A stretch of 64,000 bases of DNA, from assembly GCA_028599115.1 (NCBI GenBank), contig JAQRMR010000103.1, positions 12,713-76,712 on the forward strand, given 5' to 3'. Shown one piece after another: positions 1 through 64,000 of the stretch. Every line of letters starts with the position of its first letter. Position 1 is the stretch's first letter. The notes beneath the pieces were generated by a model, which worked only from the letters and a program-made list of their open reading frames with translations, was not told where the DNA came from and searched no databases. The position numbers and the translations under genes are program-made. The stretch is from Methyloprofundus sp. Its GTDB lineage: Bacteria; Pseudomonadota; Gammaproteobacteria; Methylococcales; Methylomonadaceae.

Positions 1-108
1 AAAAAAAGTTTAAAAAATTATTAAGCTCTACCTATTATAGAATAGGCAAATCTTATTGCTGTTTGCGCTGTATAGCGTTATTTACATCTCCATAACTAAT
101 TACTACTT

Positions 109-876
109 ATGAATGACGATCAACTGCTCCGTTATAGTCGCCAAATTATGTTGCCTCAAGTGGATATAGAGGGGCAAGAAAAGTTACTTGCGGCCAAAAT
201 ATTGATTATTGGGGCGGGAGGTCTCGGCTCACCTGCCGCTTTATACTTAGCGGCTGCAGGTGTTGGTTCGCTCATAATTTATGACGATGATGAAGTTGAT
301 CTTTCTAACTTACAACGGCAAATTTCGCATTACACAAACGATATTGGGACAGATAAAGTCATTTCAACCCAGGAAACAGTAAATAAAATTAATCCTGAGG
401 TAAAGGTTAGAGCGGTTAAGCAGCGATTGCAAGGCGTTATGCTTGCGCAGGAAGTTGCTGCAGCTGATCTTGTACTTGATTGCACGGATAATTTTAGTAC
501 GCGATTTGCTATTAATGCTGCTTGCGTACAACATCAGACCGCCTTGGTTTCTGGTGCAGCAATTCGTTTTGATGGGCAGGTGAGTGTTTTTAATGGCACT
601 GATGAAGCGCCTTGTTATAACTGTTTATATGCAGAAACAGGGGAAGAACTACAAAACTGTGCATTGAATGGTGTGATATCACCGCTGACAGGTATTATTG
701 GTAGCATTCAAGCGTTGGAAGCTATGAAGTTAGTGATGGGGGTTGGAGAGGTGTTATCAGGCCGGCTTTTGTTGCTAGATGGGTTAACGATGCAGTGGAA
801 TGAAATGAAATTGCGCAAAAATTTAACTTGCCCAACCTGCGCTTTAACAAGCTTGCCCTGTCCCGAAGAGCCGTAG
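109..876 (+). CDS. moeB: HesA/MoeB/ThiF family adenylyltransferase (molybdopterin-synthase adenylyltransferase-like)
   Basis: 255 aa ORF; GAGGLGSP nucleotide-binding motif, DNFSTR, CYNC and CPTC zinc Cys pairs typical of MoeB/ThiF. Confidence 0.93.
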   Translation: MNDDQLLRYSRQIMLPQVDIEGQEKLLAAKILIIGAGGLGSPAALYLAAAGVGSLIIYDDDEVDLSNLQRQISHYTNDIGTDKVISTQETVNKINPEVKVRAVKQRLQGVMLAQEVAAADLVLDCTDNFSTRFAINAACVQHQTALVSGAAIRFDGQVSVFNGTDEAPCYNCLYAETGEELQNCALNGVISPLTGIIGSIQALEAMKLVMGVGEVLSGRLLLLDGLTMQWNEMKLRKNLTCPTCALTSLPCPEEP

Positions 877-908
877 AGTCATTTGCGATGATCTTTAGGA
901 GAGCCGTC

Positions 909-1020
909 GTAGGATGGGTAGAGGTACGAAACCCATCGTACAATGCCAACTCCACATAGCAGTCGTGTTTTATTCAGCTGGGTTTGATGGGTTTCGCAAA
1001 CAGCGCTCTACCCATTCTAC
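909..1020. repeat. MITE-like inverted repeat element
   Basis: Left arm GTAGGATGGGTAGAG..TACGAAACCCATC and right arm TGATGGGTTTCG...CTCTACCCATTCTAC are imperfect reverse complements in noncoding DNA. Confidence 0.65.
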
Positions 1021-1041
1021 ATTCTGCCCCGAAGTGTAATG

Positions 1042-1084
1042 CCCTAGTCTATTTTATTAATGTAAAAAATAGGCTAGGGTTTTA
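1042..1084 (+). terminator. Rho-independent terminator-like hairpin downstream of moeB
   Basis: CCCTAGTCTATTTT / AAAATAGGCTAGGG 14-bp stem (one G-T) followed by TTTTATT. Confidence 0.6.
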
Positions 1085-1104
1085 TTGGTTTTAAGACGAA
1101 ACCT

Positions 1105-1245
1105 TTAATGAGATTCTTTGGCTTCTTTCTCTGGAAAAGGGCCGTCGTTTGAGTTTTCTGTGTATTTCAAAATGAAGTAAGCTAAAGGTGCAAAAGCTGC
1201 AGCAGCTGCAATTAACATTAATATATATATTCCAGTAACGCCCAT
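1105..1245 (-). CDS. Small single-pass membrane protein (46 aa), hypothetical
   Basis: My translation: MGVTGIYILMLIAAAAAFAPLAYFILKYTENSNDGPFPEKEAKESH*; AGAGGAATAGTC-ATG gives an SD; hydrophobic N-terminal helix and charged tail; absent from the supplied ORF track. Confidence 0.65.
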   Translation of the reverse strand: MGVTGIYILMLIAAAAAFAPLAYFILKYTENSNDGPFPEKEAKESH

Positions 1246-1443
1246 GACTATTCCTCTTATAATTATTGTAAGACTAAAGGTTAGAATATACCTTTACTCC
1301 ATTAATATAACAAGGGTCTTTGCGAATGATATTTGAATTAAGCGCTTGTTCTATGTTGCTAAAATAAAAACTTCATCGTATACTGCAGAACAGCTTACTT
1401 GATCAAGCTAGTATAAAAATTAAAAATAACTCCGGAGAATATT

Positions 1444-1518
1444 ATGAAATGGGAAACACCAGCATACACAGACCTACGTTTTGGCTTTGAAGTCACTATG
1501 TATATCTACAACCGTTAA
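1444..1518 (+). CDS. pqqA: Coenzyme PQQ precursor peptide PqqA
   Basis: MKWETPAYTDLRFGFEVTMYIYNR* with the conserved E16-x3-Y20 cross-link pair; located directly 5' of pqqB. Confidence 0.97.
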   Translation: MKWETPAYTDLRFGFEVTMYIYNR

Positions 1519-1539
1519 TTTTTCGGTTTAGAGAAAAAG

Positions 1540-1564
1540 AGGCTCTTAATGAGCCTTTTTTTTT
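1540..1564 (+). terminator. Intrinsic terminator/attenuator between pqqA and pqqB
   Basis: AGGCTC-TTAAT-GAGCCT stem-loop followed by a run of T. Confidence 0.75.
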
Positions 1565-1597
1565 GCCTATTTTTCATTACATAAATAAGAGTTTATT

Positions 1598-2506
1598 ATG
1601 CAAATAAGAGTCCTTGGTTCAGGTGCAGGTGGTGGCTTTCCTCAGTGGAACTGTAGTTGCCCTAATTGTAAAGCAGTTCGAGCCGGTTCTATCAAAGCAA
1701 GCACTCGTAACCAGTCATCTATTGCCGTGTCTTCAGATGGTGAGCACTGGGTATTGTTTAATGCATCGCCTGATGTACGCGCGCAATTAGAAGGGTTTCC
1801 TGAAATTCACCCGAAAAATAAAGTCCGTGGTACAGGCATAGAGGCGATTGTCGTGATTGACTCGCAAATTGACCATGTCACCGGCTTATTAATTTTACGT
1901 GAAGGCGACCCTTTAGATATTTACTGTACAGAGATGGTGAAGCAGGATTTAACCACCGGCTTTCCTATTTTTAATATTTTAGAGCACTTCTGTGGTGTCA
2001 ATGATCACCCTATCCCCTTAAATGGTCAGTCGTTTACTATTCCTAATATTGATGATCTTGAGTTCACAGCTTTAGCACTTAAAAGTAAAGCGCCTCCGTA
2101 TTCACCACACAGAAATGATCCGCATGAAGGCGATAATGTCGGCATGATTATTCGTCAAATTTCGACAGGTAAAACGACTTTTTATGCCCCTGGTTTAGGA
2201 GTGATAGAGCCACATGTAGAAAAAGCGATGACCGAAGCAGACTGTGTAATGGTGGATGGTACCTTTTGGACGGATGATGAACTAGCATCCGTCGGGCGAC
2301 CGTTATTAGCACGAAAAATTGGGCATATTCCACAGTCAGGTGAGGGTGGCATGATCGAAATTTTAGATGGTTTGGCAAAGCCACGTAAAATTTTAATCCA
2401 TATTAATAACACCAACCCTATTCTAAATGAAGAGTCTGAAGAACGCGCAATCCTTGATCAACATGGTATAGAAGTTTCTTTTGATAATATGAATATAGAG
2501 GTATAG
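1598..2506 (+). CDS. pqqB: PQQ biosynthesis protein PqqB (metallo-beta-lactamase fold)
   Basis: 302 aa; [25 protein letters not shown]-terminus characteristic of PqqB. Confidence 0.97.
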
Positions 2507-2508
2507 CG

Positions 2509-3234
2509 ATGACTGAACAAGCCCCTTGGTCGCGAGCAGAGTTTGAAGCTAAATTGCGTGGTATGGAAAACAAATACCATATCCATCACCCAATGCATAC
2601 CTTGATGAATGAAGGTAAGCTGACTAAAAAACAACTGCAAGGTTGGGTTGCTAATCGGTTTTATTATCAAATTATGATTCCGATTAAAGACGCGAATATT
2701 TTGGCAAATTGTCCAGATAGAGAAACGCGCGCTATTTGGACGCAGCGAATTTTAGATCATGATGGTCACCCGGGAGATGAAGGTGGCATTGAGGCATGGG
2801 TACAATTAGGTATTGCGGTTGGTATGACGCGTGAAGAAGTCACTTCATTAGAGCATGTCTTACCGGCAGTAAAATTTGCTGTTGATGCTTATGTGAATTT
2901 TGCCAGGCGTGCGGAGTGGCATGAGGCGGCGAGTTCATCATTAACAGAAATGTTTGCCCCTAAAATTCATCAGCAACGTATTAGTAATTGGCCTGAAGTT
3001 TACCCTTGGGTTGACGAAGAAGGGTATATTTACTTCCGTAAACGTTTAACGGAAGCACGGCGCGATGTAGAGCATGGTTTAGAAATTACTTTAGATTGGT
3101 ATAAAACACGTGCGCAGCAAGAGCGTATGGTTGAAATTTTACAGTTTAAATTAGATGTTTTATGGTCAATGGCTGATGCGATGTATATGGCTTATGTTAA
3201 TGATATGCCTCCGTACTTCAATATAGAAGAGTAA
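2509..3234 (+). CDS. pqqC: Pyrroloquinoline-quinone synthase PqqC
   Basis: 241 aa; YHIHHPMH...ANRFYYQ...[12 protein letters not shown], PqqC hallmark residues. Confidence 0.97.
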
Positions 3235-3246
3235 TGTGCCCGATAA

Positions 3247-3270
3247 ATAAGGGTAGTCTTCTACCCTTAT
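3247..3270 (+). promoter_or_regulatory. Perfect 10-bp stem-loop in the pqqC-pqqD intergenic region
   Basis: ATAAGGGTAG-TCTT-CTACCCTTAT, exact reverse complements; no T-tract. Confidence 0.6.
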
Positions 3271-3297
3271 ATGATTTCACGTAGCAAAGAAGCGATC

Positions 3298-3570
3298 ATG
3301 AGTATTAACCCCGATAAAATAATTCAATTTTCCCCATTACACCGTCTGCAATGGGAAGAAGCACAGCAAAAAGATGTTATTCTTTATCCTGAAGGCATGG
3401 TAGAGCTGAATCAAAGTTCTGCTGAAATTTTAAAAATGTGTGATGGTACGCGCGCATTAGAGCAAATCGTTAATGATTTGGAAGAGAAATTTAGTACCAC
3501 AGGCTTAAAAAACGACATTATGGCTTTCTTAGAAGTGGCATTACAAAATGGCTGGATCAAACAAGATTAA
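3298..3570 (+). CDS. pqqD: PQQ peptide chaperone PqqD
   Basis: PqqD-like sequence (LHRLQWEEAQQKDVILYPEGMVELNQSSAEIL); ATG at 3298 is more plausible than the track start at 3271. Confidence 0.95.
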   Translation: MSINPDKIIQFSPLHRLQWEEAQQKDVILYPEGMVELNQSSAEILKMCDGTRALEQIVNDLEEKFSTTGLKNDIMAFLEVALQNGWIKQD

Positions 3571-4672
3571 AATCACCCCCCCTCGCTGGTTATTGGCAGA
3601 GCTTACTTATAAGTGTCCGTTACAGTGTCCTTACTGTTCTAATCCTTTAGATTATAACCAGCATAACAATGAAATCAGCACGGAAGATTGGAAGCGAGTG
3701 TTATCTGAAGCGCGCAAGATGGGGGCGGTGCAGCTGGGCTTTTCTGGTGGTGAGCCATTAACTCGGCCTGACTTACCAGAACTAGTTAAACATGCGCGTG
3801 AATTGGGTTATTACAGTAACTTGATTACCTCGGGCTATGGTTTAACGGAAGAAAAAATCCTGCAATTAAAAGAAGCGGGCTTAGACCATATTCAAGTCAG
3901 TATTCAAGCTAGCACGCAAGACTTGAATGATCATATTGCTGGAACAGAATCTTTTCAAAGCAAAAAAGAAGTCGCACGTTTAGTTAAAAAACATGGCTAC
4001 CCGATGGTGCTATGTGTTGTGATTCATCGGGAAAATATTCATCAAATGCCAGAAATTTTAGCGATGGCAGAAGAGCTGGGCGCAGATTATGTAGAGCTGG
4101 CGAATACCCAGTACTATGGCTGGGCGCATGCTAACCGTGATTTATTAATGCCCACTAAAGAACAATATGAAGCGGCTGAAAAAATTGCACAAGACTTTAA
4201 AGAAAAAGTCGCTGATAAAATGAAAATTTATTATGTGATTCCTGACTTTCATGAGGCGCGTCCAAAAGCCTGTATGAATGGCTGGGGGACAACATTCTTA
4301 ACCATTGCTCCTGATGGCATGGCGCTTCCTTGTCACTCTGCTCGTGAATTACCCGGTTTAGATTGCCCTAATGTGACTGAGCACAGTATTTCTGAAATTT
4401 GGAACGAGTCTAAAGCCTTTAATTTTTTCCGTGGTACGGATTGGATGAAAGAGCCTTGTGGTAGTTGTGATGAAAAAGAAAAAGATTTTGGTGGATGTCG
4501 CTGCCAAGCTTATTTATTAACGGGTGATATGTATGCGACTGACCCTGTTTGCCATAAGTCACCAGAAAATACAGTGATTCAAGAGGCGATTGCTTCGGCG
4601 CGAGCTAGTGCATTGTCGGGTGATGAAAAGCCTCTTATCTTTCGGAATTCTAAAAATTCAAAAAAGTATTAA
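3548..4672 (+). CDS. pqqE: PQQ biosynthesis radical SAM enzyme PqqE
   Basis: 374 aa; CPLQCPYC radical SAM motif, C-terminal SPASM cysteines; overlaps pqqD by 23 bp. Confidence 0.97.
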   Translation: MAGSNKIKITPPRWLLAELTYKCPLQCPYCSNPLDYNQHNNEISTEDWKRVLSEARKMGAVQLGFSGGEPLTRPDLPELVKHARELGYYSNLITSGYGLTEEKILQLKEAGLDHIQVSIQASTQDLNDHIAGTESFQSKKEVARLVKKHGYPMVLCVVIHRENIHQMPEILAMAEELGADYVELANTQYYGWAHANRDLLMPTKEQYEAAEKIAQDFKEKVADKMKIYYVIPDFHEARPKACMNGWGTTFLTIAPDGMALPCHSARELPGLDCPNVTEHSISEIWNESKAFNFFRGTDWMKEPCGSCDEKEKDFGGCRCQAYLLTGDMYATDPVCHKSPENTVIQEAIASARASALSGDEKPLIFRNSKNSKKY

Positions 4673-4780
4673 TAACTGATGTTACGCCTATTCAAAAGTG
4701 CAAGTTTAAAGTTGGCGTTTTAATCGTTTAAAAATAAGATCATATAAAATACCCATTCACTGCTATTAGCGAAGGACATA

Positions 4781-4860
4781 AGTAGTGTGCGGAAAAGCGT
4801 AGCGTGCTGCATTGTGCAGTGTGATGGGCACGGGATAAAGCTCCTTAGCCCATCCTACTT
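4781..4860. repeat. Probable degenerate MITE-like repeat, same family as 909..1020
   Basis: Ends with CCCATCCTAC, reverse complement of the GTAGGATGGG end of the first element; noncoding. Confidence 0.45.
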
Positions 4861-4931
4861 TAAAAAACGATACTTATTCATTGGTAGTCAATAGTACGTA
4901 ACTTCAGTTAATAATGGCAATTGTTAAGGGT

Positions 4932-7721
4932 TCATTTTAGGCCTTTAACATGGCTCAAATCTAAAGGATCACGGATAGGTTTGCTCACATAATAACCTTG
5001 TGCATAATCAACTCCTTGCTGTTCCAGAAGCTCTAATATCGCTTGATTCTCTACAAATTCAGCAATAATTTTTTTACCAAAGGCCTGAGAAACTTCTGTC
5101 AGCACTTTAACAAAAAGCTTATCTTCTTCATTAGTATCCATTTGTTTAACAAAGGAGCCATCGATTTTTACATAATCAACAGGGAGTGATTTTAAGTAAT
5201 AAAAAGAGGAAAAGCCGACACCAAAATCATCTAAAGCAAAATGGCAGCCTAGGGCTTTCAGTTTTTTTATCATAGATTTAGCGGATAGAAAATTAGAGAC
5301 GGCTGAAGTTTCTGTGATTTCAAAGATAATCAATTCTGGTTTAACGTGTTCTTGCTTTAATAGGTCTTCAATATAAGGCAGAATACTTTCATCATTCATT
5401 GACCGCCCTGATAAATTGATAGCTAAGCGGGCGTTGTTGTTTATTTTTTGGAAAGCGAGGTGTTGGTCAATTGCTTTTTTCAGAACGAGCCTATCTATTT
5501 GGTCAATAATACCTATTTGCTCAGCCTGGGTAATAAAGTCGCCGGGCATTAGAATTTTATTATCCTCTAATTCAATCCTTAATAGACATTCGTAATGACT
5601 AATCTTTTTTTGCTTAATATCTAAAATAGGTTGGAAAAAAAGCACAAATTGGTCTTGTTTTATCGCAGTTTCAATTGTATTTTTCCAGTGTAATTGCTGA
5701 GTTAATATTTTTTGATATTCAAAATTTGGAGAAAATAAGTGGTAGCGAGAGCGGCCTGTTTGTTTTGCGTGGTACATTGCTAAATCAGCATTTGCTAAAA
5801 GTTGCTGCTGATCCTTTCCGTGCTGTGGATATATGGCAATACCGATACTAAAGCTGATAGGGTGAACTTGGTCATTAATACTGTAGTCAATATTTTTAAG
5901 CGCTTGAAGTAATTTAGTCGCTAGTTTTTGCGCACCTTCTTCTGTTGCCGCAGGCACAATAAGAGTGAATTCGTCGCCACCAATGCGGCTCAGTAAGTCT
6001 GTTTCTCTCACTTCTTTTTTTAGTATGCGAGTAATATGTTGCAGCAAGTCATCGCCTGCTTGGTGTCCGTGGGTATCATTGATGATTTTGAACTGATCTA
6101 AATCAAGATAAAATAGGGCCAACTGGTTGTTATAACGATCAGCAATGGCTAGCATGCTGTCCAATTCTTGCTGGAAATGACGTCGATTACTTAGACCTGT
6201 TAATTGATCATGAGTTGCTATCCAGATTAATTGCTCATCAGCAATATGCTGCTCAGTGACATCAACACCTAAACTTAAAATAATGGTTTCTTGCTCAGGG
6301 TCCGTAGCAAATAATAAGGAGTGAATCCAAGAAATAAACAGGGGTTCACTATTATTAACGGTTAAACGCCCTGAGTAGTTTATTTCTACGGAGGGATTGT
6401 GTTGTAATTGACTAAGCTGTAATAAATGCATGCTTTCATCTTGCGGAATAAAGTTTGCAAAATGGCGGCCAATCATATTTTCTGCTGTGCTTTTGAAGTT
6501 TTGTAGAGCTTCGGTATTGGTGGATAAAATGACACCTTCTATTGATTGAGTAATGACAATAATAGGCGCTGTATCTATTAGCTGCTCCATGAAATTACGC
6601 TGGCGGGTTAGTTCGGATGCATTTTGAATTAATAATTCTGTATTTTGTTGTGCCTCAAATTCTAATGTTTTTAGTTGTTGAGAAACGTGAATAGCTGATT
6701 CTGTTAAAACACTCATTTCATCAGCAAAAAAAGTATTTGTTGATGGCGCTAGGCTTTCTTTAAATGCACCATATTTATGCTGGGCGAGTAAAGGGAGTGC
6801 TTTAGCTAATTGAGAGGCATTATTTAAGCTAAGGCGAATGGTGAAATATAAAAAGAGCGTAATAAATAAAGAGACACCTACTCCAATAAGGGCGAGTTGG
6901 GATAATTTTTGTTGTAAGGCGTAATATTCACTACTAATATCGTTAATAATAACAAAATAAGGCGCTTTTTGATTTTGTTCAATACTGAAAGCAATTATTT
7001 CATAGTGGCGTTGATTATCAATAAATTCTAATGCACGGTTGGTAAAAGAATTGAGCTCATGTTGTTGGATAAATTGTTGCCAAATAGGTAAGTTTTTTTG
7101 TGCTTGAGTGACCACAGAGAGATTGCTAGCGTGATCATTCATTAATAAACCTATATCGCTGTCAACGGTATCTTGATATTGCAATAAAGTATCAGAAAGT
7201 GAGACTGATAGGCTAATGGCGCCGACCAGTTTTGAATTGATTAAAACAGGGATAATAATTTGCTGAAAGCAGCCTTTATGACAGTCAAATTGGTGTTTAG
7301 GGATTTCATCTGTCAATACGGCTTGCAGCACTTCTTCAGATATTTGAGTTCCCTTCCCCCACTGCTTTACTCTTTTACTGTCAATGCTATAAAAACTAGC
7401 ACCTTCTAAGTCCCAAATAAGTCCCCAGTGTGTCCAGTACTCATCAAATAGACCAAATATGAATTGTTCTGAATTTTTTGTACCTTTGGGGGGGATAATG
7501 ATTGATTCGGCAAAGCGTTCGAGTACAAAAAATGATTCGTTATTAATTGCGCGCGCAATATTAATTTGTTTTTGCTGCGTTGTTTGACGATTAGCTAAAA
7601 AGTGGCTGAGTGTTTGTTCATAAAGATAGTATGAGTAAACGCTAAAAAGAGAGATTAAGATAAGGCCAATGCTAATGGATAGCTTCCACTTTAAACTAAG
7701 AAAGGCTAGTTGTTTTTTCAT
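4932..7721 (-). CDS. Membrane sensor with PAS, GGDEF and EAL domains (c-di-GMP turnover)
   Basis: N-terminal TM helices flanking an extracytoplasmic domain; RETD I-site 5 aa before GGDEF; ECLLR, FEITE, DDFGVGFSS EAL motifs. Confidence 0.93.
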   Translation of the reverse strand: MKKQLAFLSLKWKLSISIGLILISLFSVYSYYLYEQTLSHFLANRQTTQQKQINIARAINNESFFVLERFAESIIIPPKGTKNSEQFIFGLFDEYWTHWGLIWDLEGASFYSIDSKRVKQWGKGTQISEEVLQAVLTDEIPKHQFDCHKGCFQQIIIPVLINSKLVGAISLSVSLSDTLLQYQDTVDSDIGLLMNDHASNLSVVTQAQKNLPIWQQFIQQHELNSFTNRALEFIDNQRHYEIIAFSIEQNQKAPYFVIINDISSEYYALQQKLSQLALIGVGVSLFITLFLYFTIRLSLNNASQLAKALPLLAQHKYGAFKESLAPSTNTFFADEMSVLTESAIHVSQQLKTLEFEAQQNTELLIQNASELTRQRNFMEQLIDTAPIIVITQSIEGVILSTNTEALQNFKSTAENMIGRHFANFIPQDESMHLLQLSQLQHNPSVEINYSGRLTVNNSEPLFISWIHSLLFATDPEQETIILSLGVDVTEQHIADEQLIWIATHDQLTGLSNRRHFQQELDSMLAIADRYNNQLALFYLDLDQFKIINDTHGHQAGDDLLQHITRILKKEVRETDLLSRIGGDEFTLIVPAATEEGAQKLATKLLQALKNIDYSINDQVHPISFSIGIAIYPQHGKDQQQLLANADLAMYHAKQTGRSRYHLFSPNFEYQKILTQQLHWKNTIETAIKQDQFVLFFQPILDIKQKKISHYECLLRIELEDNKILMPGDFITQAEQIGIIDQIDRLVLKKAIDQHLAFQKINNNARLAINLSGRSMNDESILPYIEDLLKQEHVKPELIIFEITETSAVSNFLSAKSMIKKLKALGCHFALDDFGVGFSSFYYLKSLPVDYVKIDGSFVKQMDTNEEDKLFVKVLTEVSQAFGKKIIAEFVENQAILELLEQQGVDYAQGYYVSKPIRDPLDLSHVKGLK

Positions 7722-7723
7722 GG

Positions 7724-8998
7724 CTAGAATTGGTAGGCTACTTGTAAGGCATAAATATTCCAGTTTTTAGCAATACTTGTAATATCTGGATTATCAAAAG
7801 ATGAGAGTGTTGATGCACCTTGTACTCGATGATATTCAGCGCGCAGCATCCAATTTGGGGTAATATCCCAGCGAGTACCAAAAACAATATCTTGAGTATA
7901 GCCAATGTGGGCGGGTAAAAAAGGATTGGAAGCAGCAAGAGACTTTCCTTTGCGGTCACTAATATCTACTACACTAGAGTCATAGCGTAGTGTTAGTTGT
8001 ACATTATCTAGAATTCGGTAGCCTGTTTGTACATACCAATGTTCACCAATGGGGCTGCTATCTTGATGTATTGGGTCGTTATTAAAGTCATTCCATTGCA
8101 ATGCATATTCTGCTGTTAGGCTAAATTTTTCTCCATTGTATTGAGCAGATGCTATAAAAGAATTAATTTTGATCTCTAGTTCTTTATATGGGTCGGTAGC
8201 GGTGCCTTCATATGCAAGATTAAGGTTGACATAACTGAAAGCAAGAATATATTTTCCATTATTAATGTCGTAATTAATGTTGGCTAAATAACTAAGCTCA
8301 GAATATAGGTCGCCTTGTACATTAGGGTTGTTAGTGACAGCAAGTAACAATTCTTTATCAGCAGGGTTGCTTAATCCGATATTGAAAGTGAAAGTAAAGT
8401 CACCGTAGTCGGTATTATAATCAGAGTAAAATTGTCCGCCATCCATTGATATAAAAAGTGACCGAGAACGCTCAAAGTAAGCGAGAGGTAGAAAAATAGT
8501 TGGGTGCGTGGCGGCGACATCTCTAGTTTCATTGTATAACCCCCAAGGGTTTCTAATTCGACCAGTTCGCACGCCAAAACGGCCTTGCTGATGAATAAAA
8601 AACGTATAATCCATAAAGGCATAATCTAAGCTAAAGTCACCTTCACTGCCTGTGCTTTCACCAGCCCTTCTATAAAGGCCTTGTATTGCAAAGCTTAAAT
8701 TATTTAGTGCTTGATAAGAAAGATTAAGCCCGACTTCAGTTAGACCTGCAGAAACACTGTCTTTGCTTTTTCCGTAAACATTATTTCCGGAGCTGGAAAA
8801 TAAACCCTGACTAAAAAATCCATGTATTTGGAAATCATCCATCCACGGTTTTTTATAATTAGCCCAGTTAAAGGCTTCACTTATTTCGCTGTCTTCTATA
8901 GAGCTGCTAGCTATGTCATCCTCAGAAAAAACAGGTGTAGCCAGAAGCAGGAGGCAGCAGCTTAGACCGAGCAAAGAGACTGGAGAGAATTTATTCAT
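7724..8998 (-). CDS. Outer-membrane porin-like beta-barrel protein
   Basis: Signal peptide, alternating beta-strand pattern, C-terminal Phe (VAYQF); AAGGAGAACAAG SD before ATG at 8998. Confidence 0.8.
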   Translation of the reverse strand: MNKFSPVSLLGLSCCLLLLATPVFSEDDIASSSIEDSEISEAFNWANYKKPWMDDFQIHGFFSQGLFSSSGNNVYGKSKDSVSAGLTEVGLNLSYQALNNLSFAIQGLYRRAGESTGSEGDFSLDYAFMDYTFFIHQQGRFGVRTGRIRNPWGLYNETRDVAATHPTIFLPLAYFERSRSLFISMDGGQFYSDYNTDYGDFTFTFNIGLSNPADKELLLAVTNNPNVQGDLYSELSYLANINYDINNGKYILAFSYVNLNLAYEGTATDPYKELEIKINSFIASAQYNGEKFSLTAEYALQWNDFNNDPIHQDSSPIGEHWYVQTGYRILDNVQLTLRYDSSVVDISDRKGKSLAASNPFLPAHIGYTQDIVFGTRWDITPNWMLRAEYHRVQGASTLSSFDNPDITSIAKNWNIYALQVAYQF

Positions 8999-9432
8999 CT
9001 TGTTCTCCTTGATCAATATAGCCAATAGAGTTTTTTGTTTGTTTGATGAGTTTTTGCATTTCAGTCATGGAGTCGACGGTAATTGGAGCTTGCCCAGTGC
9101 CTGTATAGGTTTTCCTATTCCATGTTCTGCGTAGTTGGTGGGGAAAAAGTTGTAGTTTTTCTTTTACAAAGCGCTTATGTAAAGGGTGGTCGTCTGGTAG
9201 CACAATAACTTAAATTCTTTCGCCATTGGGCCAATATAAGGTACGCATAGAAAAAATACTAGATAAATTAGTCAGTCAGTTTTTTTAGCTGCTCAGTATT
9301 TTCAGGGTGTGTAATAACCTCTAAAGCATGTGCGCTGTGGGGCGTAAGGGAGAATAATGAGCCGAGTAAAAGCAGGCAGAGTAGGAGCTGCTTATGATAT
9401 TTATTTATCTGCTTTTCTAGGAGAAGGCTCAT
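8991..9432 (-). pseudogene. Degraded small phosphate-ABC-type substrate-binding protein
   Basis: ATG at 9432 opens a signal peptide (MSLLLEKQ...HSAHALEVITHPENTEQLKKLTD*); the frame shifts at the GTCAGTCAGT repeat and resumes as NLSSIFSMRTLYWPNGERI*VIVLPDDHPLHKRFVKEKLQLFPHQLRRTWNRKTYTGTGQAP...IGYID. Confidence 0.75.
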
Positions 9433-9482
9433 GATTAGATTTAATCATTTTTACTGTTGAAATACAAAACTTTCTTTAGCTG

Positions 9483-9902
9483 TTAGTTTAGGCGTAATGC
9501 AACTTCTGAAAATTGATGATTATGAATTTTATAAGCACGAATTTCCATGACACCTTTTACATTAAGGGAAATAATTAAGTAAAGTGCTTCAGGGTAACTC
9601 GCTTGCTCTAAATCAGTTTTAGAGGGGATAGCTGGCGCTGTGGGGTGAGAGTGATAAATAGCAAAAAGCTGTTCATTGTTGTTGCGCATCTCAGCCATTG
9701 CATGAATTTGTTGTCCGGCATCTAAGTTAAAAAAAGTTGCCGGAGTATTAGAGGTGTTTTTAATGGGGTAGCTACGCTGTGGGATATCCTTTTTACTACT
9801 AATCAGTCCGCAGACCTCTTCATTAGGTGTTTGTTGTGCATGATGCAATAAATTCTGCACAATTTTTCTAGGGATAGCAACTTCTACGAAAGAGTCATTC
9901 AT
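9483..9902 (-). CDS. JAMM/MPN+ (M67) metalloprotease-family protein
   Basis: HSHPTAPAIPSKTD JAMM motif and upstream EVCGLI; likely start MNDSFVEV at 9902. Confidence 0.85.
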   Translation of the reverse strand: MNDSFVEVAIPRKIVQNLLHHAQQTPNEEVCGLISSKKDIPQRSYPIKNTSNTPATFFNLDAGQQIHAMAEMRNNNEQLFAIYHSHPTAPAIPSKTDLEQASYPEALYLIISLNVKGVMEIRAYKIHNHQFSEVALRLN

Positions 9903-9921
9903 AATATAAAAGGTGTTGGGT

Positions 9922-10770
9922 TTAACTGGTAGGTTGCCATTGTGCATAACTAACACGCGCTTGACCAGCGAGATCAGGCAGGCAGTGAATATTGCTATAG
10001 TGCTGTGCTGTTAATATTTCATGTACGGGTTGTTGTTGGTCATAACCATGCTCTAAAATTAAATAGCCATTGGGTTTTAAAAAGTCTTTGCTTTGTTTTG
10101 CAATCGACATAATATCTTGTAAGCCATGATTTTCAGCAACTAAAGCCGTACTGGGTTCAAAGCGCACATCGCCCTGCTGTAAATGTGGGTCAGCCGGATT
10201 TATATAAGGGGGGTTACTGAGAATAAAATTGAACTGCTGTTGTGGTACTTGTGCAAACCAATCACTTTGGATAAATTCAATATTTTTTGTATTATTTAGT
10301 GTGGCATTTTGTTGCGCTACCGCGAGTGCTTCTGAACTTTTATCCACGGCTATGACTTGCGCTGATTTGAACTCTGCTGCTAATGTGATTGCAATAATAC
10401 CTGAGCCAGTGCCTAAATCAAGTAAAGACATGTTAGGTGTTTTAGGGATTAAATCAAAACAAAGCTCGATGAGAGTTTCTGTTTCAGGGCGCGGAATAAG
10501 CACGGCTGGTGTGGTGATGAAATCACGGGACCAAAATTCGCGTTTTCCTGTGAGGTAAGCAATAGGCAGTCCTTGTAAGCGCTGATCAAAGAGTTGTTTA
10601 AATTGTTTTAATTGCTCATCAGTTAGTTTTTTTTCTGGCCAGGCGCGTAAATGGCTACGGTCTTTGTTAAGGGTATGGCAAAGTAAAATTTCAACATCAA
10701 GCTGTGCAGAATCGGAGCTAGCTTGTAATTGCCGGCTAGATTCTGCTAGTAGGCTTTGTATGTCAGGCAT
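9922..10770 (-). CDS. prmC: Peptide chain release factor N5-glutamine methyltransferase
   Basis: 282 aa; DLGTGSG SAM motif and NPPY; adjacent to prfA. Confidence 0.96.
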   Translation of the reverse strand: MPDIQSLLAESSRQLQASSDSAQLDVEILLCHTLNKDRSHLRAWPEKKLTDEQLKQFKQLFDQRLQGLPIAYLTGKREFWSRDFITTPAVLIPRPETETLIELCFDLIPKTPNMSLLDLGTGSGIIAITLAAEFKSAQVIAVDKSSEALAVAQQNATLNNTKNIEFIQSDWFAQVPQQQFNFILSNPPYINPADPHLQQGDVRFEPSTALVAENHGLQDIMSIAKQSKDFLKPNGYLILEHGYDQQQPVHEILTAQHYSNIHCLPDLAGQARVSYAQWQPTS

Positions 10771-10778
10771 AAATAGAT

Positions 10779-11867
10779 CTAGCCTTCTTCTCCGAGCTGG
10801 GTAAGTTGCTCGGCTTGGTGTTCACTAATTAATGGGTTAATAATATGCTCTAGTCCGCCTTGCATAATTTCATCAAGCTTATATAAGGTTAGGTTTATAC
10901 GGTGATCGGTTACACGGCCTTGAGGGTAATTGTAAGTGCGTATGCGTTCAGAACGATCACCACTACCGACTTGTAATTTTCTGTTTTCTGAGTTTTCTGC
11001 GTGTTGTTTATCTTGCTGCGCAGACAGTAGGCGTGATTGTAAAACCGATAAAGCTTGTGCTTTGTTTTTATGTTGTGATCGACCATCCTGACACTCAACA
11101 ACAAGCCCTGTTGGTAAATGAGTTACACGAATAGCGGAATCAGTTTTATTCACATGCTGCCCACCTGCGCCTGATGCACGGAAGGTGTCAATACGTAAAT
11201 CGCTAGGGTTGATGTCAATATTATCGATTTCAGCTGCTTCAGGCATGATGGCAACAGTACAAGCTGAGGTATGCACACGGCCCTGAGATTCAGTTTCAGG
11301 TACGCGTTGCACACGGTGCGCACCTGACTCAAATTTAAGTTTTGAATAAACGTCTGTGCCAGTAATACGCAAGATGACTTCCCTGAAGCCACCATGCTCA
11401 CCGCGTGTTTCACTGGTTGTTTCTATCTTCCAGCCCTGAGATTCTGCGAAACGTGTATACATACGCGCTAAGTCACCAGAGAAAATAGCCGCTTCATCGC
11501 CACCAGTTCCTGCTCGTACTTCTAAATAGATATTACGGTCGTCATTAGGGTCACGAGGCAATAGTAAGATTTGCAATTCGCTTTCCAGTTTTTCTTGTAT
11601 AGCTTTGGCTTCACTGATTTCTTCTTGTGCCATTTCGCGCATTTCATCATCGTCTTCAGCGAGCATTTCTTGAGCAGCATTGATGCTTTCTTCTGCTTCA
11701 ATATAGTCGTTGTAGCAATCAACTAAAGGGTTAATTTGTGCGTATTCTTGGCTTAAAGCGCGAAATTGATTTTGGTCGTTCTGGATTTCAGGTTGCGAAA
11801 GAAGTACCGCGATTTCATCAAAACGATCGTGGAGATTTTCTAATTTAATTTTTATAGATGCTTTCAT
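10779..11867 (-). CDS. prfA: Peptide chain release factor 1
   Basis: 362 aa; GGQ motif ([13 protein letters not shown]) and [12 protein letters not shown] region. Confidence 0.98.
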
Positions 11868-11869
11868 GC

Positions 11870-13123
11870 TTAATCGGGTAGGTTAAATATTTCTCTCGCT
11901 GCGTCAATTAGGTCATGACGTTCATTTTCGCTAGCACTTCTAAGCTGGGCGCAGGGAGTATGGATTAATTTATTGGTTAATGTGTGAGCGAGCTGCTTTA
12001 ATACGGCTTCCGGTGCCGTGCCATTTTTTAAAGAAGCAAGTGCTTTAGTCAAGCTTTCTTGTTGTAACTGAGTCGCTTGAGCACGGTAATCAACAATGGT
12101 TGACTGGCTAGTTTGAGAGCGCACCCACGATGTGAAGTGTTCTACGCGGGCATCAATGATTTCTTCGGCTTGTTCAGCAGCCAATTTGCGAGAATTTAAA
12201 TTATCATTAATGATGTTTTGTAGGTCATCAACGGTGTATAAATAAACATCATTCAGCTTGGCAACTTCGGGTTCAATATCACGAGGGACAGCAAGGTCAA
12301 CCATAAACATAGGTTTATGTTTGCGCTGTTTAATAGCGCTTTCAACAAGGCCTTTGCCTAAAATGGGCAGTTGACTAGCGGTGGATGAGACGAGAATGTC
12401 GGCTTCAGCAATATGGTGGGGTAAGTCTGATAAAGGAATTGCGTAGCCGTCAAATTGGTTGGCTAAGGCATGTGCTTTTTCATAAGTACGATTGGCAATG
12501 ATAATGCGTTTAATACCATTTTGGTGTAGATGGCGCGCAGTTAGCTCAATTGTTTCGCCGGCACCAATGAGTACAGCTGTTTGCTGACCTAAATCATCGA
12601 AGATTTGTTTACTGAGCTGTACGGCGGCAAAGGCAACAGAAACGGAGCTGGAGCCAATTTCCGTATCAGTACGCACTTTTTTTGCTGTTGAAAAGGTGTG
12701 CTGAAATAGCTTGTCGAGGTCTTTGCCTAGGGTGCCTGCATTATTCGCTGTTTGGTAGGCTGTTTTAATTTGCCCTAAAATTTGCGGCTCGCCTAAAATC
12801 ATCGATTCTAAGCCGCTAGCAACGCGAAAGATATGACGAATCAGTGCGCTATCAGTGTGGGTGTATAAGTAAGGTTGAAAATCAGCAGGGGTGATTTTGT
12901 GGTGTTGTGCGATCCACTCAATAACAGGAGATGCATTGTTGTCTTGAAGAGTGCAGTATATTTCAGTGCGGTTACAAGTGGATAAGATGGCTGCTTCTGA
13001 TATAGTTGCTTGGTTCCATAGGTCTTTTACGGCCGCCCCTAGTGTTTCAGCCGGAAACGCTAGGCGCTCTCGAATGGAAACAGGTGCTGTTGTATAATTA
13101 ATACCGAGCGCAAGAAAAGTCAT
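11870..13123 (-). CDS. hemA: Glutamyl-tRNA reductase
   Basis: 417 aa; [36 protein letters not shown]. Confidence 0.98.
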
Positions 13124-13301
13124 TAATGCCTGTTGAAGTTAAGGGGTGCGTAAAATTAATGCTAAAGGGAAGCTTCTATTCTAAGGAGTTTTATGGATTT
13201 AGCCAAATTGAATGCTTATTTTAAATAAAGTTATTAAGAAAAATACAGCATAATAGTGCTTATATTTAATCAATTACAATCTTAGTCATTAAGGAATTTC
13301 A

Positions 13302-15029
13302 TTGAAAGTTTTAAAACTCGTCGTGATAAATTGTTGCTTCCTATTAGCTGCTTGTGCTGATTTCAAACTGATGGAGCAAAGTGAAGCACCTGTTGCTGTT
13401 AAGGAAGTAGAGGAAAAAAGTCAGGCTGTTGAAAGTAAGACGGCAATCAACCCCAAGGTGATGTTTTTATTACTGACCTCGGAGTTAGCTGGGCAGCGAG
13501 GGGAGTATCGGCTTGCACTTGACGGGTATTTGCGTGCTGCAGCAATAACGAATGATTTAGAGGTGGTAAAACGAGCATCAAGTATTGCGGTTTTTTTGCA
13601 AGATGAGAAAAAATTAGAAGAAGCGGTAGCTTATTGGCTGATGATTGATGCTAATGATTTGGAGGCTAGGCAGCTAAAAGCTATTGCCGCGATTCAAGCG
13701 GGGAAAAATAGTATTGCAATTGAGCAAATTAATTTTGTTTTGGCTAATGCGCCGAATGACTTTAATTTGCGCATGCAAGTGATTATGAAAAGTTTGCGTA
13801 AACCAAAAGCTGTGCAAGTGGCTTATGACGTTTTTTCTGAATTAAGTTTGCAGCATCCTGCTAATGAAAGCTTCTATTTTGTCAGGGCTTATGTGGATTA
13901 TCAGGCTAAGCGATTTTCGCAAGCGCAAAAAAATATTGATCAAGCATTAGCAATTAAAGAGGATTGGGTTAAGGCGTTATTGCTGCAAGGACAGATTTTT
14001 ATTAGCCAGAATAAATTAGCGCTAGCCACGGAGTCATTACAACAAGCCGTTGCTAAAAAAGAAAATACTAAGATTAGTGAGCAGATAGTTCAGTTGCTAA
14101 TCAATCAAACTCGATTTGAAGAAGCTTTAAAGATTTTAAAAGATTTGCAAGAGAAAGCGCCGAGCGATAATGCTATAAAGATACGAATTTCTTTGGTGTT
14201 ACTGCAAATTAATAAGGTGCATGAAGATGCGGAGGTGTTGCTGCTTGAGTTAGTTGAGTCCCCAGCTTATAAAAATCAGGCTAGCTATTATTTAGGTCGA
14301 ATAGCAGCGAGCAAGAGACAGAATCAAACGGCAATTAATTGGTTTAACTCGGTCGGGGAAGGTAAGTATCAGTATGAAGCGAAGGTCAGTGTGGTTTTGT
14401 TGTTGATGAAAACTCCAGATTTAGCTGAAGCACTAACCCATGTGCGCATAATAAAAAGTCAGCATCCAAATAAACTGAGTGAATTAACGCTGATTGAGTC
14501 GGAAGTATTAAGTAGAGGGAAAGACTATCAGCAAGCTTATGACGTATTAAGCGGTGCTTTACTAAAGGATGCTGAGAATTCGGATATTTTGCATGCGCGT
14601 GCATTAATTGCTGAAAAATTAGGCAATATGAAAGCGCTAGAAGAGGACTTGAAGTATATTTTGGAAAAAAAGCCTAATGATGCCACTGCGTTAAATGCAT
14701 TGGGGTATACCTTGGTAGATAAAACAACTCGATATCAAGAGGCAAGACTATATATCGAAAGAGCGTTAGCTGTTAAACCTAATGAGGCTGTTTTTATCGA
14801 TAGCTATGGCTGGCTATTTTATAAAATGGGCGATTACGTAGCAGCAAGAAAGTATTTAGAAAAAGCTTATGCCATGGTACCTCAGGCGGAAATTGCAGGA
14901 CATTTGGTAGAGGTATATGTGGCACTTAATGAAGTTGAGCTAGCGAAAGACTTGCTGAGTGAAGCGTTGAAAATGAATAAGAATGATGAGTACTTGTTGC
15001 TATTAAAAAAACAGTTATTAAAGGATTAA
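13302..15029 (+). CDS. TPR-repeat lipoprotein
   Basis: Lipobox LLAAC; multiple TPRs; upstream of lolB and divergent from hemA, a common gammaproteobacterial arrangement. Confidence 0.88.
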   Translation: MKVLKLVVINCCFLLAACADFKLMEQSEAPVAVKEVEEKSQAVESKTAINPKVMFLLLTSELAGQRGEYRLALDGYLRAAAITNDLEVVKRASSIAVFLQDEKKLEEAVAYWLMIDANDLEARQLKAIAAIQAGKNSIAIEQINFVLANAPNDFNLRMQVIMKSLRKPKAVQVAYDVFSELSLQHPANESFYFVRAYVDYQAKRFSQAQKNIDQALAIKEDWVKALLLQGQIFISQNKLALATESLQQAVAKKENTKISEQIVQLLINQTRFEEALKILKDLQEKAPSDNAIKIRISLVLLQINKVHEDAEVLLLELVESPAYKNQASYYLGRIAASKRQNQTAINWFNSVGEGKYQYEAKVSVVLLLMKTPDLAEALTHVRIIKSQHPNKLSELTLIESEVLSRGKDYQQAYDVLSGALLKDAENSDILHARALIAEKLGNMKALEEDLKYILEKKPNDATALNALGYTLVDKTTRYQEARLYIERALAVKPNEAVFIDSYGWLFYKMGDYVAARKYLEKAYAMVPQAEIAGHLVEVYVALNEVELAKDLLSEALKMNKNDEYLLLLKKQLLKD

Positions 15030-15036
15030 TTAGTTT

Positions 15037-15588
15037 ATGCGGCTATTGCTAATAGGCTGGGTGATATTACTTGGCGCTTGTGCGCCCATTACTCACTTGG
15101 ATGAGCAAGTGGCGTGGCAGGGTCATAAAAGTGATATAGAAATAAAGCAGTGGCAATTACAAGGGCGATTGTTAATTAGGACTGATGATGTTTTAAATGC
15201 TCATATAAGTTGGCAGCATAAGGGTGAGCAAGATGCGATAAGCTTGTTTGGTGCTTTAGGGCTGGGAAAGAGAAAAATTGAGATTAATGGGGATAATATA
15301 TCTTTAGATAGCGGTGACGGAGAAAAGCTGAGGTCAAATGATGTTGACGGCTTTATGAGGCGGCAGCTTGGCTTTGATGTACCAGTAACAGCATTAAGGC
15401 GCTGGGTATTGGGGTTGCCTGTAAAAAACAGCTCAATAATAAAAATTAAAAATGGTTTTGAACAGCTAGGCTGGCGTATAGAAACTAGTCGCTATAAAGC
15501 AACAATAATTGGTGTGATGCCGCATAAGCTGAAAATTAAAAAAAATAAAATAAAATTAACCCTAATAATAGATCGGTGGGAAAGGTAA
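15037..15588 (+). CDS. lolB: Outer-membrane lipoprotein LolB
   Basis: Lipobox LLGAC; WQLQGRLLIRT...ISWQH; between TPR gene and ispE. Confidence 0.92.
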   Translation: MRLLLIGWVILLGACAPITHLDEQVAWQGHKSDIEIKQWQLQGRLLIRTDDVLNAHISWQHKGEQDAISLFGALGLGKRKIEINGDNISLDSGDGEKLRSNDVDGFMRRQLGFDVPVTALRRWVLGLPVKNSSIIKIKNGFEQLGWRIETSRYKATIIGVMPHKLKIKKNKIKLTLIIDRWER

Positions 15589-16466
15589 TGTCTGAACAAG
15601 TTAACGCTAAAAAAGGCTGGGGAATTAGGTGGTCGGCCCCAGCAAAATTAAATTTAATGCTGAGTATTACTGGCAGGCGAGAGGATGGCTATCATTTGCT
15701 GCAGACGGTATTTCAGTTAATTGATATAACGGATGGGCTAATATTTACTGAATCTGCCGATAATGATGTGCATTTAAAAAATCCTATAGCGGGTGTAAAG
15801 GAATCTGATGATCTGACTGTACGGGCTGCCAATATCCTCAAGCAAGAAACGGGGTATAAAGGCGGGGTGAACATCGAAATGGAGAAAAATTTACCTATGG
15901 GCGGTGGGCTCGGCGGAGGTAGTTCAGATGCTGCCACTGTTTTGGTGGTGTTAAATAAATTGTGGGGCTTGGATTTATCGACAAAAAGGTTGATTGAGCT
16001 CGGTGTGCAGCTGGGTGCTGATGTCCCTGTTTTTGTTAATGGAACGAGCGTCTGGGCTGAAGGTGTGGGTGAAGAATTAACTCCGATTGCCTTGCCTAAA
16101 GCTTGGTATGTGGTTGTAAAACCAAAGTGTCATGTTGATACAGGAGAAATATTTTCAGCAAAAGGATTGACACGGGATAGTAAATCAATCAAAATGGCCG
16201 ACTTTGATGCAGGACAGATTAGAAATGACTGTTCGGAAGTTGTCAGAAAGCTTTATTCAGAAGTGGATGAAGCGTTAAAAGAATTGGATGCTTATGGAAA
16301 AGCAAGATTAACAGGAACAGGAGCATGTGTTTTTGTACAATTCGATAATGAAGAGCAAGCAAAGGAAGTATTTCAGTCTTTGCCTTCGGAAAGGGAAAAA
16401 TATTTAACGCAAGGATTAGCAAATTCACCATTGCAGGATGAAATGAGTGAAATCTTTAGTATCTAA
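15576..16466 (+). CDS. ispE: 4-diphosphocytidyl-2-C-methyl-D-erythritol kinase
   Basis: GHMP kinase motif PMGGGLGGGSSDAATVL; APAKLNLML. Confidence 0.97.
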   Translation: MGKVMSEQVNAKKGWGIRWSAPAKLNLMLSITGRREDGYHLLQTVFQLIDITDGLIFTESADNDVHLKNPIAGVKESDDLTVRAANILKQETGYKGGVNIEMEKNLPMGGGLGGGSSDAATVLVVLNKLWGLDLSTKRLIELGVQLGADVPVFVNGTSVWAEGVGEELTPIALPKAWYVVVKPKCHVDTGEIFSAKGLTRDSKSIKMADFDAGQIRNDCSEVVRKLYSEVDEALKELDAYGKARLTGTGACVFVQFDNEEQAKEVFQSLPSEREKYLTQGLANSPLQDEMSEIFSI

Positions 16467-16470
16467 AAAT

Positions 16471-16545
16471 TGGGCTGTCGCCAAGCGGTAAGGCACGGGG
16501 TTTTGATCTCCGCATACCCAGGTTCGAATCCTGGCAGCCCAGCCA
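16471..16545 (+). tRNA. tRNA-Gln(UUG)
   Basis: TGGGCTG/CAGCCCA acceptor stem, loop TTTTGAT with anticodon TTG, GGTTCGAATCC T-arm, encoded CCA. Confidence 0.95.
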
Positions 16546-16590
16546 ATTTCTCCTATATTAAATCAAATAATTACTAAATCAAGGTGCTCC

Positions 16591-17544
16591 ATGAGTGATT
16601 CTTCAATGATGATTTTTTCTGGGAATGCGCACGAGGCGTTGGCTAAAAAAATAGCTCGACACCTCAATATTCGATTAGGGATGGCAACGGTAGGTCGCTT
16701 TAGTGATGGCGAAGTGACGGTAGAGATTGAAGAGAATGTAAGAGATAAAGATGTTTTCATTATTCAGCCAACATGTGCGCCGACTAATGAAAATGTAATG
16801 GAATTATTAGTGATGATTGATGCCTTAAAAAGAGCATCTGCATCGCGCATAACTGCAGTCATACCTTATTATGGGTATGCAAGACAGGATAGGCGTTCGC
16901 GCTCAGCGAGGGTGGCAATTTCAGCAAAGCTGGTTGCAAACATGATTGGAGTGTCGGGTGCAGACAGGGTTTTGACGGTTGATTTACATGCTGATCAAAT
17001 TCAAGGTTTTTTTGATATACCTGTTGATAATGTCTATGCGTCACCGTTGTTATTAGGTGATGTTTGGAGGCAAAAATATAAAGATTTAATTGTTGTTTCT
17101 CCTGATGTTGGTGGGGTTGTTAGGGCGAGAGCTTTGGCAAAGCGTCTAGATGATGCGGATTTAGCAATTATTGATAAGCGTAGGCCGATGGCGAATGTTG
17201 CTCAGGTTATGCATATTATTGGTGATGTGAGTGGTAAAACTTGTGTCATGATTGATGATTTAGTTGATACGGCTGGTACGCTTTGCAGTGCTGCTGCCGC
17301 ATTAAAAAAACAAGGTGCAGTTAAGGTGGTTGCTTACTGTACTCACCCTGTGTTATCGGGTGCTGCTATTGAGAATTTAACTAATTCAGAGCTTGATGAG
17401 TTGGTTGTTACGGATACAATTCCTCTAACTGAAGAGGCTGCAAATCTTGGAAAGATTAGGCAATTGAGTGTTGCTGAGATGTTGGCTGAAACAATTAGAA
17501 GAATTTCAGTGGGTGAGTCTGTTAGCTCACTTTATGTTGATTGA
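16591..17544 (+). CDS. prs: Ribose-phosphate pyrophosphokinase
   Basis: 317 aa; [36 protein letters not shown]. Confidence 0.98.
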
Positions 17545-17582
17545 TAATTTTAAGTTATTGTTTGTTGGGTGTGGAGAGATAG

Positions 17583-18227
17583 ATGTCTAGCGTTTTTGAA
17601 TTTGAAGCTGTAAATAGAGCAAATAAAGGTACGGGTGCTGCAAAAGCAACTCGTCGTAATGGTGATGTTCCTGCTGTTATTTATGGTGGTTCGACTGATC
17701 CAGAGCATGTGGTTCTAAATCATAATGAAGTATCGAAAAGATTAGCTAATGAAGCTGTTTATTCGCATATTTTACAGGTCAGTGTGGATGGTAAATCGCA
17801 AAACGTTGTTTTGAAAGGATTACAAAGACACCCTGCGAAAGATACTATTTTGCATATGGATTTCTTGCGTGTTGATATGAATGAGAAACTTAAAGTTCAT
17901 GTGCCACTGCATTTTATAAACCAAGATATTTCGGTTGGTGTGAAAGCTGGCGGAGTTATTACTCATTCTATGGTTGAGTTGGAAGTTTTATGTTTGCCTG
18001 CTGTATTGCCTGAGTATATTGAAGTTGATATGACTGCAATAGATATTGGTGATTCTGTGCATTTAACAGATCTAGTTGTGCCTGAAGGCGTTGAAATTTT
18101 AGCATTAACGCATGGTGAAGATCATAATCTCCCTGTTGCGCAAGTTATTAAAACACGCCCTGTTGCAGAGGAAGTAGAAGATGATGCTGCTGCTGCAGAA
18201 GCTGGTGAAGAAGCAGAAAGTGAGTAG
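17583..18227 (+). CDS. rplY: 50S ribosomal protein L25/general stress protein Ctc
   Basis: 214 aa; L25 N-domain plus TL5/CTC C-domain. Confidence 0.97.
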   Translation: MSSVFEFEAVNRANKGTGAAKATRRNGDVPAVIYGGSTDPEHVVLNHNEVSKRLANEAVYSHILQVSVDGKSQNVVLKGLQRHPAKDTILHMDFLRVDMNEKLKVHVPLHFINQDISVGVKAGGVITHSMVELEVLCLPAVLPEYIEVDMTAIDIGDSVHLTDLVVPEGVEILALTHGEDHNLPVAQVIKTRPVAEEVEDDAAAAEAGEEAESE

Positions 18228-18799
18228 TGATTAAGCTTATTGTTGGTCTGGGTAATCCAGGTCAGAAATATGCAAAAACCCGGCATAATGCCGGGTTTTT
18301 ATTGTTAGATGAGTTAATAAAGGCTGAGGGTGGAGAGTTTTCGCTGCAGTCTCGTTTTTTAGGAAGTCTTGCTGAGTTGGTGACTTCTAGTGGTAAGGTT
18401 TATTTCTTAAAGCCAAATACTTTTATGAATCGGAGCGGGCAATCTGTTTCTTCTGTCATGAAGTATTATAAAATATTACCAGAAGAGGTTTTGGTGGTAC
18501 ATGATGAGCTGGATTTTTTAGTAGGCGATATGAAGCTAAAATTTTCAGGTGGTCATGGTGGTCATAATGGTTTAAGAGATATTATTTCTGCAATCAGTAC
18601 TAAAGACTTTGTTAGATTGCGCCTAGGAATAGGTCGACCTAAAGAGAGTAGTAAGGTAGCAGATTATGTGTTGTCTGATTTTTCAAAATTAGATGCACAG
18701 AAAATAGATGATATGTTTTTGCGTTTTATGCAGAAATTCCCGCAATTGTGCTCAGAAGGGTATCAGTCTGCGATGAATGAAATAAACTCATCTAAGTAG
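18227..18799 (+). CDS. pth: Peptidyl-tRNA hydrolase
   Basis: 190 aa; VGLGNPGQKYAKTRHNAGF; starts GTG overlapping the rplY stop. Confidence 0.98.
   Translation: MIKLIVGLGNPGQKYAKTRHNAGFLLLDELIKAEGGEFSLQSRFLGSLAELVTSSGKVYFLKPNTFMNRSGQSVSSVMKYYKILPEEVLVVHDELDFLVGDMKLKFSGGHGGHNGLRDIISAISTKDFVRLRLGIGRPKESSKVADYVLSDFSKLDAQKIDDMFLRFMQKFPQLCSEGYQSAMNEINSSK
18274..18300 (+). terminator. Terminator-like perfect palindrome inside the pth coding start
   Basis: AAAAACCCGGCAT-A-ATGCCGGGTTTTT followed by ATTG. Confidence 0.6.
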
Positions 18800-18823
18800 C
18801 GCATAAACTTTTTAAAAAAGTTG

Positions 18824-18852
18824 TTGACAAAAGTCGGTCGTTATCTCATAAT
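18824..18852 (+). promoter_or_regulatory. Sigma70-type promoter for the tRNA-Tyr/Gly/Thr-tuf operon
   Basis: TTGACA, 17-bp spacer, CATAAT; G/C-rich segment just downstream; tRNA begins at 18866. Confidence 0.8.
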
Positions 18853-18865
18853 GGCCGTTCTGTAT

Positions 18866-18950
18866 GGAGAGGTTCCCGAGCGGCCAAAGGGATCAGACTG
18901 TAAATCTGACGGCTCAGCCTTCGGAGGTTCGAATCCTCCCCTCTCCACCA
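18866..18950 (+). tRNA. tRNA-Tyr(GUA)
   Basis: Class II tRNA with GGAGAGG/CCTCTCC acceptor, anticodon GTA, long variable arm, CCA. Confidence 0.97.
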
Positions 18951-18969
18951 TTCAGATATTAAGAATATC

Positions 18970-19043
18970 GCGGGTGTAGTTCAATGGTAGAACTCCAGCC
19001 TTCCAAGCTGATCACGTGGGTTCGATTCCCATCACCCGCTCCA
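18970..19043 (+). tRNA. tRNA-Gly(UCC)
   Basis: GCGGGTG/CACCCGC acceptor, anticodon TCC, CCA. Confidence 0.97.
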
Positions 19044-19057
19044 AATCAAAGAGAAAC

Positions 19058-19132
<75 letters not shown>

Positions 19133-19176
19133 ATTCCATCAATTGTTGCTGAATTTTAAAAGATAAGGTCCTTCTA

Positions 19177-20397
19177 ATGGCTAAAGAAAAATTTGAACGT
19201 ACTAAACCTCATGTAAACGTCGGCACAATTGGTCACGTTGATCATGGTAAAACAACACTAACCGCTGCACTAACAAGAGTTATGGCAGAGAAAATGGGTG
19301 GTGAAGTCAAAGCATTTGACCAAATCGATAATGCACCAGAAGAGCGTGAGCGTGGTATTACGATTGCAACATCACATGTTGAATATGAATCAGAAACGCG
19401 TCATTACGCACACGTTGACTGTCCAGGTCATGCTGATTATGTGAAAAACATGATTACCGGTGCTGCACAAATGGATGGTGCTATTTTAGTATGTGGCGCA
19501 ACAGATGGTCCTATGCCTCAAACAAGAGAGCATATCTTATTATCTCGCCAAGTAGGTGTACCTTACATTGTAGTCTTCCTAAACAAAGCTGACTTACTAG
19601 CAGAAGACTGTGGTGGTGTTGGTACAGAAGAATACAACGAAATGCTTGAATTAGTTGAAATGGAGTTACGTGAGTTATTAGACTTATATGAATTCCCTGG
19701 AGACGACACGCCAATTATCGTTGGTTCAGCTCTAAAAGGACTTGAAGGTGATACAAGCGAATTAGGTGCGCCAGCAATCGTAAAATTAGTTGATGCATTA
19801 GATAGCTACATTCCAGAGCCAGAAAGAGCGGTTGAAGGTGCTTTTATTATGCCGATTGAAGATGTATTCTCAATTTCTGGTCGTGGAACCGTTGTAACAG
19901 GACGTATTGAGCGTGGTGTTGTAAAAGTTGGCGAAGAAATCGAAATCGTTGGTATTAAAGAAACAGTTAAAACAACGTGTACGGGCGTTGAAATGTTCCG
20001 TAAACTGCTTGATCAAGGTGAGGCGGGCGATAACGTAGGTATCCTATTAAGAGGAACAAAACGTGAAGATGTAGAGCGTGGTCAAGTACTAGCTCATGTT
20101 GGTACAATTAACCCACATACAAAATTCACAGCAGAAATCTACGTACTATCAAAAGATGAGGGTGGTCGTCATACACCATTCTTCGACGGATACCGTCCAC
20201 AGTTCTACTTCAGAACAACAGACGTAACTGGCGCAGTAAAATTACCAGAAGGCACAGAAATGGTCATGCCTGGCGACAACGTATCAGTAGAAGTGACACT
20301 GATTGCACCAATCGCAATGGAAGATGGCTTACGTTTTGCTATTCGTGAAGGTGGTCGTACAGTTGGTGCTGGTGTTGTTGCAACAGTAGTTGAATAA
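19177..20397 (+). CDS. tuf: Elongation factor Tu (copy 1)
   Basis: 406 aa; [27 protein letters not shown]; downstream of tRNA-Tyr/Gly/Thr. Confidence 0.99.
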
Positions 20398-20418
20398 TAT
20401 TTGAGGTTGTTGTATAAT
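20390..20418 (+). promoter_or_regulatory. Sigma70-type promoter for tRNA-Trp-secE-nusG overlapping the tuf stop codon
   Basis: TTGAAT (20390-20395), 17-bp spacer, TATAAT (20413-20418). Confidence 0.75.
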
Positions 20419-20443
20419 GCCTCTTCTTAAAGTTAATGCGTGT

Positions 20444-20519
20444 AGGTCAGTGGCTCAATTGGTAGAGCAGCGGTCTCCAAAACCGCAGGTTGTGGGTTCG
20501 AGTCCCTCCTGGCCTGCCA
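20444..20519 (+). tRNA. tRNA-Trp(CCA)
   Basis: AGGTCAG/CTGGCCT acceptor, anticodon CCA, encoded 3' CCA. Confidence 0.97.
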
Positions 20520-20569
20520 ACTCGCATTAATCCATAAATAATTCTAGACGTTCCCAAATAATCCAAAAA

Positions 20570-20944
20570 ATGAATATTCAGGCAAAGGAAGTCGCACCAA
20601 CTTCAATGTTCGATGTGCTTAAGTATGTTTTATCCCTTGTGCTTGTAAGCGCAGGTATCGTAGCATTCTATCAATTCTCGGATGTATCTCAATTATATCG
20701 GGTTTTAGGTATGTTGGGTGTTGTAATTATTGCAATTGCAATGATGATGACAACTGCGATAGGAAAGAGCTCATGGATCTTTGCTCTTGAGTCTAAAATG
20801 GAAGTGAAAAAAGTTGTCTGGCCATCTAGGCAGGACACTATGCGTATGACATTGATGGTTTTTGGAATGGTTATCATGGTTGGTCTAATCTTATGGCTAT
20901 TAGATATGTTTCTATTCTGGGCTATAACGACACTAACTGCGTAA
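20570..20944 (+). CDS. secE: Preprotein translocase subunit SecE
   Basis: 124 aa, three TM helices, EVKKVVWPSRQDTMRMT. Confidence 0.97.
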   Translation: MNIQAKEVAPTSMFDVLKYVLSLVLVSAGIVAFYQFSDVSQLYRVLGMLGVVIIAIAMMMTTAIGKSSWIFALESKMEVKKVVWPSRQDTMRMTLMVFGMVIMVGLILWLLDMFLFWAITTLTA

Positions 20945-20955
20945 AGAGGTAAGAA

Positions 20956-21489
20956 ATGGCAATTCGTTGGTATGTTATTCATGCGTATTCAAATTATGAA
21001 AATAAAGTAAAGTTATCGCTTGAAGAAAAAATCAAAAGACTAGGCTTAGAAGAGTCTTTTGGGGAAATTCTGGTTCCTACAGAAGAAGTTGTAGAAATGA
21101 GAATGGGACAGCAAAGAAAAAGTGAACGTAAATTTTTTCCAGGGTATGTGTTAATTCAAATGGAATTAACAGATGAGACTTGGCATTTAGTTCGTGATGA
21201 ACCCAGAGTACTGGGTTTTATTGGTGGTACTAGTGAGCGTCCTGCTCCTATTACGGATGCAGAAGCAGAAAGAATTTTAAATAGAGTAGAAGAAGGGATT
21301 AACAAACCACGCCCTAAAGTTCTATTTGAAGTGGGCGAAGTCGTTCGTGTTAATGATGGTCCTTTTAAAGATTTTAATGGCGAAATTGAAGAGGTTTTTT
21401 ACGATAAAAGTAAATTACGGATATCGGTACTTATTTTCGGCAGAGCAACTTCGGTAGAATTAGGTTTTGGCGAAGTAGAAAAAGTATAA
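20956..21489 (+). CDS. nusG: Transcription termination/antitermination factor NusG
   Basis: 177 aa; [30 protein letters not shown] domain. Confidence 0.98.
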
Positions 21490-21514
21490 ATTACTAAGTA
21501 AGAATAATATATGG

Positions 21515-21540
21515 TCCTCATCTATAGATGGGGATTTTTT
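21515..21540 (+). terminator. Intrinsic terminator/attenuator between nusG and rplK
   Basis: TCCTCATC-TATA-GATGGGGA stem (one wobble) followed by TTTTTT. Confidence 0.65.
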
Positions 21541-21585
21541 ATCTATGGGAAGCTGAAAAGCGTTTGACCCACACGGAGAAATAAA

Positions 21586-22014
21586 ATGGCTAAAGAAGTC
21601 ACGGCGTATATCAAGCTGCAAGTAAAAGCAGGTGAAGCAAATCCAAGTCCACCAGTAGGTCCAGCATTGGGTCAACATGGTGTAAATATCATGGAGTTTT
21701 GTAAAGCATTTAATGCAAAAACTTCGGATGTTGAAAAAGGCTTGCCTATTCCAGTTGTTATTTCGGTATTCAGTGATAGAAGTTTCACTTTTGTTACTAA
21801 AACTCCTCCGGCATCAATCTTACTTAAAAAAGCAGTAGGTATTGGCAAAGGAAGTAGTAATCCAAATACTGTAAAAGTAGGAACAGTAACGCGTGCGCAA
21901 TTAGAAGAGATTGCAACAACTAAAATGGAAGATTTAAACGCAACAGATATGGATGCTGCTGTAAACATTATTGCGGGTAGTGCTCGTAGTATGGGTCTGG
22001 ACGTGGAAGGATAG
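21586..22014 (+). CDS. rplK: 50S ribosomal protein L11
   Basis: 142 aa; [20 protein letters not shown]. Confidence 0.98.
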
Positions 22015-22016
22015 TA

Positions 22017-22718
22017 ATGGCTAAGTTATCTAAAAGAGCAAAAATCACAGCAGAAAAAGTTGATGCAGAACGTAGTTATGCATTTACTGATGCGGTTGCA
22101 GTATTGAAAGAACTAGCAACTGCGAAATTTTCTGAGTCTGTTGATCTAAGTATTAACCTAGGTATTGACGCAAGAAAATCTGACCAAAACGTTAGGGGTG
22201 CAACAGTACTTCCTAAAGGTTCAGGTAAGACAGTTCGTGTAGCAGTATTTACCCAAGGCCCTAATGCAGAAGCTGCAAAAGAAGCGGGTGCTGATATTGT
22301 AGGTATGGAAGATTTAGCTGACCAAGTTAAGAAAGGTCAAATGGACTTTGATGTTGTTATTGCTTCTCCTGATGCAATGCGTGTTGTTGGTCAGCTAGGG
22401 CAAGTATTAGGACCAAGAGGTCTAATGCCGAACCCTAAAGTTGGTACTGTAACACCTGATGTTGCTGGTGCAGTGAAAAATGCTAAATCTGGTCAAGCAC
22501 GTTACCGTACAGATAAAGCAGGAATTGTTCATTGTTCAATTGGCAAAATTGGTTTTACTGCGGAAGACATTCTAGAAAATCTAGAAGCTGTTGTTTCTGA
22601 TGTGGTTAAAGCTAAACCAAGTGCTGCAAAAGGTATTTACTTAAAGAAAATTACTTTAAGCACAACAATGGGTCCTGGTGTTACCTTGGATCAATCTACG
22701 ATTGCATTAAAATCGTAA
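22017..22718 (+). CDS. rplA: 50S ribosomal protein L1
   Basis: 233 aa; [15 protein letters not shown]. Confidence 0.98.
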
Positions 22719-22730
22719 AATAAAAGAATT

Positions 22731-22890
22731 TTGGTTGCCAGCTCGGTTGGTAACCATCAAAGACCGTAGGTGCGCAAGCTTAAAATTAAGCCTACGTAGA
22801 TGGGAGCTGTTAACTAGGAAACTGGTGAAAGGCCCCGAGAGTGCACTTCAGTATGAAGTGTGTATATCAATCTGACTTAGGTCAGACTAA
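22731..22890 (+). ncRNA. Ribosomal L10 leader-type cis-regulatory region
   Basis: Structured rplA-rplJ intergenic region: CGTAGG...CCTACG stem, CACTTCA-GTA-TGAAGTG and TCTGAC-TTAG-GTCAGA hairpins upstream of the rplJ GTG; boundaries approximate. Confidence 0.75.
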
Positions 22891-22901
22891 CGGAGAAAAT
22901 T

Positions 22902-23429
22902 GTGGCCTTAGCATTAGATGGCAAAAAAGCTGTCGTAGAGGAAGTAGCACAATATGCCGCTAAAGCGCATTCTGCAGTTGCAGCTGAATACCGTGGACTA
23001 ACCGTTTCTGAAATAACAGAAATGCGTGTAGTTGCAAAAAAAACCGGTGTTTACTTGCGAGTTGTTAAGAATTCATTAGCTAAGCGTGCAGTTGCTGGTA
23101 CACCATTTGAATGTATGCAAGAAAAAATGGTTGGTCCATTAATCCTTGCTTTTTCAATGGAAGACCCAGGTTCTGCAGGTCGTTTAATTAACGATTTTGC
23201 TAAAACTAATGACAAGCTAATCACTAAAATTGTATCAATTGATGGTGAAGCTTATGACGGCTCTGAATTAGCTCGTCTTGCAAGCTTACCAACTCGTGAT
23301 CAAGGAATTAGTCTTGTCATGGCGCTAATGTTAGCTCCTGTTGAGAAACTAGCTCGCACTTTACTTGCTCTTAAAGAGTCTCGTGGAGAAGGTGAGGAAG
23401 TAGCAACAGAAGAAGCAGCAGCTGAATAA
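22902..23429 (+). CDS. rplJ: 50S ribosomal protein L10
   Basis: 175 aa; AEYRGLTVSEITEMR...LRVVKNSLAKRAV. Confidence 0.98.
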   Translation: MALALDGKKAVVEEVAQYAAKAHSAVAAEYRGLTVSEITEMRVVAKKTGVYLRVVKNSLAKRAVAGTPFECMQEKMVGPLILAFSMEDPGSAGRLINDFAKTNDKLITKIVSIDGEAYDGSELARLASLPTRDQGISLVMALMLAPVEKLARTLLALKESRGEGEEVATEEAAAE

Positions 23430-23473
23430 GCTTTTAACCAGTTTACAACCAATATATTAGAGGAATAACTATA

Positions 23474-23845
23474 ATGGCTATCTCACAAGAAGATATCTTA
23501 GAAGCAGTATCAAACATGACTGTTATGGAAATTGTTGATTTAATCTCAGCAATGGAAGAAAAATTTGGCGTATCAGCAGCAGCAGTTGCGGCAGCTCCAG
23601 CAGGCGGTGATGCAGGTGCAGCAGCAGCAGAACAAACTGAATTTGATGTTGTTATGGAATCATTCGGTGGCAACAAGGTTGCTGCAATTAAAGCTGTACG
23701 TGGATTAACTGGTTTAGGCTTAAAAGAAGCTAAAGCAGCAGTTGAAGGATGCCCAGTTACGTTGAAAGAAGGCGTAAGTAAAGCAGATGCTGAAGAAGCT
23801 AAAGCTACATTAGAAGAAGCGGGAGCTTCTGTCGAAATTAAATAA
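23474..23845 (+). CDS. rplL: 50S ribosomal protein L7/L12
   Basis: 123 aa; Ala-rich hinge; [20 protein letters not shown]. Confidence 0.98.
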
Positions 23846-23881
23846 TTTTGACCAAAGAATCCTAAGCAGTACCTGTAATAG

Positions 23882-23914
23882 GGTCGGTGACTACTCAGTA
23901 GTCCCCGGCCTTTT
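23882..23914 (+). terminator. rplL-rpoB attenuator/processing hairpin
   Basis: GGTCGGTGACTAC-TCA-GTAGTCCCCGGCC stem then TTTT. Confidence 0.7.
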
Positions 23915-23970
23915 ACTGTTTGTAGTACCTGATTTTAAAAACCGACTCTTTGAGAAGGATAAGGAAGTAT

Positions 23971-26900
23971 ATGGCTTACTCTTTTACTGAAAAAAAACGC
24001 CTCAGAAATAATTTTGGAAAAGCAGATGAAGTACTTGATGTACCTTATTTACTTGCCACACAAATTAAATCTTATGATAATTTTTTGCAAACAGGCATAC
24101 GCCCTGCAAAAAGAAAAGATGTTGGATTGCATGCTGCATTTTCCAGTGTATTTCCAATTGTTAGCCATTCAGGATATGCCGTCTTAGAGTATGTCAAGTA
24201 TCGCTTAGGCGAGCCCGTTTTTGATGTGAGAGAATGTCAACAACAAGGTGCAACTTACGCTGCTGCATTACGTGTTATTGCACGATTGGTTATTTATGAT
24301 AAAGATGCGCCAGGCAGTACAAAAGTTGTAAAAGATATTAGAGAACAAGAAGTTTACATGGGTGAGCTTCCATTAATGACAGATAACGGAACATTTGTTA
24401 TTAACGGAACTGAGCGTGTTATTGTTTCTCAGTTACACCGTAGTCCGGGTGTATTTTTTGACCATGATAAAGGTAAAACTCACTCTTCGGGTAAGCTTTT
24501 ATTCAATGCGCGAGTTATTCCATACCGTGGGTCTTGGTTAGATTTTGAATTTGATCATAAAGATTGCGTTTTTGTCAGAATCGATAGACGTAGAAAAATA
24601 CCAGCGACAATTTTGTTGCGTGCATTAGGCTACGAAAATGAAGAAATGCTGGAAATTTTCTTCGACACAGATAAATATTTCATTAGTAATGAAAATATTT
24701 TACTAGATTTAATCCCAGAAAGACTTAAGGGTGCGTTGGCGACATTTGACATTAAACACGACGGAAAAGTGTTAGTTGAAGAAGGGCGACGTATTACTGC
24801 TAAACACATTAGACAAATGAGTAAAGCAGGAATTAAGCAAATAGAAGTGCCAAGAGAGTACCTATACGGCTCTACACTTGCGAACAATATCATTGACGAA
24901 TCTACTGGCGAACTAGTCGCAAACGTGAATGATGAAATTACCGAAGAAGTGCTAGATAAGTTATTGGCAGAAGGCGTGACGGAAATTAACACCTTGTTTG
25001 TTAATGACTTAGACCGTGGGCCTTATATTTCTGAAGCGATGCGTTTAGATACAACTTCTAATCGACTAGAAGCGCTTATCGAACTATATAGAATGATGCG
25101 TCCTGGTGAGCCACCAACAAAAGAGTCAGCAGAAAATCTATTCAATAATTTATTCTTCACTAACGAAAGATACGATCTTTCTGCTGTAGGTAGAATGAAA
25201 TTTAATCGCCGTTTAGGTCTTAAAGAGTCTAAAGGTGAAGGTACATTAAGCCAAGAAGATATTATTAATGTATTAAAAGAATTAATTAGCATTAAAAATG
25301 GTAATGGTAATGTTGATGATATCGATCATTTAGGTAACCGTCGTGTAAGAGCGGTGGGTGAAATGATTGAAAATCAATTTAGAGTTGGACTAGTAAGAGT
25401 TGAGCGAGCTGTCAGGGAACGCTTAACGCTTGCTGATTCAGAAGGCTTAATGCCACAAGAAATTATCAATGCAAAACCAGTTTCTGCTGCAGTAAAAGAG
25501 TTTTTTGGATCTAGCCAATTATCTCAGTTTATGGATCAAAATAATCCATTATCTCAAGTAACGCACAAACGTCGTGTTTCTGCATTAGGGCCGGGCGGTT
25601 TAGCGCGTGAAAGAGCTGGGTTTGAAGTTCGAGATGTACATACAACTCACTACGGAAGAGTCTGTCCGATTGAAACGCCTGAGGGGCCCAATATTGGTCT
25701 AATTAACTCATTAGCTGTTTATGCAAGAACCAATGAATACGGGTTCTTAGAAACACCTTATCGTCGAGTTAATAAAGGTGTTGTTACCGACAAAATTGAT
25801 TACTTATCTGCAATTAGTGAGGGTGACTTTGTTATTGCACAGGCAAGTGCGCCGGTTGATGGCGAAGGCAACCTGCTTAAAGGCTTAGTTTCATGTCGTC
25901 ATCAAGATGAATTTACCTTAGCTCAATCTGAAACGGTTGAGTATATGGATGTATCGGCTAAGCAGATTGTTTCTGTTGCGGCCTCAATTGTGCCATTTTT
26001 AGAGCATGATGATGCGAACAGAGCCTTAATGGGTTCAAACATGCAGCGTCAAGCGGTTCCTGTACTAAAAGCTGAAAAGCCAATTGTTGGTACTGGAATG
26101 GAGCGTACGGTTGCCAAAGATTCAGGTGTAACTGTTGTTGCCAAACGTGGTGGTGTGATTGCAACCGTTGATGCTAACCGCATCGTGGTACGAGTCAGTG
26201 ATGCTGAAACTGAAGCGGGTGAAGCTGGCGTAGATATTTATAACTTAATTAAATATGTCCGTTCAAACCAAAATACATGTATTAACCAAAAACCATTAGT
26301 TAAGCCGGGTGATTTAATTACTGCGGGCGATATTATGGCTGATGGTCCTTCAACGGATATGGGTGAATTAGCATTAGGTCAAAATATGCTGATTGCTTTC
26401 ATGCCGTGGAATGGTTACAACTTTGAGGATTCTATTTTAGTTTCTGAGCGTGTTGTTAAGGAAGATCGCTTTACTTCAATTCATATTGAAGAAAAAACTT
26501 GTATTGCGCGTGATACTAAGCATAGCCCAGAAGAAATTACTGCGGATATTCCTAATGTAAGCGAAGAAGCTTTATCTAAATTAGATGAATTTGGAATTGT
26601 TTATGTCGGTGCAGAAGTGAAAGGTGGCGATATTTTAGTGGGTAAAGTAACCCCTAAAGGCGAGTCCCAACTTACACCTGAGGAAAAATTACTAAGAGCG
26701 ATTTTTGGTGAAAAAGCGGCTGATGTTAAAGATACATCACTACGTGTTCCAGGAAGTATTCGTGCAACTGTTATTGATGTTCAAGTTTTTACCCGTGATG
26801 GTGTAGAAAAAGATCAGCGAGCATTAGCCAATGAAGCGGCTGCAATTAATAGCTACAAGAAAGATATTAATGATCAGCTAGCGATTGTAGAAAAAGATAT

Positions 26901-28041
26901 TTATCAGCGTACGGCTTCGTTAATTGTTGGTAAAACAGCGATTTCTGGGCCAAACAATCTAAAGTCATCGACGGTGATTACTCAAGAATACCTAGATGGT
27001 ATTAAGCGTGCTGATTGGTCTAACATTAAATTGGAAGACGAAGAGCTTAATGTGCAACTTGAAGGGCTAGGTGCTCAAATTAACAAGTTACGCAAAGAGT
27101 TTGATGAAAAATTTGAAGTAAAACGCAAGAAAATCACCATGGGTGATGATTTAGCACCGGGTGTTTTGAAAATGGTTAAGGTTTACTTAGCTGTTAAAAA
27201 GCGCATCCAACCGGGTGATAAAATGGCGGGGCGACATGGAAACAAAGGGGTTATTTCAAGAATTAATCCAATTGAAGATATGCCATACCTTGCTGATGGA
27301 ACACCGATTGATATTGTTCTGAACCCACTGGGTGTACCTTCACGTATGAATGTGGGGCAGGTACTTGAAACACATTTAGGCTGGGCTGCTAAAGGTCTAG
27401 GTGCAAAAATTGGTAAAATGTTAGAAGCAAAAGCTGCAGTTATGGAGTTGCGTGGATTTTTAGATAAAATCTATAACCATGGCGGTAAAAAAGAAAATCT
27501 TGATGAGCTTTCTGATGCTGAAATTATCGAAATGTGTAAAAACCTCGTTTACGGTGTGCCAATGGCATCACCGGTATTTGATGGTGCAACTGAAGATGAA
27601 ATTCGCTACATGCTGAAACTAGCTGATTTACCAGAATCAGGACAAGCGCAGTTATATGATGGTTTAACAGGCGATGCCTTTGAGCGTCATGTTACCGTTG
27701 GTTATATGCACATGCTGAAATTGAATCACTTGGTTGATGACAAAATGCATGCGCGTTCTACAGGGCCTTACAGTCTTGTTACACAGCAACCATTGGGTGG
27801 TAAAGCTCAGTTCGGTGGACAGCGTTTCGGAGAAATGGAAGTCTGGGCACTGCAAGCGTATGGTGCAGCTTATACATTACAAGAAATGTTAACTGTTAAG
27901 TCTGATGATGTAACAGGACGGACACGTATGTATAAAAACATCGTCGATGGAAATCATAAAATTGAAGCTGGAATGCCAGAGTCATTTAACGTATTACTGA
28001 AAGAAATTCGCTCACTAGCTATTAATATTGAAGTGCAATAA
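23971..28041 (+). CDS. rpoB: RNA polymerase subunit beta
   Basis: [17 protein letters not shown] start preferred over the track start; [27 protein letters not shown]. Confidence 0.99.
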
Positions 28042-28112
28042 ACACAGCAAGGTAAATATTTTTAGTCATTGAGTTCTGGCCTAAGCCAGATAACAAATAA
28101 GGGGATAAGCTC

Positions 28113-31100
28113 TTGAAAGATTTATTAAATTTCTTAAAACGCCAGAATAAAGCAGCTGATTTTGATGAAATCAGTATTGGTCTTGCGTCACCAAACCAAA
28201 TTAGATCATGGTCTTATGGTGAGGTTAAAAAACCAGAAACAATTAACTACAGAACCTTTAAACCTGAGCGCGATGGTTTATTCTGTGCAAAAATTTTTGG
28301 CCCAGTTAGCGATTACGAATGTTTGTGTGGAAAATACAAGCGTCTTAAGCATCGTGGTGTTATTTGTGAGAAGTGTGGCGTAGAGGTTACTCTATCTAAA
28401 GTTCGACGTGACCGCATGGGGCATATCGAATTGGCTACACCAGTAGCGCATATTTGGTTTTTGAAATCATTGCCATCTCGTATTGCATTGTTATTAGATA
28501 TGACATTGCGTGAAATTGAGCGTGTATTATATTTTGAATCATTTGTAATTCTTGAAGAAGGCATGACACCTTTAGAAAAGAAAAAGTTAATGACAGATGA
28601 TGAATATCTTGAAGCTTTTGAAGAATATGGTGATGAATTCGTCGCTAAAATGGGTGCTGAAGCAATTTACGCTCTTTTAAAAGATATAGATATTAAAGGT
28701 GAGGTTGATCAATTAAGAGAAGATATCAACAGCACAAATTCAGAAACTAAAATTAAGAAATACTCAAAACGCTTAAAAGTTTTAGAGTCTCTTTTAGGGT
28801 CTAAAAACCGTCCGGAATGGATGGTAATGAATGTACTGCCGGTACTTCCGCCAGAGCTTCGACCGCTAGTGCCACTTGATGGTGGTCGTTTTGCGACGTC
28901 TGATTTAAATGATTTATATAGACGTGTTATTAACAGAAATAACCGTTTACATCGCCTGCTTGAGCTAAGCGCACCTGACATCATTATTCGTAATGAAAAA
29001 AGAATGCTGCAAGAGTCGGTAGATGGCTTATTAGATAATGGTCGTCGCGGTCGTGCTATTACTGGTACCAACCGTCGTCCTCTAAAATCTATTGCTGACA
29101 TGATTAAAGGTAAGCAAGGGCGTTTTAGGCAGAATTTATTAGGTAAGCGTGTTGATTATTCAGGACGTTCGGTTATTGTTGTAGGGCCTACGCTTAAGTT
29201 ACATCAGTGTGGACTACCTAAAAAAATGGCATTGGAATTATTCAAGCCATTTATTTTTAGTAAATTACAATTGCGTGGCTTAGCAACAACGATTAAAGCT
29301 GCAAAGAAAATGGTTGAGAGCGAAGGGCCTGAAGTTTGGGATATCCTTGAAGAAGTTAGCCGTGAGCACCCTATTTTACTAAATAGAGCGCCAACATTGC
29401 ATAGGTTGGGTATTCAAGCATTTGAGCCTATTTTAATTGAAGGGAAAGCAATTAATTTGCATCCTTTAGTATGTAGTGCGTTTAATGCGGATTTTGATGG
29501 TGACCAAATGGCTGTTCATTTGCCGTTATCAATCGAAGCGCAGTTAGAAGCAAGAACGCTTATGATGGCGACAAATAATATTTTGTCTCCTGCAAACGGT
29601 GAGCCAATTATTAACCCATCGCAAGATGTCGTTTTGGGTTTGTATTTCATCACGCGTGAAAAATTAGCTGCTAAAGGTGATGGTGCGATATTTAGTAGTC
29701 TAAATGAAGTGCATATTGCCTTAGACGCTAAAAGTGTTGAACTACAGTCTAAAATTCAAGTAAGAATTGAAGAGCGTACAAGAGACGAAGATACGGGTGA
29801 GTTTAGTGAGCCTAAGCGTATTCGTGTAGAGACAACAGTAGGTCGCGCATTGTTGTGGGAAGTTGTTCCTGACCGAATGCCGTTTGAATTAGTTGACTGT
29901 GATATGACGAAGAAAAATATTTCTCGTTTATTGGATTACAGTTACCGTTACTTAGGTAATAAAGATACGGTTATTCTTGCTGATCAGATTATGTACCTTG
30001 GTTTTAAATATGCCACACGTTCGGGTATTTCTTTTGGTATTAACGATATGGAAATTCCAGCTGAAAAAGCGGGGATTTTAAATGATGCAGAATCTGAAGT
30101 ATTAGAAATTCAAGAGCAATTTGAGTCTGGTTTAGTAACGGACGGTGAAAGATACAACAAGGTTGTTGATATTTGGTCGCATGCAAATGAAAAAGTAGCA
30201 AAGGTGATGATGGATGCCTTAGGTACAGATGAAGTCGTTGCGGAAGATGGCACGGTTAACAAGCAAAAATCCTTCAACTCTATCTTTATGATGGCAGAGT
30301 CAGGCGCAAGGGGTTCTGCAGCGCAGATAAGACAGCTTGCCGGAATGCGTGGTTTGATGGCTAAACCGGATGGATCAATTATTGAGACACCGATTACAGC
30401 AAACTTCCGTGAAGGTTTGGATGTATTGCAGTACTTTATTTCTACGCATGGTGCTCGTAAAGGTTTAGCTGATACGGCGCTAAAAACAGCGAATGCAGGG
30501 TACTTAACGCGTCGATTAGTCGATGTGGCGCAAGATCTTGTTATTAACGGCGTTGACTGTGGTACGAGTAACGGAATGCTCATGTCGCCAATTATTGAAG
30601 GTGGAGATGTTGTTGAACCACTTGCTGAGCGAGTATTAGGCCGAGTTGTTATTGGTGATGTCGTTAATGCATTAACCAATGATGTTGTTGTGCCTGATAG
30701 CACAATGCTTGATGAGCATTACGTTGCCTTACTAGAAAAGAATAGTGTTGATAGTGTTTTAGTTCGTTCAATTATTACTTGTGATAATAGGCATGGTGTT
30801 TGTGCTAAATGTTATGGTCGTGATTTAGGGCGTGGTCATTTAGTCAACAGTGGAGAAGCGGTCGGTGTTATCGCTGCGCAATCGATTGGTGAGCCAGGAA
30901 CACAGTTAACCATGCGTACATTCCATATTGGTGGAGCGGCTTCAAGACAAGTTGCTATCAGTAATGTGCAAGTTAAATCAAAAGGTTCGATTAAACTACA
31001 TAACCTCAAAACAATTGAGAATAGGAATGGCAATTTAGTTGCGGTTTCACGTTCTGGTGAAGTTGGGGTAATGGATGAGTATGGTCGTGAAAAGGAAAAA

Positions 31101-32336
31101 TATAAAATTCCATACGGTTCTGAGTTAACTTGCAAGGAAGGAAGTGCTGTTGATGCGGGTGACATTATTGTTACTTGGGATCCGCATGTTCACCCAGTTG
31201 TTACTGAGGTGGCGGGTTTTGTTCAGTTGGAAGATTTTGTTCCGGGTGTAACAGTTCAAGAGAAATCGGATGAATTAACTGGTGTAAGCTCAATTACAGT
31301 GATTGATCCTAAGCAAAGAGCTGGGGCGGGTAAGGATTTACGTCCATTGGTTAAGCTGGTTGATGCAAATGGTAATGATTTACAGTTACCAAATACAGAT
31401 ATGTCAGCTCAATACATATTGCCAGGCGGGGCGATTGTTGCAGTTAAGAACGGTGGTGAGATTCTAGTTGGGGATGTCTTGGCGAGAATTCCACAAGAGT
31501 CGAGTAAAACTCGTGATATTACTGGGGGTTTACCTCGGGTTGCGGATTTATTTGAAGCAAGAAAAACCAAAGATCCTGCAATTTTAGCTGAAGCAACCGG
31601 TGCTATTTCTTTTGGTAAAGAAACTAAAGGTAAACAGCGTATTGTTATTACGGATACGGAAGGTGAGCAATATGAAACCTTGGTGCCTAAATGGCGTCAT
31701 ATTACTGTCTTCGAAGGTGAGTTTGTTGATAAAGGTGAAACTATTGCTGAGGGTGAATTAACACCTCATGATATTTTACGTTTACGTGGTGTGACTGAGC
31801 TAACGACTTACTTGGTGAAAGAAATTCAAGATGTTTATCGTTTGCAAGGTGTAAAAATCAATGATAAGCATATTGAGGCAATCGTTAGGCAAATGCTAAG
31901 AAAAGTCGAAGTAACAGCGGCTGGTGATAGTGATTACACGAAAGGCGAGCAAATTGAGCGTGCTGCGGTTAAAGAATTAAATGATAAATTAGAAGCGGCG
32001 GGCAAAGTACCCGTTAGTTTTGATCCAATTTTATTGGGGATTACTAAAGCTTCGTTGGCAACTGAGTCATTCTTTTCTGCAGCGTCTTTCCAAGAAACAA
32101 CAAGAGTGTTAACAGATGCTGCTGTTAGGGGCTTGAAAGACGGTTTGCATGGTTTAAAAGAAAATGTAATTGTTGGGCGATTGATTCCAGCAGGTACAGG
32201 TCTTGCGTACCATGAAGCTAGAAGAGAAAGGCAAGCACTAGAGGCTGAGCCAGTTCTTTCTGCTGAAGAAGAAGTAAATCTTGAGGTTGTAAATGCTGAA
32301 GAGGCTTTGAAGCAAGCCTTGAACGCAGAAGAATAA
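28113..32336 (+). CDS. rpoC: RNA polymerase subunit beta'
   Basis: 1407 aa; [15 protein letters not shown] start. Confidence 0.99.
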
Positions 32337-32461
32337 AAACTTGACTTGACTTAAGCAGGATAATAGAATGTCCTGCTCAATAGAGTTATCGTAAAATTAA
32401 TATAGTGCATTTTTTCTGGTGCGCTTAGTGCAGAAATATGCAAAACGGAGTGAATTAAATT

Positions 32462-32836
32462 ATGGCTACTGTAAACCAGCTAGTTCGTAAGCCGCGTGTA
32501 AGACAAGTAGAAAAAAGTAACGTACCTGCTCTTGAGGCTTGTCCTCAAAGACGTGGCGTGTGTACACGTGTTTATACAACAACACCAAAAAAACCAAACT
32601 CAGCATTACGTAAAGTAGCTCGTGTAAGGTTAACAAATGGCGCTGAAGTAAGTAGTTACATCGGTGGAGAAGGTCATAATTTACAAGAACATTCCGTGGT
32701 ATTAATTCGCGGCGGTAGGGTTAAAGATCTTCCGGGTGTTCGTTATCACGTTGTGCGTGGTAGTTTAGATACTTCAGGTGTTGATGGTCGTAAGTGTGGT
32801 CGTTCTAAATACGGCACAAAAAAACCTAAGAAATAA
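32462..32836 (+). CDS. rpsL: 30S ribosomal protein S12
   Basis: [26 protein letters not shown]. Confidence 0.99.
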
Positions 32837-32848
32837 TCGGTGAATTAA

Positions 32849-33319
<471 letters not shown>

Positions 33320-33335
33320 TAGGAAAGCTTAAGAG

Positions 33336-35429
33336 ATGGCTCGTGTAACCCCAATAGAACGATACCGTAATATAGGTATCATGGCTCATATTGATGCAGG
33401 TAAAACTACAACAACAGAGCGAATTCTTTATTACACGGGAGTCTCACATAAGATAGGCGAAGTTCATGATGGCTCAGCTGTTATGGATTGGATGGAGCAA
33501 GAGCAGGAGCGAGGAATTACAATTACCTCTGCGGCTACAACTTGTTTTTGGAGGGGCATGGATGGCCAAAATGAACAGCATCGTATTAATATTATTGATA
33601 CGCCTGGTCATGTTGATTTTACAATTGAAGTTGAGCGTTCATTAAGAGTGCTTGATGGGGCATGTGCTGTTTTTTGTGCTGTTGGTGGTGTTGAGCCGCA
33701 ATCAGAAACGGTATGGCGCCAAGCTAATAAGTATGAAGTACCAAGATTGATTTTTGTTAATAAAATGGATCGTACGGGTGCTGATTATTTTAGGGTCATT
33801 AAACAAGTTGAAGAGCGATTAGCTGCTTCGCCTGTTGCGATGCAAGTCCCTATTGGTGCTGAAGATGAGTTCCAAGGGGTTGTAGATCTATTAAAAATGA
33901 AAGCCATATTTTGGGAAGAAGAAAATATGGGTATGGCTTTTGTTGAGCAAGATATTCCCGCTGAGTTACAAGATCTAGCCGAGGAATGGCGTGAAAAAAT
34001 AGTTGAAGCTGCGGCTGAATCTACCGAAGAGCTTATGGATAAGTATCTTGAGGGTGAAGAATTAACCAATGAAGAAATAAAAGTTGGTATTCGTTACAGA
34101 ACATTGAAAAATGAGATTTCACCGGTTTATTGTGGTTCAGCATTCAAGAATAAAGGTGTGCAAAGTGTTCTTGATGGCGTAATAGACTTCTTGCCGTCAC
34201 CAGTTGATGTGAAAGCAGTGGTGGGTGAATCAAAAAAAGGTGAGTTAGTTGAAAGGCATGCTTCTGATGATGAGCCTTTTTCTGCTTTAGCTTTTAAGGT
34301 TGCAACGGATCCATTTGTTGGAGTGCTTACCTTCTTTAGAGTGTATTCTGGGGTATTAGCATCAGGAAGTGTTATATATAACGTGCTAAAGTCAAAGCGT
34401 GAGCGCGTTGGGCGATTATTGCAAATGCATGCCAATAGTCGTGAAGAAGTTTCGGAAGTAAGAGCGGGCGATATTGTTGCGGTTGTTGGTTTTAAGGATG
34501 TTGTCACTGGTGATACTTTGTGTGATGAAAAAGCAGCAATTATTCTGGAGAAAATAGAATTTCCAGAGCCGGTTATTTCTATTGCGGTTGAAGCTAGAAC
34601 AAAAGCCGATCAAGATAAGATGGCGGCTGCGTTAGAGCGATTATCGAAAGAAGATCCTTCGTTTCACGAGTCGTCAGATAAAGAATCTGGGCAGACAATT
34701 ATTTCGGGAATGGGTGAGTTGCATCTTGAAATTATTGTGGATCGAATGCGTAGAGAGTTCGATGCCAATGTTAATGTAGGTGCTCCGCAGGTTTCCTACA
34801 GAGAAACAATAAAAGAATCTATTGAGCAAGAAGGGAAATTTGTTCGTGAGCTAGCAGGAAAAGGGCAGTACGGAGATGTATTAATCAGGATTGAGCCGAT
34901 GAAGACTGGTTTCGGTTTTGAGTTTGTTAATAATATAGAGAATTCGACTATTCCTAAGGAATTTATTCCTGCTGTAAAGAAAGGTATAGAAGAGCAAATG
35001 AAGAATGGTGTTTTGGCGGGCTACCCTGTGGTCGATGTTAAAGTAACATTATTGAATGGCTCGTATCATGAAGTTGAGTCTAGCGAGATGGCGTTTTCTA
35101 TTGCCGGATCAATGGCGTTTCGTGATGGAAGTAAGTCGGCTAAGCCAGTGTTGCTGGAGCCGGTGATGAAAGTGGAAATTATGACCCCTGAAGATTATAT
35201 GGGGGATGTGGTTGGAGATGTGAATCGACGTAGAGGTATAGTCCTAGGGATGGATGATACGCCGACTGGTAAGACAATTAACTGCGAAGTGCCGTTGGCT
35301 GAAATGTTTGGTTATGCCACTAACCTTCGTTCAGCAACTCAAGGGCGTGCTACTTACAGTATGCAATTTGAAAAATATAATGAAGCACCTCTGAGCGTTA
35401 CACGTGCTGTAATTGATAAAACTTCATAA
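33336..35429 (+). CDS. fusA: Elongation factor G
   Basis: 697 aa; [15 protein letters not shown]. Confidence 0.99.
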
Positions 35430-35458
35430 GAATTGAAAATTAATAAAGGTATTGGCTA

Positions 35459-36679
35459 ATGGCTAAAGAAAAATTTGAACGTACTAAACCCCATGTAAAC
35501 GTCGGCACAATTGGTCACGTTGATCATGGTAAAACAACACTAACCGCTGCACTAACAAGAGTTATGGCAGAGAAAATGGGTGGTGAAGTCAAAGCATTTG
35601 ACCAAATCGATAATGCACCAGAAGAGCGTGAGCGTGGTATTACGATTGCAACATCACATGTTGAATATGAATCAGAAACGCGTCATTACGCACACGTTGA
35701 CTGTCCAGGTCATGCTGATTATGTGAAAAACATGATTACCGGTGCTGCACAAATGGATGGTGCTATTTTAGTATGTGGCGCAACAGATGGTCCTATGCCT
35801 CAAACAAGAGAGCATATCTTATTATCTCGCCAAGTAGGTGTACCTTACATTGTAGTCTTCCTAAACAAAGCTGACTTACTAGCAGAAGACTGTGGTGGTG
35901 TTGGTACAGAAGAATACAACGAAATGCTTGAATTAGTTGAAATGGAGTTACGTGAGTTATTAGACTTATATGAATTCCCTGGAGACGACACGCCAATTAT
36001 CGTTGGTTCAGCTCTAAAAGGACTTGAAGGTGATACAAGCGAATTAGGTGCGCCAGCAATCGTAAAATTAGTTGATGCATTAGATAGCTACATTCCAGAG
36101 CCAGAAAGAGCGGTTGAAGGTGCTTTTATTATGCCGATTGAAGATGTATTCTCAATTTCTGGTCGTGGAACCGTTGTAACAGGACGTATTGAGCGTGGTG
36201 TTGTAAAAGTTGGCGAAGAAATCGAAATCGTTGGTATTAAAGAAACAGTTAAAACAACGTGTACGGGCGTTGAAATGTTCCGTAAACTGCTTGATCAAGG
36301 TGAGGCGGGCGATAACGTAGGTATCCTATTAAGAGGAACAAAACGTGAAGATGTAGAGCGTGGTCAAGTACTAGCTCATGTTGGTACAATTAACCCACAT
36401 ACAAAATTCACAGCAGAAATCTACGTACTATCAAAAGATGAGGGTGGTCGTCATACACCATTCTTCGACGGATACCGTCCACAGTTCTACTTCAGAACAA
36501 CAGACGTAACTGGCGCAGTAAAATTACCAGAAGGCACAGAAATGGTCATGCCTGGCGACAACGTATCAGTAGAAGTGACACTGATTGCACCAATCGCAAT
36601 GGAAGATGGCTTACGTTTTGCTATTCGTGAAGGTGGTCGTACAGTAGGTGCTGGTGTTGTTGCAACGGTTGTAGAGTAG
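35459..36679 (+). CDS. tuf: Elongation factor Tu (copy 2)
   Basis: Protein identical to 19177..20397. Confidence 0.99.
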
Positions 36680-36683
36680 GAAT

Positions 36684-36995
36684 ATGGCAAGTCAAACAAT
36701 TAGAATACGCTTGAAGTCATTTGATCATAAATTAATTGATCAATCAGCAAGTGAGATTGTAGAAACCGCAAAAAGAACAGGAACTCAAGTAAAAGGTCCT
36801 ATTCCGCTTCCTACAAAACATGAACGATTCACAGTTCTTACATCACCGCATGTAAATAAAGATGCTCGTGATCAGTATGAATTAAGAACATATAAGCGTT
36901 TGCTTGATATCATTGAGCCAACGGATAAAACTGTTGATGCGCTAATGAAATTAGATCTTGCGGCTGGTGTTGATGTTCAAATTAAGCTCAATTAA
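36684..36995 (+). CDS. rpsJ: 30S ribosomal protein S10
   Basis: [14 protein letters not shown]. Confidence 0.99.
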
Positions 36996-37011
36996 TTAGA
37001 GGATTTAGCAT

Positions 37012-37662
37012 ATGTCTTTAGGTTTAGTTGGAAAAAAATGTGGAATGACTCGTGTATTCCTAGAAAATGGTACTTCAGTTCCTGTAACTGTTTTACAAAT
37101 TGATTCGCATAGAATTACTCAGGTTAAAGGGCTTGATGTTGATGGATATCGCGCTGTTCAAGTAACAGTTGGTGATAAAAAATCTTCAAAAGTTGATAAA
37201 GCGATGTCTGGTCATTTTGCTTCTGCAAATATGACTGCAGGTCGTGGTTTGTGGGAATTTAGATTAGCAGACGGTGAAGGTGAAGATTTACAGGTTGGCT
37301 CTGAGTTAACGATGGGAATTTTTGCTGATGGACAGTTTGTTGATGTTCAAGGCACAAGTATTGGTAAAGGTTTTGCTGGTGGTATCAAGCGTCATAATTT
37401 TGGCATGCAAGATGCAACTCATGGTAACTCGCTTTCTCATAGATCAAACGGTTCTATCGGTATGTGTCAAACACCAGGTAGGGTTTTTAAAGGAAAGAAA
37501 ATGTCTGGGCATATGGGGGCTGAAACGGTCACTACCCAAAACCTGACAATTCATTCAATTGATCAAGAAAGAAACCTTATTTTAGTTAAAGGTGCAGTTC
37601 CTGGCGCTAAAGGCGGAGATGTTATTTTAACGCCTGCAGTCAAGAAGAAAAATAAAGGATAA
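37012..37662 (+). CDS. rplC: 50S ribosomal protein L3
   Basis: [26 protein letters not shown]. Confidence 0.99.
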
Positions 37663-37665
37663 GTC

Positions 37666-38286
37666 ATGAGTTTGAAAATACTAGCACTAAATAGTGCAGA
37701 CTCTGCTGCTGAAGTAGAGGTAAATGAGTTAGTTTTTGGTCAGGAGTACAATGAGACTTTGATCCATCAACTAGCAACTAAGACCTTGGCTGGCCTGCGT
37801 TCTGGAACAAAAGCTCAAAAAAATCGTTCTGATGTGAGTGGTGGTGGAGCAAAACCTTGGAATCAAAAAGGGTCAGGTCGAGCAAGATCTGGTACAATAC
37901 GCAGTCCGCTTTGGAGAAGTGGTGGGGTAACATTTGCAGCTCGACCAAGATCGTTTGATCAGAAGTTGAATAAGAAAATGTACAAAGCAGGTGTTCGTTC
38001 AATTTTGTCGGAATTACTTCGTCAAGATAGACTGAAAGTAAGCTCTGATATTATTCCTACTACTCCAAAAACAAAGGATCTTGCGGCTAAATTGAAAGAA
38101 TTTGGGCGTAATAGAGTTCTAATTATTGCAGAAGACTTGAATGAAAATATTATCTTGGCATCAAGAAATATTTTTAATGTAGATGTTATTACTGCAAGAG
38201 AGCTCAATCCTGTTATGTTGATTGCTGCAGAAAATGTTATTGCTACACCTGCTGCATTGAAAGAAATAGAGGCGCAGTTATCATGA
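37666..38286 (+). CDS. rplD: 50S ribosomal protein L4
   Basis: SGTKAQKNRSDVSGGGAKPWNQKGSGRARSGTIRSPLWRSGG. Confidence 0.99.
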   Translation: MSLKILALNSADSAAEVEVNELVFGQEYNETLIHQLATKTLAGLRSGTKAQKNRSDVSGGGAKPWNQKGSGRARSGTIRSPLWRSGGVTFAARPRSFDQKLNKKMYKAGVRSILSELLRQDRLKVSSDIIPTTPKTKDLAAKLKEFGRNRVLIIAEDLNENIILASRNIFNVDVITARELNPVMLIAAENVIATPAALKEIEAQLS

Positions 38287-38579
38287 GTGTAGAGTTTAAG
38301 CTTTCTAATATAATTAAAGCACCAGTAATTTCTGAAAAGAGTACTAATGCTACAGAAGAGTCGAATCGATTTGTATTTAAAGTTGCGAATGAAGCAACTA
38401 AATTGCAAGTTAAGAAATCTGTAGAGCTTATGTTTAATGTTGAAGTTGAAAAAGTTCAATTATTGAATGTAAAAGGAAAAACGAAGAGATTTGGTCGCTT
38501 AATGGGGAAACGTTCTGACTGGAAAAAAGCCTACGTAAGGCTTAAAGAAGGTCATGATATAGATTTCTCAGCAGCTTAG
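38283..38579 (+). CDS. rplW: 50S ribosomal protein L23
   Basis: IIKAPVISEKST; overlaps rplD by 4 bp. Confidence 0.98.
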   Translation: MSVEFKLSNIIKAPVISEKSTNATEESNRFVFKVANEATKLQVKKSVELMFNVEVEKVQLLNVKGKTKRFGRLMGKRSDWKKAYVRLKEGHDIDFSAA

Positions 38580-38610
38580 TCGTAGTTAAAGTATATAATC
38601 GGTAGAGTAA

Positions 38611-39438
38611 ATGGCTATTGTAAAATCAAAACCGACATCACCAGGTTCAAGGTTTGTCGTAAGAGTAAAGAGCGAAGGCTTACATAAAGGTAAACCTTTT
38701 TCGCCGCTAATAACAAAAAAGACAAGAAGTGGTGGTCGTAATAGTAATGGGCGAATTACTACGCGACATATCGGTGGTGGACATAAGCAAAACTACCGTA
38801 TTATCGACTTCAAAAGAAATAAATTCGATATTCCGGCAGTTGTAGAGAGGCTGGAATATGATCCAAATAGAACTGCAAATATTGCATTGGTTCTATATGC
38901 TGATGGAGAGCGTAGATACATAATCGCTCCTAAAGGTGTGGTTGCTGGACAGGAAATTATTTCATCAGAGAATGCACCAATTAAAGCTGGTAACTGCATG
39001 TCTTTGCGTAATATGCCTTTAGGTTCTGTAGTTCATTGTATTGAGCTTAAACCTTTAAAAGGTGCGCAAATGGCACGTAGTGCAGGAACATCTGCTCAGT
39101 TGGTTGCTAAAGAAGGTGCTCATGTAACACTTAGATTACGTTCTGGCGAAATGCGTAAAGTATTGGCTGACTGTAAAGCTGTTATTGGTGAAGTATCAAA
39201 TTCTGAGCATAACCTAAGATCTCTTGGTAAAGCCGGTGCCTCAAGATGGCGTGGTGTTAGACCAACGGTTCGAGGTGTTGTTATGAACCCGGTTGATCAT
39301 CCGCATGGTGGTGGTGAAGGTAGAACATCAGGTGGTAGACATCCTGTATCACCTTGGGGTATGCCAACTAAGGGTTATAAAACTAGAAAAAACAAGCGTA
39401 CTGACAAGATGATTGTTAGACGTCGTAGCAAGCGTTAG
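38611..39438 (+). CDS. rplB: 50S ribosomal protein L2
   Basis: 275 aa; [26 protein letters not shown]. Confidence 0.99.
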
Positions 39439-39453
39439 AGAGGAATTAATAAA

Positions 39454-39726
39454 GTGCCACGTTCAATTAAAAAAGGTCCTTTTATTGATCATCATTTACA
39501 AAAGAAAGTTGATGATGCAGTCAGTAGTAATAGTAGGAAACCGATTAAGACTTGGTCTAGACGATCAATGATAACGCCTGAAATGTTAGGTTTGACTATA
39601 GCCGTTCATAACGGTCGTCAGCATGTTCCAGTTCTAGTATCTGAGAATATGGTGGGTCATAAGTTGGGTGAATTTTCACCAACTCGTACATACAGAGGCC
39701 ATTTGGCTGACAAAAAGTCAAGATAA
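39454..39726 (+). CDS. rpsS: 30S ribosomal protein S19
   Basis: [15 protein letters not shown]. Confidence 0.99.
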
Positions 39727-39736
39727 TAGGTGCATA

Positions 39737-40072
39737 ATGGAAGTTACAGCTAAATTAAGTAATGCACCTATGTCTGCTCAAAAGGCAAGATTGGTTGCGA
39801 ATCAAATTAGAGGTCTTGAAGTCGAAGAAGCTTTAAATGTACTGAAATTCAGTACAAAAAAAGCGGCTGCGATTATGAAGAAAGTACTTGAGTCTGCTAT
39901 TGCAAATGCAGAGCATAACGAGAGTGCTGATATTGATGAGTTGAAAGTATCAACAGTATTTGTTGATGAAGCGCCTACATTAAAAAGATTTAGAGCGAGA
40001 GCAAAAGGTCGCGCTAATCATATTTTGAAGCGTACTTGTCATATTACAGTTAAAGTCGCAGAATTCGAGTAG
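39737..40072 (+). CDS. rplV: 50S ribosomal protein L22
   Basis: ATG at 39737 ([26 protein letters not shown]) preferred over the track start. Confidence 0.98.
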
Positions 40073-40082
40073 AGGCAGTAAA

Positions 40083-40754
40083 ATGGGTCAAAAGGTACAT
40101 CCAACCGGAATTAGACTTGGTATAGTAAAAGATTTTACTTCAAGATGGTATGCAAACAGCAAAGACTATCCTCAGTATTTATACCAAGATCTAACAGCAC
40201 GTGATTTCATTCAGAAGAAGTTAGCTCATGCTTCTGTGAGTCGCGTTCAAATCAATCGTCAGGCTAATAATGCTCACATTACAATTCATACTGCAAGACC
40301 GGGTATTGTAATTGGTAAGAAAGGTGAGGATATCGACACTTTGCGCAAAGAAGTATCAAAAATGATGCAAATGCCTGTGCAAGTTAATGTTGAAGAAATT
40401 AGAAAGCCAGAGTTAGACGCAAAATTAGTTGCTGAAAGTGTAGCGCAGCAATTAGAAAAAAGAATTATGTATCGTCGTGCTATGAAGCGTGCGGTTACTA
40501 ATTCAATGCGTTTAGGTGCTGAAGGAATTAAAATCAATTTAGGTGGTCGTTTAAACGGCGCTGAGATTGCTCGTAGTGAATGGTACAGAGAAGGTCGTGT
40601 TCCATTGCATACATTACGTGCTGATATTGATTATGGTGTTGCAGAAGCAAACACTACCTACGGTATCATCGGTATTAAAGTTTGGATTTTCAAAGGAGAA
40701 GTTTTTGATAACGCTTCTTTAGAAAGTTCAGAAAATTCTAAATCTAAGAAGTAG
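40083..40754 (+). CDS. rpsC: 30S ribosomal protein S3
   Basis: [24 protein letters not shown]. Confidence 0.99.
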
Positions 40755-40770
40755 TTGAAGGGAAAATAAT

Positions 40771-41184
40771 ATGCTTCAACCTAAAAGAACGAAATTTCGT
40801 AAGCAGCATAAACTAAGAAATTCAGGTTTAGCTGTTCGTGGTTCATCTGTAAGTTTTGGTGAATACGGGCTTAAATCACTTGATCGTGGTAGAATTACTG
40901 CTCGTCAAATTGAGGCGGCTCGTAGAACGATTACAAGACATTGTAAACGTGACGGAAAGCTTTGGATCAGAATCTTTCCAGATAAGCCTATTACTAAAAA
41001 ACCATTAGAAGTTAGAATGGGTAAAGGTAAGGGTAGTGTAGAATACTGGATTGCACAAATTAAGCCTGGAACAATGCTTTATGAATTGCAAGGTGTTCCT
41101 GAGGAGATTGCAAGAGAAGCTTTTGCTCTTGCCGCTGCAAAACTTCCAGTAAAAACTAAGTTTGTTATTAGGACGGTACTATAA
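40771..41184 (+). CDS. rplP: 50S ribosomal protein L16
   Basis: [14 protein letters not shown]. Confidence 0.99.
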
Positions 41185-41378
41185 TGAAAACTAGTGAACT
41201 GCGTGAAAAAAGTGCTACTGACTTAAGTGCAACATTAGTTGAGCTGGGTCGTGAGCAATTTAACTTGCGTATGCAAAAAAATACAGGTCAATTGACTAAA
41301 TCTGATCAAGTTAAAAAAGTCAGAAGAAATATTGCTCGTGTAAAAACAGTTCTAAATGAGAAAGCGAGTCAATCATAA
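41184..41378 (+). CDS. rpmC: 50S ribosomal protein L29
   Basis: 64 aa; [10 protein letters not shown]...[11 protein letters not shown]. Confidence 0.98.
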
Positions 41379-41638
41379 TGAGTGATAATACAGAAAAATT
41401 ACGTACCATCACGGGTCGTGTTGTAAGTAATAAAATGGATAAAACAGTCACTGTATTAGTTGAGCGCCTTGTTAAGCATCCCGTTTATGGGAAGTATATC
41501 AAGCGTTCTACAAAATTATTTGCTCATGATGAGAGTAATGTTTGTAATGAAGGTGATATGGTTTCAATTACTCCATGCCGCCCTTATTCAAAAAAGAAAA
41601 CATTTATGTTGGTTGATGTGCTTAATAAAGCAAAATAA
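41378..41638 (+). CDS. rpsQ: 30S ribosomal protein S17
   Basis: [32 protein letters not shown]. Confidence 0.98.
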
Positions 41639-41683
41639 CCAATTTAAAATGAATTACTAGTACAAGTAAATTAGGAATAAAAA

Positions 41684-42052
41684 ATGATTCAGATGCAAAC
41701 TAACCTTGAAGTCGCTGATAACAGTGGCGCAAAAAAGGTCATGTGTATCAAAGTTCTCGGCGGATCGCATAGACGATATGCTGGAATTGGGGATATTATT
41801 AAAGTCAGTATTAAAGATTCAATCCCTCGTGGAAAAGTTAAAAAAGGTGAAGTTTACAACGCATTAGTAGTACGTACTAGAAAAGGTGTACGTAGAGCTG
41901 ATGGGTCGGTAATTCGCTTTGATAGCAATGCTGCTGTAATATTGAACACTCAACTTCAACCGTTAGGCACGCGTATTTTTGGGCCAGTAACACGTGAATT
42001 AAGAGGCGAGAAATTTATGAAAATTATTTCTCTTGCTCCAGAAGTATTGTAA
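41684..42052 (+). CDS. rplN: 50S ribosomal protein L14
   Basis: [28 protein letters not shown]. Confidence 0.99.
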
Positions 42053-42063
42053 AGGTCTTAAAT

Positions 42064-42378
42064 ATGCAAAAACTTAAACAAGGTGACGAAGTCATCGTTC
42101 TTATCGGTAAGGATAAGGGCAAACGAGGACGAATCAGCAAATTCTTAAATGAGAAGATTTTGGTTGAAGGTGTTAATAGAGTAAAAAAACATCAAAAGCC
42201 TAATCCTAATGCTGGTGTTCAAGGCGGTATTATTGAAAAAGAAATGCCGATTCACAAATCAAATGTTGCTCTATTTAATGCTGCTACTAAAAAAGCAGAT
42301 AAAGTAGGATTTAAAACTTTGGATGATGGAAAGAAAGTCCGATATTTTAAATCGAATAACGAAATTATTGATGTGTAG
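42064..42378 (+). CDS. rplX: 50S ribosomal protein L24
   Basis: [18 protein letters not shown]. Confidence 0.99.
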
Positions 42379-42386
42379 GTACAATC

Positions 42387-42926
42387 ATGGCTAGATTGAA
42401 AACAGATTATAAAGAAAGAATCGTGCCTGCATTGATGAAAGAATTTGGTTACACATCAATAATGCAAGCTCCAAAAATTACTAAAATCACTCTAAACATG
42501 GGTTTGGGTGAGGCTGTTGCGGATAAGAAAATTGTTCAATCTGCATTAGGCGATATGGAAAAAATAAGTGGTCAAAAGCCAGTTGTTACATTATCACGTA
42601 AATCTATTGCTGGATTTAAAATTCGTGATGATATGCCAATCGGCTGTAAAGTAACACTAAGAGACGAGAGAATGTATGAATTTCTTGATCGTCTAATTAG
42701 TATCTCAATTCCAAGGATTCGTGACTTTAGAGGATCAAACCCTAAGAGTTTTGATGGTCGTGGTAACTATACTATGGGTGTTACTGAGCAAATCATTTTT
42801 CCTGAGATCGATTACGACAAAATTGATACTCTACGTGGTCTTGATATTTGTATCACTACAACAGCAACGAATAATGCAGAAGGTTTAGCATTACTGAAGT
42901 TGTTTAATTTTCCATTCAAGAGTTAA
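42387..42926 (+). CDS. rplE: 50S ribosomal protein L5
   Basis: [34 protein letters not shown]. Confidence 0.99.
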
Positions 42927-42932
42927 TCAGTT

Positions 42933-43238
42933 ATGGCTAAGAAATCAATGATAGCTCGTGAAGCAAAGCGCGCTAAATTAGTAAATAAATACGAAGCTAA
43001 AAGAATTTCATTAAAAGAAATTATTAGAGATCCGAATGCTTCATTCCAAGACAAGGATGATGCACAGCTAGCGTTGCAGAAATTACCTAGAGATTCTAGC
43101 TCGGTAAGACAGCGTAACAGATGTAACATTACTGGTCGTCCTCATGGTTTTTATCGTAAATTTGGTCTAAGTAGAAATAAACTTAGAGAAGCTACGATGA
43201 GAGGCGATGTGCCTGGTTTAGTAAAAGCCAGTTGGTAA
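42933..43238 (+). CDS. rpsN: 30S ribosomal protein S14
   Basis: 101 aa; [13 protein letters not shown]...[19 protein letters not shown]. Confidence 0.99.
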
Positions 43239-43268
43239 TCAGCTAGTTGGATATTTGGAGAAAATAAT

Positions 43269-43664
43269 ATGAGCATGACAGATCCAATTGCAGATATGCT
43301 AACTCGCATACGAAATGGCCAATCTGCAGGAAAATTTAACGTAAATATGCCGTCTTCAAAACTTAAAGTTGCAATAGCGCAAGTTTTGAAAAAAGAAGGA
43401 TATATTACAGACTTTTCAACTGAGGCAAATGGTGCGCACGTATCAATGTCAATTGAGTTGAAATATTACAACGGCAAACCAGTTATTGATAAAGTTAAGC
43501 GTATCAGTAAGCCAGGTTTACGTATTTATAAATCAAAAGACGAACTACCTAAAGTATTAGGCGGTTTAGGTGTAGCGATAGTTTCTACATCTAAAGGCGT
43601 TATGACTGATCGCGCAGCACGTGCAATTGGTCATGGTGGTGAAGTTATTTGTACTGTTAGTTAA
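43269..43664 (+). CDS. rpsH: 30S ribosomal protein S8
   Basis: [16 protein letters not shown]. Confidence 0.99.
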
Positions 43665-43679
43665 GGGTAGGGGGAATTT

Positions 43680-44213
43680 ATGTCTAGAATAGCAAAAAAC
43701 CCTATCACTTTACCGGCTGGCGTCGAACTTAAAGTAGACGGATCTGCTGTAACAGTTAAAGGTCCAAAAGGACAGTTGAATTTGAATCTTAACTCTGCTG
43801 TAACAGTAGATCTTACGGATTCTGTGTTCACTGTTGCTTGGGATAAAAATAACAAAAAAGCAACGGCACTTGCAGGAACTACTCGTGCAAATGTTGCTAA
43901 TATGGTCCAAGGCGTAACACAAGGTTTTGAAAAAAAGCTTACCTTAGTTGGTGTCGGTTACAGAGCGCAGGTTAAAGGTAAAGTGCTTAGTTTAAGTCTT
44001 GGTTTTTCTCATCCTGTTGAATATGCAATGCCTGAAGGTATTACTATTGAAGCAACTAGTCAGACTGATATAGTTGTTAAAGGTATTGATAAGCAACAAG
44101 TTGGTGCGGTATCTGCTGATATTAGAGCATACAGACCGCCTGAGCCTTATAAAGGCAAAGGTGTTAAGTATGCAGATGAGCATATCGTTAGAAAAGACGC
44201 TAAGAAAAAATAG
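43680..44213 (+). CDS. rplF: 50S ribosomal protein L6
   Basis: [28 protein letters not shown]. Confidence 0.99.
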
Positions 44214-44222
44214 GCTATCAAA

Positions 44223-44576
44223 ATGAATAAAAAAGCATCTCGATTGAGAAGAGCTTTAAAGCTTAGATCAAATATAAAAAAACTTGGTAATAGTCGTTTG
44301 TCTGTACATAGAACTTCTAAGCATATTTATGCTCAAGTTATTTCTGAAAATGGAACTGTGACAGTTGCAAGTGCTTCAACGAATTTAGCTGAAGTTAAAT
44401 CTGCTGTAAAAAGTACTGGAAATGTTGAGTCAGCCGTAATTGTTGGTAAGTTAATAGCAGATAAAGCAATCGCTGCTGGAATTACTGAAGTTACTTTTGA
44501 CCGTTCTGGTTTTAAATATCATGGTCGTGTTAAAGCATTAGCAGATGCAGCACGCGAAGCTGGCTTGAAGTTCTAG
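44223..44576 (+). CDS. rplR: 50S ribosomal protein L18
   Basis: [38 protein letters not shown]. Confidence 0.99.
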
Positions 44577-44585
44577 GGGAATAAT

Positions 44586-45092
44586 ATGGCAAATGCACCT
44601 CAACAAGCGAATGCAGACGGATTACAAGAGAAATTAGTATCTGTTCGTAGAGTCGCAAAAGTTGTAAAAGGCGGTAGAGTATTTGGTTTTACTGCGCTTA
44701 CTGTCGTTGGTGACGGTGAAGGGAATGTTGGATATGGCGTTAGTAAGGCAAAAGAAGTGCCTATCGCTATTCAAAAATCATTAGAACAAGCTAGAAAGAA
44801 TATGCATAAAGTGGCGCTTAAAAGCGGTACATTGCAATATTCAATTATGTCTGAATTAGGTGCTGCTAAAGTATTTATGCAGCCTGCTACTGATGGTACG
44901 GGTATCATCGCTGGTGGTCCAATGCGTGCTGTTTTTGAAGCGGTTGGTGTGCATAACGTTTTAGCTAAATGTATCGGTACTAATAATCCAATTAATGTTG
45001 TAAGAGCCACTATTGATGGTCTTGCTAACATGAATAATGCAGAGCAAATTGCTGCAAAGCGTGGATTATCTGTTGACGAAATTACAGGATAA
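44586..45092 (+). CDS. rpsE: 30S ribosomal protein S5
   Basis: [30 protein letters not shown]. Confidence 0.99.
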
Positions 45093-45097
45093 TTAAG

Positions 45098-45283
45098 ATG
45101 GCTGATAAAAAGATTCGTGTAAAAATGGTCAAAAGTAGTATTGGTCGTTTAAAAAAACATAAGGCATGTTTGCATGGTTTAGGTTTAAGAAAGATCAATC
45201 ATACTGTTGAAGTAATTGATACAGCAGAAAATAGAGGGATGATCAATAAAATCTCTTATATGCTGGAAGTAGAGGAAATATAA
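45098..45283 (+). CDS. rpmD: 50S ribosomal protein L30
   Basis: 61 aa; [27 protein letters not shown]. Confidence 0.98.
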
Positions 45284-45717
45284 TGTATCTAAATACAATT
45301 AAACCTGCTGCAGGATCAAGAAAACCTTCTAAAAGAGTTGGTAGAGGTATTGGTTCAACTCTTGGCAAAACTTGTGGACGTGGTCATAAAGGTCAAAAGT
45401 CTCGTAGTGGTGGTTTTCATAAGGTAGGTTTTGAAGGTGGTCAGATGCCTTTACAAAAACGTTTACCTAAAGTTGGTTTTACTTCAAGAAAGTCTAAATA
45501 TACATCACAAGTTCGCCTTAGTGAAATTGCTGGGTTGGGATTGGATGTTGTTACACTTGATGATTTGATTAAAGCTAATGTTGTTCCGGCATTTACTAAA
45601 GTTGCTAAAGTTATTCAGTCTGGTGAGATTTCATCTGCTGTTACTTTAAAAGGCTTAAAGGCGACTGTTGGAGCGAAAGCAAGTATTGAGTCTGCTGGTG
45701 GAAAAATAGAGGAATAA
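45283..45717 (+). CDS. rplO: 50S ribosomal protein L15
   Basis: [27 protein letters not shown]. Confidence 0.99.
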
Positions 45718-45719
45718 TT

Positions 45720-47042
45720 GTGAGTAGATCAAGCGCGCAAATGAGTGACCAAGTAGGTAAATTTTCTGAATTACGCTCTAGACTGTTATTTGTTCTGGGT
45801 GCTTTTTTTGTTTACAGAGCAGGGGCTCATATCCCTGTTCCTGGAATAGATCCTGAAGCTTTGGCATTAATGTTTAAGCAGCAAGAAGGGTCTATTCTGG
45901 ATATGTTCAACATGTTCTCTGGTGGTGCGTTAAAGCGATTGAGTTTATTCGCTTTGGGGATTATGCCTTATATCTCGGCTTCCATTATTATGCAGTTAAT
46001 GACTATTGTTATTCCTGCATTGGAACAAGTTAAAAAAGAAGGTGAAGCAGGGCGACGTAAGATTTCACAATATACGCGTTATGGAACTGTTGTATTAGCA
46101 ACATTTCAAGCTATTGGTGTGTCGGTTGCATTGCAGAATCAAACTGCAGGAGGATTGTCTGTTGTTATTAATCCTGGAATGCAATTTATTGCTATTACAG
46201 CGATAACATTGGTAACAGGAACTATCTTCTTAATGTGGTTGGGCGAGCAAATTACTGAGAGAGGTCTTGGTAATGGGATATCGTTAATTATTTTTGCAGG
46301 TATTGTTGCTGGGTTGCCATCTGCAATTGGTGGAACATTGGAATTAGCAAGAACTGGTGAGTTAAATGGTGTGTTCATTATTTTACTCTTTATGCTTAGT
46401 ATTGCTGTTACCGCGCTAGTTGTTTTTGTCGAAAGAGGTCAGCGTAGGATTGTTATTAACTATCCTAAGCGTCAACAAGGCAAAAGAATGTATGCCGGTC
46501 AAAGTAGTTTTTTACCTTTGAAGCTAAACATGGCAGGTGTTATTCCTCCTATTTTTGCTTCTAGTATTATTCTATTTCCTGCTACAATAGCCGGCTGGTT
46601 TGGTAAAGCGGAAGGTTTTGCTTGGCTTCAAGATATTGCTACTGCGATCTCACCTGGTGAGCCGCTTTATGTGATGCTTTATACCGTTGCGATTGTCTTT
46701 TTCTGTTTTTTTTACACTGCCTTAGTTTTTAATTCGAAAGAAACTGCAGATAACTTAAAAAAATCAGGTGCATTTTTACCAGGTATACGTCCTGGAGAGC
46801 AAACGTCAGCATATATTGATAAGGTGATGACTCGATTAACATTAATCGGTGCATTCTATATCACTGCTGTTTGTTTATTACCAGAGTTTTTGATTGTTTA
46901 TTGGAACGTGCCATTTTATTTTGGTGGTACTTCGTTATTGATTATTGTCGTTGTTGTAATGGATTTTGTATCTCAAGTTCAAACGCATCTAATGTCAAAC
47001 CAATACGATGGTCTGATGAATAAAGCAAATTTAAAAAAATAA
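45720..47042 (+). CDS. secY: Preprotein translocase subunit SecY
   Basis: 440 aa, ten TM segments; [26 protein letters not shown]. Confidence 0.99.
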
Positions 47043-47065
47043 ATTATTAAAGAAAGGGGTGAGCT

Positions 47066-47179
47066 GTGAAAGTACGAGCTTCTGTAAAGAAAATATGCCG
47101 GAACTGTAAAGTAGTTAAAAGATCAGGTGTATTAAGAGTTATATGTAAAGATGGGCGTCATAAACAACGCCAGGGTTAA
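47066..47179 (+). CDS. rpmJ: 50S ribosomal protein L36 (zinc-binding type)
   Basis: GTG start; [37 protein letters not shown]; missing from the ORF track because of length. Confidence 0.97.
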
Positions 47180-47188
47180 GTTTTTTTA

Positions 47189-47216
47189 TTGCTTTAGAGG
47201 GTGAGGGTGCTATAAT
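47189..47216 (+). promoter_or_regulatory. Putative internal sigma70 promoter ahead of rpsM (alpha operon)
   Basis: TTGCTT, 16-bp spacer, TATAAT. Confidence 0.6.
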
Positions 47217-47257
47217 TGCGCTCTTAACTTTAAAGTATTGTATTTAGGAGTATCTAG

Positions 47258-47614
47258 ATGGCAAGAATTGCCGGAATTAATGTACCTGATCATAAACATG
47301 CAGAGATCGCTTTAACTGCTGTATATGGGATTGGTAAGCCAACTGCAATTAATATCTGTAAAGAAGTTGGTATCGAACGGACAATTAAAATTAAAGAATT
47401 AAACGAAGAGCAGTTAAATGCAATTCGTGATGTAATTTCTAAAATTGTAGTTGAGGGTGATTTACGACGTGAAGTGTCAATGAACATTAAACGTTTAATG
47501 GATCTTGGTTGCTATCGTGGTATTCGTCATAGACGTGGACTACCATTGCGTGGTCAAAGAACGAGAACAAACGCTCGTACTAGAAAAGGCCCACGTAAGC
47601 CTATTAGAAAATAA
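47258..47614 (+). CDS. rpsM: 30S ribosomal protein S13
   Basis: [20 protein letters not shown]. Confidence 0.99.
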
Positions 47615-47628
47615 ATTAAGGTTATAAA

Positions 47629-48015
47629 ATGGCTAGTACAAATCGCACAAAAAAGAAGATTAAAAAGGAAGTTGCAGATGGTATCGCGCATATTCACGCA
47701 ACTTTTAATAATACAATCGTAACTATTACTGACCGCAAAGGAAATGCGTTATCTTGGGCTACTTCTGGTGGTTCTGGGTTTAGAGGTTCTAGAAAGAGTA
47801 CTCCTTTCGCTGCACAGGTTGCTGCTGAAAGAGCAGGGAAAGTTGCTCAAGAATTCGGAATGAAAAACTTAGACGTTATGATCAAAGGCCCAGGGCCAGG
47901 TCGTGAGTCTGCAGTTAGATCATTCAACAACTTAGGGTTTAAAATCGGTAGCATCGTTGATGTAACACCTATACCTCATAATGGTTGTCGTCCACCTAAA
48001 AAACGTAGGGTATAG
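47629..48015 (+). CDS. rpsK: 30S ribosomal protein S11
   Basis: [37 protein letters not shown]. Confidence 0.99.
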
Positions 48016-48024
48016 GAGTATATA

Positions 48025-48645
48025 ATGGCTAGATATTTAGGCCCCACTTGTAAATTAAGCCGTCGTGAAGGTACTGATCTTTTTTTAAAAGGCAGAGGAA
48101 AATCTTTAGAAGGTAAATGTAATTTAGAGCAACGTCCAGGTCAACATGGAACTAAACGTGCGCGTAACTCTAACTATGCAAATCAATTAAGAGCTAAACA
48201 ACGTATTAAACGTATATACGGTGTATTAGAAAAGCAATTCAGAAACTACTATAAAGCGGCAGACCTTCAGAAAGGTGCAACAGGTTTAAATCTGTTAAAC
48301 CTATTAGAATCTCGTCTGGATAATGTTGTTTATAGAATGGGTTTTGCATCTACTAGAGCTGAAGCTAGACAATTAGTTAGTCATAAAGCTATCTTAGTTA
48401 ATGATTCAATTCTAAATATTCCATCAGCTAAAATTTCTGTTGGTGATAAAGTTTCAATTAGAGAAAAATCTAAGAAACAAGTTCGAATTGTTGATTCATT
48501 AACAGTTGCTGAACAATATGGTTTCCCTAATTGGGTTGAAGTAAGCTCAAAAGATTTAGCTGGATCTTTTAATTCATTACCTGATCGTGAAGATTTGGGC
48601 AATGATATGAATGAACAGTTAGTTGTTGAGCTATATTCTAAATAA
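48025..48645 (+). CDS. rpsD: 30S ribosomal protein S4
   Basis: [22 protein letters not shown]. Confidence 0.99.
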
Positions 48646-48663
48646 TAGATTTTGAGGTTTTAA

Positions 48664-49671
48664 ATGCATAGTGCTGTAACTGGTTTATTAAAACCTCAGC
48701 TTGTTGAGGTTGTTAGTAAGTCAACTAACCATTCAAGGATTGTAATTGAGCCTTTGGAAAGAGGTTATGGACATTCTCTTGGTAATGCCTTAAGAAGAGT
48801 TCTTTTATCTTCTATTCCTGGATGTGCTGTTGTTAGTGTTGAGATTGAAAAAGCTGAACACGAATATTCGGTTATTGATGGTGTACAAGAAGATGTAATA
48901 GATATACTGCTTAATTTGAAAGAGTTAGCGGTTATTTTACACTCTGGAAATGAAATAACTTTAACTTTAAACAAAAGTGGAGCAGGGGAAGTAACTGCAG
49001 CTGATATTCAGCTTCCACATGATGTTGAAATAGTTAACCCTGATTTAGTTATTGCTAATTTAACTGAAGAAGGTGAGTTAAACATGAAAATTAACATTCA
49101 GAAGGGGCGTGGATACGAGCCTTCTAATGTTAGAACTGAAGGTTTAGGTTTTGGTGTTGTCGGGGCTTTACAGGTCGATGCATCATATACTCCCATTATT
49201 AAAGTTGCTTATAGTGTTGAGTCTACTCGCGTAGAACAGCGTACTAATTTAGATAAATTAGTTATTGAGCTTGAAACTAATGGTACGGTTGACCCTGAAT
49301 CTACAATTAAACTTGCTGCTACTATATTGCATGATCAACTATCTGTATTTGTTGATTTTGAAAAAGTGAATGAGCAAGTTGCTGAAGAAGTTATTGAACC
49401 AGCAGAGCAGATTGATCCTAATCTTTTACGCCCTGTTGATGATTTAGAGCTTACTGTTAGATCTGCTAATTGCTTAAAAGCTGAAAATATATATTATATT
49501 GGTGATCTTATTCAACGTACTGAGTTTGAATTATTAAAAACACCTAACTTAGGCAGAAAATCGCTGACTGAGATTAAAGATGTATTGGCTGTTAAAGGAC
49601 TTTCTTTAGGAATGCGCCTTGAAAATTGGCCGCCAGAAAATTTAGTTGAGCAATCTCAAGCGATTTTATAA
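48664..49671 (+). CDS. rpoA: RNA polymerase subunit alpha
   Basis: 335 aa; [29 protein letters not shown] motif; alpha-CTD. Confidence 0.99.
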
Positions 49672-49692
49672 TTTTTTACAAGGTTTATTAGA

Positions 49693-50073
49693 ATGAGACA
49701 TCGTAAGTCTGGAAGACAATTAAATAGAAATAGTAGTCATAGAAAAGCTATGTTTAGCAATATGGTTACTTCTTTATTAAGTGAAGAACTAATTAAAACA
49801 ACATTACCAAAAGCAAAAGAACTACGTTCATTTGCTGAGCCTTTAATTACTTTATCAAAAACTGACTCGGTTGCTAACCGTCGTCAAGCTTTTGCTAAAT
49901 TAAGAGATCGTGATGTTGTGACTAAATTATTTAATGAGCTTGGTCCTCGTTACCAAAGCCGCCCTGGTGGGTATTTACGTATTATGAAATGTGGTTTTAG
50001 AGCTGGTGATGCAGCGCCTATGGCTTACGTTGAATTAGTAGATAGACCAGAGTTAGAAGAAGCGGAAGATTAA
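49693..50073 (+). CDS. rplQ: 50S ribosomal protein L17
   Basis: [21 protein letters not shown]. Confidence 0.99.
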
Positions 50074-50097
50074 TTTTACTGTTATTCTTTGATAAAA

Positions 50098-50122
50098 AAC
50101 CAGCCTCGGCTGGTTTTTTTTT
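50098..50122 (+). terminator. Intrinsic terminator of the r-protein supercluster
   Basis: AACCAGCC-TC-GGCTGGTT followed by a T-tract. Confidence 0.85.
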
Positions 50123-50231
50123 GCCTGATGATTTTACCTTTGCTTAATGTATTTAGGGTTGGGGTTGTAGGCTTTAGATGTGGTATTGTTTGCACAGAGT
50201 TTTAATGAACTAAATTTGTATGAGGTGTTAA

Positions 50232-50735
50232 GTGGCTGTATTAACTGTTCTTGAGTTTCCAGACTCTAAATTACGCAATGTGGCAAAAAAGGTTTCGGCA
50301 GTTGATGCCAAAGTTAAGTCGATAGTTGATGATATGTTTGAAACTATGTATGAGGCACATGGTGTTGGTTTAGCAGCAATTCAGGTGGATATTCAATTAC
50401 AAATTATTGTTATTGATGTCAGCGAGGAAAAAGACCAGAAACTTTGTTTCATTAATCCTGAAATCACTTCGGAATTTGGTACAGAAGAGTCCGACGAAGG
50501 ATGCTTATCTGTTCCTGGCATATTTGAACCTGTGCGGCGTGCTGAGAAAATTATCGTAACTGCGTTAAATAGAGAAGGTGATACTTTTATTACTGAAGCT
50601 GAGGGTCTTTTGGCTGTTTGTATTCAGCATGAAATGGATCATTTAAAGGGTAAGTTATTTGTTGATTATTTGTCCCCCCTTAAGCGACAGCGGATTAAGA
50701 AAAAAATGCTTAAATTACATAAGCGAGATGCGTAA
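50232..50735 (+). CDS. def: Peptide deformylase
   Basis: [25 protein letters not shown]. Confidence 0.98.
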
Positions 50736-51658
50736 TGAGGATTATCTTTGCGGGTACACCGGACTTTGCTGTGCCTGCATTACAGGCAATATTGGACTCT
50801 GAGCATGAAGTAGTTGCTGTTTATACTCAACCAGACCGCCCCGCTGGGCGTGGTAGAAAGCTACAAGCTGGGCCGGTAAAGCAGTTGGCACTTGATGCAG
50901 GGGTTCCTGTTTTTCAGCCAGTTAATTTAAAGGCCAGCGAAGATGTTTTGCAGATGGCATCGCTTTCTGCTGACTTAATGGTGGTGGTGGCTTATGGTTT
51001 AATTTTAAGCCAAGAAATTATTGATATTCCACATTTAGGTTGTATCAATATACATGGTTCCCTTTTGCCGCGTTGGCGGGGTGCGGCTCCTATTAATCGA
51101 GCAATTATTGCTGGTGATAAAGAGACGGGAGTGACCATTATGCGTGTTGTAAAGCAACTTGATGCGGGAAATATGTTGCATAAAATAACTTGCAAGATTG
51201 CTGATACCGATACAGCAAGTGAACTGCATGATCGAATGATGCTGATGGGGGCAGAGGCATTAGCTTCTGTTCTTGATCAGTTTGAAGCAGGCTTTCCACA
51301 AGAAGAGGTGCAAGATGAGTCGCTCGTCACGTATGCACATAAATTACAGAAATCTGAGTCTAGTATTGATTGGAGTATGTCGGCGGTTGAGTTATCACGC
51401 ATCGTCAGGGGGTTAAATGCATGGCCTGTTGCACAAGCAAATCTTGATGGAAAGGTGGTTCGAATTTGGCAAGCTGAAGTAATTTCTGAGCAGAGTGATT
51501 TAGCTGTTGGAACAATTTTAGATAAACCAAAATATATCGATGTTGTAACAGGCTCAGGCATATTACGTTTGCTTGAAATTCAAATGCCTGGTAAAAAACG
51601 AACGCTTGTTTCGGCATTTCTTAATGCTCATGATGTTACCGGTAAACAGTTTACCTAG
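50735..51658 (+). CDS. fmt: Methionyl-tRNA formyltransferase
   Basis: [36 protein letters not shown]. Confidence 0.98.
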   Translation: MRIIFAGTPDFAVPALQAILDSEHEVVAVYTQPDRPAGRGRKLQAGPVKQLALDAGVPVFQPVNLKASEDVLQMASLSADLMVVVAYGLILSQEIIDIPHLGCINIHGSLLPRWRGAAPINRAIIAGDKETGVTIMRVVKQLDAGNMLHKITCKIADTDTASELHDRMMLMGAEALASVLDQFEAGFPQEEVQDESLVTYAHKLQKSESSIDWSMSAVELSRIVRGLNAWPVAQANLDGKVVRIWQAEVISEQSDLAVGTILDKPKYIDVVTGSGILRLLEIQMPGKKRTLVSAFLNAHDVTGKQFT

Positions 51659-51667
51659 GATCTATTT

Positions 51668-52948
51668 GTGAATGTACGTTTAATTTCTGCCAATGTTCTG
51701 GTGCGTGTTTTAGAAGGGAAATCTTTAACGGTAGCGCTTGATGAGGCTTGGCTTAAAGTACCTGACCTTAAAGATAGGGCTTTTATTCAAGCTTTGTGTT
51801 ATGGCAGTATTCGTTATTATTATCGTTTAGATTTTATTCTGTCTAAACTGGTCAACAAACCAGTTAAAGACAAGCAGTTAAAAGCTTTGTTGATACTCGG
51901 ATTGTTTCAGCTGCAGTACATGCGCGTTAAAGCACATGCGGCTGTTTCTGAAACCGTTGCTGTTATGAAAAAGAAGCAGTGGGCGAAATCGCTGCTAAAT
52001 GCCGTTTTACGTCGCTATTTACGAGAGCAAGAGGAGTTAGAGTCTCTTGCTGATAAGCATGTTGCTTATGCGCACCCTGATTGGATGATTAAGCAAGTTA
52101 AAGCTTGTTGGGGTAGTGATGCTAAGGCTGTATTGTTGGCCAATAATGAATTGCCTCCGATGGTTCTGCGTGTTAATCAGCATTTTTGCTCTCGTAATGA
52201 GTATATCGACTTATTGGCTAGCAACGAAATACCAGCTGTGGCTCTAGAATCTTCTGAGCAAGCTATTTTATTAGAGGTGCCTGTACTTGTAACTAAGTTA
52301 CCAAAATTTGATGAGGGCTGGGTATCAGTGCAGGATTCAGCTGCGCAATTGGCGGCTGGGTTGTTAGATGCGCAGGTTGGAGATAGGGTTTTAGATGTTT
52401 GTGCTGCGCCAGGCGGTAAAACGGCGCACATATTAGAACTTCAGCCTCAATTAGGTTCTTTATTGGCTGTTGATATTGATGCGAATCGTTTGTTGCGTGT
52501 AGAAGAGAATCTAAAACGCCTTAAGCTTAAGGCGGATGTTTTAACCGCTGATGCTGCTAATACTGCGGGTTGGTGGGATGGGCAGCAATTTGACCGGATA
52601 TTGCTTGACGCGCCGTGTTCTGCTTTAGGTGTTATTAGGCGGCACCCAGATATTAAATTATTGCGCAGAGAAGATGATGTTGCGCCATTACAGCAGTTAC
52701 AAAAAGAAATTCTACAAGCAATCTGGGCTTTACTAAAGCCAGGAGGTACGCTGTTGTATGCTACCTGTTCTATTTTAAAGCAGGAAAATGAATTGCAGAT
52801 TGAGGCTTTTTTAGCAAGTAACGCAGATGCAACTGAGCTGATTATTGATGCAGACTGGGGAATTGCTCGCCCTTTTGGTCGCCAGGTTTTAACAGGTGAT
52901 CAGTCTATGGATGGCTTTTATTATGCGTGTTTGCAGAAGCAAGAGTAG
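51668..52948 (+). CDS. rsmB: 16S rRNA m5C967 methyltransferase
   Basis: 426 aa; DVCAAPGGKTAHI; YATCSI; NusB-like N-domain. Confidence 0.97.
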   Translation: MNVRLISANVLVRVLEGKSLTVALDEAWLKVPDLKDRAFIQALCYGSIRYYYRLDFILSKLVNKPVKDKQLKALLILGLFQLQYMRVKAHAAVSETVAVMKKKQWAKSLLNAVLRRYLREQEELESLADKHVAYAHPDWMIKQVKACWGSDAKAVLLANNELPPMVLRVNQHFCSRNEYIDLLASNEIPAVALESSEQAILLEVPVLVTKLPKFDEGWVSVQDSAAQLAAGLLDAQVGDRVLDVCAAPGGKTAHILELQPQLGSLLAVDIDANRLLRVEENLKRLKLKADVLTADAANTAGWWDGQQFDRILLDAPCSALGVIRRHPDIKLLRREDDVAPLQQLQKEILQAIWALLKPGGTLLYATCSILKQENELQIEAFLASNADATELIIDADWGIARPFGRQVLTGDQSMDGFYYACLQKQE

Positions 52949-53492
52949 CTGTTTTTTATTGCGTTGCTTACTACTGGTTTGTTATCTACCGTTAGTTTCT
53001 GCAAATAACCAGTGGCTTGAAGTGAGTGATATTCTCTGGAGTTCGGAGGCTGAAAAACAGCAGTTTTTTGCACAATTAGAGTTTAGATTAAGCCCAACAG
53101 CAAAGGATGCATTACTGAGTGGGATTGTGCTGTATTGGGAAATAAAAGTATCAGCCTCTGAAGCGAGTTTTTTAGCTTTTTTTAATCAACAAGTTTATTC
53201 CCGGGTAGAGCGGCTTTCTCTGCGCTATAACACCTTATTTAATGATTACCGAGTGCGTAATGAAGTTGATATGAGTTTTCGACGATTTTCATCATTAGCA
53301 GATGCAATTGAGTACCTGTCTGTCATTCAATATAGCTCTGATACCGTCTTTTTGACCAAGGACCGAGCCTGTATTACAACTGACTTAAAGGTTCTGTTTG
53401 ATATTGAGGCGCTGCCTATCCCGCTTAGACCTATTGCTTATTTTGATTCAGGTTGGGACCTTTCGGCTTATGCGAGCATAGAATGCGAATAA
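52923..53492 (+). CDS. DUF4390-type secreted protein
   Basis: Signal-peptide-like N-terminus; between rsmB and ntrY as is common for this family; start inferred. Confidence 0.75.
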   Translation: MRVCRSKSSCFLLRCLLLVCYLPLVSANNQWLEVSDILWSSEAEKQQFFAQLEFRLSPTAKDALLSGIVLYWEIKVSASEASFLAFFNQQVYSRVERLSLRYNTLFNDYRVRNEVDMSFRRFSSLADAIEYLSVIQYSSDTVFLTKDRACITTDLKVLFDIEALPIPLRPIAYFDSGWDLSAYASIECE

Positions 53493-55624
53493 GGCTGCCT
53501 TTTGGTTTATCAGCTTTACTGCTGATTGGCTTCATCTTTCTCTCATTGCAGTTGATGAGCACGGCACTGCAAGAAGCATCTCCACTTAGTGGGATGTACT
53601 CTTGGTTGTTAGTTAGTAACACCATTGCAACCGTCATTTTGTTGCTACTCGTTGGGGTTAATGCTTTTTCATTATTACGGCGGCTAAGAAACAAAGAAGC
53701 TGGTTCGCGACTCAATACACGTATTGTGTTGCTATTTATTGTTTTATCACTAGTGCCTGCTGGAGTGGTTTTTTACTATTCATTACAATTTCTCAATCAA
53801 AGTATCGATGGATGGTTTAATGTCGAAATTGATGCGGCAATGGATGATGCTTTAGAGTTGAGCCATGCTTCTTTAGAGCAAAGAATTCGTTGGGATTTAA
53901 AGCAATCTCAGCAAGCAGCAGAGCGTCTGAAGGGGCAGACATTAGCTGAAACTACTTTTGCTTTGGATCGGGTTCGTGAAGTAACGGCAGCAAGTGAAAT
54001 TACACTATTAAGCAAAAAAGGTGAAATTATTGCCTTTAGCGGCCTGATTGCGAGTGATATTTTACCAAGCTTAGTTGTGGAGCCTCTTTTTTTGCAGGTT
54101 TTACAAGGAGAAGATAACGTAAAACTTGAATCAATTGATGATGAGCTTGTGGTGCAGGCATTAGTTGCTATTGATGTTGATAGTGGTCATTACTTACAAA
54201 TTATTTACCCTATTCCTGAGCGCATCAATGATTTAACGGATTCTGTTGAATTTGCCTACGTTAGGTTTCAGGAAATGACTTATTTACGACATTCGTTGAA
54301 AGTAAGTTTTTCTTTAGTGCTTTCTCTTGTTTTGTTAGTTAGTTTGCTGGCATCAATTTCCGTGGCATTTATTAGTGTGCGTCAGATTATTGCCCCTATT
54401 AGAGATTTGGTTAGAGGAACGAAAGCCGTATCGGCGGGTTTTTATGAGCAGCTTTTGCCCGTAAAACGTCAAGATGATATGGGATTTTTAGTTGAGTCGT
54501 TTAATAATATGGTTCAGCAAATTTCACTTTCACGTGATGAGGCTCGAATCAGCGCGTTAGAAATAGAGCAGCAGCGGGCTTATTTAGAAACATTGTTAAG
54601 TAGCTTGACTTCGGGGGTGCTGAGTTTTGATGCTGATCTGAATATTCTTAAAGCGAATCATGGTGCTAATGTTATTTTGCATATTCAAGTAATGCGTTAT
54701 TTTGGTTTGGGGTTAAGCTCTTTGGCTCAAGCAAGTGCAGACTTACAAGGACTGGTTGATGTTGTTCAGCCCTTGTTGGAAAAGTCAGATGAAATTTGGC
54801 AGCGTAATATTACGATTGATACCTCAGAAGGGCGCAGAGAATTAATGTGCCAAGGGTCTCCTTTGTTTTCAACTGAAGGGGGTTATATCGGAGCGGTTGT
54901 TGTTTTTGATGATATAACTGACCTAATTCAGGCGCAAAAGAATGCAGCTTGGGCTGAAGTAGCTCGGCGCTTAGCGCATGAAATTAAAAACCCTCTTACG
55001 CCGATACAGTTGGCGGCTGAACGATTACAACATAAATTAAAAGATAAGCTTGAGGGTGATGATAGTCAATTATTGGTGCGTTCAGTTCGTACCATTGTTC
55101 AGCAGGTGGAAGCGCTAAAATTTATGGTGGATGATTTTTCGGTTTATGCGCAATCAGGGCGTAAAAAGGTCGAAAATATAGATTTACGAGTGCTGGTACA
55201 GGAGTTAGCTGCTTTGTACGATGCTGATCCAAGGCTTGAAGTGTTAATACAAGAAGAGAAAAATATTCCTAATATTCCTGCAGATATCGTTACCATTAGG
55301 CAGGTATTGCATAATCTATTCAAAAATGCGCGGGAAGCAATGCATGATGCTGGGCAGATTACTATTAAAATTCAAACTGTTATGCAGGAAAAAAAGCGTT
55401 ATGTGCGTTTAGGGTTTTATGACACAGGTTGTGGAGTTGATATAAAGCAAGCTAAGGATATTTTTCAGCCTTATGTTTCACATAAAGAAAAAGGAACAGG
55501 TTTGGGTTTGGCGATTGCTAAAAAGATTATTGAAGAGCATGGTGGGGTCATTCGCTTAGATAGCCATTACAAGGATGGGGCGGGGTTTATTATATTATTT
55601 CCAGTTAGTTTGAGTAGGGATTAG
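53483..55624 (+). CDS. ntrY: NtrY-type sensor histidine kinase
   Basis: TM segments, HAMP, PAS, RRLAHEIKNPLTPIQLAAERL H-box, GTGLGLAIAKKI; ATG at 53483. Confidence 0.93.
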   Translation: MRIRLPFGLSALLLIGFIFLSLQLMSTALQEASPLSGMYSWLLVSNTIATVILLLLVGVNAFSLLRRLRNKEAGSRLNTRIVLLFIVLSLVPAGVVFYYSLQFLNQSIDGWFNVEIDAAMDDALELSHASLEQRIRWDLKQSQQAAERLKGQTLAETTFALDRVREVTAASEITLLSKKGEIIAFSGLIASDILPSLVVEPLFLQVLQGEDNVKLESIDDELVVQALVAIDVDSGHYLQIIYPIPERINDLTDSVEFAYVRFQEMTYLRHSLKVSFSLVLSLVLLVSLLASISVAFISVRQIIAPIRDLVRGTKAVSAGFYEQLLPVKRQDDMGFLVESFNNMVQQISLSRDEARISALEIEQQRAYLETLLSSLTSGVLSFDADLNILKANHGANVILHIQVMRYFGLGLSSLAQASADLQGLVDVVQPLLEKSDEIWQRNITIDTSEGRRELMCQGSPLFSTEGGYIGAVVVFDDITDLIQAQKNAAWAEVARRLAHEIKNPLTPIQLAAERLQHKLKDKLEGDDSQLLVRSVRTIVQQVEALKFMVDDFSVYAQSGRKKVENIDLRVLVQELAALYDADPRLEVLIQEEKNIPNIPADIVTIRQVLHNLFKNAREAMHDAGQITIKIQTVMQEKKRYVRLGFYDTGCGVDIKQAKDIFQPYVSHKEKGTGLGLAIAKKIIEEHGGVIRLDSHYKDGAGFIILFPVSLSRD

Positions 55625-55629
55625 AAAGA

Positions 55630-56982
55630 ATGAGTGGTTACAAAGCAAAAATTTTAGTGGTTGATGATGAGCCAGATATTTGTGGTTTGGTGCAAGAAAT
55701 ACTGCAAGACGAAGCATATACCGTTTTTATTGCCAAGAATGCAGAAGAAGCTAGAAAGGTGAAAAAGCAAGAGTCTTTAGAACTTATTCTTTTAGATATA
55801 TGGATGCCAGATACGGATGGTATTACCTTATTGAAGGAATGGACAGCTGAAGCTGATTTTACTGTTCCTGTGATTATGATGTCGGGGCATGCAACAATTG
55901 ATACGGCTGTGGATGCAACTAAGCTAGGTGCTTATGGTTTTTTAGAAAAGCCATTATCTTTGGCTCGGTTATTGTTAACGGTGCAAAGAGCTATTGCGGC
56001 ATATTTGTTGCAACGTGAAAATAAAGGCTTGAAACAGCAGTTGGCAGGTAATGCTGAACCTGTTGGGCATAGTGCTTTTGCTAGGCAGCTGAGAGAGCAG
56101 TTGAAGCGATTGGCTCAGTATGAAACTAATTTAATGCTGATTGGCGAACCGGGTGTTGGTAAAGAGATTTATGCGCGGTTTTTGCACGCTAATGGAGTGC
56201 GTGAAGGTGCAGCCTTTGTTGAACTGTCGCTTGGGCAGGAGCATGCTGAATTTGAATTATTTGGTCAAGAGCTTAATGGTGAAATTCAAATAGGTGCGTT
56301 GGGTAAGGCTCAGGGAGGGCTGCTGTTTCTGTCAGAGATAGAGATGATTGATGCTGATATGCAGTATAAGTTATTCAATGCATTGAAAACAGAGAGGTAT
56401 GTTCATATAGGGGGAGGTGAAAAGCAGAAGCTTAATTGTCGCCTAGTTAGTTCCGTAACGGATTCTTTACGTGAAGAAGTGCAGGCAGGGCGATTTCGCC
56501 AGGACCTTTATTATCTGCTTAACGAAGTTGAGTTACAGATAGAGCCGCTACGTAAGCATGTGGAAGATGTGCCAGAATTGCTGAATTTTTATATTGATTT
56601 CTTTATTCAGTATGAAAAATTAGCCTTTAGGCAGTTCTCAATGCCCGCCTTAAATTTTCTGCGTAATTATTCGTGGCCAGGGAATGTTGCAGAATTAAAG
56701 AATCTTGTGCAGCGAGTTATGATTTTAGGCGGGGGAGATGAGATTGAGCTGGCGGAGGTTGAGCATGCTTTATCAGGTGTTCCTACAGAGGTTGCTCAAG
56801 TCGGTGCTTCGTTAGATTTCTTTGGTCTGCCTCTAAAAGAAGCGAGAGAGCAATTTGAGAGATCTTATTTGCTGTATCATTTTAATGAAAATGATAAAAA
56901 TGTTGCCAAGCTTGCTGCTGCTGTTGGGGTTGAGCGTACACATCTCTACAGAAAACTTCATGCCTTGAATATAAAAGAGTAG
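55630..56982 (+). CDS. ntrX: NtrX-type response regulator with degenerate AAA+ domain
   Basis: Receiver VVDDEPDI...LDIWMPDTDG; AAA+ GEPGVGKE; WPGNVAELKNL; C-terminal Fis-type HTH. Confidence 0.92.
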   Translation: MSGYKAKILVVDDEPDICGLVQEILQDEAYTVFIAKNAEEARKVKKQESLELILLDIWMPDTDGITLLKEWTAEADFTVPVIMMSGHATIDTAVDATKLGAYGFLEKPLSLARLLLTVQRAIAAYLLQRENKGLKQQLAGNAEPVGHSAFARQLREQLKRLAQYETNLMLIGEPGVGKEIYARFLHANGVREGAAFVELSLGQEHAEFELFGQELNGEIQIGALGKAQGGLLFLSEIEMIDADMQYKLFNALKTERYVHIGGGEKQKLNCRLVSSVTDSLREEVQAGRFRQDLYYLLNEVELQIEPLRKHVEDVPELLNFYIDFFIQYEKLAFRQFSMPALNFLRNYSWPGNVAELKNLVQRVMILGGGDEIELAEVEHALSGVPTEVAQVGASLDFFGLPLKEAREQFERSYLLYHFNENDKNVAKLAAAVGVERTHLYRKLHALNIKE

Positions 56983-57126
56983 AAGCTTGTTTACCCTGGC
57001 TGATATTTTTAGGATAATAGCCATAATTTATGCCCTTTTGATGGGTTTCCTTAGTTTAGGTGTAGTAATGGGTTGGGTTTTGCTTGCAAAATCTGACAGC
57101 ATAGCCGCCAGAGTTTAGTATTCACT

Positions 57127-58482
57127 ATGTTTGATAATTTAACTGATCGATTAGGGAAAACCCTAAAAAATATTCGGGGCCAAGGCCGATTAACTGAAGA
57201 CAATATTAAAGAGACGCTGCGTGAAGTGCGCATGGCACTACTTGAGGCGGATGTTGCACTTCCAGTAGTCACGGCTTTCATTGATAAAGTCCGTGAGCGA
57301 GCTTTAGGTGAAGAGGTTCAAGAAAGCTTGTCGCCAGGGCAGTCGTTAATTAAGGTGGTTCAAGCGGAGTTGGTTTCGGTAATGGGGGAAGCCAATGAGT
57401 CTTTAGACTTAAAAGCTAACCCACCAGCAATCATTTTAATGGCTGGTTTACAGGGTGCGGGTAAAACAACGACGGTTGCAAAGCTAGGTCGATGGCTAAA
57501 AGAATCAGAAAAGAAATCTGTCGGTGTGGTGAGTGCTGATATTTACCGGCCAGCTGCAATTAAGCAGTTAGAAACACTGGCAAATGACTTATCACTAACT
57601 TTTTTTGATACGGATGTTTCGCAAACAGCGGTGCAAATCGTAACAGCTGCTATCGACCAGGCTAAAAAACAATTTTTAGATGTGGTGATTGTTGATACTG
57701 CAGGTCGAATGCATATAGATGAAGAAATGATGACTGAGATTAAACAGCTGCATGCAGCGATTAATCCAGTAGAAACATTATTTGTTGTTGATAGTATGAC
57801 TGGGCAGGATGCGGCAAATACTGCAAAGGCATTCGATGAGGCTCTACCTCTAACGGGGGTGGTCTTAACCAAAACTGATGGTGATGCGCGAGGTGGTGCG
57901 GCGCTATCAATTAGACATATTACTGGTAAACCCATTAAGTTTGTTGGGGTCGGGGAAACAACAGATGCATTAGAGCCTTTTTATCCGGATAGGTTAGCTT
58001 CGCGTATCTTGGGAATGGGTGACATGCTCAGCCTGATTGAGGATATTGAGCAAAAGGTAGATAAAAAGAAAGCAGATAAGTTAGCTAAAAAATTACGTAA
58101 AGGGAAAGGTTTTGATTTATCTGATTTTGTTGAGCAATTAGAACAAATGCAAAATATGGGTGGCGTGGGTGCGATGATGGATAAATTGCCCGGTATTAAT
58201 GACGTGCCTAAAGATATGAGAGATCAAGTTAACGATAAAGCGCTGGCTAGACAAATTGCTGTTATTCGTTCGATGACCAATCAAGAAAAGAGGCACCCTG
58301 ATTTAATTAAAGGGAATCGGAAGAAACGAATTGCAGCAGGATGCGGGCAAGAGTTGCAGGATGTAAATCGCGTTTTAAAGCAATTTAAAATGATGCAAAA
58401 GATGATGAAAAAGTTCCAGAAAGGGAATATGGCGAATATGATGCGTGGAATTAAAGGGAATATGCGTGGTATGCGTGGCTAA
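57127..58482 (+). CDS. ffh: Signal recognition particle protein Ffh
   Basis: GLQGAGKTTTVAKLG; DTAGRMHIDEEMM; Met-rich M domain. Confidence 0.99.
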   Translation: MFDNLTDRLGKTLKNIRGQGRLTEDNIKETLREVRMALLEADVALPVVTAFIDKVRERALGEEVQESLSPGQSLIKVVQAELVSVMGEANESLDLKANPPAIILMAGLQGAGKTTTVAKLGRWLKESEKKSVGVVSADIYRPAAIKQLETLANDLSLTFFDTDVSQTAVQIVTAAIDQAKKQFLDVVIVDTAGRMHIDEEMMTEIKQLHAAINPVETLFVVDSMTGQDAANTAKAFDEALPLTGVVLTKTDGDARGGAALSIRHITGKPIKFVGVGETTDALEPFYPDRLASRILGMGDMLSLIEDIEQKVDKKKADKLAKKLRKGKGFDLSDFVEQLEQMQNMGGVGAMMDKLPGINDVPKDMRDQVNDKALARQIAVIRSMTNQEKRHPDLIKGNRKKRIAAGCGQELQDVNRVLKQFKMMQKMMKKFQKGNMANMMRGIKGNMRGMRG

Positions 58483-58611
58483 TTTTCTTGTTATTAGTTA
58501 GTTGAATAAAGTGTTGCCTGTATGTTTTTATATATTTGACTTCACAAGCTGATTAAAACGCGTAGAATAGTTGGATTAAATTTGGTTAAATGTAATTTTG
58601 AGGAAATGTAG

Positions 58612-58872
58612 ATGGTAGTTATTCGTCTTGCAAGAGGTGGACAAAAAAATCGTCCTTTTTATCATGTTGTTGTAACAGATAGCAGAAATAGTCGTGATGG
58701 ACGTTATATTGAGCGTTTAGGGTTTTTTAACCCATTAGCAAGCGGCTCAGAGGAAAAGTTAAGATTAGATGCGGAGCGTATTGAGCACTGGAGAGGTTTA
58801 GGTGCACAACCTTCTGAGCGTGTTGCTAAATTAATTAAAGATGCTAAAAAACAAGCCGCTGCTGCTGCATAA
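58612..58872 (+). CDS. rpsP: 30S ribosomal protein S16
   Basis: [25 protein letters not shown]. Confidence 0.99.
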
Positions 58873-58874
58873 GC

Positions 58875-59378
58875 TTGGCTGACGAATTAATTAGCGTTGG
58901 AAAAATATCTGGAATCTTTGGTGTCAAAGGCTGGATAAAAGTATATTCTTATACAGATATACGTGAAGACATATTAGCTTATTCACCTTGGGTTTTAAAA
59001 AAAGGCAAGGAAAGCAAATTAGTTGAAGTTACAAATGGCAGGCGACACGGGAAGACCGTTGTTGCATGTTTAGATGGATTGATAGATAGAGATGCTGCAG
59101 CTGAATTAAATGGCTGGGATATCTTTATTCGTCCTGACCAGCTACCTAAAGCAAGACGCGGTGAATATTACTGGGCTGATTTAATTGGTCTGCAAGTAAA
59201 AACTGTGGAAGGGATGGAGTTAGGCTCTGTTCAGCAAATGCTTGAAACGGGTGCCAATGATGTGGTTGTCGTAATGGGGGAAAGGGAGCGATTGATTCCT
59301 TTTTTGCAGAAGCAAACGATCATAGATATCGATTTGGAAGCTGGTGTAATGATTGTTGATTGGGATCCTGATTTTTAA
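58875..59378 (+). CDS. rimM: Ribosome maturation factor RimM
   Basis: [29 protein letters not shown]. Confidence 0.98.
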
Positions 59379-60133
59379 TGCGCTTTGATGTGCTGACGAT
59401 TTTTCCTGAAATGGTGCTTAACAGTGCGATTAATGGAGTCACAGGTCGAGCTATAAAAAATGGTTTAGTGCAACTATCAGTTTGGAACCCCAGAGAATAT
59501 ACTTCTGACAAGCACAAATCGGTTGATGACCGCCCTTATGGAGGTGGTCCTGGAATGGTGATGAAATATCAGCCATTAAAGGACGCTTTGGAAGGTGCGA
59601 AACGCTCGACTGGTGCGGAAAGCGTTAAAGTAGTTTATTTAAGTCCACAAGGAAAGCCTATTACTCAGCAGCTTCTTAATGAAAATGCTGAGTTAGATCA
59701 ATTGATATTGGTTGCAGGGCGTTACGAAGGATTAGATGAGCGCTTTATCTCTAGTGAATGTCAGGAAGAATGGTCACTTGGTGATTTTGTTATTAGCGGT
59801 GGAGAGTTAGCCGCGTTAGTTGTTGTTGATGCAATTTCTAGACTGTTACCTGGTGTACTAGGTGATGAAGATTCTGCTCAGCAGGACTCGCATATGCATG
59901 GGCTGCTAGATTGTCCGCATTATACGCGTCCAGAAGTAATTGCTGATAAGCAAGTTCCTGATGTTTTATTAGGTGGGAATCATAAAGAAATTGAGCAATG
60001 GCGTTTAAAACAGTCATTAGGATCTACGTGGCTAAAGCGACCTGATTTGTTGCTTGGAAAAGAATTGACGGCGATAGAGCAATCGTTGTTGGAAGAATTT
60101 AAAATTGAATTGAAGTATAAAAAGGTACAGTAA
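59378..60133 (+). CDS. trmD: tRNA (guanine-N1)-methyltransferase
   Basis: [36 protein letters not shown]. Confidence 0.99.
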
Positions 60134-60477
60134 TGAGTAATATTATTAGTCAATTAGAAGCAGAGCAGCTTAAAAAAGATATGCCAGTATTTAATCCTGG
60201 TGATACAGTTGTTGTGCAAGTAAAAGTAAAAGAAGGCGAGCGCGAAAGACTTCAAGCATTTGAAGGCGTTGTTATTGCTAAACGTAATCGTGGTTTAAAC
60301 TCTGCTTTCACAGTGAGAAAGATTTCTCATGGTGTAGGTGTTGAGCGTGTTTTCCAAACACATAGCCCTTTAGTTGGTGATATCGAAGTGAAACGTCGTG
60401 GTGCTGTACGTAGAGCGAAATTGTATTACCTACGTGAATTAGCAGGTCGTGCTGCACGTATTAGAGAAAAACTATAA
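60133..60477 (+). CDS. rplS: 50S ribosomal protein L19
   Basis: [38 protein letters not shown]. Confidence 0.99.
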
Positions 60478-60502
60478 TTTTAGTTCTTCTTTAATAAGAA
60501 TC

Positions 60503-60533
60503 AAAAAAGGTATCTTCGGATGCCTTTTTTTTT
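60503..60533 (+). terminator. Intrinsic terminator after rplS
   Basis: GGTATC-TTCG-GATGCC stem with UUCG tetraloop and long T-tract. Confidence 0.85.
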
Positions 60534-60572
60534 GCCTGTTAGATTGTGTGTCATTAGTGTGAGGGTAAATAA

Positions 60573-63305
60573 ATGAGTGGCTTTGTCGTTGGTCAGCGTT
60601 GGGTAAGTGGTTCTGAGCCTGAGTTGGGTTTGGGTTTGGTTGTCGAGGCAAGTGACAATCGAGTAAGTATCGTCTATTTCGCCGCAGAGGAGCAGCGTGT
60701 TTATGCGCAAGATAATAGCCCTTTAACGCGAGTACGATTTAAGCCCTTGGATGAGCTGCAGACGACGGCAGGTATTGAAGGCAGTGTTATTGCTCTTAGC
60801 GAAACGAATGGCTTGATTTGTTACGAACTACAAACAAAATCAGCAGGGGTAGTGTTTGTTGATGAGATTGATTTAAGCCACTCTTTGCAGTTTAACAAGC
60901 CTCAAGATCGATTGTTTATGGGTCAGGCCGAATCTGCACGCTGGTTTTCCTTGCGTTACCAGACTTGGGTACATAAACAGCGCCTAGAAAAAAGTGTTGT
61001 TAGAGGCTTGTTATCCACAAGAGCGTCTTTAATTCCCCATCAAATCTATATCGCGCATGAGGCGGCTAATCGAGATCAAGCACGTATCATGCTGGCTGAT
61101 GAGGTTGGTTTAGGAAAAACGATTGAAGCGGGGCTCATACTGCAATATCGGCTTCATGCCGGCTTGTGTTCGCGAGTTATTATTTTGGTGCCGGATAGCT
61201 TATTGCATCAATGGTTAGTGGAGATGTGGCGACGCTTTAATTTGCGTTTCAGTTTATTTGATGAGGAGCGATGTGTTGCAACGCTTGATGGTAATCCTTT
61301 TTTAAGTGAGCAATTAGTTCTGTGTAGTCTTAGCTTTTTTGCTAACAATCCACATAGAAAACAGCAGGCACTGGATGCAGGCTGGGATATGTTGGTTGTG
61401 GATGAGGCGCATCATTTGCAGTGGTCGGAAGCTAGTGTTAGTGATGACTATTTATTGGTCGAACACTTTGCACAGCAAACGGATGACTTAATCTTATTAA
61501 CTGCTACGCCAGAGCAGCAAGGGAAGGCCTCGCATTTTGCACAGTTACGATTATTGGATACGGATCGTTTTTATAGTTATCCTGAATTTATCAAGGAAGA
61601 GCGGGAGTTTGCGCCTATCGCAGGCTTGGCTGAAAAAATTATTAACGAGCAAAGTCTTGGTGTGGCTGAAAGCGATGCATTAAAGGCATTGGTTGATGAT
61701 GCGCTTTGTGTTGATATCATATTGAATAAATTGGAAATTATTGATCAGCTTATTGATCGGCATGGAACGGGAAGGGTTTTATTTAGGAATTCTAGGCATG
61801 TGATAAAAGGATTTCCGGAAAGAGAGTTGCATTGTTATCCAATAGTCAAAACTGAGGATGAGTTAGGTGAGTATAAAGAATGGTTGCTTGATTTTTTACG
61901 GGGTTTAGAGGGAAAGCAGGTACTACTGATTTGTCAAAAAGCCGAAACAGTTATTTTTTTGCAAAAAGTATTGCGTGACAAGCATGCGATTAATGCAGCA
62001 GCATTTCATGAGGGAATGACTTTAGTTGAGCGTGATAGGGCAGCTGCTTATTTTTCAGATGCTGAAGCAAAAGTACAAATTTTACTTTGTTCGGAAATTG
62101 GCAGTGAAGGGCGTAACTTTCAATTTGTGCATCACCTAGTTTTGCTGGATTTACCTGAGAACCCTGATTTATTGCAGCAACGGATTGGGCGTTTAGATCG
62201 AATTGGACAAAAACAGCGTATTCAGATTCATGTGCCATATATTGCATCTAGCAGGCAGCATAGTTTGTGTCGCTGGTACTCGGAAGAGGGCTTAAGTTTA
62301 TTTCAAAGAAATAGTAATGCGGCTAGTGAGGTGTATCGACAGCTAAAGCATAAGCTTATAACTGTTTGTGCAAGTGATACTCAGCAGGGGTTGCTTAGTT
62401 TGCTTGATGAGTCAAAAGCGTTAATTAATAAAGTTGAAGCGGATATGCACCGGTCGCGAGATATTTTATTGGAGCTGAACTCTTGCCGGCAAGATAAAGC
62501 GCAGGAATTAATTGCTGCGATTCGTGAAGAAGAGAAAGTAGGCAGTTTGTGGCAATATTTAGAAGAGGTTTTCGAGTGCTTTGGTGTGGATTCAGAGTAT
62601 CACTCGCAAAACTGCGCCATTCTGCAGCTGGGTGAATTGCAACGCGTGACGCACTTTCCTTGGGTTCCTGAAGATGGGGTGACGGTCACCGTGGATCGAG
62701 CGACAGCGTTGGCAAGAGAGGATATGCAGTACTTAACATGGGAGCACCCTATGTTGGTAGCGGCTATGGAGATGATGGTGGCTGATACGGTTGGTAATGC
62801 TGCGGTAAGTATTGTAAAAAATGATAACTTAGAAACGGGTATTTACTTACTAGAGTGCTTGTTTGTTATTGAATGCAGTGCACCTGCAAGCTTGCAGGTG
62901 CATCGGTTTTTGCCTGTTACGCCAATCCGGGTTCTTATTGATCAAAATGATAAAGACGTAAGTGCTGACTTCGCACATAATGATTTGCATGAAATCAAAA
63001 ATGAAATAGAAGATGAGCAAATGACGGCTTTTATGGTTAGTCAGCAAGAGAAAATTAATGCAATGATTGCCAAGGCAGAAGAAGTTTCTGTGTTGACGAT
63101 GAATCATGTTGTTCGTGATGCAATTGCTGAAATGTTGAAAAACTCAGCGCGTGAAATAAAGCGCTTAAAGGCGCTTAGTTTGGTGAATGCAACGGTGTCA
63201 CCCGATGATTTGCAAGCTTTAAAGGATAAAGCCATTGCAGCGCATGGGCATATTGCGGAAGCACAATTGCGCTTGGACGCGGTTCGATTTATTATAAGCA
63301 GTTAA
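60573..63305 (+). CDS. rapA: RNA polymerase-associated ATPase RapA (SWI2/SNF2 family)
   Basis: 910 aa; FVVGQRWVS N-domain; LADEVGLGKTIEAGLI, VVDEAHHL, QRIGRLDRIGQ. Confidence 0.95.
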   Translation: MSGFVVGQRWVSGSEPELGLGLVVEASDNRVSIVYFAAEEQRVYAQDNSPLTRVRFKPLDELQTTAGIEGSVIALSETNGLICYELQTKSAGVVFVDEIDLSHSLQFNKPQDRLFMGQAESARWFSLRYQTWVHKQRLEKSVVRGLLSTRASLIPHQIYIAHEAANRDQARIMLADEVGLGKTIEAGLILQYRLHAGLCSRVIILVPDSLLHQWLVEMWRRFNLRFSLFDEERCVATLDGNPFLSEQLVLCSLSFFANNPHRKQQALDAGWDMLVVDEAHHLQWSEASVSDDYLLVEHFAQQTDDLILLTATPEQQGKASHFAQLRLLDTDRFYSYPEFIKEEREFAPIAGLAEKIINEQSLGVAESDALKALVDDALCVDIILNKLEIIDQLIDRHGTGRVLFRNSRHVIKGFPERELHCYPIVKTEDELGEYKEWLLDFLRGLEGKQVLLICQKAETVIFLQKVLRDKHAINAAAFHEGMTLVERDRAAAYFSDAEAKVQILLCSEIGSEGRNFQFVHHLVLLDLPENPDLLQQRIGRLDRIGQKQRIQIHVPYIASSRQHSLCRWYSEEGLSLFQRNSNAASEVYRQLKHKLITVCASDTQQGLLSLLDESKALINKVEADMHRSRDILLELNSCRQDKAQELIAAIREEEKVGSLWQYLEEVFECFGVDSEYHSQNCAILQLGELQRVTHFPWVPEDGVTVTVDRATALAREDMQYLTWEHPMLVAAMEMMVADTVGNAAVSIVKNDNLETGIYLLECLFVIECSAPASLQVHRFLPVTPIRVLIDQNDKDVSADFAHNDLHEIKNEIEDEQMTAFMVSQQEKINAMIAKAEEVSVLTMNHVVRDAIAEMLKNSAREIKRLKALSLVNATVSPDDLQALKDKAIAAHGHIAEAQLRLDAVRFIISS
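62879..62902. repeat. 24-bp perfect palindrome inside rapA
   Basis: TGCACCTGCAAG|CTTGCAGGTGCA. Confidence 0.9.
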
Positions 63306-63382
63306 ATGCAAATGCCTAGGAGTTCCATTGAACGGTATTTTGCTGTGTATTTCCATAATTAAAATAAAAATAAGGTGTAGGT

Positions 63383-64000
63383 ATGGGGTTATTGGGGTCT
63401 ATTGTTGGTAAATCGAAAGTAAAATCAGCAAATAAAAAGGTGCTCGCTGCGCGTGAAACAGACGATGCTGCACTGGCAAGTCGCTTGTTGTCTGAGGCGA
63501 TGCTAGGCTATGAGGCGGTGGAATCTGATAGTAAGGCATTCAAAGACGCACTATATAACTGGGGAATGGCTTTATTGTATTTAGCTCGCTTAAAAGAAGG
63601 TCAGGAATCGAAAGCGCATTACCAAGAGGCGTGTAAAAAGTTCTCATTTTGCTTGGTTGCAAAAAGTGATTATCTAGCAGCAGCATTGGACTGGGGGGTT
63701 GCTCTAATGGAGCTTGCGCCATTACAAGAAGAGGCTGACCGCAAGGCGACTTACGCTTTAGCAAAGGATAAGTTTAGTATTGCTGATAATATTCAGCAAG
63801 GTGTTGCTTCATATAACTTTGCTTGCTTGCACGCACTCAATAAAGATTTTGATGCTTGTAAGGCATCTTTAGAGCTAGCAAAAGATTATAGAAATCTGCC
63901 GGATGAAGATGAAATATTGAAAGATGTAGATATGCAAGAAGTTATTAATTTGGCTTGGTTTCCTGCGTTTATAGAGTCAGCAAAAGAGCTTCCTATGCGC
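63383..64000 (+). CDS. TPR-like protein, truncated by the window edge
   Basis: Open frame from ATG 63383 (MGLLGSIVGKSKVKSANKKVLAARETDDAALASRLLSEAM...) to the end of the window. Confidence 0.75.
   Translation, partial: MGLLGSIVGKSKVKSANKKVLAARETDDAALASRLLSEAMLGYEAVESDSKAFKDALYNWGMALLYLARLKEGQESKAHYQEACKKFSFCLVAKSDYLAAALDWGVALMELAPLQEEADRKATYALAKDKFSIADNIQQGVASYNFACLHALNKDFDACKASLELAKDYRNLPDEDEILKDVDMQEVINLAWFPAFIESAKELPMR

Follow-up and report, generated by a model that had tools for sequence, protein, structure and literature searches.

A terminator-like hairpin kept by synonymous codons in the active-site segment of pth, downstream of rplY, in Methylococcales

Intrinsic terminators, intercistronic attenuators and terminators inside open reading frames (ORFs) are known kinds of element. 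In Escherichia coli, an intercistronic attenuator lies between the ribosomal protein and RNA polymerase genes of rplL-rpoB. Intrinsic terminators or 3′ ends within ORFs have been found by experiment in the same single species (PMC5021804, PMC7815308). The element described here lies at the start of pth, the gene of peptidyl-tRNA hydrolase, in a window of 64,000 nucleotides from Methyloprofundus sp., which is the whole stretch of DNA that was analysed. With intrinsic (Rho-independent) terminators it shares an A-tract, a GC-rich stem, a short loop and a U-tract, as well as the distance expected from an upstream stop codon: the layout, which ends in U5, stands 47-73 nt past the rplY stop, with the hairpin about 50-80 nt past rplY. 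It differs from the usual ones in that it lies early in the coding sequence of the downstream gene, is kept by synonymous codons, has a shorter U-tract and is known here from sequence. Like the rplL-rpoB attenuator, it is sited at the passage from a ribosomal protein gene to a downstream gene of lower demand, where it would partly stop transcription, but it sits in the second gene, in codons of the active site, and not in the space between the two.

The E. coli ORF-internal cases likewise comprise terminator-like hairpins or 3′ ends in coding sequence, whereas the pth element is known from compensated conservation throughout an order; rplY is not mentioned in the main text of PMC5021804 or PMC7815308, nor pth in PMC7815308. 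Leader attenuators and riboswitch expression platforms also place a terminator hairpin, possibly gated by translation, before most of a gene. The pth element differs from these in having neither leader peptide nor aptamer, and any gating would fall to the very ribosome that translates pth. What appears to be new, judging from the open-access literature searched and from Rfam, in which no description of the pth element was found, is a terminator-like element that an order preserves, through compensating codons, within the active-site segment of a downstream gene; in the window, only tRNA families reached the gathering score in an Rfam scan. Terminators are as a rule expected to be kept out of coding sequences; in pth, one seems to be selected and repaired throughout an order, with rare codons, in the most conserved part of the gene, which holds the active site.

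The palindrome in pth and its surroundings

The genes run in the order ispE-prs-rplY-pth, followed by tRNA-Tyr/Gly/Thr and tuf, and the coordinates of the features are collected in Table 1. Base 18227 is common to the rplY stop codon, as its last base, and the pth start; from this overlap, co-transcription of rplY and pth is presumed. Peptidyl-tRNA hydrolase is essential in E. coli, and pth homologues were present in 53 of the 61 relatives searched. Going by the named relatives, the genome would belong to Methylococcales, close to methanotrophic symbionts of Bathymodiolus.

Table 1. Features of the rplY-pth region (positions in the window)
Feature	Position	Strand	Remarks
rplY, ribosomal protein L25/TL5 family	17583..18227	+	ORF; profile from its protein
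pth, peptidyl-tRNA hydrolase	18227..18799	+	ORF; GTG start 18227, stop 18799
HP1, second and weaker hairpin over GLGNPG codons, just 5′ of HP2	18243..18265	+	recoding z
A-tract ahead of core stem, Ala/Lys codons GCA AAA; able to pair with U-tract	18274..18277	+	
HP2, core hairpin	18278..18296	+	stem ACCCGGC (18278-18284) with GCCGGGT (18290-18296)
U-tract UUUUUAUU, Phe-Leu-Leu codons; after and partly within stem	18296..18303	+	silent-site U excess

The first-pass annotation had reported a perfect 27-nt inverted repeat in the conserved active-site codons at the start of pth, and it is found exactly at 18274-18300, as AAAAACCCGGCAT-A-ATGCCGGGTTTTT: two arms of 13 nt, 100% complementary, around a 1-nt spacer. 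The palindrome begins at the 48th nucleotide of pth, and its codons, AAA ACC CGG CAT AAT GCC GGG TTT TT(A), read K TRHNAGF (L); HP2 takes up Thr-Arg-His-Asn-Ala-Gly and the first base of Phe. As RNA, HP2 has a core stem of 7 bp, 6 of them G-C, and a loop of 3-5 nt. The + strand RNA of 151 nt folds into this stem, with a stability exceeding that of all 200 shuffles, and the predicted fold has both HP1 and HP2 formed together. The same annotation had held that 13 matched half-site positions were improbable by chance in 64 kb. Taken alone, however, such a repeat is not unique here: the window has four more perfect ones, most of them palindromes, whose arms measure 12-15 nt, and chance is excluded by the comparative evidence rather than by the 13-nt arms themselves.

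The codons that build the stem are rare in the flanking genes, where ACC serves for 0 of 25 Thr, CGG for 1 of 32 Arg, GCC for 2 of 60 Ala and GGG for 4 of 45 Gly. The motif has a single occurrence in the 2.3-Mb genome, and a genomic repeat or uptake signal was rejected for that reason. A slippery site with frameshifting was rejected by inspection, as the Lys codon is unconserved outside the order and the stem begins without a spacer.

Conservation and compensation of the stem

Conservation of the palindrome goes far past chance in the sequences compared. Across relatives, the stem keeps C, G, C/T and G at its four silent sites and the loop is free to vary at its two, so that among the 149 genomes listed the stem wobble sites are near invariant and the loop wobble sites free; such counts of genomes are not counts of independent events, and many of the G-numbered genomes are probably metagenome assemblies. 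The stem codons are conserved throughout the order Methylococcales though rare in the genomes concerned. For a folding-energy z, 40 synonymous versions of pth were made for each genome with codons drawn by local usage, the null being taken from a small number of genes nearby. In Methylococcales this z is -5.2 at the hairpin and about -0.3 in the remaining pth, and the other members of the class have a smaller peak of -1.5 at the same place. Because the values split by presence of the stem, at about -3.9 to -4.5 for loci with it and about -0.4 for class loci without it, the hairpin is to be regarded as present or absent and not as graded.

Outside Methylococcales, the hairpin is found in about 29% of the gammaproteobacterial pth genes sampled. 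All four stem bases occur together in 41 of the 146 non-Methylococcales matches of the class sample, against 11.6 expected if they were independent, and the four sites are linked pairwise (p < 0.002 for five of the six pairs, 0.055 for the sixth); in the same 2x2 tests of this sample, linkage between stem sites and loop or control sites was not detectable. The distribution outside the order is clade-structured, with some 22 changes on the Pth tree, and the complete motif was not seen beyond Gammaproteobacteria in the phylum sample. A second stem register, ACCCGC/GCGGGT, occurs in some members of the class and is not claimed, the loci without the standard stem folding little in excess (z -0.43).

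The motif of the protein leaves room for few covarying pairs, and these are provided by amino-acid replacements. Wherever Asn takes the place of Thr (ACC to AAC), the Gly codon opposite in the stem reads GGT and never GGG, which turns a C-G pair into A-U; this Thr/Asn and GGG/GGT compensation is found in seven Methylococcales genomes of four genera, and in three of three independent pairs on the tree, with none contrary. When Ala is replaced by Val, the Arg codon is often CGA (A-U) and otherwise CGG (G-U), and with Ala, CGA almost never occurs. The Val/CGA link has a Fisher value of 1.4e-5, uncorrected for relatedness, and independent pairs on the tree are too few for a test. Two genomes carry both compensations together, in AACCGACATAATGTCGGTT. 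An alignment with 66 distinct sequences has standard pairs in 93.8% of its pair cells; with the partners slid, the share is about 55% at most. Where only one side of any of the seven core pairs has changed, the outcome is G-U on the sense strand in 14 cells and A-C in one. The strand asymmetry is modest at silent sites alone, and compensation is therefore the main argument.

These observations make selection on an RNA hairpin, acting through synonymous pth codons, well supported by the sequences compared. The first-pass annotation had proposed that the palindrome was built from codon choice and had named as grounds for giving the idea up that relatives keep no pairing at their synonymous sites; such pairing is present, and the near-invariant wobble sites of the stem, the free ones of the loop and the pairs that covary with amino-acid replacements bear the proposal out.

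The U-tract and the neighbourhood of rplY

The codons on either side of the stem are also biased. In hairpin-bearing Methylococcales, the Leu that follows Phe is TTR in 42/42 cases (27.9 expected), Phe is TTT in 49/53 (38.9 expected) and the Lys ahead of the stem is AAA in 45/47 (27.6 expected); where other residues follow the stem in the order, the tract becomes TTT-NTT-TTT. Over the three codons 3′ of the stem, the excess of U at silent sites reaches z +6.6 with the stem and +1.3 without it in Methylococcales, and +5.8 and +2.2, respectively, at the other class loci, control windows spanning z -4.3 to +1.8. The U-tract is right behind the stem in the window; outside the order it is weak, being short or interrupted (UUUUGG, UUCUGG), and TTT is not preferred for Phe there (19/38, with 17.1 expected). 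The U-tract of HP2 is shorter than those of the intergenic terminators in the window, which counts against a terminator, while its stem energy is equal to or better than that of the intergenic terminators of the same layout; a stem as strong with a shorter tail is in keeping with partial termination. Selection on the U-tract fits an intrinsic terminator better than a bare hairpin.

Every hairpin-bearing locus with enough upstream sequence has rplY, recognised by a profile of the window's protein, upstream of pth (79/79 in the order and 43/43 elsewhere). Adjacent rplY is absent from 11 of the 19 hairpin-less Methylococcales loci; against an attenuator, 8 loci of the order have rplY yet lack the hairpin. 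The stem has decayed in the genera g11 and g6, where pth has been relocated away from rplY, and in genomes G092 and G098, where extra sequence separates the two genes. As the tree holds only two inferred changes of rplY adjacency, and independent events are accordingly few, the association of hairpin and rplY is suggestive and not proven. Of 102 class loci without the hairpin, 13 have a terminator-like site in the stretch from rplY to the region of the pth start; of 43 with it, none (0) does. Where pth has left, rplY continues towards tRNA-Tyr and no intrinsic terminator is recognisable after it; this weakens the idea that rplY itself needs a terminator, and the element hence seems to serve the dosage of pth rather than rplY.

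Three loci deserve separate mention. Between rplY and pth of genome G092 (L213) stands a putative toxin-antitoxin pair of the HigBA type, judged by eye. Locus L260 (genome G863), taken for a hairpin-bearing exception without rplY, has rplY behind a tandem-repeat insertion of about three near-identical ~200-nt units, with the pth hairpin kept downstream. G768/L261 was dropped as a pth locus, its upstream frame having stop codons and no GLGNPG motif.

Candidate functions of the element

The sequence evidence supports selection on hairpin and U-tract as sense-strand RNA in the rplY-pth context. The proposals of the first-pass annotation that the U run forms part of a terminator, and that the whole acts as a terminator or attenuator between rplY and pth, gain support from the silent-site selection of U after the hairpin and from the company that the hairpin keeps with rplY, respectively. 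On balance, we favour an intrinsic terminator embedded in coding sequence, most likely a partial one (an attenuator), which lowers the transcription of pth relative to rplY; through hairpin and U-tract, pth expression would probably be held below that of the preceding ribosomal protein gene. In the mechanism that we infer, for termination and its efficiency as much as for the dosage purpose and the gating by ribosomes, RNA polymerase arriving from rplY would stop part of the time at the hairpin and U-tract, so that abundant L25 and scarcer Pth could share transcripts with pth mRNA kept low. The terminator would be placed within the pth start because rplY and pth abut and leave no intergenic space. 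A ribosome translating the pth start close behind the polymerase would block the hairpin and let transcription proceed; reporters in E. coli show that a ribosome can suppress intrinsic termination (PMC5021804). A more ambitious form of the proposal, which we offer tentatively, is a translation-gated terminator in the catalytic codons of pth, where ribosome traffic at the pth start would decide whether pth mRNA is completed, as a feedback between Pth supply and the state of translation; Gammaproteobacteria would either have inherited it from their ancestor or have gained it several times, and in Methylococcales it would be close to fixation. If the element does terminate, it would be a compact means of setting two overlapping genes apart in expression and a clear example of codons being chosen for RNA structure and not for translation, and it might tie the supply of peptidyl-tRNA hydrolase to translation.

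Other functions of the hairpin are less likely. As a stabiliser of 3′ ends or a processing barrier, it would halt exonucleases that trim an rplY-pth mRNA cut, or terminated by Rho, within pth, and the rplY part would outlive the pth part, with the U-tract secondary. This would have the same outcome of rplY over pth and the same dependence on rplY, and it would suit the stem being kept outside Methylococcales despite a weak U-tract; we nevertheless hold it to be unlikely, as U is selected after the hairpin even outside the order (z +5.8), and the Methylococcales tract is kept through differing residues (TTT-NTT-TTT), which a mere barrier would find superfluous. Strong structure is seldom met with by a start codon, where it should reduce translation, and with the stem at codons 17-24 and HP1 at codons 6-13, early pausing of ribosomes in pth, or less pth translation by the joint effect of HP2 and HP1, could be imagined without any termination. 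HP1 exceeds the strength expected from synonymous recoding, both in Methylococcales and in many of their classmates, in two pairing registers, its recoding z being -1.5 in Methylococcales and -0.6 to -1.0 at other class loci, with controls mostly at -0.5 to 0.1. A translational hairpin of this kind does not predict a selected U-tract, however, and explains the dependence on rplY less directly, which makes it decidedly improbable as the main function.

The near-perfect dyad, an antisense recoding z that is equally strong in Methylococcales and the likewise selected A-tract would also suit a palindrome to which a protein dimer binds as DNA, or a terminator that works in both directions, on antisense RNA too. 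Half-sites of a DNA operator should be conserved regardless of RNA pairing; what is found instead are matched double changes (Asn with GGT, Val with CGA) that preserve pairing and alter both half-sites. Given also the 14-to-one preponderance of sense-strand G-U over A-C among one-sided core changes and the uniqueness of the motif in the genome, we regard either version as very improbable. As for the idea that the codons of a conserved peptide merely happen to permit a palindrome, TRHNAG does fix several pairs whatever the codons, but four rare codons are conserved jointly, the stem wobble sites are linked (all four in 41 genomes, with 11.6 expected), and the recoding z of -5.2 comes with compensatory changes, so the chance of this being the explanation is negligible.

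The preferred attenuator apart, a few features of the window may be recorded. From the pth stop to the tRNAs, nothing resembling a terminator and having a good U-tract was seen; a promoter-like TTGACA-17-CATAAT stands at 18824-18852, between pth and tRNA-Tyr. An identical stretch of 41 nt recurs at 19256-19296, inside tuf, and at 35538-35578, 16.3 kb apart, and from this repeat the window probably holds a second tuf copy. Two perfect DNA palindromes have AAGCTT centres, one of 24 nt at 62879-62902 (TGCACCTGCAAGCTTGCAGGTGCA) and one of 18 nt at 52517-52534 (CGCCTTAAGCTTAAGGCG).
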